Shown here piece by piece: positions 1 to 64,000 of a stretch of 64,000 bases of DNA. Below the pieces are notes generated by a model. It was given only the letters and a program-made list of their open reading frames with translations. It made no database searches and had not been told where the DNA came from. Within the stretch, counting starts at the first letter, position 1. Every line of letters begins with the position of its first letter. This DNA is from Spartobacteria bacterium (GTDB lineage Bacteria; Verrucomicrobiota; Verrucomicrobiia; Chthoniobacterales; UBA10450): positions 124,001-188,000 of the forward strand of contig PNAA01000057.1 in the NCBI GenBank assembly GCA_003169975.1, read 5' to 3'. The position numbers and the translations under genes are program-made.

Positions 1-159
1 CCGCGTCTCAGCCTTCGGCACGCGCAGTTCGATCCAGCGCTGTTTCTCGTCGAACGGCTGGTCGGTGATGATCGTGAACCCAAGTTTTTCCGTGTAAAAA
101 TCCAGCGCCCGACTTTGGTCGGCCACCGGAATGCTGACGAATTTGATTTGTTTGATCAT
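1..159 (-). CDS. VOC-family (glyoxalase-like) protein, N-terminal part only
   Basis: The first 53 codons of a minus-strand gene run off the window start. The peptide begins MIKQIKFVSIPV and continues DQSRALDFYTEKLGF, then ITDQPF and QRWIELRVP. This is the usual first beta-alpha-beta unit of vicinal-oxygen-chelate proteins (glyoxalase/bleomycin-resistance/dioxygenase fold). The ATG is at 159. The metal ligands and substrate cannot be judged because most of the gene is missing. Many such proteins are small cytoplasmic enzymes or resistance proteins, so no specific function is assigned. Confidence 0.8.
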   Translation of the reverse strand, partial: MIKQIKFVSIPVADQSRALDFYTEKLGFTIITDQPFDEKQRWIELRVPKAETR

Positions 160-264
160 GGCAGCCGCAGCGTAGGATGCGCCGCCCGCTATCGCCAGCG
201 CCGGCGACCGGGCGGACGACAAAATTGCTGTCCGTTAATCGGTATAGCAGCTTCAATTCGGATT

Positions 265-609
265 ATGCCACGTTTCCGCGCAACCATCCCGATCGACGAT
301 TATGTCTTCGATGTCCTGATGCGCGACCTTGTCGGCCACGATCACCAGCCGGCGGCTTTCCTGGTTTATCTCCATCTTTACCGCGCGGCGGAGCGCCAAC
401 GATGGAAGCCGGTCGCCGCCAGCCTGCGGATGGTCGCGGAAGGCACCGGTCTTTCCAAGAGCGCGGTGCAGATCGCGCTCGAAAGATTGCGGGCGCGTGA
501 GCTCATCCGTTCCGCGAGCGAGCATGCCACCGCCGTTCCGCAGCATCGCGTTCTGCGCCATTGGCGCGAACCGGCCACGCGCCCGACACGTGTCCTGAAA
601 AAGAGGTAA
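265..609 (+). CDS. small winged-helix/HTH protein
   Basis: 114 residues from the ATG at 265; earlier in-frame codons overlap the divergent VOC gene and look non-coding. The middle of the protein (about residues 45-90) reads as a helix-turn-helix: SLRMVAEGTGLSKSAVQIAL, followed by a basic helix ERLRARELIR and a short wing. This suits a small transcriptional regulator of the replication-initiator or GntR-like helix type. There is no ligand-binding domain. The tail is basic (THVLKK-like). The target is unknown; it is divergent from the VOC gene and could control it, which is inference only. Confidence 0.6.
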   Translation: MPRFRATIPIDDYVFDVLMRDLVGHDHQPAAFLVYLHLYRAAERQRWKPVAASLRMVAEGTGLSKSAVQIALERLRARELIRSASEHATAVPQHRVLRHWREPATRPTRVLKKR

Positions 610-667
610 CCGATGGGGATTGCGCCCTCGTTAGGCAAAGGTCGGCCAAAATCCGCCCGCACCGGCC

Positions 668-1135
668 TCAGGAAGCGACGCCGCGGGCGATCTGTCCGAG
701 CAAATTCTCGACTTCGCGGACGCCGGCCTCGCTTTGCGCCCGATCGAGCGGCACGACGCCGCCGAGGTCTTTCTGCGGCGTCTTGAGCCAGCGGCGCGCT
801 TCGTCCAGGCTACCGACGAGATGCGCAGCGTGACCAAGCAGGCGCGCGAAACGCACGACTTTGTCGGATTCATCTTTCGTTAGGCGACCGGCCGTCTTGC
901 GCCGGTCGATCGTCGCGCGGGAGAGACCGAGCCGGACCGTCAACTCATCCAGCGAAAGGTCCAGTTGCCGGCGCAAAGCTTCGAATTCGCCAAAATCGAG
1001 ACCAGGTGGAGCGACGGGCAGCTTCTTCACCGGCAACCCCTTAACCGGCGACCCTTTTGGCTTCTTCGCCGGCACGGGCCGCGCAGGAGCTTTCTTGCCG
1101 GGCTTGGCGGACTTTGCTTTCGTCGCAGTTTTCAT
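668..1135 (-). CDS. Xre/MbcA/ParS-type antitoxin-like protein (DUF2384), orphan
   Basis: 155 residues from the ATG at 1135. The first 40 residues are a Lys/Ala/Pro-rich tail (KTATKAKSAKPGKKAPARP). An Xre-like HTH follows (SLDELTVRLGLSRATIDRRK), then the C-terminal toxin-binding type domain (VVRFARLLGHAAHLVGSLDE, then ARRWLKTPQKDLGG). In this family the antitoxin gene normally precedes a RES-domain toxin that attacks NAD. Here the next gene downstream on this strand is not a toxin and only a short gap remains before the convergent HTH gene, so the module looks orphaned. The long basic N-terminus is unusual and could add non-specific DNA binding. An alternative start lies 15 bases upstream. Confidence 0.75.
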   Translation of the reverse strand: MKTATKAKSAKPGKKAPARPVPAKKPKGSPVKGLPVKKLPVAPPGLDFGEFEALRRQLDLSLDELTVRLGLSRATIDRRKTAGRLTKDESDKVVRFARLLGHAAHLVGSLDEARRWLKTPQKDLGGVVPLDRAQSEAGVREVENLLGQIARGVAS

Positions 1136-1260
1136 CGCGAAGCCCGTCATAACAGATCGGCCAACAACCTGACAAGCCCGGTCGTGTCCCAGCAATAGGA
1201 GGGTTGCCGCCACGCAAATCGACTTGCGGGCAGGAGCACGCCCTCCGTACATTCAAAAAT

Positions 1261-2127
1261 ATGAAGACGAATCCGACCGAATACGCGCATCCCGAAGCGT
1301 TGGTCGACGCCGCCTGGCTCGAGCAACACGCGAACGACAAGGACGTCCGCATTGTCGAATCGAATGAGGACATCCTGCTCTACGACACCGGCCACATCCC
1401 GGGCGCGGTGCACATCGATTGGCGGGCCGATCTCCAGGACCCGGTCATTCGCGATTACATCGCGCCGGATAAATTCGCCGAGCTCTGCAGCCGCAACGGC
1501 ATCACACCCGAGACAACCTGCGTTTTCTACGGCGACAAGGCTAACTGGTGGGCCTGCTACGCTCTCTGGGCGTTCCGATTATTTGGCCACAAAAAAGTCA
1601 AAATCCTGAACGGCGGGCGCGATAAATGGAAAGCCGAGGGCCGCAAAATGACGCGCGAAGTGCCGAAATATCCGCGCACGACCTATCCCGTCCCGGCGCG
1701 CCGGATGGACAAGGAGATTCGCGCCTTTGCGGATGAGGCGCTCGCCCAGAGCCAGGCGAAAAAGCCGCTCATCGATGTGCGTTCGCCCGGCGAATACAAG
1801 GGCGAGATCACGCACATGGCGGAATACCCGCAGGAAGGCGTGCTCCGCGGCGGCCACATTCCCAGCGCGAAAAGCGTGCCGTGGAAGACGGCCACAAACG
1901 ATGATAACACCTTCAAATCGGCCGCGGAGCTGCGGAAGATTTACCTCGAAGGCGCCGGCGTGAAGCCGGATGTTGACACGATAGTCTATTGCCGGATCGG
2001 GGAACGCTCCAGCCACACCTGGTTTGTGCTCACCTATCTCCTCGGGCTCGACAACGTGCGCAATTACGACGGGTCCTGGACGGAGTGGGGGAACAAAGTC
2101 GGCGCCCCGATCGAGCGCAGCGCGTAG
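1261..2127 (+). CDS. thiosulfate/3-mercaptopyruvate sulfurtransferase (two rhodanese domains)
   Basis: 288 residues from the ATG at 1261. The N-terminal rhodanese-like half shows [20 protein letters not shown]; the C-terminal half shows [17 protein letters not shown] and the active-site loop [14 protein letters not shown]. The loop Cys would carry the persulfide, transferring sulfane sulfur from thiosulfate or mercaptopyruvate to cyanide or a thiol acceptor. The N-terminal domain has no matching active-site Cys, as expected for the tandem family. The usual length is 280-300 residues, so the gene is complete. It is followed at about 90 bases by a SufE-like gene on the same strand, suggesting a shared role in sulfur delivery. 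No signal peptide, so cytoplasmic. Confidence 0.93.
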
Positions 2128-2131
2128 TTCT

Positions 2132-2226
2132 TCTCGTGCTCCTGCTCGTGATCGTGCTCATGCTCGATCCGAGATGCGGGCGGTTGGGTTGATCGATCCG
2201 ATTACGAGCACGATCATGAGCACGAG
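2132..2226. repeat. degenerate GAGCAC/GTGCTC inverted repeat between sulfurtransferase and sufE-like genes
   Basis: The left arm (2132-2166) is a chain of GTGCTC/CTGCTC/GTGATC/ATGCTC units. The right arm (2203-2226) is its approximate inverse (CGAGCACGATCATGAGCACG). Together they could form a long imperfect hairpin in the intergenic transcript. The ATG of the sufE-like gene lies in the right arm, so folding could affect its translation. The origin is unknown; such low-complexity repeats are not coding. Confidence 0.5.
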
Positions 2227-2683
2227 TGTGAGTATGTATCCGAAAAAGCTGCAAAACATCATCGACCTTTTCGAACATCTCCCGGAGGTGGAGCGGCGCG
2301 AAACGCTCGTCGCCTATTCCGACAGCGCGCCCAAACAGGAGCCACGGCCTAACGAGAAGTTCGACCTCGAGGACGTGCGCAAAGACGAAGAATGCGCCGA
2401 CAAGGTGGGCGTTTACCTTCAGGTCGACGACGAAGGCAAGGCACACCTCCGCATGACGCTCGGACCGGAAGTGCAAACCCTCACCCGCGCCATGACCTCG
2501 ATCCTTTGCAAAGGTCTTGAGGGCGCAACGCCGCAGGAAATACTCGATCTCCCAAGTGACTTCGTCACCCGCATCGTCGGCGCGGAACTCGTGCGGGTGC
2601 GCAGCCAGACGACCTACTACGTGCTCACCCGGATCAAGGGCATCTGCAAAGTTTACCTCGACCGCCGGCGCGCCGCCGCCTAA
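2216..2683 (+). CDS. SufE-like Fe-S/sulfur-acceptor protein
   Basis: 155 residues from the ATG at 2216 (a second ATG at 2234 gives MYPKKLQNIIDLFEHLP and may be the true start). SufE-fold markers are YPKKLQNIIDLFEHLPEVE at the start, the Cys-bearing loop EECADKVGVYLQ, and ALTRAMTSILCKGLEGATPQ-type helices near the end. SufE accepts persulfide from a SufS-type desulfurase and stimulates Fe-S assembly. Here the neighbour is a sulfurtransferase rather than sufS, so the donor may be the rhodanese. The TAA stop lies inside a copy of the TCGTTAGGC motif (reverse orientation, 2678-2685). Confidence 0.8.
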   Translation: MSTSVSMYPKKLQNIIDLFEHLPEVERRETLVAYSDSAPKQEPRPNEKFDLEDVRKDEECADKVGVYLQVDDEGKAHLRMTLGPEVQTLTRAMTSILCKGLEGATPQEILDLPSDFVTRIVGAELVRVRSQTTYYVLTRIKGICKVYLDRRRAAA

Positions 2684-2711
2684 CGAGCTACGGCGCGCCT
2701 CCCGCTGCCAT

Positions 2712-4940
2712 TTACTGCAAGTTGTAGAATTCCACGAGCGCGACGCCGGTCGTTCCGCCCACTCCGCTCACGATCGCGGTGTAATCGCCCGGTGCGAGCG
2801 TCACTTCGATGGCCGATTCGCGATCGTCGGTCGGTGCGAGCTGGTCGGCGATGATCTGATCTTCCTGGCCGTCACGCCAATTGTCATTCGACGCGAGGAG
2901 GTCGCCGTTGCCATCGTGCAACTCCAGGATGGGATCCTGCAAGGCGCCGGTCACGCCGGCCACGGCTAACGATGGTCCAATCGCGCGCACGACCACTGTC
3001 GCGCTGCCGCCGTCCGCTCCACCGACGATGCAGCCGCCGATCAAGACATTGTCGCCGGTCTCGACGAAGCCGCGGGTGCTGAGATTGACCAGATGCGAAT
3101 TGGTCGCTTGATCGAGGTCGTACGCTTCCACCAGACCGACGCCCGTCCCGCCATTGTTCCCGCTCAGAATCGCGGTATAAGCGCCGGGCGCGAGCGTTTC
3201 GACGATCGCCGATTCGAGGTCGTCCGTCGGCGGAATGCCGGTCGCCTCAATGGCTGCTTCCTGCGTGTCCTTCCAGTTGTTGTTGGTGATGACCGTCCCG
3301 TTTGGTTCATGTAACTCGAGGACGGGATCCGCCAGCACACCGGAAACGCCTGCTTGCGCGAGCGACGGCCCGAGGCCGCGGATGATGACCTTTTTTGAAT
3401 CGGTGCCCGAGATGATGAAGCCGCCGATCAGGACGTTGTCGTTCGTCAGGACGTTGAGGCGCGTCGAAATGTTGAGCAGCTGCGCTGGGGCCGCAGCTAT
3501 CCCGGTGATTGTAACGCTGATGGGCGGTCCGGCGATCGGCGGGACGCCGGCGGCTGCGATCGTGTAGTCGTACTCATTGACCATCGCGTCACGGGACGAG
3601 GCGAGATTGACGGTGAATGAAACCGTGTGGGAAGCGCCACCGGCCGCGAGGGAGCCAACGTTGTAAGTAACGAAACCGTCGGACATCGTGCCGCCGTTGG
3701 TGGCCGAGACAAAAATTGTCCCCGTGGGCACGGGAGTGCGGATAACCACACCGGTCGCCGCTGTCGTACCGGTATTCGCGTAGGTGAGCGTAAACGTGAA
3801 ATTTGTTCCCAATGCCCCGGTGGCCGGAGCGGTTGCCTTGATCGTTAGGCCAGGGGCCAGACCGGGAGGCAGGAAGCGGGCCGCGCCATTGCCGCGATTC
3901 GGGTCAGTGACATTTTCCACCGGCACGGCGAAGGCCTGAGCGCCGGCGGCCGTGAAAGGCGCGCGGACGAAGATGGCCTCTTCTTCCGTGCCGTCGAGGG
4001 CGTCGCCGTTGCCCGCGAGGATCGCCAATTGCCCATCGGCGCTGATGCCCACGTCTTCGAACCCGTTCGTTCCGGCAGGCAGCGGCAACACCTCCACCGC
4101 GGAGCTCGCGCTGAAGGGACCGCTGATCGCGGACGCCCGGATGGTCTCATTAGTGTTCGAAGGGACCACGATCGCTTTGCTCGCATCCGGCGTGATCGCG
4201 ATGCCATCGAGCCCCGCATTGCCCGGCACGGTCAGAAGCTCCGGGACCGAGGTCGCGCTGTAAGGCGCGTGATAAATCCGGACGACATTGTCAAAAGCGG
4301 TGGCGAGCAGCGTATTTCCGTCCTGCGTAATGGCGATCGCGGCGCCATTCGTGGAATGGAGCGCTTGCGGGATGGTGAAGGTGATCTTCGTATAGGGCGG
4401 ATCGAGCACGGAAATTCCGGCGGTCGTTTCGACGAACGCGCGGCCCGCATTGTTGAAAACGATGGCCTCTGTTTCCAGCCCCATGATTTGCCCCGGCAGC
4501 GTCACTGAGGTGATGACCGACGCCGCCTCGAAGGGCGCGTGGATCACGTAAAGTTTGTCGCTGTCGCCCATCGCGAGCGCCTCGCTGAGGCTCGGCGCGA
4601 CCGCGATCGTGCCGGCGCCATCGTAGCCTTCGCTCGAGGTGTCGATGGTCGCGAGAAGCGCCGCCGTCGAGATCTGCACGACGAAGACGCGCGACCTGGT
4701 GTAATCGGCAATGAGCGCGTTATCGCTGCCGTAATAGGAAACGCCCTGCGGAAACGCGTCGACGGGCAACGGCGGCATTTTTTGCGTCGTTGGCGCACCG
4801 CTCGGATCGGGAAAAATGACCGCCGTATTGCTGGCGGAGATCGTGGTGAGGATGGCCGGTTGCGGGTTGGTCGCCTGCGTGCCGCCGGTCGCGATGAGCA
4901 AGGCGCCGACGGTAAAAGTTGCTAGTTTTAACGGATTCAT
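2712..4940 (-). CDS. large secreted repeat protein with beta-propeller-like and DUF11 domains
   Basis: 742 residues from the ATG at 4940. The start has a signal peptide (MNPLKLATFTVGALLIATGG, Ala-rich cut region). Residues about 30-370 contain repeated stretches such as GISADGQLAILAGNGDAL, like WD/YVTN-type propeller blades. About 375-475 is a DUF11-type beta-sandwich (ANTGTTAATGVVIRTPVPTG). The last 250 residues hold two copies of a domain starting NISTR, containing VLIGG, RGLGPSLA or RAIGPSLA, and closing VGLVEAYDL or VALVEFYNL. The same closing domain is seen in many verrucomicrobial secreted proteins, from memory. No enzyme motif. Divergent from the ECF sigma gene at 5112, which may control it. 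Confidence 0.72.
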   Translation of the reverse strand: MNPLKLATFTVGALLIATGGTQATNPQPAILTTISASNTAVIFPDPSGAPTTQKMPPLPVDAFPQGVSYYGSDNALIADYTRSRVFVVQISTAALLATIDTSSEGYDGAGTIAVAPSLSEALAMGDSDKLYVIHAPFEAASVITSVTLPGQIMGLETEAIVFNNAGRAFVETTAGISVLDPPYTKITFTIPQALHSTNGAAIAITQDGNTLLATAFDNVVRIYHAPYSATSVPELLTVPGNAGLDGIAITPDASKAIVVPSNTNETIRASAISGPFSASSAVEVLPLPAGTNGFEDVGISADGQLAILAGNGDALDGTEEEAIFVRAPFTAAGAQAFAVPVENVTDPNRGNGAARFLPPGLAPGLTIKATAPATGALGTNFTFTLTYANTGTTAATGVVIRTPVPTGTIFVSATNGGTMSDGFVTYNVGSLAAGGASHTVSFTVNLASSRDAMVNEYDYTIAAAGVPPIAGPPISVTITGIAAAPAQLLNISTRLNVLTNDNVLIGGFIISGTDSKKVIIRGLGPSLAQAGVSGVLADPVLELHEPNGTVITNNNWKDTQEAAIEATGIPPTDDLESAIVETLAPGAYTAILSGNNGGTGVGLVEAYDLDQATNSHLVNLSTRGFVETGDNVLIGGCIVGGADGGSATVVVRAIGPSLAVAGVTGALQDPILELHDGNGDLLASNDNWRDGQEDQIIADQLAPTDDRESAIEVTLAPGDYTAIVSGVGGTTGVALVEFYNLQ

Positions 4941-5111
4941 GACTTGGAAAGGTGATTGGTGAGACCCTTGGCACGCAGACACCGAATAGTGGATGCTAGT
5001 TCCGTGGACCGCGTGGCAAGGAGTCGGGCTTCATGAAACAGACGCGCAAATCCGCGCCGAAACCGCGCACGCCGGACGAAAATATTTTTTTAACTGCTGC
5101 CGGTTCCGATC

Positions 5112-5699
5112 ATGAATGACGACGAAGTGCCGCCCGAGATCACACAGTTGCTCGCCAACTGGAGTGCCGGTGAAGCCGACGCCGCCGAGCAGTTGATGCC
5201 GGCGGTCTATGCGGAACTCCGGCGGATAGCCCGGCAGTATTGGCAGCGCGAACGGAACAATCACACCCTCCAACCGACCGCGCTTGTGCACGAGGCCTAT
5301 CTGCGGCTGGCTGATCAAAAACAGACGCGGTGGCAAAACCGCGCGCAGTTCTTTGCCGTCGCCAGCCAGTTAATGCGCCGCATCCTGGTCGATCACGCGC
5401 GAGCGCATCTCGCCGAGAAGCGTGGCGGCCACGCCGAGCACATCAAGTTGGAGGAAGCGCTCATCCCTTCCGCGGAACGCGCCGCGAATCTCGTCGCGCT
5501 GGACGATGCCCTCTCGCAACTGGCTGCGGTCGACGCGCGCAAAAGCCGGGTGGTGGAGTTGCGCTTTTTCGGCGGTCTCACGGTGGAGGAAACATCCGAG
5601 GCGATGGGGTTGAATCCCGCCACGGTGCGCCGCGACTGGACCTTCGCCAAAGCGTGGCTCCATCGCGCGCTCGGCCGCGGCGCTCAATCCCAAGCGTAA
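5112..5699 (+). CDS. ECF-type RNA polymerase sigma factor (TIGR02999-like)
   Basis: 195 residues from the ATG at 5112. Region 2 reads LMPAVYAELRRIARQYWQRE and HTLQPTALVHEAYLRLA; region 4 reads SRVVELRFFGGLTVEETSEA followed by GLNPATVRRDWTFAKAWLHR. This is the sigma type common in Acidobacteria, Planctomycetes and Verrucomicrobia, usually followed by a Ser/Thr kinase that controls it. Here no kinase follows; only about 200 bases separate it from a convergent secreted-protein gene. It closely resembles the sigma gene at 7300 and looks like a duplicated copy that has lost its kinase. Confidence 0.92.
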   Translation: MNDDEVPPEITQLLANWSAGEADAAEQLMPAVYAELRRIARQYWQRERNNHTLQPTALVHEAYLRLADQKQTRWQNRAQFFAVASQLMRRILVDHARAHLAEKRGGHAEHIKLEEALIPSAERAANLVALDDALSQLAAVDARKSRVVELRFFGGLTVEETSEAMGLNPATVRRDWTFAKAWLHRALGRGAQSQA

Positions 5700-5906
5700 G
5701 TCGCCTAACAACGTTGCGTCGATCCGCCGGTATCCAGATGGGCTCTGGCGCGGAGGATCGGCTCGCCGCACCTTGAAAAAACCTGTCCAAAAAAAGGACG
5801 TCTTGTTTTCAAGAGACACCAGCTGGCCCGCGCTCCAGTCGGCTTACCCGTCCGGGTTTTTATCCCGGAGGGAATAGAGCGCGTCTGAAACGCGACCAGC
5901 GTTGGT

Positions 5907-7124
5907 TTAGGGCAGGCTGGTGTTGCGATACTGTTTCACCAGCCGCCCATCCGCGTGTGTAATCGTGCCATCGACGTTGATGTCTTCGCGGAAGTTCGTC
6001 GCATTAACCGGCATCCCGGCCTGACCCTTTACCTGATTTAAGTCCGAGAGATTAACTGTCTTGTCACCCGTGGTGTCCGCAGTCAGCATATTTGCCGTGA
6101 CCGCAGTATCGGGTAGGACTTGGGAATAGATGTCGGTGACGTTACTTAAAGTCACCGTAATCGTTTGTTCGTTGGTCACCCCAATCAACTCGACCGTCAT
6201 GGTGTTTCCGGAAATGACGGGACTGCCAGAGATGCTGCCACCGGCGGGCGCATTCAAGGTCGCGTCGCCGGCGACGATGGCGTTGCTGAAGGTAAAGACA
6301 AACTCATGACTGCCTTCACTGTTCCGGCATTCGACCCCGGAGCCGTCCTCGGGCAGCTCGATATCAAAAGTCCCGGCACTGCCGTGGGTCTTGCGGGAAA
6401 CGGCGTCGGTGAGTGTGAGGGGAGCGGAGTTTGGCACGACGTCGAGCGCGAGGTTATCGAAAAAAATCTGAAGCGTACCAATCGGGTTCATGACCGACGA
6501 GGTGAGCTGGAAAGACAAGGCGCCGTTGTTGACGGTCCCGCTAGTCGTGACCACCAGCGTCGCGCTCCCGGGTTGGGTATCGGTGGGCATCACCACCGTG
6601 AGCATTCCGCCGAGGTCCACGCCGCCGGCGAACAGCTGCATCTGAAACGTGTCCGGGAGCACGTTATCCAAGCCCTTGTAAAGGTCGAGAGTGAGCGTGT
6701 AAGTCGAGTTCGGCGCGACGTTGGTATTGGAGATGACATTATCCGGGCTCGAGGCGAGCGCTTTGCTCGACACGTCGCCATCGAGGGTGAAATTCCCGGT
6801 CGGTTGCATCGGCGGGGCCCCTCCCGGGCCGAAATAAATCGCCGGGTCGACAAAATCAATGCCGATGTAGTTGTTGTCTACATTGATAAAGCCGGGAACA
6901 TCGGCCGTCCCGACTGAGGTATTGTTCGGTACATCGTAGACCGTGACCCCGGTGCCGAATAAGATGGTGTATTGATTCAGGGCCAGATTCCCGCCGCCGT
7001 TCCCGGTGTTATTTGCGGCATCAAAGGTGCCGTTGGTGATCGGGATGGAAGCAGCCCGGAGCGAGGCGGCGCTGAGCAAAGCCAGCGCGAGCAAGTTAAC
7101 GGTGAGATGTGGGAATGTTTTCAT
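5907..7124 (-). CDS. secreted protein with C-terminal dockerin-like calcium repeats
   Basis: 405 residues with a signal peptide (LLALALLSAASLRA, cut before ASIPIT). The first 230 residues are beta-rich with the PEP-CTERM/choice-of-anchor look (ITNGTFDAANNTG, then FFDNLALDVVP). A domain at about 240-350 carries FVFTFSNAIVAGDATL. The last 50 residues have two dockerin-like loops, ADTTGDKTVNLSDLNQVKG and DINVDGTITHADGRLVKQY, each with Asp/Asn at calcium-ligand positions. It is probably exported and surface or matrix associated. Divergent from the ECF sigma gene at 7300. No catalytic motif was seen. Confidence 0.72.
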   Translation of the reverse strand: MKTFPHLTVNLLALALLSAASLRAASIPITNGTFDAANNTGNGGGNLALNQYTILFGTGVTVYDVPNNTSVGTADVPGFINVDNNYIGIDFVDPAIYFGPGGAPPMQPTGNFTLDGDVSSKALASSPDNVISNTNVAPNSTYTLTLDLYKGLDNVLPDTFQMQLFAGGVDLGGMLTVVMPTDTQPGSATLVVTTSGTVNNGALSFQLTSSVMNPIGTLQIFFDNLALDVVPNSAPLTLTDAVSRKTHGSAGTFDIELPEDGSGVECRNSEGSHEFVFTFSNAIVAGDATLNAPAGGSISGSPVISGNTMTVELIGVTNEQTITVTLSNVTDIYSQVLPDTAVTANMLTADTTGDKTVNLSDLNQVKGQAGMPVNATNFREDINVDGTITHADGRLVKQYRNTSLP

Positions 7125-7299
7125 GGTTGTTGTTTTTCGGTTTGTTAGGCAGCCGCGCCCGGCAAAGATCTTGCCTTCGCGAGGGTTAAAAGTGCATGAT
7201 CGGTCGTGGGCATCGGCTGGTGCGAAGCAGGGCTTTCATTAACCAGACGCGCAAGAGCGCGGCGAAACCGCGCACCTCTCACAAAATTACTTTTAAAAA

Positions 7300-7908
7300 A
7301 TGCGCGAAAAGGATTACCCCGACCCCGGCCTGGCTGACCCGGAGATCACCCAATTGCTTTCGCGTTGGAGCGCGGGCGAGCCCGAGGCCGCCGGGCGATT
7401 GATGCCGGTGGTTTACGCGGAGTTGCGCCGCCTCGCCCGGCAATATCTCCAGCGGGAACGAGGCGATCACACGCTCCAACCAACCGCGCTCGTGCACGAA
7501 GCGTATCTGCGTTTGGCTGGACAAAAAAATATGCAGTGGGCAAACCGCGCCCAATTTTTCGCGGTCTCGGCCCAGTTGATGCGGCGCATCCTGGTCGATC
7601 ACGCGCGGGGGCACGTTGCCAAAAAACGTGGCGGTCACGCCGAGAAGATCGAGCTCGACGACGCGATCTTGCCGCCGGAAGAGCGCGCCGAGAACCTGCT
7701 CGCGCTCGACGAGGCGCTCACCCAATTGGCGACGATGGACGCGCGCAAAAGTCGCGTCGTGGAGCTGCGTTTCTTCGGCGGCTTAACCGTGGATGAAACC
7801 GCCGAGGCGATGGGCTTGAACGCCGCGACCGTGCGCCGCGACTGGACCTTTGCCAAAGCCTGGCTCCACCGCACCCTCCGCGGCGGCGGCGTTGAGTCGC
7901 GCGCATGA
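7300..7908 (+). CDS. ECF-type RNA polymerase sigma factor (TIGR02999-like)
   Basis: 202 residues from the ATG at 7300. Very close to the sigma factor at 5112: region 2 has LMPVVYAELRRLARQYLQRE and TALVHEAYLRLAGQ, and region 4 has SRVVELRFFGGLTVDETAEA then GLNAATVRRDWTFAKAWLHR. The stop overlaps the kinase start by four bases (ATGA, 7905-7908), so the two are translationally coupled. In this family the downstream kinase is thought to regulate sigma activity by phosphorylation. The leader (about 7230-7285) is similar to the leader of the first sigma gene, supporting duplication of the whole module. Confidence 0.93.
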   Translation: MREKDYPDPGLADPEITQLLSRWSAGEPEAAGRLMPVVYAELRRLARQYLQRERGDHTLQPTALVHEAYLRLAGQKNMQWANRAQFFAVSAQLMRRILVDHARGHVAKKRGGHAEKIELDDAILPPEERAENLLALDEALTQLATMDARKSRVVELRFFGGLTVDETAEAMGLNAATVRRDWTFAKAWLHRTLRGGGVESRA

Positions 7909-10382
7909 ACGCCGATTGGGAACGGATCGAAGTCATCTTCCAGGCCGCGCTCGCCCAGCCGCCCGCGGAGCGCGCCGCTTTCGTGCGTCACGCCTCAGGC
8001 GGCGATGAAAAGCTGGCGGAGCAAGTGACCAGTTTCCTGCGCTCACATGACGCGGCGAGCGACTTCCTGGAACGACCAGCGATCGAACTCCATGCCGAGG
8101 AATTCTCTGGTGACGACGAACCGCTTCCGCCCGGGACTTCGTTAGGCGATTATCGCATCCTCCACCTCCTCGGGCAGGGCGGGATGGGCGAAGTTTACCT
8201 CGCGGAAGACACTACGCTGGGCCGGCAGGTGGCGGTCAAGCTCCTCCGGCGCGGCTTTGGCGCGGCCGGGATCGCCCGGCATCTGCGCCAGGAAGCGCGC
8301 ATCCTCGCCGGACTGAACGACCCGCACATCGCCCGTCTCTACGGCGTCGCTGCCACGCCCGAAGGCGTTCCCTATTTCATCATGGAATACGTGGCGGGCG
8401 AGCGGATCGACGATTATTGCACGCGCGGCGGCCTCACGACTCGCCCGCGTCTCGAATTGTTTCGCAAGGTCTGCGCCGCGGTCAGCTACGCTCATCGACA
8501 CCTCGTCATTCATCGCGACATCAAACCGGCCAACATTCGGGTCACACCCGAGGGCGAACCGAAGCTGCTCGATTTCGGGATCGCGAAACTGCTCGAGACC
8601 GGGGCGACCCCACGGACGGAAAACACCGTGACTCTGGCCGGAATGATGACTCCGGATTACGCCAGCCCCGAGCAGGTCCGCGGAGAGACCATGACCACGG
8701 CGAGTGACGTCTACAGTCTCGGTGTCGTTCTTTACGAACTGCTCACCGGCGAACGGCCGCATCGCCTGACAACGCGCGTGCCGCACGAGATCGCGCGCGC
8801 GATCAGCGAGGATGAACCGCTCCGCCCGAGCCAGCGCCGCCGCGAACTGGCCGGCGATCTCGATAACATTCTCCTCATGGCGTTGCGCAAGGAGCCGGAA
8901 CGCCGCTACGCCTCGGTCGGCCTTCTCTCCGAGGATATTCGCCGACATCTCGTCGGGTTGCCGGTGCTCGCGCATAAGGACACGAGCGCCTATCGGGCGG
9001 CTAAGTTCGTTAGGCGCCATCGCGGCGCGGTGGTCGCGACAATCCTGGTGTTTTTTGCGCTGCTGAGCGGCCTGGTGGTCGCGAATTGGCAGGCCCGCAT
9101 CGCCCGACAGGCGCAGGTGAAAGCCGAGACCGCGCGCAAACAGGCGGATCGCCTGAACCAATTTCTCGAGGATCTGATGAGCAGCGCCGATCCCGCGAAG
9201 ATGGGCAAGGATGGAAAGGTCGTTCCCATGCTCGATGCCGCGGGCGAAAAGCTCGATCACGAGTTAGCTGACGAGCCGGAAATTCTCGCGCGCGCTCACG
9301 AGACCCTCCGGCGCGCCTATCAGCACCTGGGAATTTCCGACCGGGCCGAAGAACATGCTCGCGCCGCCCTCGCGCTCGTGCGCCGTTTGCACGGACCCGA
9401 TGATCCGGCGACGGCGCGGGCAGAGTTTCATCTCGCGGATGTCTTGAGCGACCGTTATCGCCCGCAGGAAGCGGAACCGCTGCTCCGTCACGCGCTCGCG
9501 GTGGAGCGAAAGCAGCCCGTGCCTAACGATGGCGATCTGGCCGATACGCTCGAGACCCTGAGTTTCATCTACGCGACCGAGAAACGTCCGGGCGACGCCG
9601 AGAAGGTCGCGCAGGAAGCGGTCTCCCACGCGCGCGCCGCCTGGGGCGAGCAGGACCAGCGCTTTCTCCGCGTGCTCAACGAAATGGGCAACATTCAGAT
9701 CGCGAAGGGAGATTACGCCGCAGCCACCCCGATCTATCGCCGGCTCATCGCGCTCAACGACAAAGTGCAGCCTGGAGGCCTCGGCTCGATCGCGCCGCAA
9801 ATCAATCTCTGTATCTCCCTTTTCAATCTCGAAAAGTTCGCGGAGCTGGAACCGGCCGTGAACCGCCTGCTCAGCGACACCAACCGGCTCGTCGGCGAGC
9901 ACGGCCTGCCCACCGCCATTGCTCTGGCCGTTCGTGGCTGCCTCGAGTTTGCCAAAGGCGATTACGCGGCCGCGATTCCGCCGTTACGAAAAGCGCTCGG
10001 CATTCTCCCGAACAACTATCCGCCCGGCCAGACGAGTGTCGTGCAATGTCGCGTTCTGCTCGGCCTTTGCCTCACTCGCACGGGTCATGCAGTCGAGGGC
10101 GAACCGCTGCTGCGCCAGGCTTTGGCCGACGGCGGAAAAGTCGATCGTGCGGAATTTGCCCACACCGTCGGCAATCTCGAAACCGCCCTCGGCGAATGTC
10201 TGCTCGCCCAAAACCGTGAGGCCGAAGCCGCGCCGCTGCTCCTCGCCGGCTACAATGATCTCAAAGCGCGGTTGGGGGACAAGAATCCCCTCACCATCAA
10301 AGCCGTCGCCCGTCTTCGTACCCTGCATCAGGGGAAAATTGATTCGAACAAGACGGCCGTTTCCTGGCATCCGGATCGTTAG
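7905..10382 (+). CDS. membrane Ser/Thr protein kinase with C-terminal TPR region
   Basis: 825 residues. The kinase domain (about 83-350) has the glycine loop LGQGGMGEVYLAED, the Lys in QVAVKLL (residue 112), the catalytic loop HRDIKPANI (His about 203), the DFG motif in LLDFGIAKLL and the activation segment PDYASPEQVRGE. A single membrane span lies at about 376-396 (VVATILVFFALLSGLVVANW). The rest is helical TPR-type repeats, predicted extracytoplasmic, probably a sensor or scaffold. It overlaps the ECF sigma gene by four bases, which marks it as the partner kinase. The stop TAG lies inside a TCGTTAGGC copy (10376-10384). Confidence 0.95.
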   Translation: MNADWERIEVIFQAALAQPPAERAAFVRHASGGDEKLAEQVTSFLRSHDAASDFLERPAIELHAEEFSGDDEPLPPGTSLGDYRILHLLGQGGMGEVYLAEDTTLGRQVAVKLLRRGFGAAGIARHLRQEARILAGLNDPHIARLYGVAATPEGVPYFIMEYVAGERIDDYCTRGGLTTRPRLELFRKVCAAVSYAHRHLVIHRDIKPANIRVTPEGEPKLLDFGIAKLLETGATPRTENTVTLAGMMTPDYASPEQVRGETMTTASDVYSLGVVLYELLTGERPHRLTTRVPHEIARAISEDEPLRPSQRRRELAGDLDNILLMALRKEPERRYASVGLLSEDIRRHLVGLPVLAHKDTSAYRAAKFVRRHRGAVVATILVFFALLSGLVVANWQARIARQAQVKAETARKQADRLNQFLEDLMSSADPAKMGKDGKVVPMLDAAGEKLDHELADEPEILARAHETLRRAYQHLGISDRAEEHARAALALVRRLHGPDDPATARAEFHLADVLSDRYRPQEAEPLLRHALAVERKQPVPNDGDLADTLETLSFIYATEKRPGDAEKVAQEAVSHARAAWGEQDQRFLRVLNEMGNIQIAKGDYAAATPIYRRLIALNDKVQPGGLGSIAPQINLCISLFNLEKFAELEPAVNRLLSDTNRLVGEHGLPTAIALAVRGCLEFAKGDYAAAIPPLRKALGILPNNYPPGQTSVVQCRVLLGLCLTRTGHAVEGEPLLRQALADGGKVDRAEFAHTVGNLETALGECLLAQNREAEAAPLLLAGYNDLKARLGDKNPLTIKAVARLRTLHQGKIDSNKTAVSWHPDR

Positions 10383-10505
10383 GCAAAAAGCACCGCCGCT
10401 CGCAACAGCACCGGCGCGTTGCACGGGCGGCAACCGCGGCAAATCGGCGTTCTACACGGCGATTCTCTCGACCTTCCGCGATTATTGTTTAGTCTCCCGC
10501 TGCGC

Positions 10506-14514
<4,009 letters not shown>

Positions 14515-14525
<11 letters not shown>

Positions 14526-14578
14526 GCGTCCCGCCTGACCCGGCCGCCGGCCATCCTGCCCGGCGGACCGGGGGGCGG
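14515..14578 (+). repeat. REP palindrome overlapping the carB stop codon
   Basis: The outer head is the same as in the REPs flanking the nested transposase (CGGAAGTTAGGCGTCCCGCC). A hairpin follows with stem CCGCCGG/CCGGCGG around 14544-14566. The TAG of carB falls inside the head. It is probably a non-autonomous REP mobilised by the nested RAYT or a relative. Confidence 0.7.
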
Positions 14579-14598
14579 GGACGCTGCCGGCCAGTCAT

Positions 14599-14796
14599 AT
14601 CTTCCGCCGCAACAAAGAGCGGACAGCCAACAGGCTTTTCCTGTGCGATAAATCGTTGATGTCATCGCTGGCCGATCTCATCTCGAAGTGGCCGCTCCTG
14701 CGCCAGATCCGCGAAGGCAAGGACGGCAAACTGGTCTCGATCGAGTCCCGGGCCGGCGGCCGCGCGTCGCGTTTTAACTCGTCGGCACGGGAGTAA
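14599..14796 (+). pseudogene. unrecognised gene remnant (C-terminal part)
   Basis: 65 codons stay open to a TAA at 14794 with plausible coding character (SLADLISKWPLLRQIREGKD and VSIESRAG). There is no good start codon or ribosome-binding site, and the REP lies just upstream. It looks like the 3' end of a gene cut off by rearrangement. I do not recognise the family. Confidence 0.35.
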
Positions 14797-14798
14797 GA

Positions 14799-14924
14799 AC
14801 GTTCACGCAATACCTCGCCTACATGGTGCCGATTCTGCTTGGCAACATCATCGGGGGCTCGTCCATCGTGGCCGCCATCGCCCACGCAGAGTACGTCGGC
14901 AGCGGAGAAGGCGAAGGAGCCTGA
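14799..14924 (+). pseudogene. remnant of a formate/nitrite transporter (FocA/NirC family) C-terminus
   Basis: The reading frame gives TFTQYLAYMVPILLGNIIGG and then SSIVAAIAHAEYVG before a TGA. This is the last transmembrane helix of the FNT family, where YL..PVLLGNIIGG...VA is typical. Nothing of the other helices is present upstream, so it is a decayed fragment left after deletion. Confidence 0.6.
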
Positions 14925-14927
14925 CGA

Positions 14928-16807
14928 TCAACCCGGCGACGAGCGCAGCGAGCGCCGGTCGCCTTGACGACTTGTTAGGCCATCGCGGTCGCAGCGTTCA
15001 AGCAACGGGACGACAATCCGGCGCGTCGTACCGAGCACCTGGCGGAGCTGGCTCACTGTGGCCGGCCCGCCGACCCGGAGTGCCTGCGCGACGCGTGACT
15101 TCATCTGCGCGAACGCGTCGGCGGACAACACAACATCTTCGTTGAGCACGATGACTTCGCCGGTTTCGCTCAAGAATCGCAGCGCCTGTTGCGCGGCGGC
15201 ATCGACGATCAATTCCTTGCGCGACGGCGGATCGAACGGCCGCGCGGCCAGCGCCGCGCGGATTTTTCCACCGGCTCCCGCCAACTCGGCCGGCAACGAA
15301 GGCCGATGACTCCGGCGCTGGATCGCACCCTGCGTGGAGGAAAAATCCCGGGCGCTGAGATCGGCGATCAGCGCGTTTCCCAACTCCGCATCGTCGAGCG
15401 AGAGGTGGGCGCGCAACCGAGCCAGATCGAGGCCGGCGCGTTCGGGATGGGCCAAGTGTTCCGCGTCGATCGCGTCGCTGGCGCGCTGCCGCAGCGCCTT
15501 CCACCACGCGGCATCGGCCACAATCGTCCCGTCGGTGAAAGCCTTCCTCTCGCTTACCAGGCGATCGACAGCATTCGATATTTCCCCCGCGCTGAAACTG
15601 GATTGGAGAAGGAGCGTTGCTCGTCGAACCATTTGGTCGCGCTGCAATTGCGTAACACAGAGCGTGATCAAATCGTTAGGCGCGGCCGCCCGCGCCTGGA
15701 GAAACCTCCGTTCCGCTGACGCGCGAAATTTTGTTCTCTCCGCCTCGGGATTCAAAACCACGCCGCCCGCGATCGTCTGCCGCCCGGACGAATCACGGAT
15801 GATGAAACGATCACCGACGAAGACGAATGCCGGTTGCGTGAAACGCAAACGCGCGACCGTCGTTTCGCCCGGGAGCAACTCGCGGCGATCGAGCAGAAGA
15901 ATCCGGGCGGTGAACCGCGCGCTGCCATAATGCACTTGGACCACAGAATTGCTTTTCAACGGACGCGAAGGAAGCAGGGCACTTGCGGATCGCTCGATCA
16001 AGGCGTCGATCGTGCGACTCGACTCCGCGTGGTCAATCGTGGTGAGCACGCTTCCGCGCGGAATTTCGGCCGGCCGCAGATCGGGAAGATTCAGCGCCGT
16101 GCGCGTCCCGGGTAGCGCGACTTCAAGCGATTGATTGTGACTTTGAATGGCGCGAACTCGGGTGCGCAGATTCTGTGGCTGGATCGAAACGGTTTCACCG
16201 CGCGTCACCGGGCCACCCGTCAATGTCCCGGTCACGACCGTTCCGCTGCCGTGCACGGTGAAAACGCGATCGACGAACAGGCGGGGCCTGCCGCTCGCGC
16301 GCGAGGGAGAAATGTTTGCGCACACTCGCTCCAGGGCTTGTTTCAGCTCGTCCAGACCAGTCGCCGCCCGGACTGATGTTTGCACGATTGGCATTTCGCC
16401 TAACGATGTCGCGTGCAGCCGCTCCCGGACTTCCGACTCGATCCGCGCCGGATCGCCCAGGTCGCATTTCGTGATCGCGAGCACGCCGTGGCGGACGCCG
16501 AGATAATGCAGGATCCGCAGATGCTCCTCCGTCTGCGGCATCCAGCTGTCGTCCGCGGCCACGACGAACAACGTGAGATCGATCGCGCCGAGGCCGGCAA
16601 TCATGTTGCGAATGAAATCCTCGTGCCCGGGCACATCGATCACGCCGAGGGAAAAACCGGGCAGCGCGAGATGGGCAAAGCCGAGATCGATCGTGATCCC
16701 GCGCGCTTTCTCCTCGGGCAACCGGTCGGTGTCGATCCCAGTGAGCGCCTTGACGAGCGCGGTCTTGCCGTGATCGACATGGCCGGCGGTCGCGAGAATG
16801 AAATGCT

Positions 16808-16832
<25 letters not shown>
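14928..16832 (-). CDS. selB: selenocysteine-specific translation elongation factor SelB
   Basis: 634 residues from the ATG at 16832; a GTG at 16811 that overlaps the selA stop (GTGA) would give the more usual short N-terminus before ILATAGHVDHGKTALV. The GTPase domain shows the P-loop GHVDHGKT, switch DRLPEEKARGITIDLGFAHL, DVPGHEDFIRNM and the TKCD specificity motif. Beta-barrel domains follow, and the C-terminal part has winged helices that bind the SECIS RNA. It delivers Sec-tRNA to UGA codons. It is the last gene of the minus-strand selC-selD-selA-selB set. Confidence 0.96.
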
Positions 16833-18168
<1,336 letters not shown>

Positions 18169-18172
<4 letters not shown>

Positions 18173-19209
18173 GAGACGACGTGGAGCAATGGTTTCGCTT
18201 CGCGCACGATCCGACCGATGATGGCGGCCTCTTTTCCAACGAGACCCATGACCTCGTCGAGTCTTCGTGTTGGAACGCAGAGGAGCAGCCCGCCGCTGGT
18301 TTGCGCGTCGGCCAGAAGGAGGCGTCGCGAGGTTGGCGTCTTGTTCCACTCCACATGTTGTTTGGCGGTCTTGAGATTTTGCCGGGTGCCGCCGGGAACG
18401 CAATCGCGCTCGATCAAAGCGAAAATCTCCTGGCTGATCGCGGGAACATCGTTCGCAAAAATTTCCGCGCCGACCCCGCTCGCGCGACACATCGATGCGA
18501 GGTGACCGAGCAGGCCGAAGCCGGTGACATCGGTGGCGGCGCGGACGAGGCCGCGCTCGGCAAGGTCGGCCCCGATCACGTTGACGCGCGACATCAGGGC
18601 GATGACCGCCTTGGTCAGCGCGCGACTAGTTAGGCCTTTTTTGATCCCAGTAGTTGCGATGCCAGTACCGAGCGGCTTGGTCAGGACGAGTCGATCGCCA
18701 GGTCGCGCCCGGGCATTGGTCAGCATTTTCCTCGGCGAAACGATCCCGGTCACGGCCAGACCGTAGATCGGCTCCGGATTACGGATGGTGTGTCCGCCGA
18801 TGATGGCACAGCCGACCTCGCGCGCTTTCTCAAGACCGCCGCGCAGGATGGTGGCGATGGTTTTCTCGGAAACCAGATCGGTCGGCATGCCCATGATGTT
18901 GAGTGCGGTAAGCGGGCGGCCGCCCATCGCGAAGACGTCGGAGAGCGCGTTGGCCGCGGCGATCTGGCCGTAGGCGAACGGGTCGTCGACGATCGGGGTG
19001 AAGAAATCGGTCGTTTGCACAAGGGCGCGGTCGCGATCGAGGCGGAAAACGCCGGCGTCATCGGCGGTCGCGGAACCGACGAGGACGTTGCGATTCTTGT
19101 AAGACGGTAGCTGACGCAAAACTTGCGCCAGGGCCTGTTGGCTCAGCTTGGAAGCTCAGCCGGCGCAGGACGAGAGCGAGGTCAGTTTACGGATTTGCTC
19201 GCGCGACAT
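18169..19209 (-). CDS. selD: selenide, water dikinase (selenophosphate synthase), itself a selenoprotein
   Basis: 346 residues including selenocysteine. The start is the ATG at 19209, behind a very strong Shine-Dalgarno sequence. Codon 18 (19156-19158) is TGA in SSCAGUASKLSQ, the position of the catalytic Cys/Sec of SelD. Conventional gene calling would start only at 19119 (MRQLPSYKNRN) and lose the active site. The downstream parts are complete: TTDFFTPIVDDPFAYGQIAA, NALSDVFAMGGRP, GGHTIRNPEPIYGLAVTG and TDVTGFGLLGHL. It makes selenophosphate from selenide and ATP. A hairpin follows the UGA. It is translationally coupled to selA. Confidence 0.93.
19111..19131 (-). promoter_or_regulatory. candidate bacterial SECIS hairpin of selD
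   Basis: On the transcript the stem CUGGCGCA pairs with UGCGUCAG (one G-U) around the loop AGUUU, beginning 24 nt after the UGA. Bacterial SECIS elements lie just 3' of the UGA within the coding region and are bound by SelB. The spacing is somewhat longer than in E. coli fdhF, so another fold nearer the UGA is possible. Confidence 0.45.
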
Positions 19210-19225
19210 GCGGATCACCTCCTTT
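19210..19225 (-). promoter_or_regulatory. extended perfect Shine-Dalgarno sequence of selD
   Basis: The leader reads GAAAGGAGGTGATCC, then CGC and ATG. It matches the complement of the 16S rRNA 3' end over about 15 bases, far longer than usual. It settles the start at 19209 upstream of the UGA codon and implies very strong initiation. Confidence 0.75.
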
Positions 19226-19242
19226 CGTTAGGCAAAGAAAAA

Positions 19243-19335
19243 GGCGGAGAGGATAGGAATCGAACCTACCTCGATCGGTGAAGACCGACGGCGATTTTGA
19301 AGATCGCGAGGGCCACCAGGCACCCTTCACTCTCC
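19243..19335 (-). tRNA. selC: tRNA-Sec (anticodon UCA)
   Basis: The minus strand folds as a selenocysteine tRNA. Acceptor 5' GGAGAG pairs with CUCUCC followed by discriminator G. The anticodon arm is GCGAT-CTTCAAA-ATCGC with anticodon TCA. The long variable arm is GTCGGT-CTTC-ACCGAT. The T loop is TTCGATT. CCA is not fully encoded. The gene lies about 35 bases upstream of selD in the same direction. Confidence 0.92.
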
Positions 19336-19478
19336 CGGAAGAAGAAAACGTCCAATCCGCCACGAGACGGATTCGCTGCGGCGAACGCTCAACCCGCCTC
19401 TGCCCGGGACGGGCTACGCCGTGGCGAGCGTCCAACATCCAACGTCCAACGAAGAGGAGCCAAGATCCTACTGCTCGA

Positions 19479-19715
19479 TTATTTGAGCTTCTTGATCTGG
19501 CTAACGAGCGCTTCGAAGTCCGGCCATTCGCCGGAGTCGAGTTTGGAGTGGAGCGTTTTGCCATTGGCGCTGACTTCGAAGGCGCCGCCGCTCGATGGGA
19601 CGAGGGTGAGCGACGCGATCCGATCGCCGAGTTCGAGAATCTTGGCCGCCAAACTGACGGCTTTGGGCGCGTAGTTTCAAACGCTGCAATACTCGATCCG
19701 GATTTCGGTTTTCAT
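19479..19715 (-). CDS. SelW/Rdx-family selenoprotein (CxxU thioredoxin-like)
   Basis: 78 residues including selenocysteine. The ATG at 19715 follows a GGAGGG ribosome-binding site. The N-terminus reads EIRIEYCSVUNYAPKAV, with codon 13 (19677-19679) a TGA. This is the CxxU redox motif after the first beta strand of SelW/Rdx proteins. The rest, SLTLVPSSGGAFEVSANGK, TLHSKLDSGEWPDF and EALVSQIKKLK, matches the family's GxFEV and C-terminal helix. Proteins of this family are small thiol-redox partners. Read without Sec it would look like a broken ORF. It lies next to tRNA-Sec in the Sec cassette. Confidence 0.92.
19645..19661 (-). promoter_or_regulatory. candidate bacterial SECIS hairpin of the SelW-like gene
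   Basis: GCCGUC pairs with GGCGGC (one U-G) around the loop AGUUU, starting 15 nt after the UGA. The loop sequence is the same as in the selD candidate, and the distance agrees with known bacterial SECIS elements. Confidence 0.55.
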
Positions 19716-19866
19716 CGCTTCCCTCCTTTCCAGGGCGAAGCTATCGGGGCGGCAAGAATGGGTCAAGACAGCGGGGGAAACAATAATATCCTAATTTGGT
19801 TCTTCGTCGGGCAAACCCTAGTGCAGCTCCGGCCAATCCGATCGCCCGTCGCGCCGCGCGGAGTCG

Positions 19867-20034
19867 CAATTGTGTAAAGCCAAGCCTCAATTGCGCGATA
19901 CCGGGCATCAATTGCACGACACCGAGAGACGGTTGCGCGACACGAAAATTCGATTGCGCGACCCGGAGATGCGATTGCACGACGGCGAGAGGCCATTGCG
20001 CCGACCCGAGCGTCAATCGCGCACCGCACCGAGG
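19867..20034. repeat. array of eight degenerate 21-bp repeats
   Basis: Eight consecutive 21-bp units fit the pattern C(A/G)ATTGC(G/A)CGAC(A/C)C(C/G)GAGA with drift. Because 21 is a multiple of three, both strands stay open in several frames and give heptad-like false ORFs (such as QLRDTGH/QLHDTER). There are no spacers, so this is not CRISPR. It lies exactly between the selenoprotein cassette and the defence island. The stretch 19716-19866 upstream holds nothing recognisable. Confidence 0.85.
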
Positions 20035-20073
20035 CGGCGCTCTACGAGGGAAATGGCCTTTTAGCCGGAATAT

Positions 20074-22368
20074 CTAATGATGGGCTTTCCAGAGCTGGTA
20101 CAACGCCGCACTCCATTCCTTCAATGCCACGCGTGCTTGTTCTACATCTTCGAGTGGCTGCTCTTGATGCGCCACATACGTGTTACGAAACCCGTTGATC
20201 CTCTCGATTTGCTTGACGAATTCTTTAGACGCGATTGGCGCGAACCGCTTCTTGATCGTATCGAAAATTCCGCCAAAAGACTGGCGCGCCGACTTTGCGT
20301 AATTCAATGACCACCGCAACACGCCAATCGGCATTGTACCTTTTCGATCAACCAAGGTTCCCTTTAGATTGCGCGCGTTCCACTTGATAGTTTCGCCTTC
20401 TTTAGATGGCAGAGAGGAAACATCAGGTTCGAAAAACTGTTCCATCTGATCTTGATTCTGCGGAACATCGGGGCCGAGCAGGTCGATCATCAACCCTCTG
20501 GCAGCTTCATCTAGCGCTCCAAGTAACGCAGTGAAAGGCGGAGCAAACGACACTCCCGTCTTGCGTTCGAGATGCCTAAACAGACTAACCGCTTGCTCGA
20601 CACCTTTTCGATATCGCGGCGGAAGCTCTGATAAGTGCCCTTCGCTGATAAACTCCGTCAAATTCGTGTCCTCAGCGCCGATTTCCCCGAGTGGCAACGT
20701 GAACTGGGGCTCGACTCGTTCTGACAGGAGGTCAGCGAGGTGCGTAGCGCAGACGCTCTCTAGTTCAATTAGCACATCGCCAGAGAACCTTTGGAACACG
20801 CCTTCAGGAACGTAGAGGAAATTCCAACTCGTTTGCTTCGACGCCGCTTTGCACCACGCCACCGCTGCCCCAACCTTTAACGGTACGTCCTTATCGACGC
20901 GGCCCTTAGTTTCTACCAACAAGTATTTGTCATTCGTTGTCCGCACGACGAAATCGGGCGTATAGAACGCGAGCCGACTCGCATCAGTGATGTAGTCAAG
21001 CCTCAACGCTTGTGGACCGGCATTCTTGCAGAACGCTGCAACGTCCGTTGCTTTGTCGAGAAAGTTTGACATCGCCACCTCGAGTTCCCGGTTGCATGGC
21101 ACCAAATTAAACAGTGTGCGTTTGGCCGGAATCGCGGGCTGGTTCTGCGAATGCGTAACTTGGAATGGTTTCCAATTACTAACTTTTGTTGGCTGGCGCT
21201 GAGCCAGGCGTTTACCTTCGATCGTTGTTCGCTTCTGAATTAGCGGAACGAACGTAGCGCGAACGTATTCTCTGACGTCCTGCGCCGAAAGCCTCGACAG
21301 CAGACGCGGGTCAAACAAATCCACCTTCTCTGCAAAAAGCATTTCGGTCAGAAACGTTTCGAGCAAAGGAGCGAGAACGGGATGCGTCCCTCTCACGCCC
21401 GTCATCGTTTCGAGTTCGTCGCGGAAAAAGGCAATCGCTCCAACAGGATTTTGTAGCAACGGAAGCTTAATCTCCATTTGCTCGACGATTTCATTCGTAA
21501 ACAAATGACGGCCTTCGTATTTGATCTCTTCCGTTCGCGCCTCGCCTAACTTTAGCGGCGGGTATCGCGAGAAGGCTTTGCGAACATCGTCAATTGTTAG
21601 CTCGAGTTTCGGGACACGGAGGAATCCAGCCGTGAGACTTGGTAATTCTAAATCGAGCGAAGCAACGTCCTTCTTTTCCTTATCGACGTAAATCGTAACC
21701 GTGGTCGTCGGAATGTCATCGACTTCGACTTCCTCGATTTGCAATCCCTCTTGGCTCAATTGCTCGCGATAAAGGCTCGCAAACGCCGGATGCTCCACCA
21801 CCGTTACGACTTCGGCGACGCCGACGTTGGCGCCCGGAGGAGTCATTCGACGAAGACCACGGCCTAATGTTTGTTCCGGTAAAATACCTGCCTTCGACGT
21901 GTAAGGACGCAGGGGAACAATCGTCGTCACGTTTCGCACGTCCCAGCCTTCGCGCAGCATAAGCACTGACACGATGCACGAGTAAGGGTTTTCATCAGAA
22001 TCGATCTTGCGTGACAGCTCACGCAAAGCCTTCAAATCCTCATCGCTGATTTCCTTCTCGCTCTCCTCAAATACTGGATAGCCGGTTTTCTTTCCGCCAA
22101 CCCACTTAACCTTGCCTTTGAGATTCGTGTGCAGGTTTGTCGTCTTCCCATTCAACTCGCCGAAGAGCGCGTCAGTGTTCAATCGGTGAGCGATTTGGTT
22201 CGCATCCTCGGTGTCTTCGGTCATGACAAACAAGAGCGGCTTCTTCCCGCTCTTTTGCCATTCTTCCTTCGATTTCAACCAGCGCGCGTACCCAACCATG
22301 AGCTGTTCCTGAAAACGATCGGATGCATCAGTCGCAGCACTGCGGCTCCCACTTTCTGCCTTTGCCAA
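20074..22368 (-). CDS. restriction helicase-nuclease subunit, C-terminal part (frameshifted from 22328-23485)
   Basis: 764 codons open after a frame change at about 22330-22368. It begins within [20 protein letters not shown] and carries helicase C-terminal motifs (PLLFVMTEDTEDANQIAHRL, VLMLREGWDVRNV, EQTLGRGLRRM). A large C-terminal region includes YTPDFVVRTTNDKYLLVETK, resembling a PD-(D/E)XK nuclease core (D and ExK). It is the second half of a type III-like Res protein of the BPTD_3080-related kind. Combined with the upstream part, the protein would be about 1140 residues. GC content is visibly lower than in flanking core genes. A single-base correction would restore the gene. Confidence 0.85.
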   Translation of the reverse strand: MAKAESGSRSAATDASDRFQEQLMVGYARWLKSKEEWQKSGKKPLLFVMTEDTEDANQIAHRLNTDALFGELNGKTTNLHTNLKGKVKWVGGKKTGYPVFEESEKEISDEDLKALRELSRKIDSDENPYSCIVSVLMLREGWDVRNVTTIVPLRPYTSKAGILPEQTLGRGLRRMTPPGANVGVAEVVTVVEHPAFASLYREQLSQEGLQIEEVEVDDIPTTTVTIYVDKEKKDVASLDLELPSLTAGFLRVPKLELTIDDVRKAFSRYPPLKLGEARTEEIKYEGRHLFTNEIVEQMEIKLPLLQNPVGAIAFFRDELETMTGVRGTHPVLAPLLETFLTEMLFAEKVDLFDPRLLSRLSAQDVREYVRATFVPLIQKRTTIEGKRLAQRQPTKVSNWKPFQVTHSQNQPAIPAKRTLFNLVPCNRELEVAMSNFLDKATDVAAFCKNAGPQALRLDYITDASRLAFYTPDFVVRTTNDKYLLVETKGRVDKDVPLKVGAAVAWCKAASKQTSWNFLYVPEGVFQRFSGDVLIELESVCATHLADLLSERVEPQFTLPLGEIGAEDTNLTEFISEGHLSELPPRYRKGVEQAVSLFRHLERKTGVSFAPPFTALLGALDEAARGLMIDLLGPDVPQNQDQMEQFFEPDVSSLPSKEGETIKWNARNLKGTLVDRKGTMPIGVLRWSLNYAKSARQSFGGIFDTIKKRFAPIASKEFVKQIERINGFRNTYVAHQEQPLEDVEQARVALKEWSAALYQLWKAHH

Positions 22369-23485
22369 TCACCGGTGTTTTGACAATCCCGCCATCCACC
22401 GCTTCGCCAAGCGGAGTATCGCACACGACGTGTTGGAAGGTGCGTCCGCTGTTGTCCTTTGGCGTAGCCGAGAAGTCGAGCTGTGCGACTAGCCCACCGT
22501 CGGTCCGCGCAGCAATCGCTTCGTGGAGATACGCGATCGCCTCATTTGCGGCAGAACCTGGATCCCACAGATGATGCGCTTCATCGTTTAGCACCATAAC
22601 GTGCTCATGCTCCGTGATGCGTTTGCGTAGCTCCGCGCCCGTATCGAGCGCCTTCGCGCGCGATACCGCGGGCCCAACCCAATTGTAAGTTTCCGTCTCC
22701 TTTTTCCGCCGCTCACTCGTGTCGTAAAGCCGGTGGATGTTCGTCAAATAAACTGTCCCACCTGTAGCTGCGCCAGTGGCTTCATCTTGCAAGACGACAG
22801 ACAAATTCCAATCGCCGCGCCATGCCACTGGAATGAGCGGATCCTTGTCGAAAATATCTTTACCTCCCTCTGCCGGTTTAAAATCCATCTTCAACCGCTC
22901 AAACACAGTGAGATTGGGTGCGATGACGACGAAATGCCTTGCCATCGGTGAGTCGCTCTCCCGCAACGCGTGAAGGTAGCTCCACACCATTGCAAGGCTC
23001 ATAACTTTCGTTTTCCCCGCCCCTGTCGCGACTTTGAATGCATACTTTGGCCATCGATCCTGTTCGGGATTAACACCGAGTGCGGCCGTTTCGGAATCCT
23101 CGCCGGTGAATTCGCCCACAATGCCAGATAGCAAAGTGATGGCGCGCACTTCGTAGATATAGATCAAGGTCTCTATTGCCTCGCGTTGACAGAAGTAATA
23201 CCTGAATGGCACTTGCTGATTGTCGATTTCAATTAAGTGATCCTGCTGAAACCAGTGATGCAACAGTTCACGCGTTGTATCGGAAGCGCCTGGATAATCG
23301 TTCTCTCGCCAGGACTTGACGAGCGACCGCAGATTTTGAGCGATAGCGATTGGTGTTCTGCGGCGGCCCGCTACGGCTCGCGCCGGCTGCCCCTCTTTTT
23401 CGGCTCGGACGCGATGACGATTCGGCTCTTCGTGCGGAGCGAAGAGCGGCTCTAAAGCAGAGATATTAACGTATGGCGCGCTCAC
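22328..23485 (-). CDS. restriction helicase-nuclease subunit, N-terminal part
   Basis: 385 residues from the GTG at 23485, overlapping the mod stop (GTGA). It contains the Walker A motif [16 protein letters not shown], the DEAH box [12 protein letters not shown] and the motif LDFSATPKD. The frame ends at a TGA just after [14 protein letters not shown], where the protein should continue into the 22368 ORF. With its downstream half this is an ATP-dependent restriction subunit partnered with the methyltransferase. It may be inactive because of the frameshift, or the frameshift may be a sequence error. Confidence 0.87.
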
Positions 23486-25023
23486 ACCTTCACGTCGACT
23501 GTAATGCTTGTATCGCAGCCGAATACATCGACCACCTTTACGCAGGCTGTATACTTTCCGGCCTTTGCGTACTTCCTAAAGCCGGCGTCGCTGGTTATCT
23601 TGAGGGTTCGATCTTTGCGCGTGCGGTAATCTTGCCAATGATGCTCAAAGGGTTGGCCATCCTGATAATCGAAATCAACAGCCCAAAAATCGATAAAATC
23701 GAAACCGCTTTTTAGTGTTCGTTCGCGCAAAGCTTCAAGTTCCTTGCTGGGAACCTCAGCGAGCGATGGAATAAATTTAGTTAACTTAATGTCAACACTT
23801 CCATCCTTACGATTGATCGGTTCGGCTTCGAGCACTGCTACTTCCAAGAACGGTGGCGGACTCGTGCGATTCCTCTCCATGATCTCGCGCGGAATTGGGA
23901 TCAATTTCATTTGAACGCCGTGGCTGGCCTCGACTTCGTGACAGATCAGTCGAAGATCCATTTCGAAGTCCCACGCGAGGCAATGCGCTTCTTTCGCACC
24001 CGCTTCGTGGGCGGCGCGTGCAACTGAGCGCACCTCATCCTGAGTCAGCAGACTGTCGATTCCGTCCACATAAACTAGCGCGCGACCTTTGCGTCCGTGC
24101 AAGTATTCGGTGGGATTCGGCAGCTTTTCAGCTCTGTAAAAACCGAGCACTACTTTCCGATGCTCCTCGTCCGCGCCTTTGAGCCGTTCCTTCTGCCACC
24201 ATTGCCGCTCGTAGCGGCCGAGGTTGTAAACGTCGAACGCGCGATATGGCTGGCCTTCGTCGTGGAGCTTGCGCTGGAGCTCAATCAAGCGCTTGCGGCT
24301 GGTGTGAATGGCGAACCGCCCGAGGTCGGACATGATCCAGCGCCGTCCCAGCCGCTCGGCCACCGCGCCGGTCGTCCCGCTGCCCCCGAAAAAATCCGCG
24401 ACGAGATCGTCTGGGTTGGTGCTGGCTTTGATGATGCGTTCAAGCAGGGCTTCAGGTTCTTGCGTAGAATAATTCAAACGCTCCGGATTCAAACCATGAG
24501 ATAGATTTGGTATGTCGTTCCAAAGAGAACCAATGGCTAATTGGAATTCATCAAGATAGTATTTCTTATACTCTGCGCCCGAGGAAGAGGTATAGATAAG
24601 GTTTCGCCTACGCATCGCTTCGATAGAATCTCGTGAATAGTCACCCAGCGTGACGATTTTGAATTTTCTTCGATCAGGGTCAGAGTAACGGAATTCTTTT
24701 AGCTGCGTATGCGTAAGTTCTGCTGCCGTTTTGTATTGTTGATTGAAAGTGCAATTCTCGCTCTTACTAAACAGAATGATCGATTCAAGTTCACGAGACC
24801 ATTGAGACGAGGATTTCTTGGCGCCTTTTCCTACCGCATCTCGCTGCCAAATGATTTCATTCCGAAAGTATCCCGTGAAGATCTCTTCAAGAACTAACCG
24901 GAGCAGCGAACTTACTCGCCAGTCACAATGAAGGTAGATACTCCCGTGCTCCGACAATAGCTCTTTCATCAAGCTAAGCCGCTCGAACATCATGTGGAGA
25001 TACGAGTCAATCCCTTTTCCCAC
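23482..25023 (-). CDS. site-specific adenine DNA methyltransferase, C-terminal part (frameshifted)
   Basis: 513 codons in the frame beginning [18 protein letters not shown]. Motif I is [19 protein letters not shown], placed after motif IV as in beta-class (type III Mod) enzymes. Between them is the variable target-recognition part ([18 protein letters not shown] onward). The tail ([20 protein letters not shown]) is typical of the larger Mod proteins. The catalytic DPPF lies in the upstream piece. The join at about 25015-25025 is at GGGAAAAGGG, where one missing G would restore WGKGIDSY. Confidence 0.87.
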
Positions 25024-25502
25024 ATGTCTCGATAGGCGACCATTTCAAGCGTCGACTGATCCTTTAAAAGTGCATTTTCCTCGTTCCCTAAATCGACGCG
25101 CATCGTGAAATCCGCGCCGACATCGAAGGGCGGGTCGATATAGATGAGGTCGATGCGGCCTTTGAACTCGACGAGCAGGCTGGCCATAACGAGCTTGTTG
25201 TCGCCCCAGATGAGCCGGTTGCGGAAATCGCCGTTCGCGCCATTCGTCTTCTTCGGATATTGGCCGGACTCCTCGCGAATCCGCGCGCGTGTTTTCTCGA
25301 ATAATTCGATCTGGCCTTCAGCCGCCGCGCGACTTCGCGGCTCGTCAATCGTCTCGATCTTCTGCATCGGCATCGCACATCCGGCGATGTCGACAACACG
25401 ACGGTTTCCGTACTCGTCGTACTTTCCTTCCCAAACGAGCTCTGTCTTGAGCGTCGAGAGCGGATGCGGATTTGCTGGCCCGAAGCGGATTCTGTCAGAC
25501 AT
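24990..25502 (-). CDS. site-specific adenine DNA methyltransferase, N-terminal part (frameshifted)
   Basis: 170 residues from the ATG at 25502 ([20 protein letters not shown]). It contains [16 protein letters not shown] and the catalytic motif IV in [14 protein letters not shown]. The frame ends KGLTRIST soon after MVAYRDMW, whereas homologues continue WGKG(I/L)DSYL, which is found in the next frame. This is therefore the first part of the same Mod gene as 23482-25023. It lies 36 bases downstream of the caspase gene on the same strand. Confidence 0.87.
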
Positions 25503-25538
25503 AAGCACAAGTTTTCCGCAGCCAGCGGATGAAAACAC

Positions 25539-26498
25539 TCATATTCGACGACTATTGGCGAGCCGCCAATAGTAACGCCCCGAAGCGGTGAGGCGGCACG
25601 CTTTGCTTTGCATTGCCGCGTCATACATATGCGCAGCTCCGACCGGTACGACCAAATGGACCCGGTTCAGAGCTTGAAGTTTGCAGAGAACAGCGATCTT
25701 CGCTTCTTCTTTCTTATCGCACGACGCCTCGAATTCTGGCGACAGCGGGAAATCCTCGGCGGGTAAAGGAAATAGCGTGGGCAATTTGCGGAGAATCGAA
25801 AGCTCCACAGCCGGATAGCACTTGCGGATCGGGACGAGCTTGGATACGTGCGATTTGAATAGTGGTCGTTGATCCCAGGCGCCGAGTGCCGCTTCAACAT
25901 AGGCGTAAATACTGGGTGCGGTCACATCGCCGAGAACGTCCGCGGCGCCGCCTTCCAACGCATCAACGACCAGGGATGTAAACAATCCACCACCTCCAGT
26001 CTCAACGGAGACTTGCTCGCCGCGGCTCGCGGTGAGGATTGAAACACCTTCGCGCAGCAGTGCTTTCGTATTGTCTACTTGTGGTGCGTTGCCGAGATGG
26101 CCCGAATGACAGCAATCAAGCAGGATCACGACTTCAGCTGCTTTCGACTGGTTAGCCATCGTAATCACATCCGCCATCGCAACTCCCTCGTCGTACTTTG
26201 TCGCGTCCTGCGTTACCAAGTAGCCGCCGAGATCGTTTTCACTACCATGTCCGGAGAAACTAAACAGAGCTACGTCCGCCGGATGTTTCAGCAGTTCATC
26301 GAGAGCCGCGCGCAACACCGATCTCGTTACAACGTCGGATTTACCGCCGATCGGAGCGATTAGTTCTCGGAGATCAAAGTTCGGCGAGTCATCCTGGTTT
26401 CGGCTCAGGGTTGCGGCTAACCGCTCTGCGTCACTGACGCAACCGTCAAGCGCGTCAAATGAATACAAGTCGATGCCAACACAAAGAGCGCGGCGCAT
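25539..26498 (-). CDS. caspase-like protease, probable effector of a TIR-signalling defence system
   Basis: 319 residues. The peptidase C14 (caspase/metacaspase) domain spans about residues 1-210: RALCVGIDLYSFDALDGC, catalytic His in ALFSFSGHGSEND (residue 84), catalytic Cys in VVILLDCCHSGH (residue 130). The remaining 100 residues have no match I can name (SKLVPIRKCYPAVELSIL, then NRVHLVVPVGAAHMYDAAMQ) and may be the signal-binding part. The gene starts 19 bases after the stop of a TIR-like gene. A TIR protein plus caspase-like effector is the layout described for type IV Thoeris, where a TIR-made nucleotide activates the protease. The assignment rests on layout and domains. Confidence 0.85.
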   Translation of the reverse strand: MRRALCVGIDLYSFDALDGCVSDAERLAATLSRNQDDSPNFDLRELIAPIGGKSDVVTRSVLRAALDELLKHPADVALFSFSGHGSENDLGGYLVTQDATKYDEGVAMADVITMANQSKAAEVVILLDCCHSGHLGNAPQVDNTKALLREGVSILTASRGEQVSVETGGGGLFTSLVVDALEGGAADVLGDVTAPSIYAYVEAALGAWDQRPLFKSHVSKLVPIRKCYPAVELSILRKLPTLFPLPAEDFPLSPEFEASCDKKEEAKIAVLCKLQALNRVHLVVPVGAAHMYDAAMQSKACRLTASGRYYWRLANSRRI

Positions 26499-26517
26499 TG
26501 GTCCTCCCTGAGTTCTC

Positions 26518-26925
26518 CTAGCGAGAGCCGTGAATCAGCGCCTTAAGATTGTCCCACGTCCATTTGTACATCTTGTCTCCCGGAAGCGCGGAACTCGGTC
26601 TCGTGCATGTTTTTTCACTGCGGCCCTTGAGAAGGAAGTATGGCTTTTTCTCTTCGCGAGCAATAGTCAGCTCGGCGGCAACTCCCTTTGCCGTATCGGT
26701 GTACTCCCCGCAAATCACAATAACGACATCGATGTTATCCATCCTGCGACGTACCTTGCTCTTCCAGTCGCCCGTAAGGGGTTCTTTAAGCGACCTGTCC
26801 TTGATATCGAATGGCGTATCGGAATGCAACGCTTGCCCGGCCAATAGCATGCGAAGATCGTCGTCGTGATCGTAGTCGAAGCTGATGTATGCGCGTTTTT
26901 TGGTCATATCTTTTGTCTCGGGCAT
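26518..26925 (-). CDS. TIR-like (MTH538/DUF1863, ThsB-like) signalling protein
   Basis: 135 residues from the ATG at 26925 (a second start at 26907, MTKKRAYISF). The TIR-like fold is visible: KRAYISFDYDHDDDLRMLLA, FDIKDRSLKEPLTGDW, DVVIVICGEYTDTAKGVAAE, with the Glu in GVAAELTIA at the place of the catalytic Glu of ThsB-type TIR domains, then KKPYFLLKG. Such proteins sense phage infection and produce cyclic ADP-ribose isomers from NAD. It is the first gene of the minus-strand island TIR-caspase-mod-res. Confidence 0.83.
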   Translation of the reverse strand: MPETKDMTKKRAYISFDYDHDDDLRMLLAGQALHSDTPFDIKDRSLKEPLTGDWKSKVRRRMDNIDVVIVICGEYTDTAKGVAAELTIAREEKKPYFLLKGRSEKTCTRPSSALPGDKMYKWTWDNLKALIHGSR

Positions 26926-27082
26926 AAACTACGTAAAACGCAGGATGATGCCAAATCATGCATTGCGAATCAGCCGCAACCCCACTGCCGCAAGATCGAC
27001 AAGCGCGCCACTCGCTTCGTGATCACGGGCGGCGATAAAAACTGCGATCCGTGGCACGCCCACTTGCAGAACGGCTCAGATT

Positions 27083-27298
27083 TCATCGAACGCAGAGGTC
27101 AAACAGACTTTGTCCTTTCATTTGCTTGAGAATCTGAACCACCGCACTCGGCAATTCACCAAACGCATCGACCACGGTGGCGCCGGCCTCACGCAAAGCC
27201 TTCATTTTTCGGCGTGCGTGCCTCGATCACCTTCAATAATCGCGCCCGCGTGACTGAAGCGCGTGCCTTGGCGGTGCGAAGCGGGCGAGATCCGCAGC
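27083..27298 (-). pseudogene. 3' remnant of sucD (succinyl-CoA synthetase alpha subunit)
   Basis: Two adjoining frames give FSHAGAIIEGDRGTHAEK and then MKALREAGATVVDAFGELPS followed by AVVQILKQM. These are the glycine-rich HAGAI loop and the end of SucD, interrupted by a frameshift. The rest of sucD and sucC are absent. The remnant sits at the edge of the defence island, so the island or a deletion probably removed the gene. The remaining sequence 26926-27082 holds nothing I can identify. Confidence 0.75.
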
Positions 27299-27309
27299 CG
27301 ACGTAGTCG

Positions 27310-29124
27310 TTAGGCGGCGGCCGCGTTGGCGGCCCGTTTCCGCGCGTTGGCATCGAGGACGCGCTTGCGCAGACGAAGCGATTTTGGAGTTACCTCGACG
27401 TATTCGTCGGCGCTGATGTACTCGATCGCGCGCTCGAGAGTCATCTTGAGCGGAGCTTCGAGCTGGATGCCTTTGCCGTCGCCCTGGCTCCGCATGTTGG
27501 TGAGGTGTTTCGCCTTGCAGGGGTTGACCGGGAGATCGTCCGGGCGCGCGTTTTCGCCGACGATCATGCCAGCATAAATCTCTTCCTGCGGCCCGATGAA
27601 CAATTTGCCGCGGACCTGAATGTTGTTGAGCGCGTAGGCGGTGCTGATGCCGGGTTCCATCGAGACGAGGACGCCGCGGGTGCGGCCTTCCATCTCACCC
27701 TTGTAGGGGGCGTATTCACGGAACAAGTGGCTCATAATGCCTTCGCCGCGAGTCAGGTTTACGAGATCGGTTTCGAAACCGATGAGGCCGCGCGTGGGGA
27801 CGATGGCTTCGACGGAGACGCGGGTGGCATGGTGATCCATGCTGACAATTTCGCCTTTGCGACCGGCGATCGATTGCAGGACGTCGCCCAGGTTTTCGTT
27901 AGGCACTTCGGCGTAAAGATTCTCGATCGGCTCGAGGAGACCGCCATTTGCGTCGCGTTGAAAAATAACTTCCGGCCGCGAAACCATTACTTCGTAGCCC
28001 TCGCGGCGCATTTGCTCGACCAGGATCGCGATTTGCATTTCCCCGCGCGCGTTAATTTCGAAGGCGCCGGCCGACTCGGTGTCGTTCACTTGAAGCGAAA
28101 CGTTGCCCCGGGTTTCGCGGATGAGGCGCTCCCGCACGTGGCGTGCCGTGACGAACTTCCCGTCGCGCCCGGCGAAGGGCGAGTCGTTGACCAGAATCCG
28201 CATCCGGATGGTGGGCGGGTCGATGTCGACAAACTGGAGCGGGGTGCGTTCTTCGCGATCGGTCAATGTTTCACCGATGAAAACTTCCTCGAAACCGGTG
28301 AGGCCGACGATGTCGCCGGCGCTGGCATGTTTGGTCTCGACCTGTTCGAGGCCGGCGTAGGTATAAAGCGCGGTGACGTTGCCCTGTTCACGGCGCCCAT
28401 CGCGATGGATGCAAACGATCGAATCGCCGACCGCGACGCGGCCGCTGACAATGCGCCCGAGAGCGATTCGGCCGAGGTAATCGCTATAGTGGAGGTTCGA
28501 GACGAGCATCTGGAAATAGGGCTCGGTCGCGATCGTCGGCGGCGGAATGAATTTCACGATCGCCTCGAAGAGCGGCGTCATGTCTTCGCTGTTTTCGTGC
28601 ACTTCGCGCATCGCGAAGCCGTTCTTGGCGCTCGCGTAAATGATTGGGAAATCGAGTTGTTCGTCGTTCGCTTTCAGCTCGACGAAGAGATCGAAAACCA
28701 TGTCGAGCACCTTATGCGGGCGCGCATTTTCGCGATCGACTTTGTTGATGACGACGATCGGTTTGACCTTGTTTTCGAGCGCTTTTCTCAAAACAAAACG
28801 GGTCTGCGCCTGCGGGCCGTCGTGCGCATCGACCACGAGGAGCACGCCGTCGACCATTTTCATGATGCGTTCGACTTCGCCGCCGAAATCGGCGTGGCCG
28901 GGTGTATCGACAATGTTGATGCGGTAGCCGTTCCAGTTAAAGGCGGCGTTCTTGGCCCGGATCGTGATCCCTTTTTCGCGCTCGAGATCCATCGAGTCCA
29001 TCATGCGCTCCTCGACTTTTTGGTTGGAGCGAAAGGTGCCCGATTGACGGAGCAATTGATCGACGAGCGTCGTCTTGCCGTGATCGACGTGGGCGATGAT
29101 TGCGATGTTGCGGATTTTGTCCAT
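27310..29124 (-). CDS. typA: ribosome-associated GTPase TypA/BipA
   Basis: 604 residues from the ATG at 29124 ([20 protein letters not shown]); codons further upstream are non-coding. The G domain shows [40 protein letters not shown] and [13 protein letters not shown]-like domains III and V follow ([20 protein letters not shown]), then the BipA-specific C-terminal domain ([33 protein letters not shown]). It binds ribosomes and supports assembly and stress responses. The stop TAA lies in a TCGTTAGGC copy at 27307-27315. Confidence 0.97.
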
Positions 29125-29282
29125 GACGTTAATGCCTCGTTCGGGCGTAAAGCAGGCGCGCCGCACTGCCGGAGTGTGATGGCAATCCGCCTGAGGCGGA
29201 TTGGCTGCAACCGAGGAGCGCGGAATATGGATGCGACCGCCCCTTGCGTCAACCGGAAGCGCCCGGCGCAACGAACTCGGGA

Positions 29283-29320
29283 AAAGCAAAAACGGCAGGC
29301 CATTGCTGGCCTGCCGTTTC
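29283..29320 (-). terminator. strong intrinsic terminator after the subtilase gene
   Basis: A 13-bp perfect stem AAACGGCAGGCCA/TGGCCTGCCGTTT with loop TTGC (29290-29319) is followed on the minus strand by TT, GC and TTTT. It lies between the end of the protease gene and typA. Confidence 0.85.
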
Positions 29321-29343
29321 GCTAGTTATCCCAATCCGAGACG

Positions 29344-32319
29344 CTAGTTGAGCGGAGCGCGGACCGCCGCTTCGGCGTTAATGAATCCGAAACCGTCCGT
29401 TTTCGAGTAACCGCCACCGATTTTGTTGTTCACGGTCCCGTTGAAGGTGCCGCCACCCGAGGTCGTACCGCTGAAGGTCATCCCGCGGCGGGTGACCGCG
29501 CCATCCGGCAGGAGCAATTCACCACCGAAGAGATCGGCCATGACGAACGAAGTGGAGGTCGCGCCGCCATCCTGGCCGGTGCCGTTCGTAACGACGCGGT
29601 TATGCTGCGGCCCGTGACCGACCGTGAAGCGCACCGTCTTTCCGCTGGTGAAGGTGTCGTTGGCGAACGACAGCGTCATCGTCCACCACTGACCCACTAA
29701 CGAAGGCAACGGAGCCTGGTTACTAAAGGAAGCGCTGATATCGCTTGCGCTCACATCCGAGGTACCCACCGTAAAAGGCTTCGTATTCGGTTCGAAGACG
29801 ATGCCTGGGTAGACGTTGCTGAAGTAGGTGTAGGTCAGATCAAGGCCATTGTTGCCGCCGGTGGTGTTGCCAGCCGTGGCCGCGGAGCCTTCAGGATTGA
29901 AAACCAAACTGGTGATCGCTCCCGGCCCGCGATACGTGAGTGTGAGGTGGTTCACGTTGTTGATGCCGGAACTCGGGTTGAGGCCGAGGTCGGTGTTGGC
30001 CGTGAAGACAACCTGCCCGCCTTCCGAAGTGACTGCTTTGCCCGAAGCATAGTTCGGATCGAGGTCGTGCTGGAAGGTGCTGTTATGCAGCAGGTCCATC
30101 ATCTGCGCCGGCGTGACGCTGCCGGGGCCGCCATGGGCCTCTAAGACTAAGGCAGCAATCGCCGCGGCGTGTGGCGCGGCCGCACTGGTGCCGGAGAAGT
30201 TAGGCTTCGTATCCAGGTCGCCCACGTCATCTGCACCGAAGAAGGAGGTGTTGGCAGCATCAGCCGCGGCCACGCCGGGTTGGAGGCGCACTTCCGGAGT
30301 CGGCAGCCGATTGCCCATGTTATCGAAGTAAACCGTCGCGGGACCGGGCGAGGTAAAGTATTCCGGAATGCTCATCCGGAAAACGCTGTAGGCCGCGGTG
30401 CCGTTACAACCATTGGCCATGGAGTGACCTTTGGTGTTCGGCGTATTCACGGTGAAATATTCCGCCGGTCCGATGCCGGAGAGACCGTTGCCGCGGATGA
30501 TCCAGCGGATGTGGGTCGCCGGTTGCGGCGCGGTCGGCACGCTCGAGCGAGCGATCACATATTGCACCTGCGTTTCGCCCGTCTTTGGCTTGGTCAAGCC
30601 GAATTCAAACGGGACGTTGGTCGCGTAGTTATTCGTCGTGAGCGAGCTGGTCGAGATATAATTACCTTCCAGATCGAAAACGAGCAGGTTGAAGTCGGTC
30701 GTGATTTGCGGATTGAAGCCGTTGTACACATTGACCGTAAAGGGTCCCATCGTTCCGCCGAAGTTCGTTACGATGATCGTGTAAGCGCCGGTGATGGGCG
30801 GAAACAAGTTGATCGTTTCGTCCGTGCCGGTGTCCTGATTGTTCACGATGATGTTACCGTTCGGGTCTTTGACCGTGACGATCGCGTCGAACGAGCTGCC
30901 TGTGTCGGCCGTGACGGTGATGACATAGTTTTGGCCGGCGGTCAGAGAGGGAGTCGTGAAGGTCAGAGCCATGTTGGTATAGACGGCGTGGGCGGTGAAG
31001 ATCGGGTTCGGATCGAAATTCAGCACCTGATTGTAGGGATCGTCCCACTGGAAGTTGGTCGCTGGCGGAACGGCGGGGACGTTAACCGTTTGTGCCACAT
31101 CCTGCTGACCAGGATTCGGATTGAAGTTATGGAATCCGCCCTGGTAGAGGTTGGTCGGGACACTGGCGAGGTTGATGTTGGTGCCATCGAGCGCACCCGG
31201 GCCGTTCGGCACGTTCCGATAGTCGGAGTCGTAGTCATACGTGCCGATGTCGTTCCCCGCGGAGGAGAAGTAGCTCACACCGGCGGCGAAGACGTCATCG
31301 ACCGCGTCGCCGATGATGCCATCTTCGAAAAAGGGCTCGTCGCTGTAACCGACGTCGTCGCAGATCACGTCTGCTTTGAAGCCCTGCTGAATGGGCGGGG
31401 GATATTCATAACCCGGCAACGCGGCGAGGGCACGGATGTTATTGGCAAAGCCGACTTCACCCCCGTTGGCGGTGGCGAAACCGCAACGAGCTTTGGGAGC
31501 CATTTTGTAGCCAATCTGGGTCATCCCTCGGCCTTCATCGGTGCCGGGTATGTCTTGGAGAATGACGACCGGCTGGGTATTCACCGGGTTATTGCCGGCG
31601 CCGGGCAGATCGAAATTGGCCACGTCAGTCGCAGTGCTGCCGATGCTGTCGGAGATGAATCCGATACTCATCCCGGAGCCTTCGTAGTCGAACTTGGCGG
31701 CTGGGTTATAGAACTTGTTGATTTGATCGACGCGATGCTGGTAAACGCCTTGATCGAACGCGGTCCCGAGCAAGGGCAGCGTGGTGCCAGGCTGAATGCC
31801 GCCACCGGGGTGTACCGGCCGGTTCATTTCGGGCTTTAAGCCCAAGTTGACGGAGCGCACTTCGCGCATGTTACCGAGAGCCGGGACATCATCGAGCGAG
31901 ATGAAGCCTTCGACCACACCGGCGCCACGATACTTCGTATCCAGCGCGGTCAGCGTGAAAGACGGGAAGCGCTTCTGCAGCATCGGCACGAGCTTCTCCG
32001 CATTCACGCGATTATTGGTCGGATAGATGTCGACGAGGAATCGGCCGGTATCGGTATCCTGAATCGCGAGGTTGGCGTAGTCCGCCGCCTGTTGGGTAGC
32101 ATAGCCGTTATAGCGAGTCGTAAGAGCTATGCCCTTACTCGCCTGGTCCTTGAGAGCGACATTACTTTCCACGAGTTTATCCAAACCCGCGGCAAGGTTT
32201 TGCGGCACGGGCCGAGCATTCAGAGAGCCTGCTATCAAGCCAAGACAGAGGCAGGCTGAGAAAAGGATGGAGCCCTTTTTGCGCCCCCGGAAGTGCGTTC
32301 GAAGTATGGTTTGTTTCAT
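29344..32319 (-). CDS. large secreted subtilase-like (S8/S53) serine protease
   Basis: 991 residues with a signal peptide (ILFSACLCLGLIAGSLNA). The Asp region is GSGMSIGFISDSIGST and the Ser region is PNFSGTSAAAPHAAAIAALV. The His region of classic subtilisins is replaced by a stretch GTDEGRGMTQIGYKMAPKAR, with Glu near the usual His position, recalling the Glu/Asp/Ser arrangement of sedolisin-like enzymes. A beta-sandwich insert (about 440-560, pre-peptidase C-terminal-like: NYVITVTADTGSSFDAIVTV) lies between the catalytic blocks. The C-terminal 200 residues are beta-rich. It is probably exported for protein degradation. Activity is uncertain because of the changed His region. Confidence 0.8.
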   Translation of the reverse strand: MKQTILRTHFRGRKKGSILFSACLCLGLIAGSLNARPVPQNLAAGLDKLVESNVALKDQASKGIALTTRYNGYATQQAADYANLAIQDTDTGRFLVDIYPTNNRVNAEKLVPMLQKRFPSFTLTALDTKYRGAGVVEGFISLDDVPALGNMREVRSVNLGLKPEMNRPVHPGGGIQPGTTLPLLGTAFDQGVYQHRVDQINKFYNPAAKFDYEGSGMSIGFISDSIGSTATDVANFDLPGAGNNPVNTQPVVILQDIPGTDEGRGMTQIGYKMAPKARCGFATANGGEVGFANNIRALAALPGYEYPPPIQQGFKADVICDDVGYSDEPFFEDGIIGDAVDDVFAAGVSYFSSAGNDIGTYDYDSDYRNVPNGPGALDGTNINLASVPTNLYQGGFHNFNPNPGQQDVAQTVNVPAVPPATNFQWDDPYNQVLNFDPNPIFTAHAVYTNMALTFTTPSLTAGQNYVITVTADTGSSFDAIVTVKDPNGNIIVNNQDTGTDETINLFPPITGAYTIIVTNFGGTMGPFTVNVYNGFNPQITTDFNLLVFDLEGNYISTSSLTTNNYATNVPFEFGLTKPKTGETQVQYVIARSSVPTAPQPATHIRWIIRGNGLSGIGPAEYFTVNTPNTKGHSMANGCNGTAAYSVFRMSIPEYFTSPGPATVYFDNMGNRLPTPEVRLQPGVAAADAANTSFFGADDVGDLDTKPNFSGTSAAAPHAAAIAALVLEAHGGPGSVTPAQMMDLLHNSTFQHDLDPNYASGKAVTSEGGQVVFTANTDLGLNPSSGINNVNHLTLTYRGPGAITSLVFNPEGSAATAGNTTGGNNGLDLTYTYFSNVYPGIVFEPNTKPFTVGTSDVSASDISASFSNQAPLPSLVGQWWTMTLSFANDTFTSGKTVRFTVGHGPQHNRVVTNGTGQDGGATSTSFVMADLFGGELLLPDGAVTRRGMTFSGTTSGGGTFNGTVNNKIGGGYSKTDGFGFINAEAAVRAPLN

Positions 32320-32492
32320 AATTGTTTGATTAACGACGGTTTAGGTTGATGCGCTTGCCAAAGGCGGGGTTTGCGCGTGAATAAATAAAAGATTACAGAA
32401 TTGTCATGTTTCTGACAAGACAAATCTTCGGAACCGGGGTTTTTATGCGGTTCGAGGCGCAAACGCCGGATTAGACGGCGGGAGGAAGGGCT

Positions 32493-34355
32493 TCAACGCG
32501 AAGCGTCCGCGATATTGGACAACTCGACCTGTTGGTCCGGCTGAGGATCAACCCATTTGCCGTGCTCGCGGATCAAATCCTGTAGCCGATTAACCGCCTC
32601 GGCCTCGGGGATATTGAATCTCACCGCGGTCTTGCCGACGTAAAGGTTCACCTTCCCGGGTGCGCCGCCGACGTAGCCAAAGTCGGCATCCGCCATCTCT
32701 CCAGGGCCATTGACGATGCAGCCCATGATGGCAATCTTCACGCCCTTCAAGTGGACCGTTGCGGCTTTGATCCGCGCGGTCGTGGTTTGCAGGTTGAAGA
32801 GCGTGCGGCCGCACGATGGACAAGCCACGTAATCGGTCTTGAAAATCCGCGTCCCGGCCGCCTGCAGGATGTTGTAGGACAAGCGCAGCGCTTGTCCCGG
32901 TCCGTGTTCACCCTGAACGAGGATGGCGTCGCCGATGCCGTCGCAGAGGAGCGCGCCGATATTCGTTGCGGCCCTCAGGAGCGTCGGCAGGAATTCCGCC
33001 TCGGGATCCTGCGCGATCAGCAGGCTGTCTTTCAGCAAAATCGGATGACGCGGATCCAATTTCGCCGCCAGCAGGCGATAGGCCGCGATCACGGGCAAAT
33101 CGAGCCCGTCGGCCACCGCCACCAATCTCGCGTCCGCGCTCTTGTTCAGGGTAGAGATGCTCGCGTCATCGCGGGGATCCACCTCCGCGATGCCCGAGTC
33201 TTCATAGACAAACTCCGGTTTGTAGTCGCCCATCCGATCGACCTTGTGCGCGATCTTATCGAAACCGGCCCGCCGGATCGCCACCCGCACGATTTCCTCG
33301 CCGCCGAGGCGAACTTTGTAGCCGGGGGCGCTCACCCCTATATCCAGCGAAGCCCCACCGGGGTCACCGACCCCGGCTACAGCGATGGTCGAGGACGACC
33401 GGCGCTGATAGGAGAAAGGATCAAAGGAGAGGCCGGCGACCGGAGTTGGCAGACCATTTCTGCTTTCCACTTCCCGCCTTCCTGTGTCGATCAGCGCGCG
33501 CGCGACTGGAATCTCGTGAATGCTGTCTTCGGTTAACGAAACGCGAATCGTGTCGCCGATGCCGTCGCGCAAAAGAGAGCCGATCCCGATCGCGCTTTTG
33601 ATCCGCGCGTCCTCGCCTTCACCGGCTTCGGTCACCCCGAGATGAATCGGGTAATTCCAATCCGCGCCTTCCTCGCGCAGGCGCGCGGCGAGCAACCGGT
33701 AGGCCGCGATCATCACTTTCGGGTTGCTCGATTTCATCGAGAAAATGAGCGCGTGGTAATCGTGCGCGCGCGCGATCCGGGCGAACTCGAGCGCGCTCTC
33801 CACCATCCCGAGGGGCGTGTCGCCGTAGCGATTCATAATCCGGTCGCTGAGCGAGCCGTGGTTGGTCCCGATGCGCATCGCGATCCCGCGCTCGTGGCAC
33901 AACCTGACGAGCGGGCTGAAACGTTCGCGGATCCGCTCCAACTCGGCCGCGTATTGTTCGTCGCTATACTCGATGATCTTGAACTTCTTCGAGTCGGCGT
34001 AATTGCCCGGATTGATCCGGACTTTTTCGACCCACTTGGCCGCTTCCATCGCGGCCTCGGGTTTGAAATGGATGTCGGCGACAATCGGCACGTCGCAGCC
34101 GCGGGCGCGTAATCCGCGCACGATATGCTGGAGGTTAGCCGAGTCCTTCACGGTCGGCGCGGTGATGCGCACGATCTCGCAACCGACTTCTGCCAGTTCG
34201 AGCGTCTGCGCGATGGAGGCCTCGGTGTCCATCGTGTCGCAGGTGATCATCGATTGGACGCGGATCGGATTGTCGCCACCGACACCGACTTTCCCGACCA
34301 TGACCTCGCGGGCCGGACGGCGTAGATAAGTGAAGGGCGAATCGCAGTAGTTCAT
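32493..34355 (-). CDS. ispG: (E)-4-hydroxy-3-methylbut-2-enyl-diphosphate synthase, long form
   Basis: 620 residues, the long plant/Chlamydia type with an extra middle domain. The TIM barrel begins VMVGKVGVGGDNPIRVQSMI. The 4Fe-4S binding C-terminus shows VACPSCGRTLFNLQ and KIAIMGCIVNGPGEMADADF. It catalyses the penultimate step of the MEP isoprenoid pathway. A stretch at about residues 320-345 (VAGVGDPGGASLDIGVSAPG) is coded by a palindrome and looks like an in-frame insertion before VRLGGEEIVRV. It sits downstream of dxr and rseP on the same strand, the usual Verrucomicrobia/Chlamydia neighbourhood. Confidence 0.96.
   Translation of the reverse strand: MNYCDSPFTYLRRPAREVMVGKVGVGGDNPIRVQSMITCDTMDTEASIAQTLELAEVGCEIVRITAPTVKDSANLQHIVRGLRARGCDVPIVADIHFKPEAAMEAAKWVEKVRINPGNYADSKKFKIIEYSDEQYAAELERIRERFSPLVRLCHERGIAMRIGTNHGSLSDRIMNRYGDTPLGMVESALEFARIARAHDYHALIFSMKSSNPKVMIAAYRLLAARLREEGADWNYPIHLGVTEAGEGEDARIKSAIGIGSLLRDGIGDTIRVSLTEDSIHEIPVARALIDTGRREVESRNGLPTPVAGLSFDPFSYQRRSSSTIAVAGVGDPGGASLDIGVSAPGYKVRLGGEEIVRVAIRRAGFDKIAHKVDRMGDYKPEFVYEDSGIAEVDPRDDASISTLNKSADARLVAVADGLDLPVIAAYRLLAAKLDPRHPILLKDSLLIAQDPEAEFLPTLLRAATNIGALLCDGIGDAILVQGEHGPGQALRLSYNILQAAGTRIFKTDYVACPSCGRTLFNLQTTTARIKAATVHLKGVKIAIMGCIVNGPGEMADADFGYVGGAPGKVNLYVGKTAVRFNIPEAEAVNRLQDLIREHGKWVDPQPDQQVELSNIADASR
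33337..33390 (-). repeat. palindromic element inside ispG
   Basis: A perfect 8-bp inverted repeat CCGGGGTC/GACCCCGG with loop ACC (33358-33376) sits in a GC-rich stretch flanked by direct repeats of TCGCTG. The encoded residues do not fit the family pattern. It looks like a short dispersed palindrome inserted in frame. Confidence 0.5.
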
Positions 34356-34427
34356 GCTTCGGGCGGACGCAGGGATGAGAGTGCTCTCATCTTACCGGTG
34401 GTCCGACCGGGCGCAATGCGCGCGCGC

Positions 34428-35846
34428 TTACGGCTTGACCACTTTGGCCGGCGGCGCGGGCGTCGCTTCCGCCGGATCCATTTTCGACCCGAAGAAATCC
34501 CCGATATCAAAAAAGCTGACGTAACAGATATAGCCGATGATCATGACCGCGCAGCCCGTCTGCACATATTCGAGGATTCGAATGTTGATCGGTTTGCGGC
34601 GGATGGATTCCAAAATCGCGAGCACGATGTGGCCGCCATCGAGCACCGGGATCGGGATCAGGTTGAGGATGGCGAGGTTGACGTTAAGAATGACGCTGAA
34701 CCAGAGGGCCAGCTGCCAGCCGCGCTCATTTTCGAAGAGCAGGTAATAAATGTGGCCGATGCCAATCGGGCCGCTCATGTGCTGAAATTTCACGTCGGAC
34801 TTCGGCGAGGCGACGGCGCCGAGCGTCTCGAGTGTGCCGGTGATGCTTTTGTAGACCTGCTCAAAGGGATTGGTGTGGGCGATGAAGGTTTTGCCGTCGG
34901 GGTCCCAGCCGATGCCGATACGCGGTTTCATCTTCCCCTCGGTCGGGAGGAGCGTCGGCGTCACCCGCAAGTCGAGCTTCTGCGCGCCGCGCGCGACGTG
35001 GAGGGTGACCTCTTCGGTCGGATGTTTGTCGATATATTCGGCGAGTGCGATCGGGCTGTAGATGGGAGTGTTGTTGTAGCCGGTAACGACGTCGTGCAGC
35101 TGCAAACCGGCGGCCGCCGCGGGTGTGTTCGGCTCCACTTTTTCAATCACCGCCGTCTCCGCGGGCATGATGAGCAATTGCCGCGTGCCCTGGCGGTGCC
35201 AGCCGGTCGAGGTCGGCTTGTAGGGCACGACTTGCACGGCCTGCACTTTGCCGCCGCGCTCGAACTCGACCGCGACCGTCTCGCCTTCGCTGCGCACGAC
35301 GTTCCAGCTCACGCTGTCATTCATCCCGAGGAAGCGCGAAACCTTGTTCCCGTCCACCGCCAGGATCTTGTCGCCGGGCTGCAAACCCACTTTCGCCGCC
35401 GACGAATCTGGCATGACGTAACCGATCACGGTCGTGACATCGGATTCGCCCACCGGGCGCCCCACCGCCCAGACGATGCAGGCAAAAACCAGCGCGAGCA
35501 GCATGCTGAAAACCGGGCCGGCGAGCGCCACGATGATCTTATCGAGCGCGGAAATAGGCGGGAGCTTGGCCCGATCGACATCCGCCTCGCCCTCGATGAT
35601 ATCCATCGGCGCGAGCTGCGGCAATTTCACAAACCCGCCCGCCGGGATGCTCCCGAGACTGTAGAGGACGCCGTCGATTTTCTTTTGCCAGAGCGGCTTG
35701 CCAAACCAGATGCCGAACTGCTCGATGTAAAGCCCGCGCCATTTCGCCGCGAGGAAATGACCGAACTCATGCACGGCGATGAGCAGGTTAAAAAGGGTGA
35801 CGACCTCGAGGATGAGGAAGACGACGCGAGCGAGATGAGAAATCAT
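34428..35846 (-). CDS. rseP: site-2 membrane metalloprotease RseP
   Basis: 472 residues. The zinc-binding helix is IAVHEFGHFLAAKWRG near the N-terminus, and the second motif NLIPIPVLDGGHIVLAILE is near residue 400. Two PDZ domains lie between (SAAKVGLQPGDKILAVDG and TPAAAAGLQLHDVVTGYN). Membrane spans surround both motifs (ISALDKIIVALAGPVFSMLL). It cuts anti-sigma factors and other membrane substrates within the bilayer. The start overlaps the dxr stop by four bases (ATGA), so it is co-translated with dxr. Confidence 0.96.
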   Translation of the reverse strand: MISHLARVVFLILEVVTLFNLLIAVHEFGHFLAAKWRGLYIEQFGIWFGKPLWQKKIDGVLYSLGSIPAGGFVKLPQLAPMDIIEGEADVDRAKLPPISALDKIIVALAGPVFSMLLALVFACIVWAVGRPVGESDVTTVIGYVMPDSSAAKVGLQPGDKILAVDGNKVSRFLGMNDSVSWNVVRSEGETVAVEFERGGKVQAVQVVPYKPTSTGWHRQGTRQLLIMPAETAVIEKVEPNTPAAAAGLQLHDVVTGYNNTPIYSPIALAEYIDKHPTEEVTLHVARGAQKLDLRVTPTLLPTEGKMKPRIGIGWDPDGKTFIAHTNPFEQVYKSITGTLETLGAVASPKSDVKFQHMSGPIGIGHIYYLLFENERGWQLALWFSVILNVNLAILNLIPIPVLDGGHIVLAILESIRRKPINIRILEYVQTGCAVMIIGYICYVSFFDIGDFFGSKMDPAEATPAPPAKVVKP

Positions 35847-37060
35847 GCGGGTTGATCGGTGAGCGCGACGGCCGTTTCGCGCGCCCAGCGGTCGGCGTCC
35901 AATATGGCATCGAGGGTCGGCTTGGCAACGGACGCGTGGCGGTTCATGACTTGCTCGACCAACTGCCAGATGCGCGGGAACGCGATCCGGCGGTCGAGAA
36001 AAGCTGAGACAGCGACTTCATTGGCGGCGTTCATCACAGCAGGCAGAGTGCCGCCCGCCTCGCCTGACCGGCGCGCCAGATCGAGCGCCGGAAAATCCTC
36101 CCGGCGCGGCGCGGCGAAATCGAGCTGGCGCAGTTTTGCAAAATCGAGCGGCGGCAGGGAATTCGCCACCCGATCGGGCCAGGTGACGGCGTACTGGATC
36201 GGAAAACACATATCGGAATGGGAGAGCTGCGCGAGGACAGAGCCGTCGGCGAATTCCACCATCGAGTGCACGATGCTCTGCGGATGAATGATCACTTCCA
36301 CCCGCGCCATCTCCACGTCAAAGAGCCAGTGCGCCTCGATCATCTCGAGTCCCTTATTGAAAAGCGTGGCCGAATCGATCGTGATCTTCGGCCCCATGTT
36401 CCAGGTCGGATGCCTCAGCGCCTGCTCCGGGGTGATGGCGGCGAATTGCTCGTTAGGCGTGTCACGAAAAGGCCCGCCGGACGCGGTCAGAATGATGCGC
36501 CTGACCAATGTGGGAGGGACCTTTGTGTCCCGATCCGTGGTGGCCTCGTCGCCCATCGGGGCACCAAGGCCCCTCCCACTTTCCAAGCACTGAAAAATCG
36601 CGTTGTGCTCGCTGTCGACCGGCAAAACGCGAACGCCCTTTACACGCGCTTCGCGCATCACGATCTCGCCCGCCATGACGAGGATTTCCTTGCTCGCAAC
36701 CGCGAGATCCTTGCCCGCCTCAATCGCCGCCAGCGCCGGCCGCAAACCACCCGTCCCGACGACCGCCACGAGCACCATGTCCGCATTCGTCAGGCAGGCG
36801 ATTTCCTGCAGTCCGGATTCGCCGGAGAAAATCTTCGGCTGGTATTCGAGCGCGGCGCGCAATTCCGCGACCTTGTCCTGATCGACCAGGCAAAGCGCTT
36901 CTGGCCGCACGAGATTCGCCTGCGCCGCCAGCTTCCGCGCGTTGTTTTTGGCCGCGAGCCCGACGATCTCCATCCGCTCCGGGATGTCGCGCGCCACTTT
37001 CAATGCGCTCTCGCCGATCGAGCCGGTCGCGCCCAGCACGACTACACGTTTGCGTTTCAT
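35843..37060 (-). CDS. dxr: 1-deoxy-D-xylulose 5-phosphate reductoisomerase with in-frame palindromic insertion
   Basis: 405 residues. NADPH site VVVLGATGSIGESALKVARD, metal/substrate residues in VLPVDSEHNAIFQCL, ILTASGGPFRDTPNEQF, HPTWNMGPKITIDSATLFNK and MIEAHWLFDVE. It is the first committed MEP-pathway step. Between IFQCLE and RRIILTASGG there are about 20 extra residues (GLGAPMGDEATTDRDTKVPP) coded by a 70-bp palindrome; relatives have only a short loop there. The reading frame is kept. It is followed by rseP with a four-base overlap. Confidence 0.96.
   Translation of the reverse strand: MKRKRVVVLGATGSIGESALKVARDIPERMEIVGLAAKNNARKLAAQANLVRPEALCLVDQDKVAELRAALEYQPKIFSGESGLQEIACLTNADMVLVAVVGTGGLRPALAAIEAGKDLAVASKEILVMAGEIVMREARVKGVRVLPVDSEHNAIFQCLESGRGLGAPMGDEATTDRDTKVPPTLVRRIILTASGGPFRDTPNEQFAAITPEQALRHPTWNMGPKITIDSATLFNKGLEMIEAHWLFDVEMARVEVIIHPQSIVHSMVEFADGSVLAQLSHSDMCFPIQYAVTWPDRVANSLPPLDFAKLRQLDFAAPRREDFPALDLARRSGEAGGTLPAVMNAANEVAVSAFLDRRIAFPRIWQLVEQVMNRHASVAKPTLDAILDADRWARETAVALTDQPA
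36510..36579 (-). repeat. 70-bp palindromic element inserted in frame in dxr
   Basis: The 25-bp arms 36510-36534 and 36555-36579 are inverted repeats matching at 22 of 25 positions, beginning GTGGGAGGG and ending CCCTCCCAC, separated by 20 bases. The mismatches leave mostly G-U pairs. It would fold as a long hairpin in the mRNA. A Rickettsia-type palindromic element is the nearest known analogue. Confidence 0.8.
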
Positions 37061-37075
37061 CTTTCGGACAGAATG

Positions 37076-37698
37076 AACAGAATCGACCGAATGGAAAAAG
37101 ACAGGAAATTCAATCCTATCATCGGGCTCTTTTGATTCGGTGCATTCAGTCGGAAATCTCCGGCCGGATGTCAGAGCGAAACCGGCACCGCTTTCGACAC
37201 CCGAAATTTCTTCTTATACTCCAGACGCGGCCCGCCGAAATTCAGCAGCACTCCGTCGTCCAGGCCCGTCGACGTCAAATAATTTACGAGTTGAACTTCG
37301 TGAGCTTTCGCCAGCATCTGAACGGCCTTCAGTTCAACGATCGTCGTTTCATTCACGAGAATGTCCGCCATGAACGCGCCCACCAGTTCGCTCTCGTAAT
37401 AAACGCTGATTGGCTTCTCCAGTTCGACCTTAAGGCCCGCCTTGCGCAGCTCGAGTGCCAGCGCGTTCCGGTAAACCGACTCGAGAAATCCTGGCCCGAG
37501 TTTGGAATGGACCTTCATCGCGAGCCCGATGATCTGACCGCACAAATCGTAAGCCGCTTCTTCTCCCTTTCCGTCCATTCTGTTCATTCTGTCCAAAATC
37601 ACCGTTCAGTTTTTCTGACAGAATGTACCAAACTTACAGAATAGAAGAGTCCTGAAATCCCGTCTTCCGTCATTCCGTTCATTCTGTTCATTCTGTCC
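37076..37698. repeat. GGACAGAATGAACAGAAT repeats bracketing the GxxExxY gene
   Basis: The 18-mer GGACAGAATGAACAGAAT is at 37076-37093 on the plus strand. Its inverse appears at 37576-37594 and 37680-37698 (CATTCTGTTCATTCTGTCC). The gene between uses ATGs that lie within the middle copy. The layout suggests that gene and repeats moved together. Confidence 0.7.
37171..37587 (-). CDS. GxxExxY protein (PD-(D/E)XK-like fold)
   Basis: 138 residues from the ATG at 37587 (MNRMDGKGEEAAYDLCGQII; a second ATG at 37578). The family motif is in KVHSKLGPGFLESVYRNALA (GxxExxY). Further marks are VYYESELVGAFMADILVNET and TIVELKAVQMLAKAHEVQL, with the D and ExK of a nuclease-like core, then NYLTSTGLDDGVLLNFGG. 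The function of the family is unknown. It interrupts the cdsA-dxr gene order and is bracketed by repeats, so it is probably a mobile cassette. Confidence 0.88.
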   Translation of the reverse strand: MNRMDGKGEEAAYDLCGQIIGLAMKVHSKLGPGFLESVYRNALALELRKAGLKVELEKPISVYYESELVGAFMADILVNETTIVELKAVQMLAKAHEVQLVNYLTSTGLDDGVLLNFGGPRLEYKKKFRVSKAVPVSL

Positions 37699-37702
37699 AA
37701 AT

Positions 37703-38617
37703 TCACGGCACGCGGATGACGAGCCGCAGATAAAAGAAGAGCAGCGGCGCGGTGAAAAGCAGACTGTCGATGAGGTCGAGCGCGCCGCCGATTCCCGGCA
37801 GCATGTTCCCGGAATCCTTCACCCCGGTGCTGCGCTTGATGATCGATTCGGCGAGATCGCCGATGACCGCGGCGAAGCCGAGGAGTAACCCGAGCACAAC
37901 CGAATGCGTCAGCGTCAGCACCGATAAGTGCCCGGGCATGAGCTTGAAAAGACCGACGCTGGCGAGCAACGAAAAGGCGAGCGCGCCGAAAAATCCTTCC
38001 CAGGTTTTCTTCGGGCTGATGTGCGGCACCAACGCGTGGCGGCCGATCACACTGCCGGTCAAATACGCGCCCATGTCGCTGAATTTCGTGATCGCGATGC
38101 AGTAAAAAACGTAAAACTGCCCAGTCACTGCTCCGTCCGGCGCGCGCGGCGTCACGTAGACGATCTTGGTGATGAAGTTGTAAAGCCAAAGCACGTATAG
38201 CAGCCCAAATAGGGTGTAGGCCATCGTCTGGAGCGGCTCGTCGTCGCGCAGGCTCGCGAACATTTGCCGGGTGAATACGGTGAGCAAAAAAAAGAGCAGC
38301 ACCGCCAGCTCGAAGTCGTAGGAGCGCGCCGGCCCATATTTGGCGAAATAATAAAAACTGCCGCAGAGCATCACGGCGCCGCAGATCATTCCCGTGATCT
38401 TGAAATTAGGCAGGCCCTTGTGATCGAGCATCCCGTAGAATTCCCAGAGCGCGATCAGCCCCACCACGCTGATCAATGCATAAAAGGCCAGTTCGTAGCC
38501 GGAGAAAATAATCAGGAGCGCGACCGACCAGAGCACGAGCGTGCTGGCGAAGCGGAAGATGAAAACGGAACGCCGCGTTACGGGTTTGGTTTCGCTGCGT
38601 TCGAGCGTGGCGGACAT
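37703..38617 (-). CDS. cdsA: phosphatidate cytidylyltransferase
   Basis: 304 residues with about eight membrane spans. The CdsA signature region is present: TKFSDMGAYLTGSVIGRHAL, PHISPKKTWEGFFGAL, then GDLAESIIKRSTGVKDSGNM and LPGIGGALDLIDSLLF. It makes CDP-diacylglycerol for phospholipid synthesis. With dxr, rseP and ispG it forms the common bacterial membrane/isoprenoid cluster on the minus strand. The start MSATLERSE follows the 21-bp repeat array. Confidence 0.95.
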   Translation of the reverse strand: MSATLERSETKPVTRRSVFIFRFASTLVLWSVALLIIFSGYELAFYALISVVGLIALWEFYGMLDHKGLPNFKITGMICGAVMLCGSFYYFAKYGPARSYDFELAVLLFFLLTVFTRQMFASLRDDEPLQTMAYTLFGLLYVLWLYNFITKIVYVTPRAPDGAVTGQFYVFYCIAITKFSDMGAYLTGSVIGRHALVPHISPKKTWEGFFGALAFSLLASVGLFKLMPGHLSVLTLTHSVVLGLLLGFAAVIGDLAESIIKRSTGVKDSGNMLPGIGGALDLIDSLLFTAPLLFFYLRLVIRVP

Positions 38618-38736
38618 GCAGCCTGCATCATCCCCGGCAGAGAGAAATTGTCCACCTCGGAGTCAACCCGCGCCGCGCGCTTTCTGCGCGGCAGCAGCCG
38701 AGATCCTAACGCTGATCCCTGCCAACTCCCGCACCG

Positions 38737-38988
38737 GAACGATTCTTCCGTGCGGGGAAACGGTTCCCGGGCACGGGGGAATAGTTTTCCCGCATGGCGG
38801 GACGGTTCCCACGCACGCTGGAACGGTTTCCACGCACCGCGGAATGAGTCCGGCGCACGTTGGGATGATTCCGACGCCCGCTGGAATGGTTCCGACGTAC
38901 GGGGGAATGATTCCGGCGCACGGGGAAATGGTTTCCACGCGCCGGAAAACGGCCCGAAAACAGGGCAAAAACATCCGGGCGCACGAGA
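38737..38988. repeat. array of twelve degenerate 21-bp repeats upstream of cdsA
   Basis: Twelve consecutive 21-bp units fit GAA(C/T)GGTTCC(C/G)(A/G)CGCACGGGG with drift; the last two are weakest. All frames on both strands are largely open and yield heptad-repeat pseudo-proteins (for example ARWNGFHAPRNESG), which I do not count as genes. No spacers. The period is the same as in the array at 19867 but the sequence differs. The bases from 38989 to 39186 hold nothing recognisable. Confidence 0.87.
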
Positions 38989-39186
38989 AAATCGCTTCAA
39001 CACCAAGTGGTTACGTGCCTGGAACCCCGCTCCGCCGCCACATCCACGCCTGGCCAGACGGCGGCGAACGCTCACACGGTAACAGCGAAATTCTGGAACT
39101 GACGCCAGGAAACCGAACTTTTCAATCCGTAAAATTCTATCACTTTTCATTTGACATCGACCCGGCGTTTCCCCCAGAACGCTCGG

Positions 39187-39339
39187 ATGGTGAAGGCGGA
39201 ATTAAATTTGTCGGTGATGATCGCCGGCGTCGGCACAATGATTCAAGGCTGCATGAACGCGACTTCGGAAAACCGGCAGCCAGTGGGGCAACGAAAGTAT
39301 CGTCGGGCACTCACAACAATCTTGGGAGGCGGCGAGTAA
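39187..39339 (+). CDS. possible small lipoprotein
   Basis: 50 residues: MVKAELNLSVMIAGVGTMIQ, then GC and a polar tail ending in TTILGGGE. A basic start, a hydrophobic stretch and a Cys in GTMIQGC resemble a lipobox, though the match is poor (Q at -2). No clear ribosome-binding site. It could be a chance frame. Confidence 0.3.
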   Translation: MVKAELNLSVMIAGVGTMIQGCMNATSENRQPVGQRKYRRALTTILGGGE

Positions 39340-39394
39340 CGCGCGCCATCTCCATTCCCAACCAAACATGCGTTACTTCCCAATAGACAACTAT

Positions 39395-40261
39395 ATGAAA
39401 ACCGTAACGATAATCCTCTTGACTAGCCTTGCGCTTGTCATGACAGCGGGGGCTGTTAACAAGAAAAAGCAGGTCTCCGCGCCCGCCCGCAGTGGCGGCC
39501 AGCGCTCTGCACCCACGCAGCAGCGCTCGCCTTACGGCGCACAACAAAGCTACCCCGGGCGATCCACCTATCCTGGGCGGTCCTCCTACCCTGGGCGGAG
39601 TGTTCAGACCCCGACCGCTTCCCGCAGCAACTCCACGCATGGGCAGCCCACAGCGAAGTCCTCGAGGACGCGCCATGCGTCAACCAGCGAGCATTCGGCG
39701 CAGTCTTCGTCGCGGCACGCGAGCAGCGGGTCGACTTCATCCCACCATCCAGAGCAAAGCAGCCGAGTGGCGTCTGCACGCACCGGCTCGCAACATGCGA
39801 CGGCCCGCGGCGTTTCGGCACACGGCAAGGCAGCCCGGATTCATCCCGTCAGTACCGCGGTGAGAAAGCGGGGCTATTCGCACTACCAGCGTGCGATCGG
39901 TTCCTTCCATCGCGGGATTCACACGCGGACTTATTACCGATCGCACTACGAGCGGGTGGTGGTGGTCAACGGCGGCGGCTACTACTTGGATGGCGGCTAT
40001 TGGTTTCCCGCCTACGGTTATGCTCCGGACGCGGTCTTTGCCTTTGACGGGCCGATTGCCTGTTACAATGACCTGCCACCCGACCAGGTAGTAACGAATG
40101 TGCAGACCGAGTTGCAGGCCGGCGGCTATTATACGGCAGACCCCGATGGCGAGCTCAATGACGATACGCGCAGTTCCATCGCGGGCTTTCAGCAGGATGC
40201 AGGCTTGGAGGTAACCTACACCGTGGACGAACCCACTCTGACAGCCTTGGGGTTGATCTGA
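39395..40261 (+). CDS. secreted Ser/Arg/Gly-rich protein with C-terminal peptidoglycan-binding-like domain
   Basis: 288 residues from the ATG at 39395 (MKTVTIILLTSLALVMTAGA, signal peptide); an ATG at 39368 is possible. Residues 30-150 are low complexity with YPGRS repeats and many Ser, His and Gln. A His/Tyr-rich piece follows (YSHYQRAIGSFHRGIHTRTY, GGYYLDGGYWFPAYGY). The last 60 residues look like PG_binding_1 (VQTELQAGGYYTADPDGELN, SIAGFQQDAGLEVTYTVDEP). Probably exported and cell-wall attached. It is followed by a lipoprotein gene. Confidence 0.72.
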   Translation: MKTVTIILLTSLALVMTAGAVNKKKQVSAPARSGGQRSAPTQQRSPYGAQQSYPGRSTYPGRSSYPGRSVQTPTASRSNSTHGQPTAKSSRTRHASTSEHSAQSSSRHASSGSTSSHHPEQSSRVASARTGSQHATARGVSAHGKAARIHPVSTAVRKRGYSHYQRAIGSFHRGIHTRTYYRSHYERVVVVNGGGYYLDGGYWFPAYGYAPDAVFAFDGPIACYNDLPPDQVVTNVQTELQAGGYYTADPDGELNDDTRSSIAGFQQDAGLEVTYTVDEPTLTALGLI

Positions 40262-40490
40262 CCGGCGGAGGTTTGTCCGGCCTGACCATTCGCGCGAACC
40301 GATCGGCGGCGGTGCGTTCATCCGCACCGCCGTCCCGGACGACTTCGCGCCCAGCGATGGCGAAGAGAACAATGGCGACGCCTATCTCCTGCAAGCGGGA
40401 TAGCTCTCCATGGTTACTCTTCGCCCATCGGCTGCAACGGTGCGGCCGTGGCGATCTCAGACTAACAATTCAAACATGCAGATTACTTTC

Positions 40491-40955
40491 ATGAAAAGAC
40501 TAATTCTATTCGTACCCGTCCTGGCGCTCTTGGCGCTCAGCAGTTGCGTCACACCTCCTACGCCGGAGGAAATGAAGCAGGCGCACTACGGCAGCTATCC
40601 CTCAAATTACCGGTCCCAGATTGATACCATCACGGACGATTTCCACGAGCGGTTGGGCGACCCATTCCAAGTTATCTCCGTTTCCAAACCGCAGAAGGAC
40701 TGGATGGGGGACGCTGGCAACCGCATATGGGGTTATTCGGTGGAGTTGCGTTACCAAGGGCCGAACCCCTCGGTCAATGCGCCGACCTATTTGTATCGGG
40801 CAAAGGTATTTTTTAGAAATAAAAAGGTCGTCTCAGTCACAGATGTGACCAATTTTGGCGACGTCTTAGGCTCGTCCCTGATTAACAATCTTAACTCGCT
40901 CAACCAGCAACCGAACGGTGACGATGGAAGCCAGCAGCAGGGGAGCGGCCAGTAG
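40491..40955 (+). CDS. lipoprotein of unknown function
   Basis: 154 residues from the ATG at 40491 (alternative ATG at 40476). Signal peptide and lipobox: LILFVPVLALLALSSC. The mature part has WMGDAGNRIWGYSVELRYQG and YLYRAKVFFRNKKVVSVTDV, possibly a small beta-sheet domain, and a Gln/Ser/Gly-rich tail. No family recognised. Confidence 0.68.
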   Translation: MKRLILFVPVLALLALSSCVTPPTPEEMKQAHYGSYPSNYRSQIDTITDDFHERLGDPFQVISVSKPQKDWMGDAGNRIWGYSVELRYQGPNPSVNAPTYLYRAKVFFRNKKVVSVTDVTNFGDVLGSSLINNLNSLNQQPNGDDGSQQQGSGQ

Positions 40956-41049
40956 GCGGCATGAGGAGCACACGATGCCGGCCTTGCTGCGACGCCGAGT
41001 TTCTATTCGGCTTGGCGCCGCGATCTTTCCGTTCTTGGCGTTTCAGTAA

Positions 41050-42288
41050 ATGATCTCGATGGTCCGGCCGGTTTTACTCGCTATTTTTGTTTCCGCGTTG
41101 CTTTGGGTCCATCAAGGGCTGGCGCAGGATGAGTCGATCGGTTTGACGCCAGAGCAAGCCGACGCGCAATTAAATGCCGCTTATCAGGCTTGCCTGAAAC
41201 ACTTCACCGGCGACTACAAGGAACAACTGCGGGTGGCGCAACGCGCTTGGATCGCATTCAGCAACGAACAGGAGGCTGCCAGCGAACTGGCCGGAAAGAA
41301 TCATGACCTGGCGCAGGAGATCATGGACGCGGAAGCGCTAAAGGAAGTCCGGGCGCGCACGATTCAGTTGCGGGCCTTCTTTGCCCTGCCGAATCAGGAC
41401 TTGGAAGCATGTCGCAAAGCGCTGGATGAAGCGGATGCCGATCTCACCGTTGCTTACAAACAATCGCTGGATTCGCTATCCGCCGAGGAGCAGAACAAGC
41501 TGCAGCAGGCCGAAAGAGCGTGGATAGAGTTCCGGGACAAGAATGCGCGGGCGCACGTCGGAGACCCTTCCGGCCGCGCTCCGGTTTGGGCCTCGACCGT
41601 CGTGACACGGCGCCGAGCCCAAGGTCTGCGGGAATTCTACGGGCGCACGGTGGCCGGCGAGGCAGGGTCGCCGGCCGCTCCGTCACCAACTCCCGAGCCG
41701 GCGGCGACCCCCGCGGATCCGGCAGTCCTCGCCAAAGCGATCGCCGACCTTCACGGTCAGGTCAGCGGAGTGTATCAGAAAGCCGTGGCCCAATCGGAAC
41801 TGTTTAAGACTTACAAGGCCTTCGCCGAAGTGAAGCCCGTGCCGCCGGAACTTGCGACCGAGATCGGAGCAGCAGCGGACGCGGCGCGCGATTTTCGCCG
41901 CCAGGTAGGATACGAGATTGCGTTGCGTGATTGCGCCACCGACACAGCCATCGTGGATGCGTTGGTCGCTTTTGAAAGCGCGACGCGCGACATCGCAGCC
42001 GGCAACGCGCCTCGCGCAAGCGACTCATTGCAGTCATTTCGTAAGGAGCACGCTGCTTCGCCGGACGACGCGCACAAGCCTTTGTGGAGTTGGCTCGATA
42101 GCATCATGACTCTATGCGCTGAAATGGAAGCGGATGCGAAAGTCCACCTAGAGCGCGCGGAGTCGCTCGCTTCAGCGGCCAAGACAGGAGACGCCGTTCG
42201 GGAATATCAGGAAGCTTATCGAATTTATCCTGACCCCGCAGTGGCCGAGAAGATCAAGAAGCTGCGCGACGAGAGTCTGGGATTATGA
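41050..42288 (+). CDS. secreted protein with two LprI-type (DUF1311) domains
   Basis: 412 residues, signal peptide LLAIFVSALLWVHQGLAQ. Two copies of the LprI/DUF1311 pattern are present: AYQACLKHFTGDYKEQLRVA followed by QRAWIAFSNE (about 45-80), and VAYKQSLDSLSAEEQNKLQQ followed by AERAWIEFRDKNA (about 130-170). A Pro/Ala linker and a helical C-terminal part follow, ending in a TPR-like unit (SAAKTGDAVREYQEAYRIYP). LprI-type proteins include lysozyme inhibitors; here the role is unknown. The stop overlaps the next gene by four bases (ATGA), so they form an operon. Confidence 0.75.
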   Translation: MISMVRPVLLAIFVSALLWVHQGLAQDESIGLTPEQADAQLNAAYQACLKHFTGDYKEQLRVAQRAWIAFSNEQEAASELAGKNHDLAQEIMDAEALKEVRARTIQLRAFFALPNQDLEACRKALDEADADLTVAYKQSLDSLSAEEQNKLQQAERAWIEFRDKNARAHVGDPSGRAPVWASTVVTRRRAQGLREFYGRTVAGEAGSPAAPSPTPEPAATPADPAVLAKAIADLHGQVSGVYQKAVAQSELFKTYKAFAEVKPVPPELATEIGAAADAARDFRRQVGYEIALRDCATDTAIVDALVAFESATRDIAAGNAPRASDSLQSFRKEHAASPDDAHKPLWSWLDSIMTLCAEMEADAKVHLERAESLASAAKTGDAVREYQEAYRIYPDPAVAEKIKKLRDESLGL

Positions 42289-43403
42289 CCAAACTGAGGA
42301 AATACTTTTTCGGTTACCTCTTCGTTCGCATCGCGAAACTCCTGGCCATCATCACACTGTTGGTGGGTCTAGGCTGGATGGCTTCGAAATATGTCCAAAC
42401 AAGCATTGCGGCGGATTCCGCCAGCTACCGTCCCAGCGAGCTTCTCCGGCAACAACTGGAGCGGCTAGGCGAGACTTTCATAAGCACCCGCGAACTCGTC
42501 GGTGAGTTTGCCGGTCCCGGCTCGGGTGCGAAGGAGGTGGTAGCGCCGCGTTTTGCACGCGTCATCCACTCCGACGGTGATTTTGAACGCCTGACCGAAG
42601 AACTCGGTGTCGCCGAGCGTGGCCAGCAGGAATTGAAGCAGAAGATCGTCGCCAGCTTCGAGGACTTGACGGAAAAAATAGAACAGAAACTGCGGGCTCA
42701 CGCGGCCAGTTTGGAACCTCCTCCTGCTCCGGCCGCATCCGGAGTTACTCCCGCGGCCACTCCCTCGCCTGCACTAACTCCGAGTACGGTTCCCGAAGCC
42801 GAAGATGCGGAAACCCTGTTCTCAAAGAACCTTTCCAGAATGGATGTGCTGTCCCGCTCCGCCGATCTAGAGCGAACGAAGCAGCTGCTGAAACTTCTCG
42901 AAGGCATGGCGGAAAATCCAGATAATCGCAGGATTCTAACGGAGTCGGCAGCGCAGATTGACGCGCTCTCGACGCTTCTGCCCAAGATTCGGCCGGAGCC
43001 CACGCCAGTGTCGCAATTTAATCAAAGCCCGCCATCCTCGCAGCCAGTGCCGAGCGCGACGCCGCGTCCGCCTCCCTTGAATGCAGAAAAAATGGCCGAT
43101 CAGTTAGGAAGAATGCGCGCAACAGTCCGGGCGACAGTCTTGTCTTCGTGGTCGCTGGATGAGGTGCTTGGCCAAGCTTCCGAAACGGCAGCGGTGGAGA
43201 GGGGCGGCTGCCGGGTCGCCTCTTTAACCGTAAAAGGGATTTGGCTGGGAGGCTTGGGGCAAATTGGCTTGGCGCTCGTCGGGGCTCTGTTCATTGCTTT
43301 TCTGATTCTTGTCTTCGCCGATCTGACCCAGACACTGCTCGATACGGCGACCAACACGGGCATCGTAGCGGATTCTACCAAAGTGCCTTCAAAGAATAGT
43401 TGA
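42285..43403 (+). CDS. membrane protein with two spans and a coiled-coil middle, unknown function
   Basis: 372 residues. An N-terminal span (LLAIITLLVGLGWMAS) and a C-terminal span (GLALVGALFIAFLILVFADL) flank a long helical, Pro/Ser-linked middle region (EELGVAERGQQELKQKIVAS). Coupled to the LprI-domain gene by an ATGA overlap. No family recognised. Confidence 0.7.
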   Translation: MTKLRKYFFGYLFVRIAKLLAIITLLVGLGWMASKYVQTSIAADSASYRPSELLRQQLERLGETFISTRELVGEFAGPGSGAKEVVAPRFARVIHSDGDFERLTEELGVAERGQQELKQKIVASFEDLTEKIEQKLRAHAASLEPPPAPAASGVTPAATPSPALTPSTVPEAEDAETLFSKNLSRMDVLSRSADLERTKQLLKLLEGMAENPDNRRILTESAAQIDALSTLLPKIRPEPTPVSQFNQSPPSSQPVPSATPRPPPLNAEKMADQLGRMRATVRATVLSSWSLDEVLGQASETAAVERGGCRVASLTVKGIWLGGLGQIGLALVGALFIAFLILVFADLTQTLLDTATNTGIVADSTKVPSKNS

Positions 43404-43630
43404 GTTGCGCTTCTTCCCGAGGAGACGTGGAACCAAATCGATGTCGCAGGGTATTCGCGAAATCACGCGAAGTGAAGCAAGTCACGGGGCCGAAAGAAAG
43501 AAGGAACTCTTCGGACCAGCTTTAGAATTTCGTTCGTAGGGCATCAACATGAAAGGGAGGTGAGCAGCGTGTTCACTGGAGTCGCTTGCTCGCGTCGGCC
43601 GATGCGCTGAGACAGCGCACGCTACACCCG

Positions 43631-44125
43631 CTAGGCACGCTTCCTGGGCAGCCCGAGAAGGAGCGCGATGGCGCCGACGATCAGGTTCAGGATGGTGACG
43701 GCTTGGTTGACGTTGAGGAGCTGGATGATGAGCCCGCGCCCGGCGGGACGAACCAGAGACCGTCCACGGCGAGCAGAAGGAATCAGAAGAAAGTAGAAGG
43801 TAGCCGTAACGGCTGCGAAGCAACGGCCGGGCTTGGCCGTAACGGATGCAAAGCAACGGCCGGGCTTTCAAAGCCCGTTCGCTCTTCGATGCTCTACGGC
43901 AAAGTAGAAAGTGGAAAGTGGAAGGGGCGTTCAGGGCCCCAGCGGATGGCCAGGAAGACGCAAAAGCCGCGGGCGCGTGCCCGCCAGCCGAGCCAGATCC
44001 CGAGCAGGCCGACGATGTGGATGACGCCGTGGAGGACGTTGCCGGTCAGGATGACGAAGACGACGGGGCTGAAGAGTTCCCAGACGCCGGCGACGAGAAG
44101 GAAGAATCCGATCAGGATGCCGTCG
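43631..44125 (-). pseudogene. broken DUF4383-like membrane protein
   Basis: The upstream part reads GILIGFFLLVAGVWELFSPV and NVLHGVIHIVGLLGIWLGWR, then RARARGFCVFLAI. The downstream part reads DGLWFVPPG, and after a one-base frame change GLIIQLLNVNQAVTILNLIV, ending at a TAG (43631). This is the pattern of small four-helix DUF4383-type membrane proteins. A block of repeats (43780-43935, two copies of a 29-base unit containing AAGCAACGGCCGGGCTT) splits the gene. 43404-43630 holds nothing recognisable. Confidence 0.55.
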
Positions 44126-44396
44126 TCACACCACGGCCGTCTCTGTTTCTTCGATCACCTCCGGGGTCCTTGGTTTCCGTAGAGGACCACCCGCCGCGGC
44201 GGGTAAACTCAACAGCACGCCGGCGACGACCAGGGAAATGCCGAGTACGGTCTGCGCGGTATAGTGTTCGCCGAAAAACGTGACGCCGAAGATCAGCGCG
44301 TAGACGAGGCCGATGTAGTTCAGCACCGCGACCTTTGCGATCCGCTCGGACTGGAGGGATTTCGTCAGGCAGACCTGGCCGACCTGGGTGAGGACT
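44126..44396 (-). pseudogene. C-terminal remnant of an EamA/DMT-family transporter
   Basis: The frame gives LTQVGQVCLTKSLQSERIAK, VAVLNYIGLVYALIFGVTFF and TVLGISLVVAGVLLSLP, the last three helices of an EamA-type drug/metabolite transporter. Upstream the homology stops abruptly at filler sequence (GCTGAAATCTGAAATGCTGA). The N-terminal helices are missing. Confidence 0.7.
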
Positions 44397-44537
44397 CGAC
44401 GAAAAGCTGAAATCTGAAATGCTGAACCTGCGCGAACCGCGATGTCACGAACTAGAAATGGAGGACGCCAACGATCGGCTCTTCCCGCTCTCATGGCGAT
44501 GCTTGTCCGGCAAAGCAGTGCCTGCTAGACTCGCGAC

Positions 44538-44750
44538 ATGAGTTTCGCAGAAGTCCTGGCGGAAATCCCGAGGCTGACTCCCGAACAACGACGGGAGTTG
44601 CTGCGTCGCGTGCAAAGTGTCGAGAATAGCGCCGGCGCCGCGGCCGCGCCTGGCTTCGTGACCCGCCGCCCGACGGGGAGCCTCGTCCTCAGCGCGCCGC
44701 GGGTGATTCGGCAGGCCGAAGTCGACGCGATTCTGAACGAATTTCCGTGA
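44538..44750 (+). CDS. antitoxin of a PIN-toxin module
   Basis: 70 residues: MSFAEVLAEIPRLTPEQRRE, LLRRVQSVE and a C-terminal stretch PRVIRQAEVDAILNEFP. The short helical N-terminus and position directly before a PIN gene, with a GTGA overlap (44747-44750), identify it as the antitoxin. No DNA-binding motif is obvious. Confidence 0.72.
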   Translation: MSFAEVLAEIPRLTPEQRRELLRRVQSVENSAGAAAAPGFVTRRPTGSLVLSAPRVIRQAEVDAILNEFP

Positions 44751-45142
44751 CCTGGCTGCTCGACGTTTCCGTGCTTGTGGCTCATCTGGTTATGAGTCAT
44801 GAGCACCACGACGCCGTGGCAGCCTGGCGCGCCGAGAAGACTCTTGCCCTCTGCCCGATCAACTGAGCTTGGTTTTCTTCGCGTCGTCTGCGCGCTCGGG
44901 TTTTCGATGGATGATGCGCGTGCGACCCTGGCGGAGTTTATTCAGGCCGAGCAACCGATCTTTATTCCGTGCGACCGACGCGCACTCGATGGTCCAGTTG
45001 CCGGCACTGCCCGGAAGACAACCGATATTTATCTCGCCGAACTGGCGGCTTCACGCGGTTGGAAACTGGCCACGCTCGACACTGGCATCGAGCATTCAGC
45101 CGTGGAAATCATCGCTGCTCTCCCCCAGAATCCGTCCGCGTA
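44747..45142 (+). pseudogene. PIN-domain toxin (VapC-like) with one-base frameshift
   Basis: It starts at the GTG (44747): TWLLDVSVLVAHLVMSHEHH, then LALCPIN and an early TGA. In the next frame the protein goes on TELGFLRVVCALGFSMDDAR, DRRALDGPVAGTARKTTDIY, LAELAASRGWKLATLDTGIE. Removing one A near 44861 gives CPITELGFLRV, the family sequence. The acidic residues (D in LLDV, E in ELGF, D in TDIY, D in TLD) are all present. PIN toxins are RNases. It is either a recent inactivation or a sequencing error. Confidence 0.8.
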
Positions 45143-45294
45143 ACCGACCAATGACCGCCCAGCTTCTTGAAATGAAGCGAGGGATGGGCAGGATCAGTGA
45201 GGAAGCGTTGGTAGGCTTCTCGGGCAGCCTTCTGCGCGTCCTGGTCGAGTCTCGCGAAGAGGCGCCAGAAATTGGGGCGCGTCCTGGAAATCAC
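45109..45294 (-). pseudogene. truncated RelE/ParE-like toxin
   Basis: 61 residues from a GTG that overlaps the antitoxin stop: ISRTRPNFWRLFARLDQDAQ, AYQRFLTDPAHPSLHFKKLG, then GHWSVT. RelE-type toxins continue for another 30 residues with the catalytic region; here the frame runs into the convergent PIN gene end. Probably a non-functional remnant. Confidence 0.65.
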
Positions 45295-45542
45295 ATCCGG
45301 TCGAGATCGAGAGGCTGTTCGCCCTCGGCGGCCGCCTCGCGCAGGTAGGCGTCCAATTTTGGCCGTGGCCGGGGATCGGCGATAATGCGTTCCCAAGCGG
45401 CATCGCCATCTTCGGTGGAGGCGGCCTGATCCCCGCGATGCTTGACGAACAAAACGAAATCGAGCACCGCGCTCTGCTTATCCGGCGGAAGCGAAGCGCT
45501 TTCCTCTGCGATACGGGCAGCGAGGTCGTTGGTTTGCGACAT
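45291..45542 (-). CDS. antitoxin (DUF2281-like) of the truncated RelE module
   Basis: 83 residues: MSQTNDLAARIAEESASLPP, DKQSAVLDFVLFVKHR, then AAWERIIADPRPRPKLDAYL. The short helix around VLDFVLFVKHR is typical of DUF2281/VapB-like antitoxins. It overlaps the toxin remnant by four bases. Confidence 0.65.
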   Translation of the reverse strand: MSQTNDLAARIAEESASLPPDKQSAVLDFVLFVKHRGDQAASTEDGDAAWERIIADPRPRPKLDAYLREAAAEGEQPLDLDRM

Positions 45543-45589
45543 GATCCCAGCCTATTCGAATCGCGCTTCTTGTCGAAACGATTTCACGC

Positions 45590-45865
45590 CGCCCGGCTCT
45601 GGACGTGCGGAAGCACGTACCTCCGGGGGTTAGCGGCTATACAACCGCCGTTTCCGTTTCCTCGATGACCCAAGAGAAAAACTGATCCGCCTGAGGCGGA
45701 CTGAAACCTGAAAGCTGAAATTCAGAGAAGCCGAAGGGAATGAAGACCCAAATCAAAGTTTCGTTTCGGCGGGGCGCCGCCGTAACGCAGCGCTGAACCG
45801 CGAGGCCGGGCTTTCAAACCAGCGCGCGCCGTAACGCAACTCGCGCAGCCTTTCAAACGCGGACG
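45590..45865. repeat. intergenic stretch of dispersed palindromes and repeat fragments
   Basis: It contains GTGCGGAAGCACGTACCTCC, GCGGCTATACAACCGC, the palindrome TCCGCCTGAGGCGGA (also at 29184-29202 with one more base on each side) and pieces with GGCCGGGCTTTCAAA that also occur near 43860. No gene is visible between 45543 and 45911. Confidence 0.5.
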
Positions 45866-45911
45866 CTCCCCTTCCCCGCGCTCGGCCGGCTTTGCGCAAT
45901 CCCTCGTTCCA

Positions 45912-46193
45912 TTGCCGGACGCTCTCGACAATGCTCTTTCTTATCGCTACGCTGATGACGTGGCTCCGAAGTTGGCCCAGATCACAGAGGAAGCCCTGCG
46001 GCTGTCTCATGCCGAGCAACTCAGGTTGGCCCGCACGCTTCTGGAGAGAAGCGAGGTGAGCGGTGAGCCCGACGCCGATGCGCTTTGGGAGGAAGAAATC
46101 GAACGCCGAATCCAGGCGATCGATGCCGGACTGGCCAAGGGCAGGCCCTTCGCAGATGTCGTCGCAGAGATTGATCGACAGCTGGCGAAATGA
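45912..46193 (+). CDS. addiction-module antitoxin (TIGR02574-like)
   Basis: 93 residues from the ATG at 45912; a GTG at 45960 would give the more typical length. The family motif is ALWEEEIERRIQAIDAGLAK followed by GRPFADVVAEIDRQL. The N-terminal part has LRLSHAEQLRLARTLLER. It overlaps the RelE/ParE-type gene by ATGA. Confidence 0.85.
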   Translation: MPDALDNALSYRYADDVAPKLAQITEEALRLSHAEQLRLARTLLERSEVSGEPDADALWEEEIERRIQAIDAGLAKGRPFADVVAEIDRQLAK

Positions 46194-46465
46194 AGCTCAT
46201 CACCCTCGGCGAAGCCGAGCGCGATTTCGCCGAGTCGGTTGCCTATTACGAGCCGAAGGAACCGGGACTCGGGCGGCGGTTCCGGGATGAGGTTGTGGCG
46301 GCGGTCGACAGAATTCGACGGAACCCGGAGCTGCCCCGATTGCGGCACTCGCTCCGCAGGGGACGCGGTAACGAGATCACGCCTTCGCGTAGAGCTCGGC
46401 GCCTTGCTCGAATTCTTTCTTCTTTGGAAAGCCCGGTCTCATTTTCTCATTTCGTTACGGCCTGA
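46190..46465 (+). CDS. RelE/ParE-family toxin, C-terminus altered
   Basis: 91 residues. The first 55 match the family: MKLITLGEAERDFAESVAYY, EPKEPGLGRRFRDEV, VAAVDRIRRNPELPRLRHSL. After that the sequence (NEITPSRRARRLARILSSLE) no longer resembles the conserved FPY..Y....V..I...H pattern, so the active C-terminus has been replaced, probably by a small rearrangement. Coupled to its antitoxin by a four-base overlap. Confidence 0.72.
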   Translation: MKLITLGEAERDFAESVAYYEPKEPGLGRRFRDEVVAAVDRIRRNPELPRLRHSLRRGRGNEITPSRRARRLARILSSLESPVSFSHFVTA

Positions 46466-46495
46466 TTCGCATAGTTTCCCCCCGTGCAGAAGACG

Positions 46496-47527
46496 ATGAA
46501 AGCGCTGGTCAAACGCAAGGCGGAGCCCGGTCTTTGGCTCGAGGAAGTGCCCGTGCCGGAAGTGGGCGACGACGATGTGCTCATCCGGATCAAGAAGACC
46601 TCGATCTGCGGGACCGATGTGCACATTTACAACTGGGACGCATGGTCGCAGAAAACGATCCCGGTGCCGATGGTCATCGGGCACGAGTTTGTCGGCGTGG
46701 TCGAGCGCGTCGGCGGGCGCGTGAAAGGCTTTGCCGCGGGCGATCTCGTGACCGGTGAAGGACACATCGTCTGCGGGCATTGCCGCAATTGTCTCGCCGG
46801 TCGGCGGCATCTTTGCCCGAACACCGAAGGCGTAGGCGTCAATCGGCAGGGGGCGTTTGCGGAATATCTCTCCATCCCGATGTCGAACGTCTGGCATGCC
46901 GATCCGAACATCCCGCTCGATGTCCTTTCGTGCTTCGATCCGCTGGGCAACGCCACCCACACCGCGCTTTCCTTTGATCTGCTCGGCGAAGACGTCCTCA
47001 TCACCGGCGCCGGGCCGATCGGTTGCATGGCGGTGGCGATCTGCCAGCATGCCGGGGCGCGCAACGTTGTTATCACCGACATCAACCCCTACCGTCTCGA
47101 GCTGGCAAAAAAGATGGGGGCCACGCTCGCCCTGGATGTGCACACGCACTCGTTAGGGGAAGCGATTCAGCAGCTCGGGATGAAGGAGGGTTTCGACGTC
47201 GCGCTCGAGATGTCGGGCAGCCCGAAAGCCTTCAACGACATGCTGCCGAACATGTTTCACGGGGGCAAGATCGCCTTGTTAGGCATCATGCCCGATAAGG
47301 CGGCGATTGATTGGAACATCGTGGTCTTCAGCGCGCTCACGATCAAGGGAATCTACGGCCGCGAGATGTATGAGACCTGGTACAAGATGACGGCCATGAT
47401 CCAGAGCGGGCTCGATATTTCGCCCGTCATCACCCATCGCTTCCCCTACACCCAGTTCAAGGAAGGGATCGAACTGATGAAGTCGGGCAACTCGGGCAAG
47501 ATCGTGCTCGATTGGTCGGCCAATTAG
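46496..47527 (+). CDS. tdh: L-threonine 3-dehydrogenase
   Basis: 343 residues from the ATG at 46496 (a GTG at 46484 is less likely; E. coli Tdh starts MKAL too). Zinc and active-site motifs: [35 protein letters not shown], structural zinc [19 protein letters not shown] fold: [20 protein letters not shown]. The C-terminus has [16 protein letters not shown]. It oxidises threonine to 2-amino-3-ketobutyrate. No kbl gene is next to it; the following gene on the opposite strand is an acyl-CoA ligase. Confidence 0.96.
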
Positions 47528-47550
47528 TCAATCTGCTTTCGGCTCGGCGC

Positions 47551-49119
47551 TCACTGCTTCGAGATCGCCGTTCTTCCGCGGAGGACATATTTCTGGACCT
47601 TGCCGGTGGCGGTTTTCGGGAGCTCGGCGAGAAAGGTGATTCCCTCGGGCGCCTTGAAGTGGGCAAGATGAGCCCGCGCGAATTCGCGCAGCTCGGCTTC
47701 AGTGGCGGTGGCGCCCGCCTTGAGAACGACAAAGGCGTGCGGCGCTTCGCCCCAGCGCTCGTTAGGCAATCCGACGATCGCGACCTCCAGCACGGCGGGA
47801 TGCCGCAGCAACACGCCTTCCACTTCCACGGAAGAAATGTTTTCGCCGCCGCTGATGATGACATCCTTGATGCGGTCCCGGATTTCGGCGTAGCCATCGG
47901 GGTGGATGACGGCCGCATCACCGGAGTGAAACCAGCCGCCGCGCATGGCTTCGGCGGTTGCCTCCGGATCGGCGTAATAGCCTTTCATGACCACGTTCCC
48001 GCGCACGATGATTTCACCGATCGTCGCGCCATCGTGCGGCACATCGCGGCCGTCGTCATCGACGACTCGCAATTCTCCGGAGGTGAGCAACTCCACTCCC
48101 TGGCGGGCCTTGATCACCGAACGCTCCGCGCGCGACAGCCCTTCGTGTTCGGGGCGCGGCTCGCAGACCGTGATCAGCGGCGACGTCTCGGTCAGCCCGT
48201 AAGCTTGCGTGATGACCCAGCCGAGTTCGACCTCGATGCGCTCGATCGTGGCCGCAGCGGGCGGCGCGCCGGCAGTCAGAACGCGGACGCCACGGCGCGC
48301 GGTGCGGCGGAGTTCCTCCGACGCGTGGGCGATGCTGATCAAGACCGTCGGCGCGGCGCAAAGCATACTGACCGATTCCGCTTCGATCTTCTGGAAAACC
48401 GCCTTCGGCTCGACCTTGCGCAGGCAGACATGAGCCGCGCCGATGGCGGTGACGACCCAGACAAAAGTCCAGCCGTTGGCGTGGAACATCGGCAGCGTCC
48501 AGAGATAACGGTCCGCCATGGTCATCGGATGGTGGAGGAGCGTGCCGATGGCGTTGAGGTAAGCGTTGCGATGCGTGATCATCACGCCCTTCGGCCGCGA
48601 AGTGGTGCCGCTGGTGTAATTGATCGTGAGCAGATCGGTTTCGAGAATCGCGGGCCGACGGAAGTGGTGCGGCGCTTCTGCCAGGAGTGTCTCATAATCC
48701 AGCCAGCCGGTCTCGGTTCCTTCGAGGGCGACGAAGGCGGACACACCAGGCAACTGCGCGCGAATGCTCTCGACCGCATCGAGGTAATCGTAATGCACGC
48801 AGACGATCCGGGCGCCGCCATGGTTGATCAGATACGCGAAATCATCCGCGATCAGCCGGTAGTTGAGCGGGACGAGGACGGCGCCGATCTGCGGCACCGC
48901 ATAGAAAGATTCCAACAGGGCCAGAGTGTTGGGCGCGATGTAAGCGATGCGGTCGCCCTGCTCTGCGCCGAGCGCCTGCAACGCAGCCGACCACCGATCG
49001 CAGCGGGTAAAGAATTCCTCGTAGTTCAGCCGTCGGTCGCCATCCACGACGGCGTCGCGCGCGGGATAGAGCCGGCGCGTGCGCCGCGCGAATTCGAGCG
49101 GGCTCAGCGGGGTTTCCAT
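47551..49119 (-). CDS. AMP-dependent acyl-CoA synthetase/ligase
   Basis: 522 residues from the ATG at 49119 (METPLSPLEFARRTRRLYPA). Adenylate-forming motifs: LLTINYTSGTTSRPKGVMIT, TQAYGLTETSPLITV, GGWFHSGDAAVIHPDGYAEI, DRIKDVIISGGENISSVEVE, and the terminal Lys in LPKTATGKVQKYVLR. It resembles medium/long-chain fatty-acyl-CoA ligases. Convergent with tdh and divergent from the PpiC-like gene. Confidence 0.93.
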   Translation of the reverse strand: METPLSPLEFARRTRRLYPARDAVVDGDRRLNYEEFFTRCDRWSAALQALGAEQGDRIAYIAPNTLALLESFYAVPQIGAVLVPLNYRLIADDFAYLINHGGARIVCVHYDYLDAVESIRAQLPGVSAFVALEGTETGWLDYETLLAEAPHHFRRPAILETDLLTINYTSGTTSRPKGVMITHRNAYLNAIGTLLHHPMTMADRYLWTLPMFHANGWTFVWVVTAIGAAHVCLRKVEPKAVFQKIEAESVSMLCAAPTVLISIAHASEELRRTARRGVRVLTAGAPPAAATIERIEVELGWVITQAYGLTETSPLITVCEPRPEHEGLSRAERSVIKARQGVELLTSGELRVVDDDGRDVPHDGATIGEIIVRGNVVMKGYYADPEATAEAMRGGWFHSGDAAVIHPDGYAEIRDRIKDVIISGGENISSVEVEGVLLRHPAVLEVAIVGLPNERWGEAPHAFVVLKAGATATEAELREFARAHLAHFKAPEGITFLAELPKTATGKVQKYVLRGRTAISKQ

Positions 49120-49254
49120 AGCGCTCGATGGATATCGTAAGGTGGAAGCCGCGGCGAGCCGCAATGAAAAGGAGGCTGTGCCAAGCCTGAGGCGAATAGT
49201 GGTTTCGCTCGACACGGGTGCTAGTTTGTCGGGTAATGAGCGGAACAAGTCCCG

Positions 49255-50334
49255 ATGCCTGAGACGCAAACAACACCGATCGAGAAGAAAGTCATTTTCA
49301 CCTGCGGAGACCGGGACTTTAGCGTGCACGATGTGATCGACGCCGCCCATTTCCGTGGCGAGCTGGAGGCGGAATGGAACAACCTCCTGCGGTGCGTCGC
49401 GGCCGAGAAAAAAGCGGACGAGCAGGATCTCGAATTCAGCGATGAGGCGATCGACACCGTGGCGGAACAATTTCGTTACCAGCACGATCTGATCACCGCG
49501 GAGGAAACGGAGCGCTGGCTCGCGGAGCGCGGCCTCACCCTGAGCGATTTTAGTGCGTACTTTGTGCGGCACTATTGGGGCGAGCAGTGGCACGACATCG
49601 AACCGGAGGCGATCGATTTGTTTTCCGCGCCAGGCGACTTGCGCGAGTTGCTTACCAACGAATTGATCCTCTCGGGGGAGCTGGATCGAATGGCCCAGCG
49701 GTTGAGCTGGCGGGTCGCCGCCGGTTGCGCGGCGGAAGGCAAGGCCATCGATCCACCACTGATCGCCGCCGAAGAGGCGCTCTTTTTTGAGCGCAGCGGC
49801 CTGACCGAGGACCATCTGGCCACCTGGTTGGAGCGAGTGGGACGCGACCCGGGATGGTTCCGCGATGCCCTGACGATGGAAGCAATCCAGCGCCGCGACT
49901 GCGCCGCGCTCCTATCCCGCCCGGCGCGGGAACGCGAAATCGCGGCGCTCCGGCTGCCCTTGACCTGCTTCGAGGTGGAGACCATCGAATTGGATTCGCT
50001 CGACGCGGCGCGCGAAGCGCTCCTATGCGCGCGCGAGGATGGCATGGCGATGGAAGAAGTCGCCGCCGACGGGCGTTATCCGTACCGCCACACGGAAGTG
50101 TTGCTCGAGGAAATCCCCGAGGAACTGCAGCAGAAATTTCTCAGCGTGCACCCGGGCGACATTCTCGAGCCGATCGCGCATGGCGACGGCTTCCATCTGT
50201 GCCGGATCATCGGCAAGGCGGAACCGGACGTCGACGATCCGACGGTGCAAGAGCGGGCGGACAACCGCATCCTGGACCGCCATTTTGCGGACCTGACGAC
50301 GCGTTACATCCTGTGGCAAATCCTGCTTGCCTAA
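49255..50334 (+). CDS. PpiC/parvulin-like protein linked to peptide export
   Basis: 359 residues, no signal peptide. The N-terminal 230 residues are helical and acidic (LEAEWNNLLRCVAAEKKADE, LTLSDFSAYFVRHYWGEQW). The C-terminal part resembles a parvulin-type isomerase: LQQKFLSVHPGDILEPIAHG, DGFHLCRIIGKAEPDVDDPT. PpiC-like proteins occur beside some exported-peptide systems as maturation factors. It ends four bases before the start of the ABC exporter gene and its TAA lies in a TCGTTAGGC copy, so it is the first gene of the operon. Its exact role in this cassette is inferred from position. Confidence 0.72.
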   Translation: MPETQTTPIEKKVIFTCGDRDFSVHDVIDAAHFRGELEAEWNNLLRCVAAEKKADEQDLEFSDEAIDTVAEQFRYQHDLITAEETERWLAERGLTLSDFSAYFVRHYWGEQWHDIEPEAIDLFSAPGDLRELLTNELILSGELDRMAQRLSWRVAAGCAAEGKAIDPPLIAAEEALFFERSGLTEDHLATWLERVGRDPGWFRDALTMEAIQRRDCAALLSRPAREREIAALRLPLTCFEVETIELDSLDAAREALLCAREDGMAMEEVAADGRYPYRHTEVLLEEIPEELQQKFLSVHPGDILEPIAHGDGFHLCRIIGKAEPDVDDPTVQERADNRILDRHFADLTTRYILWQILLA

Positions 50335-50338
50335 CGAA

Positions 50339-53300
50339 ATGAAAGCGGACGACGAAAATCTTCTGCGCCGTTCATCGCTCTTCCAGTTCCTACCCGAGGA
50401 GCATTTCGAACAACTGCGGCCGCTCCTGCAGGAGGAGAGTTACGAGTTTGGCGACCTTCTCGTTAGGCAAGGTGACCCCGCCGACTCATTTTATGTCCTG
50501 CTCAAGGGCCGCGCCCGGGTGGTCAAGGCCGATCAAAGCGGCAACGAGTTTGCCCTCGCCACCTTAAAGCCCGGCGACAGCTTTGGCGAAGCAGCCCTTT
50601 CCGAAGGCGGCACTCGCACGGCCACGGTGCGTTGCAGCACGGCGGTCGAGGCGCTCCGCCTGGATCGTGCCGATTTTCTCCAGCTGGCCGAGGAAACGCC
50701 GGAGCTGAAACATTATATCGAGATGACCGCGCGGCATCGGGCGCTGCACGGTTTTCTTTACGAGTTCAGCAACTTCGGCCGGCTTCCCGTGCCCGCGTTG
50801 CGCAGTCTGGTGGAAAAACTGACGCCGGTCGAAGTGGCCAAAGGCGAGGCGATCATCCGGCAGGGCGATGCGCCCGGCGCGATGTTCATTCTCGCGAAGG
50901 GACGCGCGCGCGCTTTCCATTCCGACAACGGAACGGAACACAACCTCGCTTTTTACCGGGACGGCGATTTCTTCGGCGAACTCTCAATCCTCAACGGCTC
51001 ACCACGCGCCGCGTCGGTCGAAGCGTTCAGCGATTGCCGTCTGCTCGCCCTCGAGCCGGATGCGGTCCGCGACTTGAAGCGCCACTATCCGGAGTTCGGC
51101 AAGCTGATGGAAGAACGGCTGGCGCAATACCAGGTCAAAACGGAAGCGCGCGTGCCGCTCGATTTCACGACCGAAATGCTGCCCGCCGAAGTCGCCGCGC
51201 ACGACAAGATCGGCCTCGATGGCGACAAGGCCACTCCGGCGCCCGCGGCCGCCGAGGGCGAAGACCCCTTCGCGGAAGAGAGCGGCCTCTTCCGGAAAAG
51301 TAAGAAGCGGATCAAGCGCCTCGAGCACATCGAGCAGATCGACGAGATGGATTGCGGCGCGGCCAGCCTCGGCATGATCTGCCGTCACTTCGGACGCAAA
51401 GTCAGCCTCTCGCGGATTCGCCAGCTTTGTCACACTTCGACCGACGGGACGAGCCTGAAGGCGCTCTCTCGCGCCGCGACGGAACTCGGCCTGGCCGCGC
51501 GCGCGTTGAAGGTGTCGCTGCGCAATCTCCCGTTCATGCCGCTGCCGGCCATCATCCACTGGGAAGGCAACCACTGGATGGTCCTCTACGATGTGACCGA
51601 GACCTACGTCAAAGTCGGCGATCCCGCGCGCGGTTTGCGCCGGATTCCACGGAAGGAATTTGAGCAGAATTGGTCCGGCTACGCCGCGCTTTTCGATTAC
51701 ACGGTCGCCTTCGAGAGCGCCCCGGAAAGCAAACCGGGCCTCGCCTGGATTCTGCCTTTCCTGGCGAAGTTCCGCACCCTTTTCCTGCAAGTGATGCTGC
51801 TCGCGATCGCGATCACCTTCCTCGAACTGCTCTTCCCGATCTTCACCGAGATGGTGGTCGACAAGGTGATCGTCGAAAAGAACATCAGCTTGCTCAAAAC
51901 CATCCTCCTCGGGATGGGCGCGGCGGTCTTTTTTGTCCAGGCCTCGTCGCTCGCGCAGGAATATTTGCTCTCCTTCGCAGCCGTTCGGCTCGACACCGCG
52001 ATTCTCGATTACCTAAGCCGGCAAATGCTCTCGCTGCCGATGAGTTATTTCACCAGCCGGCGCACCGGCGATATCCAACGCCGGCTCGATGGCGCGCGGC
52101 AGGTCCGGCAGTTCGCCGTGCAGCACGGCATCGGCGCGATTCTCGCCCTCGTGCAACTCGTCGGCGCGCTTTCGCTCATGGCGCTCTACAGCCCGTCGCT
52201 CATGTTCGCCTTTCTCGCGACCACGCCGCTTTACGGCGGGCTGATGTATTTTTCGCAAAAAGTGCTGCGCCCGCTTTTCGCCGGCGTGGAGGAAAGCCAG
52301 GGCAAATACAGCTCGCACCAGATCGATGCGATCAAAGGCATCGAAGCGGTCAAAGCCGCCTCGGCGGAAAATGTCTTCCGCGACATGATGCTGAACGAAT
52401 TCCTCTCCGTCTCGCGCAAGATTTTCCGGAGCAGCTTCATCGTCATGACCTACGACAGCGTGCTGCAAACCATCGGCATGATTTCGACCGCGATCTTTCT
52501 CTGGGTCGGCGCCAACCAGGTGATGTCGGGCGCGCTCAGCATCGGCGGCTTCGTCGCTTTCAGCTCGCTCACCGCGATGGCTTACAGCGGCATCCTGCGA
52601 ACGTTAGGCGTGTGGGACAACATGCAGTTCGCCACCGTCCTGCTGAATCGGCTGAACGATATTTTCGAGCAGGAGCCGGAACAGGGACGCGACCGTTCCC
52701 AACTCATACCGGTGCACAGTCTCGAGGGCCGGATTGAACTGCGCGGCGTCTCTTTCAAATACGGCGGCCCGGAGGCGCCTAACATCCTGACGGACATCAC
52801 GCTCGACATCGCGCCCGGGCGAATGGTCGCCTTCGTCGGCCGGAGCGGTTGCGGAAAAACCACCCTGATCAAGCTGATCGCGGGTCTGCTGGAGCCAACC
52901 GAAGGCACGATCCTGTTCGATCAAACGGACCTGAAAACGCTCAACTACCGCGACGTCCGTCGGCACATCGGGATGGTCTTGCAGGAAAACCATATCTTCA
53001 ACGAGTCGATCGCGCGCAACATCGCCTTTGGCGACGCCGAGCCGGATCTCGATCGCGTCCTGGCCGCGGCGCAGGCCGCGGCGGCCCACGATTTCGTGAT
53101 GCGCCTTCCGTTAGGCTACGAAACGAAAATTGGCGAGTCCGGCCTCGCACTTTCCGGCGGGCAAAAGCAGCGCATCGCTATCGCGCGCGCCATTTACAAC
53201 AACCCGCCGGTCCTGATTTTCGACGAGGCGACGAGCGCGCTCGACACGGAATCGGAGCGCGCCATCCAAGATAACCTCGGCCGCCTGACGGCGGGTCGCA

Positions 53301-53458
53301 CGACGATTGTGATCGCGCACCGGCTGAGCACGATTCGCGAAGCGGACTCGATTGTCGTCCTGGAAAAAGGAATGGTCGCCGAGGTAGGCAACCACGACCA
53401 GTTGATGGCGCAGCGCGGCCTTTATTTTTACCTTTCCAGCCAGCAGCTCGGGATCTGA
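50339..53458 (+). CDS. peptidase-containing ABC exporter with two cyclic-nucleotide-binding domains
   Basis: 1039 residues from the ATG at 50339. Two cNMP-binding-like domains come first (about 15-125, FGDLLVRQGDPADSFYVLLK; and 140-255, VAKGEAIIRQGDAPGAMFIL). A C39 peptidase domain (about 325-455) follows, with catalytic Cys339 in QIDEMDCGAASLGMICRHFG, the His in IIHWEGNHWMVLYDV and the Asp in VGDPARG. The membrane domain begins about 470 and has MSYFTSRRTGDIQRRLDGAR. The ATPase has Walker A VGRSGCGKTTLIKLIAG (about 834), signature LALSGGQKQRIAIARAI, Walker B LIFDEATSALD and VIAHRLSTI. C39 exporters cut double-glycine leaders while exporting peptides. All catalytic residues are present. Confidence 0.95.
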   Translation: MKADDENLLRRSSLFQFLPEEHFEQLRPLLQEESYEFGDLLVRQGDPADSFYVLLKGRARVVKADQSGNEFALATLKPGDSFGEAALSEGGTRTATVRCSTAVEALRLDRADFLQLAEETPELKHYIEMTARHRALHGFLYEFSNFGRLPVPALRSLVEKLTPVEVAKGEAIIRQGDAPGAMFILAKGRARAFHSDNGTEHNLAFYRDGDFFGELSILNGSPRAASVEAFSDCRLLALEPDAVRDLKRHYPEFGKLMEERLAQYQVKTEARVPLDFTTEMLPAEVAAHDKIGLDGDKATPAPAAAEGEDPFAEESGLFRKSKKRIKRLEHIEQIDEMDCGAASLGMICRHFGRKVSLSRIRQLCHTSTDGTSLKALSRAATELGLAARALKVSLRNLPFMPLPAIIHWEGNHWMVLYDVTETYVKVGDPARGLRRIPRKEFEQNWSGYAALFDYTVAFESAPESKPGLAWILPFLAKFRTLFLQVMLLAIAITFLELLFPIFTEMVVDKVIVEKNISLLKTILLGMGAAVFFVQASSLAQEYLLSFAAVRLDTAILDYLSRQMLSLPMSYFTSRRTGDIQRRLDGARQVRQFAVQHGIGAILALVQLVGALSLMALYSPSLMFAFLATTPLYGGLMYFSQKVLRPLFAGVEESQGKYSSHQIDAIKGIEAVKAASAENVFRDMMLNEFLSVSRKIFRSSFIVMTYDSVLQTIGMISTAIFLWVGANQVMSGALSIGGFVAFSSLTAMAYSGILRTLGVWDNMQFATVLLNRLNDIFEQEPEQGRDRSQLIPVHSLEGRIELRGVSFKYGGPEAPNILTDITLDIAPGRMVAFVGRSGCGKTTLIKLIAGLLEPTEGTILFDQTDLKTLNYRDVRRHIGMVLQENHIFNESIARNIAFGDAEPDLDRVLAAAQAAAAHDFVMRLPLGYETKIGESGLALSGGQKQRIAIARAIYNNPPVLIFDEATSALDTESERAIQDNLGRLTAGRTTIVIAHRLSTIREADSIVVLEKGMVAEVGNHDQLMAQRGLYFYLSSQQLGI

Positions 53459-53471
53459 AATTCGCCTAACA

Positions 53472-54656
53472 ATGCCTAACCAACTCATGCAACGTGGCTC
53501 CGGGGAAGCGGAGTCCGAGATGTTGCCGCAAGATCCGCCGCACTGGTTTGTCCGCTCCACCGCGTGGCTGTTCATCGGGATGTTCGCGATCGCTTTGCTC
53601 GCTTCGGTGCTCATCAAGCTGCCGGAGACGGTTAGTTGTCCCTTCATTCTTGTGCCCACCGGCGGCGCGGACCCGATCCAGGCGCCACGGATGGCGGTCG
53701 TTAATCGGGTTTGCGTGACGGAAGGCCAGACGGTGGCGGCGGGCGACCCGCTCTTCGTTCTGCGCTCGGACGAAATCCGCGACTGGGGGACGCAGCTGCG
53801 CACCTTGACGGCTGACCTGCGCACGCATGAGGAGGGACTGGCCAGAGCCGACACGGCCGACGCCGCGCAGCTTGAGATCAAGAAAGCGGAAATCTCGCAG
53901 GCGGAGAGCGAAGTGAAGTTCCGCGAGAAGCACTCGGCGAGCAGCCGGGATTTGCTCACTCGCATGGAAAAACTGACCAAGAATGGCGGCATCTCGCTGG
54001 TCGAGGTGATTCAATATCGGCTCCAGTCGGCCGAATCGGACAAAGACCTGAGCGTCGCGCAACGCACTTTGCAGCAGGTCAAACTCGAACGTCAGCAGAT
54101 GGAGAGCGAGCATGCGCGGGTGCACGATGAAAACGTGGCGGAGATCGCCAAGCTCAAGGTCCGGCTGAGTGCGCTCAAAGGCGATCTCGAGAATTCGCAG
54201 CAAAACCTGCTTTCCGTCCGGGCGCCCTACGCCGCCGTCGTGATTTCACTGGCCAATCAAAACGCCGGCAGCGTGGTGCAAATGGGACAGGAACTTTGCC
54301 AGCTGGCCGCGATCGCGGCGAAACCCCGCGGCCGGCTCACCCTCAGCGAAACGGCGGTGCCGCGACTCGCCGTCGGGCAACGCGTCCGTTTCTTTTTCGA
54401 CGCCTTTCCTTATCAGCGTTACGGCGTGGTCAATGCAAAACTCGATTGGGTCAGCCCGTCCGCCATCACTTCGCCCGCGGGCCCGCATTTCATGGCGCTC
54501 GCCTCGCTCGATGAAAAGGAGCTGGCGGCGCGCCGCCATCCTCTCCCTTTGCGGGTCGGGATGGGCGGGGAAGCGCGTATCGTCGTGGGGCAGCGTACCA
54601 TCATGGAGTACGCGTTTGAGCCGATCCGGCAGCTGCGCGAAAATCTGCGAGACTGA
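53472..54656 (+). CDS. HlyD-family adaptor protein of the peptide exporter
   Basis: 394 residues from the ATG at 53472 (MPNQLMQRGSG). One membrane span (STAWLFIGMFAIALLASVLI) lies near residue 35. A biotinyl-lipoyl-like strand follows (APRMAVVNRVCVTEGQTVAA), then a long coiled coil (about 110-250, ASSRDLLTRMEKLTKNGG) and a beta-barrel end (LTLSETAVPRLAVGQRVRFF). It bridges the inner-membrane exporter to the outer envelope. It begins 13 bases after the ABC gene. Confidence 0.92.
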   Translation: MPNQLMQRGSGEAESEMLPQDPPHWFVRSTAWLFIGMFAIALLASVLIKLPETVSCPFILVPTGGADPIQAPRMAVVNRVCVTEGQTVAAGDPLFVLRSDEIRDWGTQLRTLTADLRTHEEGLARADTADAAQLEIKKAEISQAESEVKFREKHSASSRDLLTRMEKLTKNGGISLVEVIQYRLQSAESDKDLSVAQRTLQQVKLERQQMESEHARVHDENVAEIAKLKVRLSALKGDLENSQQNLLSVRAPYAAVVISLANQNAGSVVQMGQELCQLAAIAAKPRGRLTLSETAVPRLAVGQRVRFFFDAFPYQRYGVVNAKLDWVSPSAITSPAGPHFMALASLDEKELAARRHPLPLRVGMGGEARIVVGQRTIMEYAFEPIRQLRENLRD

Positions 54657-54662
54657 TTTGTC

Positions 54663-55661
54663 ATGCCGCGTCCGCTTTTCAGAGCCAAAGTTGAGGACCT
54701 GACGACCGCGAACGAGGCGATGAAGCGCTGCCTTCGCCTGGCCGCGCTGGCCGCGAAATCCGAAGTGCCGGTCGTTCTCCTCGGCGAGACCGGCACCGGC
54801 AAAACGCTTCTCGCCCACGCGATCCACAATTCCTCCGCGCGGGCGAACAAACCGTTCATCGCCTTCAACGCTTCCGCGATGAGCGACACCTTGCTTGAAA
54901 GTCAGCTCTTCGGCCACGAACGCGGCGCCTTCACCGGTGCGCAACAAACGGTGAAAGGGAAGTTCGAACTCTCCAACGACGGCACCCTGTTGCTCGACGA
55001 AATCTCCGAGATGAGTCCGCTCGCGCAGGTCAAGATTCTGCACGTCCTCGAGTATGGCGAATTCGAGCGGCTCGGTTCCGAACAGATGCTCACCTGCAAC
55101 ACTCGCATCATCTGCGCCACCAACTGCTCGCTCAGGGAACGCGTCCGCGAGGGGAAGTTTCGCGAGGATCTCTATCATCGCCTGAACGGTTTGACCCTGC
55201 TCATTCCGCCTCTGCGCGAACGAATCGAGGAACTCCCGGCCCTGATCGCGGCGGAACTGAAAGCCTCCGCCTTTAACGAGGGGAAAACTATCACCGCCAT
55301 TCATCCCGAGGCGATGGATAAGTTGCTGGCTTATCCCTGGCCCGGAAATCTCCGCGAACTCAGCCACACCGTACGGACCATGACGCTCTTCTGCGAAGGC
55401 CGCGTCATCCTGCCCGAACACGTGATCTTTCCGCCCGACTTGAAATCCAGTTCGCCGCCGCCGGCGCCGGTGACGGAGACGTCTCCGTGGCCCAATGGCC
55501 AGGCCGATGGTGTGCGCGATCTTTCGCTGGCCGGCGCCGTCGCCCGGCATGTGAGATTTGTTTACGATCAAGCCGGCCGGAACCAGCGGCGCACCGCCCG
55601 GTTGCTCGGCATCTCGCGCGCGACGCTGGCTCGACATCTTCGGGGCAAGGTTCAAAAATGA
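54663..55661 (+). CDS. sigma-54-dependent transcription activator without receiver domain
   Basis: 332 residues. The AAA+ domain (about 20-250) has Walker A LLGETGTGKTLLAHAIHN, the sigma-54-contacting loop in FGHERGAFTGAQQTVKG, Walker B LLLDEISEMSPLAQVKILH and the arginine region REDLYHRLNGLTLLIPPLRE. The C-terminus is a Fis-type HTH (NQRRTARLLGISRATLARHL). No sensor or receiver domain is visible, so it may be controlled by amount or by a partner. It lies six bases after the HlyD gene, between the exporter and the peptide genes, and is the likely activator of the latter. Confidence 0.93.
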   Translation: MPRPLFRAKVEDLTTANEAMKRCLRLAALAAKSEVPVVLLGETGTGKTLLAHAIHNSSARANKPFIAFNASAMSDTLLESQLFGHERGAFTGAQQTVKGKFELSNDGTLLLDEISEMSPLAQVKILHVLEYGEFERLGSEQMLTCNTRIICATNCSLRERVREGKFREDLYHRLNGLTLLIPPLRERIEELPALIAAELKASAFNEGKTITAIHPEAMDKLLAYPWPGNLRELSHTVRTMTLFCEGRVILPEHVIFPPDLKSSSPPPAPVTETSPWPNGQADGVRDLSLAGAVARHVRFVYDQAGRNQRRTARLLGISRATLARHLRGKVQK

Positions 55662-55722
55662 GCCGGGCTGGGGATAAGACTGGACCAGATAGCCTCGCAT
55701 CGGGGCCGGTGTTTCCCCCTGG

Positions 55723-55748
55723 ACGAGTCTGGCTGCACGACTCGTTTT
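55723..55748 (+). terminator. hairpin after the sigma-54 activator gene
   Basis: The stem ACGAGTC/GACTCGT (55723-55729 and 55739-55745) with a nine-base loop is followed by TTTT. It could end or attenuate the exporter transcript and separate it from the peptide genes. Confidence 0.5.
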
Positions 55749-55844
55749 GGAAAATTTTGGAGAGTGCAGAAATGCGTTTTCGCGAGGGAAATCGAGCTCG
55801 GAAACCGCCTCTGCTCCCGTTGGATTTTTCACTCCAGACTGGTC

Positions 55845-55861
55845 TTGGCATGAATGGTGTT
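55845..55861 (+). promoter_or_regulatory. possible sigma-54 promoter before the peptide genes
   Basis: TTGGCATG, four bases, then GTGTT resembles the -24/-12 pattern YTGGCACG-N4-TTGCW (good at -24, weak at -12). The predicted transcript start would fall around 55873, directly before the first peptide gene. The nearby sigma-54 activator makes this more likely. Confidence 0.35.
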
Positions 55862-55875
55862 AATAGGCTGGCAAT

Positions 55876-56061
55876 GTGAGCTCACCAAAGGACAAGAAAA
55901 ATGCACCTGCCGGTGGATCACCGATTCATCAGCAGAAGCGCAAAAAAGAAAGATTGATCAAGCTCGATGATCTCATCCCGAAAGGGAACGTCTCAGGCGG
56001 CCGTCAATTGCTTTTCGGTGCGACTGACATCAACCAAACCAACAACAAAAAGGGGAGATAG
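55876..56061 (+). CDS. double-glycine-leader peptide, distinct core
   Basis: 61 residues from the GTG at 55876. The stretch KERLIKLDDLIPKGNVSGG has the same layout as the leaders of the three following peptides (charged Lys-rich start, (K)xxDLxPxxxxxGG). The predicted core after GG is RQLLFGATDINQTNNKKGR (19 residues). A second GG earlier (NAPAGGSP) makes the cut site less certain. The stop is five bases before the next peptide gene. Either a precursor of a second exported peptide or a diverged member of the family. Confidence 0.6.
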   Translation: MSSPKDKKNAPAGGSPIHQQKRKKERLIKLDDLIPKGNVSGGRQLLFGATDINQTNNKKGR

Positions 56062-56066
56062 ATAGT

Positions 56067-56210
56067 ATGGCTACTAATAAGAAGAAAAAGGCAGTGAAAG
56101 TGCAAGACATGAAGCCGGCCAAAGACGCCAAGGGCGGAGTCAGGGCACCGGTTCGGCAGCGCGGGCCGGTCGACGCCGGTCGCACGGTCGCGGGCCGGAC
56201 GGAGCACTAA
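56067..56210 (+). CDS. double-glycine-leader peptide 1 (tandem family)
   Basis: 47 residues. The leader reads MATNKKKKAVKVQDMKPAKD, then AKGG; the core is VRAPVRQRGPVDAGRT followed by VAGRTEH. The ribosome-binding site GGGGAGA precedes the ATG. The leader is nearly identical to those of the next two genes while the core has only the last two pentad units. Too short for routine gene calling. Expected substrate of the C39 exporter upstream. Confidence 0.8.
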   Translation: MATNKKKKAVKVQDMKPAKDAKGGVRAPVRQRGPVDAGRTVAGRTEH

Positions 56211-56321
56211 CCGCCGCCCAACGGGATTAGCCGCCTTGGGTTCAAGCCCGGGCGGCGGATCCACCGAAAAGTTTAATCAACCAACCAAAACAACAACAAA
56301 ACAACGAAGGAGATAGATAGT

Positions 56322-56483
56322 ATGGCTACTGATAAGAAGAAAAAGACAGTGAAAGTGCAGGACCTCAAACCGGCAAAAGACGCCAAGGGTGGAGTCGGCA
56401 TTGCCGGCCGCCAGGTCGCCGGACATACCGTCGCGGGCCGCCAGGTCGCCGGCCGCACGATCGCGGGCCGGACGGAGCACTAA
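56322..56483 (+). CDS. double-glycine-leader peptide 2 with pentapeptide-repeat core
   Basis: 53 residues. Leader MATDKKKKTVKVQDLKPAKD plus AKGG. The core is VG followed by five pentads IAGRQ, VAGHT, VAGRQ, VAGRT, IAGRT and EH. The core has no Cys or Ser and is basic. The upstream region is A-rich (CAACAACAAAACAACGAAGG) and contains GGAG before the ATG. The coding and upstream sequence repeats at 272-bp spacing in the next gene, so it is a recent duplication. Confidence 0.85.
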   Translation: MATDKKKKTVKVQDLKPAKDAKGGVGIAGRQVAGHTVAGRQVAGRTIAGRTEH

Positions 56484-56593
56484 CCGCCGCCCAACGGGAT
56501 CAGCCGCCTTGGGTTCCAGCCCGGGCGGCCGATTCACCGAAGCTTTAATCAACGAACCAAAACAACAACAAAACAACGAAGGAAATAGATAGT

Positions 56594-56755
56594 ATGGCTA
56601 CTGATAAGAAGAAAAAAGAAGTGAAAGTGCAAGACCTGAAACCGGCGAAAGACGCCAAGGGTGGAGTCGGCATCGCCGGCCGCCAGGTCGCCGGACATAC
56701 CGTCGCGGGCCGCCAGGTCGCCGGCCGCACGATCGCGGGCCGGACGGAGCACTAA
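56594..56755 (+). CDS. double-glycine-leader peptide 3 with pentapeptide-repeat core
   Basis: 53 residues, differing from peptide 2 in one leader residue by eye (KKKKE instead of KKKKT); the core is identical, with five (V/I)AG(R/H)(Q/T) units and EH. Same A-rich leader and GGAA-type ribosome-binding site. It is the last gene before a strong terminator. Confidence 0.85.
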   Translation: MATDKKKKEVKVQDLKPAKDAKGGVGIAGRQVAGHTVAGRQVAGRTIAGRTEH

Positions 56756-56852
56756 CCGCCGCCCAACGGGATCAGCCGCCTTTCGGTCCAACCCCGCACG
56801 GCGGATTCACCCGAACGTTCGTCACCAATTCCACTAATCGTTAGGCAAGAAG

Positions 56853-56882
56853 ACATCCGGCCCGCCTGGGCCGGATGTTTTG
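56853..56882 (+). terminator. strong intrinsic terminator of the peptide operon
   Basis: Perfect 11-bp stem ACATCCGGCCC/GGGCCGGATGT with loop GCCT, followed by TT and GTCT on the plus strand. A TCGTTAGGC copy lies just upstream (56838-56846). Confidence 0.88.
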
Positions 56883-56891
56883 TCTATGAAG

Positions 56892-57416
56892 CTAAAGCCC
56901 GTCCGGATGACGCGGCTCAAATCCGCGCGGCGGGCGCAGCGTCAATTGCCAGCGGGGTGCGTCGCGATCGCTCCATCTGTTCCAGGCCGTGGTATCGAGT
57001 CGCAAGCCGGCGATGATGGCGAAAGCATGACCATTGCGGGCGTAGACCGTGATCCATTTTCCCTGGCCGCGGTGGCCAAAACGAGTCAGCTCGTTGGAAC
57101 AGAGCGGGGCCCGGAGCAAGCCCCCGGCAGCCAGCGCATAGGAAACCGTTCCGGAACAATCGTAGCCGACGTCGAAAAACGACGCATGGCCGCCGCCCCA
57201 GCGATACGGCTTGGAGCGCAGCTCGTTGGCCGCCCAGATCGCGCGTTTTACCGGCAGCGGCGCCTTCGCCGGCGCGTAAGCAATCCCGCGTCGCAGGCGC
57301 GCAACCCTGCCCGGGACGACCGGGCCATTGTTCGGAAACGGATTCGCCAGTCCGCGCGGCACGAGCCCAAGAAAAAGGGCACTGAGAAGAAGCGCGAAAC
57401 GAACACCGGTAACCAT
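56892..57416 (-). CDS. NlpC/P60-type secreted peptidase
   Basis: 174 residues from the ATG at 57416, giving a signal peptide (VRFALLLSALFLGLVPRGLA). The catalytic Cys region is YRWGGGHASFFDVGYDCSGT followed by VSYALAAGG; the His region is YARNGHAFAIIAGLRLDTT. The NlpC/P60 fold cuts peptidoglycan stem peptides. Convergent with the peptide operon, from which it is separated by the terminator. No direct link to it is apparent. Confidence 0.87.
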   Translation of the reverse strand: MVTGVRFALLLSALFLGLVPRGLANPFPNNGPVVPGRVARLRRGIAYAPAKAPLPVKRAIWAANELRSKPYRWGGGHASFFDVGYDCSGTVSYALAAGGLLRAPLCSNELTRFGHRGQGKWITVYARNGHAFAIIAGLRLDTTAWNRWSDRDAPRWQLTLRPPRGFEPRHPDGL

Positions 57417-57522
57417 CAGAGTATGAAAGCTGTTGCCATGCCAGAAGCGCCCGGCGCAACGCATTCCGCACTCTCTCTATCGACGAGTCGAATTTTCCGC
57501 GCAAGACTTTCCTGTGCAGCCG

Positions 57523-59274
57523 ATGAAAAAAGAGCAGATCGTCGAAGTCCTCGAAACGATCGCGACCTTGCTCGAGCTGCAGGAGGAGAACCCGTTCAAG
57601 ATCCGCGCCTACAGCAACGCCGCGCGCTCGATCGAAACCTGGGGCGGCAATCTGCGCGAGCTGGCCGAGGAAAATCGGCTCGAGGAAATCCCGGGCGTCG
57701 GCAAAGCGATCGCCGGCAAGATCACCGAGCTTGCCTTGACTGGCGCGTCGAAGTTTTACGACGAACTGCGCGCGAAATTTCCGCCCGGGATTCTCGAGCT
57801 CTTCTCGCTGCCCGGGCTGGGCGCGAAAAAGATCAAGGCGCTCCACGAAAAATTGCAGGTCGGCTCGATTGCGGATCTGGAACAGGCTTGTCTGGCCGGG
57901 CGGGTCGCGGAGTTGCCCGGCTTTGGCAAAACGACGCAGGAAAAAATCGCCCTAACGATCGCGAATCGTGCCCGGCACGCGGGCAGTTTTCAGCTCGGAG
58001 AAGTCGCGGCCGAAGCGGAGCAGTTGCAGGACGATCTGCGCGCGCACCCGGATGCCGCGCGGGTCAGCGTTGCCGGAAGTTATCGCCGGCGAAAGGAAAT
58101 CGTCCGCGATCTCGATTTCATCGTGGCGACGAAAGCGCCGGAAGCGATTACGGAATACTTCGTTAGGCACGCGCTTGTGGAAAGCGTCGTCGCGCGCGGC
58201 GCGACCAAGACCAGTGTCCGCCTGCGCTCGGGCATTCAGGCCGATCTGCGCGTGGTCAGCGGTGCGGAGTATCCGTTTGCGCTCGGCTATTTCACCGGGA
58301 GCAAGGAACACAACATCGTCCTGCGGAACCGCGCCCTGCAACGCGGTTGGACCCTCAACGAATATAGGCTCGCACCCGCCGCGACCGAGACGAAGAAGAA
58401 AAAGCCGGCCTTAGAAATTCCAGCCGTGCGGGACGAAACGGAGCTTTATCGCGCCCTCGAGCTCGATTTCGTTCCACCCGAGTTGCGCGAAAATTCCGGC
58501 GAGATCGAAGCCGCCGCGGCAGGCCGGTTGCCGAGATTGGTCGAACCGGAAAATCTGCGTGGCACCTTCCACTGCCACACCAGCGCAAGCGACGGACGCA
58601 ATTCGCTCGAGGAAATGGCGGCCGCGGCGCAGGAACTCGGGCTGCAATATCTCGGGATTGCGGACCACAGCCGCAGCTCGGTGCAGGCCGGCGGCCTCGA
58701 TCGCGCCCGGCTCCGCGCCCAGGTCGCGGCGATCCGAGGGCTCAACAAAAAATTCGACGGTTTCCGACTCTTCGCGGGCGTCGAGTGCGATATCCTGCGC
58801 GACGGCTCGCTCGACTACGATGACGACACGTTAGGCGAGCTCGATTATGTCGTCGCCTCGGTCCATTCCGCCTTTCAGTTGCCGGAAGCGGAAATGACCA
58901 AGCGCATCATCCGCGCGTTGAGCAACCCGCACGTCACCTTCCTCGGGCATCCCACCGGCCGGCTGCTGTTGAAACGAGAGGGCTACGCGGTCGACATCCC
59001 CGCGATCATCGCGGCCGCGGCGGAAACCGGCACTTGGATTGAGATTAACGCCGCCCCCAAGCGGCTCGACCTCGATTGGCGCTGGTGGCCGCTGGCGAAG
59101 GAAAAGGGAGTGAAGTGCGTGATCAATCCCGACGCCCACGGCGTGGAAAAGCTGCAGGAATTATGGTTCGGCGTCGGCGTAGCGCAGAAGGGTTGGCTCA
59201 CGAAAAGCGACGTGATGAACTGCCTTCCGTTAGGGAAAATCGAAGCCGAGCTTAGACGAAAACGCGCTCGTTAG
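57523..59274 (+). CDS. polX: family X DNA polymerase with PHP domain
   Basis: 583 residues from the ATG at 57523. N-terminal HhH region: ENPFKIRAYSNAARSIE and EIPGVGKAIAGKITELA. The palm has VAGSYRRRKEIVRDLDFIVA and the third Asp in IQADLRVVSG. The PHP exonuclease domain has FHCHTSASDGRNSLEEM, LGIADHSRSSVQAGG, GVECDILRDG, VVASVHSAF, GHPTGRLL and INPDAHGVEKL. All metal-binding motifs look present. It serves base-excision and gap-filling repair. Contains TCGTTAGGC copies. Confidence 0.96.
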   Translation: MKKEQIVEVLETIATLLELQEENPFKIRAYSNAARSIETWGGNLRELAEENRLEEIPGVGKAIAGKITELALTGASKFYDELRAKFPPGILELFSLPGLGAKKIKALHEKLQVGSIADLEQACLAGRVAELPGFGKTTQEKIALTIANRARHAGSFQLGEVAAEAEQLQDDLRAHPDAARVSVAGSYRRRKEIVRDLDFIVATKAPEAITEYFVRHALVESVVARGATKTSVRLRSGIQADLRVVSGAEYPFALGYFTGSKEHNIVLRNRALQRGWTLNEYRLAPAATETKKKKPALEIPAVRDETELYRALELDFVPPELRENSGEIEAAAAGRLPRLVEPENLRGTFHCHTSASDGRNSLEEMAAAAQELGLQYLGIADHSRSSVQAGGLDRARLRAQVAAIRGLNKKFDGFRLFAGVECDILRDGSLDYDDDTLGELDYVVASVHSAFQLPEAEMTKRIIRALSNPHVTFLGHPTGRLLLKREGYAVDIPAIIAAAAETGTWIEINAAPKRLDLDWRWWPLAKEKGVKCVINPDAHGVEKLQELWFGVGVAQKGWLTKSDVMNCLPLGKIEAELRRKRAR

Positions 59275-59367
59275 TCATCCCGAGCGCAGTCGAGGGATCC
59301 CGCGGCGTGACCTGCAGGGTTACATTCACGGGATTCTTCGAATCCGCTCCGCTCCGCTCAGAATGAC
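59274..59367. repeat. imperfect palindrome between polX and the arginine gene
   Basis: The left arm GTCATCCCGAGCGCAG and the right arm (inverse GTCATTCTGAGCGGAG) pair over most of their length, with GGATCCCG/CGGGATTC inside. It lies between convergent genes and codes the last residues of the minus-strand gene. It may act as a two-way terminator; similar GTCATTCTGAGCG palindromes are dispersed in other bacteria. Confidence 0.6.
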
Positions 59368-60173
59368 GAGGCGCTCTCGCGCTGCGGCAGGAACATCGTC
59401 AGGCACTTGCACGCCCCGCCCGCCTTGAGGAACTCGCTCATCGGCAGCGGGTGACAACGGTAGCCGCGCTCGCCTAACGACTTCATCAAGATTGGCGCGC
59501 CTTCCGGCAGGACGATTTCCTGGTCGAGCACGACCGCGTTGCAGGAAAAATGCGCCGCTTCCTCCTCCACCACATCGATCAGGTTCGGCACGTGGTCGCG
59601 GATGGTGCGCTGACCGTACTCGTCGAAGGCGGCGGGAAACCAAACCGCGCCCCCGTCCGTGAGCGGGCAAAAGCAGGTGTCGATATGATAGAAGCGCGGG
59701 TCGACCAGCTCGACCGAGATGACGAGGCACTGCAAGATGTCGGCGACCGCGCGATGCGCGCTCACGTCGGTGCGAAATTTGTAGCCGCAAAAAAGCGTGT
59801 CGCCGACGAAGAGCGCGTCGCCTTCGCCCTCGAAGAACTGGTCCTCCGGCAACCAGACGATTTCGTAACCGTCCTTCTCCATCCAATCGGCAAACAGCGG
59901 GGCCTCTGCGGCCCGCTCTTTGTGCCGAAAATTGCTCGGGATAAATTTCTTTCCGACCGTCAGACCAGCGTTGGCGGTGAAAACCATGTCGGGCAGCTTC
60001 GGCTTGGGCGGGACGAGGTGAACGTCGCAGCCGAGGCTGAGCAGCTTCTCATGCAGCCCGCGCCATTGTGCCTGGACGAGCGGCGTATCGGCGCCCCGGG
60101 CGCGACTCATCCAGGGATTGATCTCGTATTCGATCCCGTAGTAATCCGGCGGGCAGAGCAAAAGTTTTCGCAT
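59358..60173 (-). CDS. arginine dihydrolase-like protein (amidinotransferase/deiminase fold)
   Basis: 271 residues. GME/amidinotransferase fold markers: DMVFTANAGLTVGKKFIPSN, EGEGDALFVGDTLFCGY, the His in DPRFYHIDTCFCPL and the catalytic Cys in FLKAGGACKCLTMFLP. The next gene upstream on the strand is a TIGR00300 ornithine-cyclodeaminase-type gene; in cyanobacteria these two are fused as AgrE/ArgZ, which turns arginine into ornithine, ammonia and CO2 and then ornithine into proline. This gene is therefore likely the arginine-degrading half, though a dimethylarginine hydrolase role is possible. Confidence 0.78.
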   Translation of the reverse strand: MRKLLLCPPDYYGIEYEINPWMSRARGADTPLVQAQWRGLHEKLLSLGCDVHLVPPKPKLPDMVFTANAGLTVGKKFIPSNFRHKERAAEAPLFADWMEKDGYEIVWLPEDQFFEGEGDALFVGDTLFCGYKFRTDVSAHRAVADILQCLVISVELVDPRFYHIDTCFCPLTDGGAVWFPAAFDEYGQRTIRDHVPNLIDVVEEEAAHFSCNAVVLDQEIVLPEGAPILMKSLGERGYRCHPLPMSEFLKAGGACKCLTMFLPQRESASSF

Positions 60174-60185
60174 GGGAGGTCGTGC

Positions 60186-61409
60186 CTAACGATTAGCTTC
60201 CATGCAATCGGTCAGCTCGCGCAGAAAAGGCTCAATGTCGGTGACCAGACCGACCGCCTGGAAGGATCCGCGATCGGTCAGTTTCGTCACGACCCCCGGA
60301 TTAATATCCACACAGAGCGTTTTCACCGTGGCGGGAAGTAAATTTCCCACCGCGATCGAGTGCAGCATCGTGCCCATCATCATCGCGATCGTCACCCCGC
60401 CGATCTTCGCGCGCATCGCCTTTTGCGCCTCGACGGCGTCGGTGATCACGTCGGGCAACGGGCCGTCATCGCGGATCGAACCGGCGAGCACAAAATCAAC
60501 GCCGTTCTGCACGCAAGTATACATGATGCCGCTTTTGAGCAGACCGCTCGCGACCGCCTGCCTGATGCCGCCCGCACCGCGGACCGCGTTGATCGCGCGC
60601 ATGTGATTCTGCGTGCCTTCATCGGCGAGCGAGCCTTCCTCGAGATAAACGCCTAACGACGTCCCAAAAAGTGCGTTCTCGATGTCGTGCGCGGCGAGGG
60701 CGTTGCCGGCGAAGAGGAGATTGACGAAGCCCCACTTGATTAATTTCTCGAAATGCTCGGCCGCGCCGGTGTGCACGATCGCCGGGCCGGCTACGACGAG
60801 GATCTTGCCCTTTTCGTCCCGCGCTCGCTTGAATTCCCGCGCCATCTCGCGGATGACCGCAGTCTTCGGCTTCTCAATCGAGACATTGCTCGCCATAAAC
60901 TCGAAAACATCGGCGCGTGCCGTCGAGCGTTGCAGCGGCACGACGCGGATCCCATGATGACCAACGACGACCTCCATCCCCTTTTTTACGCTGTAGAATT
61001 TGGTCGCCGTCGCCTTCTTCGCGGCGCGATCGACCACGATCGCGCTATCCATCAACGCCGGTTCCACCTCGATCTCACGATCCTCGAGTTGGACGAAAGT
61101 CTGCTGATTAGTCGTCACGTAAAAGCCCTGCGGGTAAACGCCATCGGCTGGCGACGCGGCCAGTTGAATGCTCCTTTTTTCCATCACTTCGGCGCCGTGC
61201 TGGCGCAGTCGCAGGATGAGTTCGTCCAGGGCATCAGCCGATGGCGCGGTCACTTCGATGCGCGCAAAACTCTGGTCCGTGCGGTTCTCGCCGATCTTGA
61301 TTTCGCCGATTTTGAAGGTGCCGCCGCGGGCAATGATTTGGTCGAGCACCTTCGGCAAAATGAGTGAATCGATGATGTGGCCGCGAAGCTCAATCGTCTC
61401 TGAAGGCAT
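60186..61409 (-). CDS. ornithine cyclodeaminase-type LOR/SDH protein (TIGR00300)
   Basis: 407 residues from the ATG at 61409 (MPSETIELRGHIIDSLILPK); codons further upstream overlap the divergent leader. Family regions: ITTNQQTFVQLEDREIEVEP-like stretch near residue 100, KILVVAGPAIVHTGAAEHFE, LLFAGNALAAHDIENALFGT and TIAMMMGTMLHSIAVGNLLP. Archaeal and cyanobacterial members convert ornithine to proline. It precedes the arginine dihydrolase-like gene by 12 bases, consistent with one operon. The stop TAG lies in a TCGTTAGGC copy. Confidence 0.82.
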   Translation of the reverse strand: MPSETIELRGHIIDSLILPKVLDQIIARGGTFKIGEIKIGENRTDQSFARIEVTAPSADALDELILRLRQHGAEVMEKRSIQLAASPADGVYPQGFYVTTNQQTFVQLEDREIEVEPALMDSAIVVDRAAKKATATKFYSVKKGMEVVVGHHGIRVVPLQRSTARADVFEFMASNVSIEKPKTAVIREMAREFKRARDEKGKILVVAGPAIVHTGAAEHFEKLIKWGFVNLLFAGNALAAHDIENALFGTSLGVYLEEGSLADEGTQNHMRAINAVRGAGGIRQAVASGLLKSGIMYTCVQNGVDFVLAGSIRDDGPLPDVITDAVEAQKAMRAKIGGVTIAMMMGTMLHSIAVGNLLPATVKTLCVDINPGVVTKLTDRGSFQAVGLVTDIEPFLRELTDCMEANR

Positions 61410-61563
61410 CGGCGAACCTAGCCAAGGAACGCTCCCGCGCCAGTTGAAGCGCGGGGCGGGACCGGCGCCAACCCGCTTGTCGGGCAAGATTTCCACCGCC
61501 CAATTTCCGCTTGTCCGCATCACTCAGTCGGCTATTAATGCAACCGCTCCTACCGCGCACCAC

Positions 61564-62337
61564 GTGAAAGAACTCGAGTCATCCGCCGCCAACGACGCCG
61601 CTCCATCCGCGGGCGGCTTTCAGGTTTCCGATCAGCCCGTCGTGCGCGCAGATTGGGCCACTGCAGCCCGCGCGGAAAGCTCTTCGGATGGTTTGCCTGC
61701 TTCCTACGGCAGGGATTTGCTTTACGTCATCGCCCGCGATCCGAAGTCGCTTTTTCTCTACTGGGATCTCAATTGGACGCCGCTTTTCGCTCAGGCCGGC
61801 CTCTCCCCGCGACAGGTGCATCTGCGCGTTTATCGCGAGGACGGATCGATCGAAAGAACGCAAGAGATCAATCCGTTTCGCGGCCATTGTTATGTCGACG
61901 TCGAGGCGGCGGGAACAGGTTACTACTGCGAACTTGGTTGTCTCGAGGGTGACGTCTGGACCAGCCTCGTCCGCTCCGGGACGGCAGCGACGCCCGAGGC
62001 CAGCATGTCCGAGGACTTGTCGGAGGATTTTGCCACCCTGCCGATGCATCTTAGCTTTCAGCGGTTGATCGATATTTTTCAGGCGACCAAAACCGAGCGC
62101 ACCACCCTCGCCAACTCGATGGCGGAGTTGCAGGAGAATGCGCGGGCCTTGCAAGAGACGGCGCGCGGCGGAGAAGGGACCGATTCCGAACTCGCGGCAT
62201 TGCTCGAATCCGCCCGGCGCGGCGACGCGCCGAGCTCCGAGCAACTCGCGCAATGGAAACAACTCGGCGCCCGTTTTGGCGGCGCGAGCTGGGGCGGCGC
62301 GAGCGGAAATGGTTTCGGCGGCAGCAGCCTTGCCTAA
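61564..62337 (+). CDS. DUF4912-domain protein
   Basis: 257 residues from the GTG at 61564; longer frames overlap the divergent gene. The DUF4912 core is GLPASYGRDLLYVIARDPKS, LFLYWDLNW, VHLRVYREDGS and GTGYYCELGCLEGDVWTSLV. The C-terminus is a helical then Gly-rich tail (GGASWGGASGNGFGG). The function of the family is unknown. The TAA is in a TCGTTAGGC copy. Convergent with the permease gene. The start is uncertain. Confidence 0.75.
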   Translation: MKELESSAANDAAPSAGGFQVSDQPVVRADWATAARAESSSDGLPASYGRDLLYVIARDPKSLFLYWDLNWTPLFAQAGLSPRQVHLRVYREDGSIERTQEINPFRGHCYVDVEAAGTGYYCELGCLEGDVWTSLVRSGTAATPEASMSEDLSEDFATLPMHLSFQRLIDIFQATKTERTTLANSMAELQENARALQETARGGEGTDSELAALLESARRGDAPSSEQLAQWKQLGARFGGASWGGASGNGFGGSSLA

Positions 62338-62346
62338 CGAGCGAGT

Positions 62347-63915
62347 TCAACCGCCCGTGGCGGATTTGTTGCCGGTCGTGGACGGCTGCGCCAGCTTGCT
62401 CCGGCGCACGCCGTAGGAAAAGTAAAACACCATGCCGATGGCGAACCAGACGAGCAAGCGCCGCCAGGTCGGCCAAGGCAGCGCCGACATCAGCAAGAGG
62501 GCGGAGAGCGCGCCCGCCGGGGCCACAAACCAGACCCAGGGCGTGGTGAATTTGCGCGGCAGGTTCGGCTCGCGCACCCGCAGCACGAGGATGCCCACGG
62601 AGACGATGACAAACGCCAGCAGCGTGCCGATGGAGCAGAGGCTGCCGGCCTCCCGGACCGTGAAGAGCGCCGAAAAGATCGCCACACCCACGCCCGTCAC
62701 GATGGAAGTAAGCCACGGGGTGCGGAAGCGAGGATGCACCCGGCTCACGAACGGCGGGAGCAAACCATCGCGCGCCATGCTGTAAAAGACGCGCGATTGG
62801 CCGAGCAACATCACGAGAATGACGGACGACAAACCGGCGATCGCGCCGAGCTTGATCAACCGCCCCATCCAGCCCATGCCTGCGTGGTCCGCGACAACGG
62901 CGATGGGGTCCGGCACATCCAGTTGCCCATAGGGGACAACGCCGGTCGCGATTCCCGAGACGAGGATATAAAGGACGGTGCAGAGCAGGAGCGACCCGAT
63001 GATGCCGATGGGCATGTCGCGCTGCGGATTTTTCGCCTCCTGGGCCGCGGTGCTGACGGCGTCGAAACCGATATAGGCGAAGAAGACGATGCCCGCGCCG
63101 GTCATGAGACCGCTCCAGCCGAAATGACCGAACTGGCCGGTATTCACCGGGATGAAAGGATGCCAGTTCGCCGTCTTGATGGCTTGAAAAGCGCCGCCGA
63201 TGAAGAGCAGCACCACGGCCACTTTCACGAACACGATCAGGTTGTTGAAGTTCGCCGATTCCTTGATGCCGACCACGAGCAGCGTCGTGACGAGGAAGAT
63301 GATGATAACCGCCGGCAGATTGAACATGGAGGTGACATGCTGGAGCGTCGTCGGATCCGTTCCCATGATCTTGATTTGATCCAGGAGAGCGGCGCTGCTC
63401 GTCACCCAGCCGGCCTTCATCTTCAGGAGCGTAGCGAGGGTCGCGGGAAGTTCGATCAACTCCACGCCGCGCGCGGCGGAAAACGCGGGCGGGATGTCGA
63501 TCCCAAAATCGTGCAGGAACGACACCACGTAGCCGGACCAACCGATCGCCACCGTGATCGCGCCGACGGCATATTCAAGGATCAAATCCCAACCGATGAT
63601 CCACGCGACGAGCTCGCCGAGCGTAGCATAACCGTAGGTATAGGCGCTGCCCGCCATCGGCACGAGCGAGGCGAATTCGCTGTAGCACAACGCCGCGAAA
63701 ACCGATGCGACGCCGGCCAGGACAAACGACAGGACCACCGCCGGCCCGGCATTTTGCGCGGCGACCGTGCCGGTGAGCACGAAAATCCCCGTCCCGATAA
63801 TCGCACCGACGCCGAGCGCCGTCAGGTTCGTCGCGCCAAGGGCGCGTTTAAGACTGTGATCGCTGAGTGCCTCAGCCTGCAGATCCGTCACACTCTTTCG
63901 TCGAAATAGATTCAT
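62347..63915 (-). CDS. APC-superfamily amino-acid permease (cationic amino-acid transporter type)
   Basis: 522 residues with about twelve to fourteen membrane spans. The first span has the APC signature LGVGAIIGTGIFVLTGTVAA; further marks are MAGSAYTYGYATLGELVAWI, AYIGFDAVSTAAQEAKNPQR and FYSMARDGLLPPFVSRVHPR. It resembles YfnA/CAT-type permeases that import arginine, lysine or ornithine. Its closeness to the arginine-to-proline genes suggests arginine uptake, which is inference. 63916-64000 shows no further gene. Confidence 0.92.
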   Translation of the reverse strand: MNLFRRKSVTDLQAEALSDHSLKRALGATNLTALGVGAIIGTGIFVLTGTVAAQNAGPAVVLSFVLAGVASVFAALCYSEFASLVPMAGSAYTYGYATLGELVAWIIGWDLILEYAVGAITVAIGWSGYVVSFLHDFGIDIPPAFSAARGVELIELPATLATLLKMKAGWVTSSAALLDQIKIMGTDPTTLQHVTSMFNLPAVIIIFLVTTLLVVGIKESANFNNLIVFVKVAVVLLFIGGAFQAIKTANWHPFIPVNTGQFGHFGWSGLMTGAGIVFFAYIGFDAVSTAAQEAKNPQRDMPIGIIGSLLLCTVLYILVSGIATGVVPYGQLDVPDPIAVVADHAGMGWMGRLIKLGAIAGLSSVILVMLLGQSRVFYSMARDGLLPPFVSRVHPRFRTPWLTSIVTGVGVAIFSALFTVREAGSLCSIGTLLAFVIVSVGILVLRVREPNLPRKFTTPWVWFVAPAGALSALLLMSALPWPTWRRLLVWFAIGMVFYFSYGVRRSKLAQPSTTGNKSATGG

Positions 63916-64000
63916 TGATTGTGGGTTTGGATTTCCGCGCGGGGTAAGTCAAGCAAATGTCAGCTCGGGCACTGGCTCAGTTTCATTTTAACAGCGCAAT

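Follow-up and report, generated by a model that had tools for sequence, protein, structure and literature searches.

A conserved operon of Chthoniobacterales encodes a putative peptide exporter and double-glycine peptides with constant leaders and hypervariable, often repetitive cores

The window, that is the whole stretch of 64,000 nucleotides analysed here (contig PNAA01000057.1, positions 124,001 to 188,000), carries three small tandem genes on the forward strand between 56067 and 56755, each with a GGAG/GGAA-type ribosome-binding site 5' of its open reading frame (starts at 56067, 56322 and 56594). Their frames and translations agree with the preliminary description, which had reported three peptide paralogues with a double-glycine leader, five (V/I)AG(R/H)(Q/T) units in the second and third and two clean units in the first. 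Peptide 1 (56067-56210, 47 residues) has the core VRAPVRQRGPV-DAGRT-VAGRT-EH (56139-56207). Peptides 2 (56322-56483) and 3 (56594-56755), of 53 residues each, share an identical 29-residue core, VG-IAGRQ-VAGHT-VAGRQ-VAGRT-IAGRT-EH, encoded at 56394-56480 and 56666-56752. The leader common to all three is MAT(N/D)KKKKxVKVQD(L/M)KPAKDAKGG, which in peptides 2 and 3 reads MATDKKKKxVKVQDLKPAKDAKGG; neither Pfam nor NCBIfam gave a match for these peptides or holds a model of the leader family. The repeat core has a net charge of +3 and is more periodic than its shuffled versions (p = 0.0005; best period 10, or 2 x 5), and TRF detected DNA tandem repeats of 15/30 bp and of 272 bp at the peptide genes. 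Genes 2 and 3 differ at six codons, five of them synonymously and one non-synonymously, and the spacers are nearly identical; they are thus best explained by a recent duplication that included the spacer. The best alignment of gene 1 requires several indels within its core, which was therefore probably remodelled through small insertions and deletions. The spacers between the peptide genes contain no intrinsic terminator, one weak sigma-70-like site and no Rfam element, the only matches being sub-threshold and attributable to chance. A short beta-solenoid had been proposed as one outcome of structure prediction, but the single-sequence AlphaFold model of the 53-residue peptide has a core without regular structure (mean pLDDT 62), which fits disorder, although a model of so short a repeat peptide folded without an alignment proves little. 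Elsewhere in the window, an imperfect 21-bp/63-bp tandem array (38799-38940; repeats such as GNGSRARGNSFPAW) lies between annotated-looking genes and is open in more than one frame.

The operon to which these genes belong extends beyond the three tandem peptides first noted and starts at 49255, with the order PpiC foldase, ABC exporter, HlyD, sigma-54 activator, conserved LDDLIP peptide and variable peptide(s), all on the forward strand. The window has this order intact, as do 11 relatives whose loci include sufficient flanking sequence, the remaining loci being broken or cut by contig ends. The conserved first gene (49255..50334) encodes a probable parvulin-type, SurA/PrsA-like foldase, whose sequence gives weak matches to Rotamase (Pfam, E 0.007) and to the TIGR04500 peptide-maturation proteins (E 3e-8, under the cut-off), and whose AlphaFold model (pLDDT 90) has PrsA/SurA as its best Foldseek matches (E 2.5e-5, with a low overall TM). 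Inspection of the sequence by eye revealed no signal peptide, so the foldase may act in the cytoplasm. The second gene (50327..53458) encodes a peptidase-containing ABC exporter of 1043 residues, with two cNMP-binding domains (PF00027, E 7e-48 over two stretches), a peptidase C39 domain, an ABC membrane domain and an ATPase, as assigned with Pfam. The C39 triad C343/H416/D432 and the Walker residues are invariant in 37/37 homologues. A peptidase domain with its complete Cys-His-Asp triad, joined to an ABC exporter in one protein and encoded beside small GG-leader ORFs, makes the protein a probable PCAT. HlyB is a type I exporter that does not cleave peptides. The peptidase-like domain, TMD and NBD align over residues 331-1038 with PCAT1, ComA and HlyB (4ry2, 8hf4, 7sgr), which all lack the cNMP domains. 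The C39 domain is the only Peptidase_C39 match found in this 97%-complete genome, and any GG peptide of the organism thus probably uses this exporter. The exporter gene is followed by those of an HlyD-type membrane fusion protein (53472..54656; PF13437, E 6e-16; TIGR01843, E 2e-46, under the cut-off) and of a sigma-54-dependent activator with an AAA+ domain and a C-terminal Fis-type HTH (54663..55661; PF00158, E 6e-62), which is conserved in the operon (66-83% identity among relatives) and carries no receiver domain. NHLP and Nif11 leader domains gave no match at E<=1 in Pfam and NCBIfam.

Between the activator gene and the three variable-peptide genes lies a further precursor gene (55876..56061), conserved in the alignment of relatives, which starts with GTG and encodes a GG-leader peptide of 61 residues with a leader ending in KLDDLIPKGNVSGG and the predicted core RQLLFGATDINQTNNKKGR (56002-56058). 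Both peptide classes share the same leader register: [VL]-13, D-11, L-10, P-8, [A/V]-4 and GG. About 20 bp 5' of the GTG start stands a conserved -24/-12-like element, TGGCATGAATGGTGTTAATAG (55846..55866, forward strand), and GGCAY-N6-TGNT occurs at the same place in 37/41 loci, against 0.0036 expected per window. Measured against the reference promoter TGGCAC-N5-TTGC, the -24 half and the spacing fit sigma-54 and are kept; most loci lack the -12 C and have A, G or T after TG, and the canonical GC is found in L044, the most divergent member. Recognition by sigma-54 is uncertain because of this -12 half. Nevertheless, since the -24 half and the spacing fit, rpoN is present in the genome and the activator gene is adjacent, the peptides of the operon are likely to be under sigma-54 control.

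The order Chthoniobacterales, to which Candidatus Udaeobacter belongs, comprises uncultured bacteria that are abundant in soil. A lack of homologues in any relative would have refuted the preliminary description, but homologues exist: the variable leader occurs in 47/210 genomes of the order and the conserved peptide in 48/213, and 45 genomes are common to the two lists and have both peptide types. In genome contigs, where a single-sequence scan gave no match, an alignment-based scan located the conserved peptide at 44 named MAG loci, which by their names come from Chthoniobacterales, Candidatus Udaeobacter and Spartobacteria. Among the genomes sampled from the class and the phylum, matches to the leader were confined to the order. 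All loci are MAG-derived and some are broken or incomplete (L045, L035). For instance, the L045 locus (7930-9333, genome G024) has no exporter gene and a truncated or split HlyD and sigma-54 gene, and has kept its peptides; the operon may be decaying there, or the assembly may be at fault. A literature search returned no description of this peptide system in Verrucomicrobia, Chthoniobacterales included.

Several other precursors were observed within the order. An orphan GG-leader peptide, MATEKEELKARDKKEPKPGIRDLKPKKDVKGG-AQKNARGDKRPPSTGTGEIDFMIWD (L053:18160-18331, reverse strand; genome place G000:C5:378235-378294), is encoded a long way from the single C39 exporter that its genome has, by which it is presumably exported. 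A second precursor type (L087:993-1181 and 8202-8384, also L029 and L032) has the N-terminus N(V/I)VVRSxWRRxKK.. before a DLEPEKDVKGG motif and a core that begins with GGVTG, and its duplicates flank adenylate-cyclase-like genes. In L044 (7361-8863), from another family of the order, five leader peptides follow the operon, two of which share the short core PISWPGRN. Finally, two further small ORFs lie away from the operon in genome G014 (L138:1495-1862); their leader is divergent (KIRDQKPVKDPKGG, KLRDQKPVRDPKGG) and their cores are rich in His and Lys.

The contrast between a constant leader and a changing core, first seen in the three tandem peptides, holds across the order, as does the double-glycine leader itself. 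Mean pairwise identity is 79.5% for the exporter, 84% for the leader and 55% for the core of the conserved peptide; for the variable cores it falls to 27% against 24.5% for shuffled cores, and the true gap is smaller still because 27% is a best-of-several value. The cores had been characterised as basic, Cys-free and regularly repeated. The second of these traits extends to all 58 distinct variable cores, whose 1342 residues include no Cys, and repetition is also found among relatives; a basic character is not general, net charge ranging from -1 to +7 (mean 1.7) with only 28% of the cores at +3 or more. Gly makes up 24-25% of the core residues, whereas the same DNA read in its other frames would give 5-10% Gly and 1-6% Cys; this composition, restricted to the coding frame, argues for selection at the protein level. 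The cores are also strongly hydrophilic (GRAVY -1.0). About a third of those tested (17/53, with 0.5 expected) show short periodicity at p<0.01, and the repeat units of relatives include PTGTQ x6, TGQH x5-6, AQGHA x5, LGGGH x5, GGSSLDK x3-4 and GHSAQTGG. Units within an array differ mainly by synonymous changes, with pS/pN values of 0.42/0 for PTGTQ, 0.68/0 for TGQH, 0.76/0.04 for AQGHA and 0.52/0.23 for the array of the window (per-array P 0.009-0.026, obtained by a simple method from few events per array), which suggests that the repeat itself is selected and runs counter to the codon-level refutation, cores free of selection, that the preliminary description had allowed for. The units of the LGGGH array are identical in DNA, so this array has probably expanded recently. 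Our reading of these patterns is that new micro-repeats emerge and the repeat then comes under purifying selection.

By its gene set, the operon is most fittingly described as a verrucomicrobial form of the groups I and II 'bacteriocin' clusters of cyanobacteria described by Wang, Fewer and Sivonen 2011 (PMC3140520), as far as these are presented in the part of that account that was consulted. Both have a long-type C39 ABC transporter with N-terminal CAP_ED/cNMP domains, an HlyD protein and a number of small GG precursors whose cores are diverse. The cyanobacterial clusters also include a SurA/rotamase gene, the counterpart of which would be the foldase, recognised below curated cut-offs by sequence and through PrsA/SurA by fold (again E 2.5e-5, low overall TM). 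In contrast to the clusters as presented there, the Chthoniobacterales operon has an internal sigma-54 activator, a DLxPxKDAKGG leader family with one conserved precursor and variable cores made of Cys-free micro-repeats, and lacks NHLP, Nif11 or HetP precursors. Relative to that part of the account, what is new is thus the peptide families, the likely sigma-54 control, the conserved partner peptide and the hypervariable Cys-free micro-repeat cores. HetC of Nostoc PCC 7120, presumed to export a regulatory peptide, has a similar cNMP-binding, C39 and ABC architecture (PMC10986499). However, hetC has no linked HlyD gene or known GG substrate, both of which are linked here, and the exporter described here has two cNMP domains. 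A HetC-like domain organisation is shared by PteB of Synechococcus elongatus, which acts with EbfG1-4 in biofilm formation (PMC4997328, PMC9981879), a system in which a C39 exporter likewise comes with several small peptides that have a GG motif and no known homologues. The likeness is one of analogy and not of sequence comparison. Mature EbfG peptides exceed the present ones in length (6-7 kDa), and EbfG1-3 assemble into amyloids through a hydrophobic hotspot (PMC4997328, PMC9981879), whereas the present cores are hydrophilic Gly-rich repeats.

Based on the gene content, its conservation and the evolution of the cores, we propose that the operon is dedicated to the export of peptides, according to the following scheme. 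The sigma-54 activator would turn on both peptide classes from the -24/-12-like element: a first class whose core is conserved (..GG|RQLLFGATD..), and a second of one to several peptides with a hypervariable, Gly-rich, Cys-free and often micro-repetitive core. The foldase may hold the precursors in an export-competent state, and the C39 domain of the exporter would cleave both leader types after Gly-Gly. The peptides would then exit through the ABC-HlyD complex and an outer-membrane channel encoded elsewhere, with the exporter presumably gated by a nucleotide ligand of its N-terminal domains. Outside the cell, the repeat peptides would most likely be structural or surface components, with a part in the extracellular matrix, in adhesion and possibly in self-recognition, and not toxins, and their cores would evolve by expansion or replacement of short in-frame repeats, with selection acting on composition and repetition and not on a fixed sequence. 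Export after the predicted Gly-Gly cleavage is the part of this model that we hold most firmly and regard as highly probable; for the scheme as a whole, down to the matrix or surface role of the repeat peptides, our confidence falls a little short of even.

The preliminary description had likened the array to those of bacteriocins and RiPPs, and as an account of function this analogy fares poorly. Unmodified bacteriocins or microcins, acting as narrow-spectrum toxins whose cores vary through arms races between neighbouring soil strains, would use precisely this classic route of GG leader, C39 exporter and HlyD, their tandem precursors would be diverse and the net charge of +3 of the window's own core would suit them. 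Yet no immunity candidate is conserved within 4 kb downstream of the peptides in 30 loci, where the only conservation is genus-level synteny; the Pfam and NCBIfam bacteriocin models gave no match, and hydrophilic, Cys-free cores, only 28% of which reach +3, are poor candidates, so that we consider a toxin array unlikely. We would give about the same low weight to a pheromone or self-recognition system, in which the conserved peptide is a family signal and the variable one defines the strain (pherotype). Such a system would account for the co-export of one conserved and one hypervariable peptide by an exporter that resembles HetC, for which export of a signalling peptide has been suggested (PMC10986499), but no gene for a sensor kinase or receptor accompanies the peptide genes, the activator has no sensory domain and its sequence does not follow the variation of the cores, and low-complexity repeats would be unusual ligands for specific receptors. 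It is more doubtful still that the peptides are RiPP precursors modified by enzymes encoded elsewhere: the leader/core contrast, the weak TIGR04500 match of the foldase and the abundance of Ser, Thr, His and Gly in the cores are in line with this, but searches of Pfam, NCBIfam and the gene content of relatives, made at operon level, revealed no modifying enzyme either in this operon or in that of any relative, the cores have no Cys, and such different cores in a single enzyme context would be unusual. Lastly, near-shuffled core identity between relatives is what would be expected if only leader binding or cleavage counted and the cores were drifting filler, but the frame-specific composition and the synonymous bias among repeat units led us to reject this last, highly improbable reading, and with it the idea that the cores are not translated.

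A matrix or surface role of the repeat peptides, as for the PteB/EbfG1-4 peptides in Synechococcus biofilms, thus appears most likely; it is favoured over toxin, pheromone and RiPP because of the missing downstream immunity candidate and modification enzyme and because the cores, hydrophilic and of low complexity, carry no consistent positive charge. More speculatively, and with a rather small chance of being right, the operon may secrete a strain barcode: with exporter and leader fixed, the core would be reinvented by new in-frame micro-repeats to give a species-specific coat of the cell or matrix, which the conserved partner peptide would anchor or nucleate. GG-peptide export has been studied mainly in connection with toxins and with cyanobacterial development and biofilms, and the system described here would extend it to a product defined by repetition and composition and not by sequence. 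It would also offer a tractable case of protein-level selection acting on newly arising micro-repeats.
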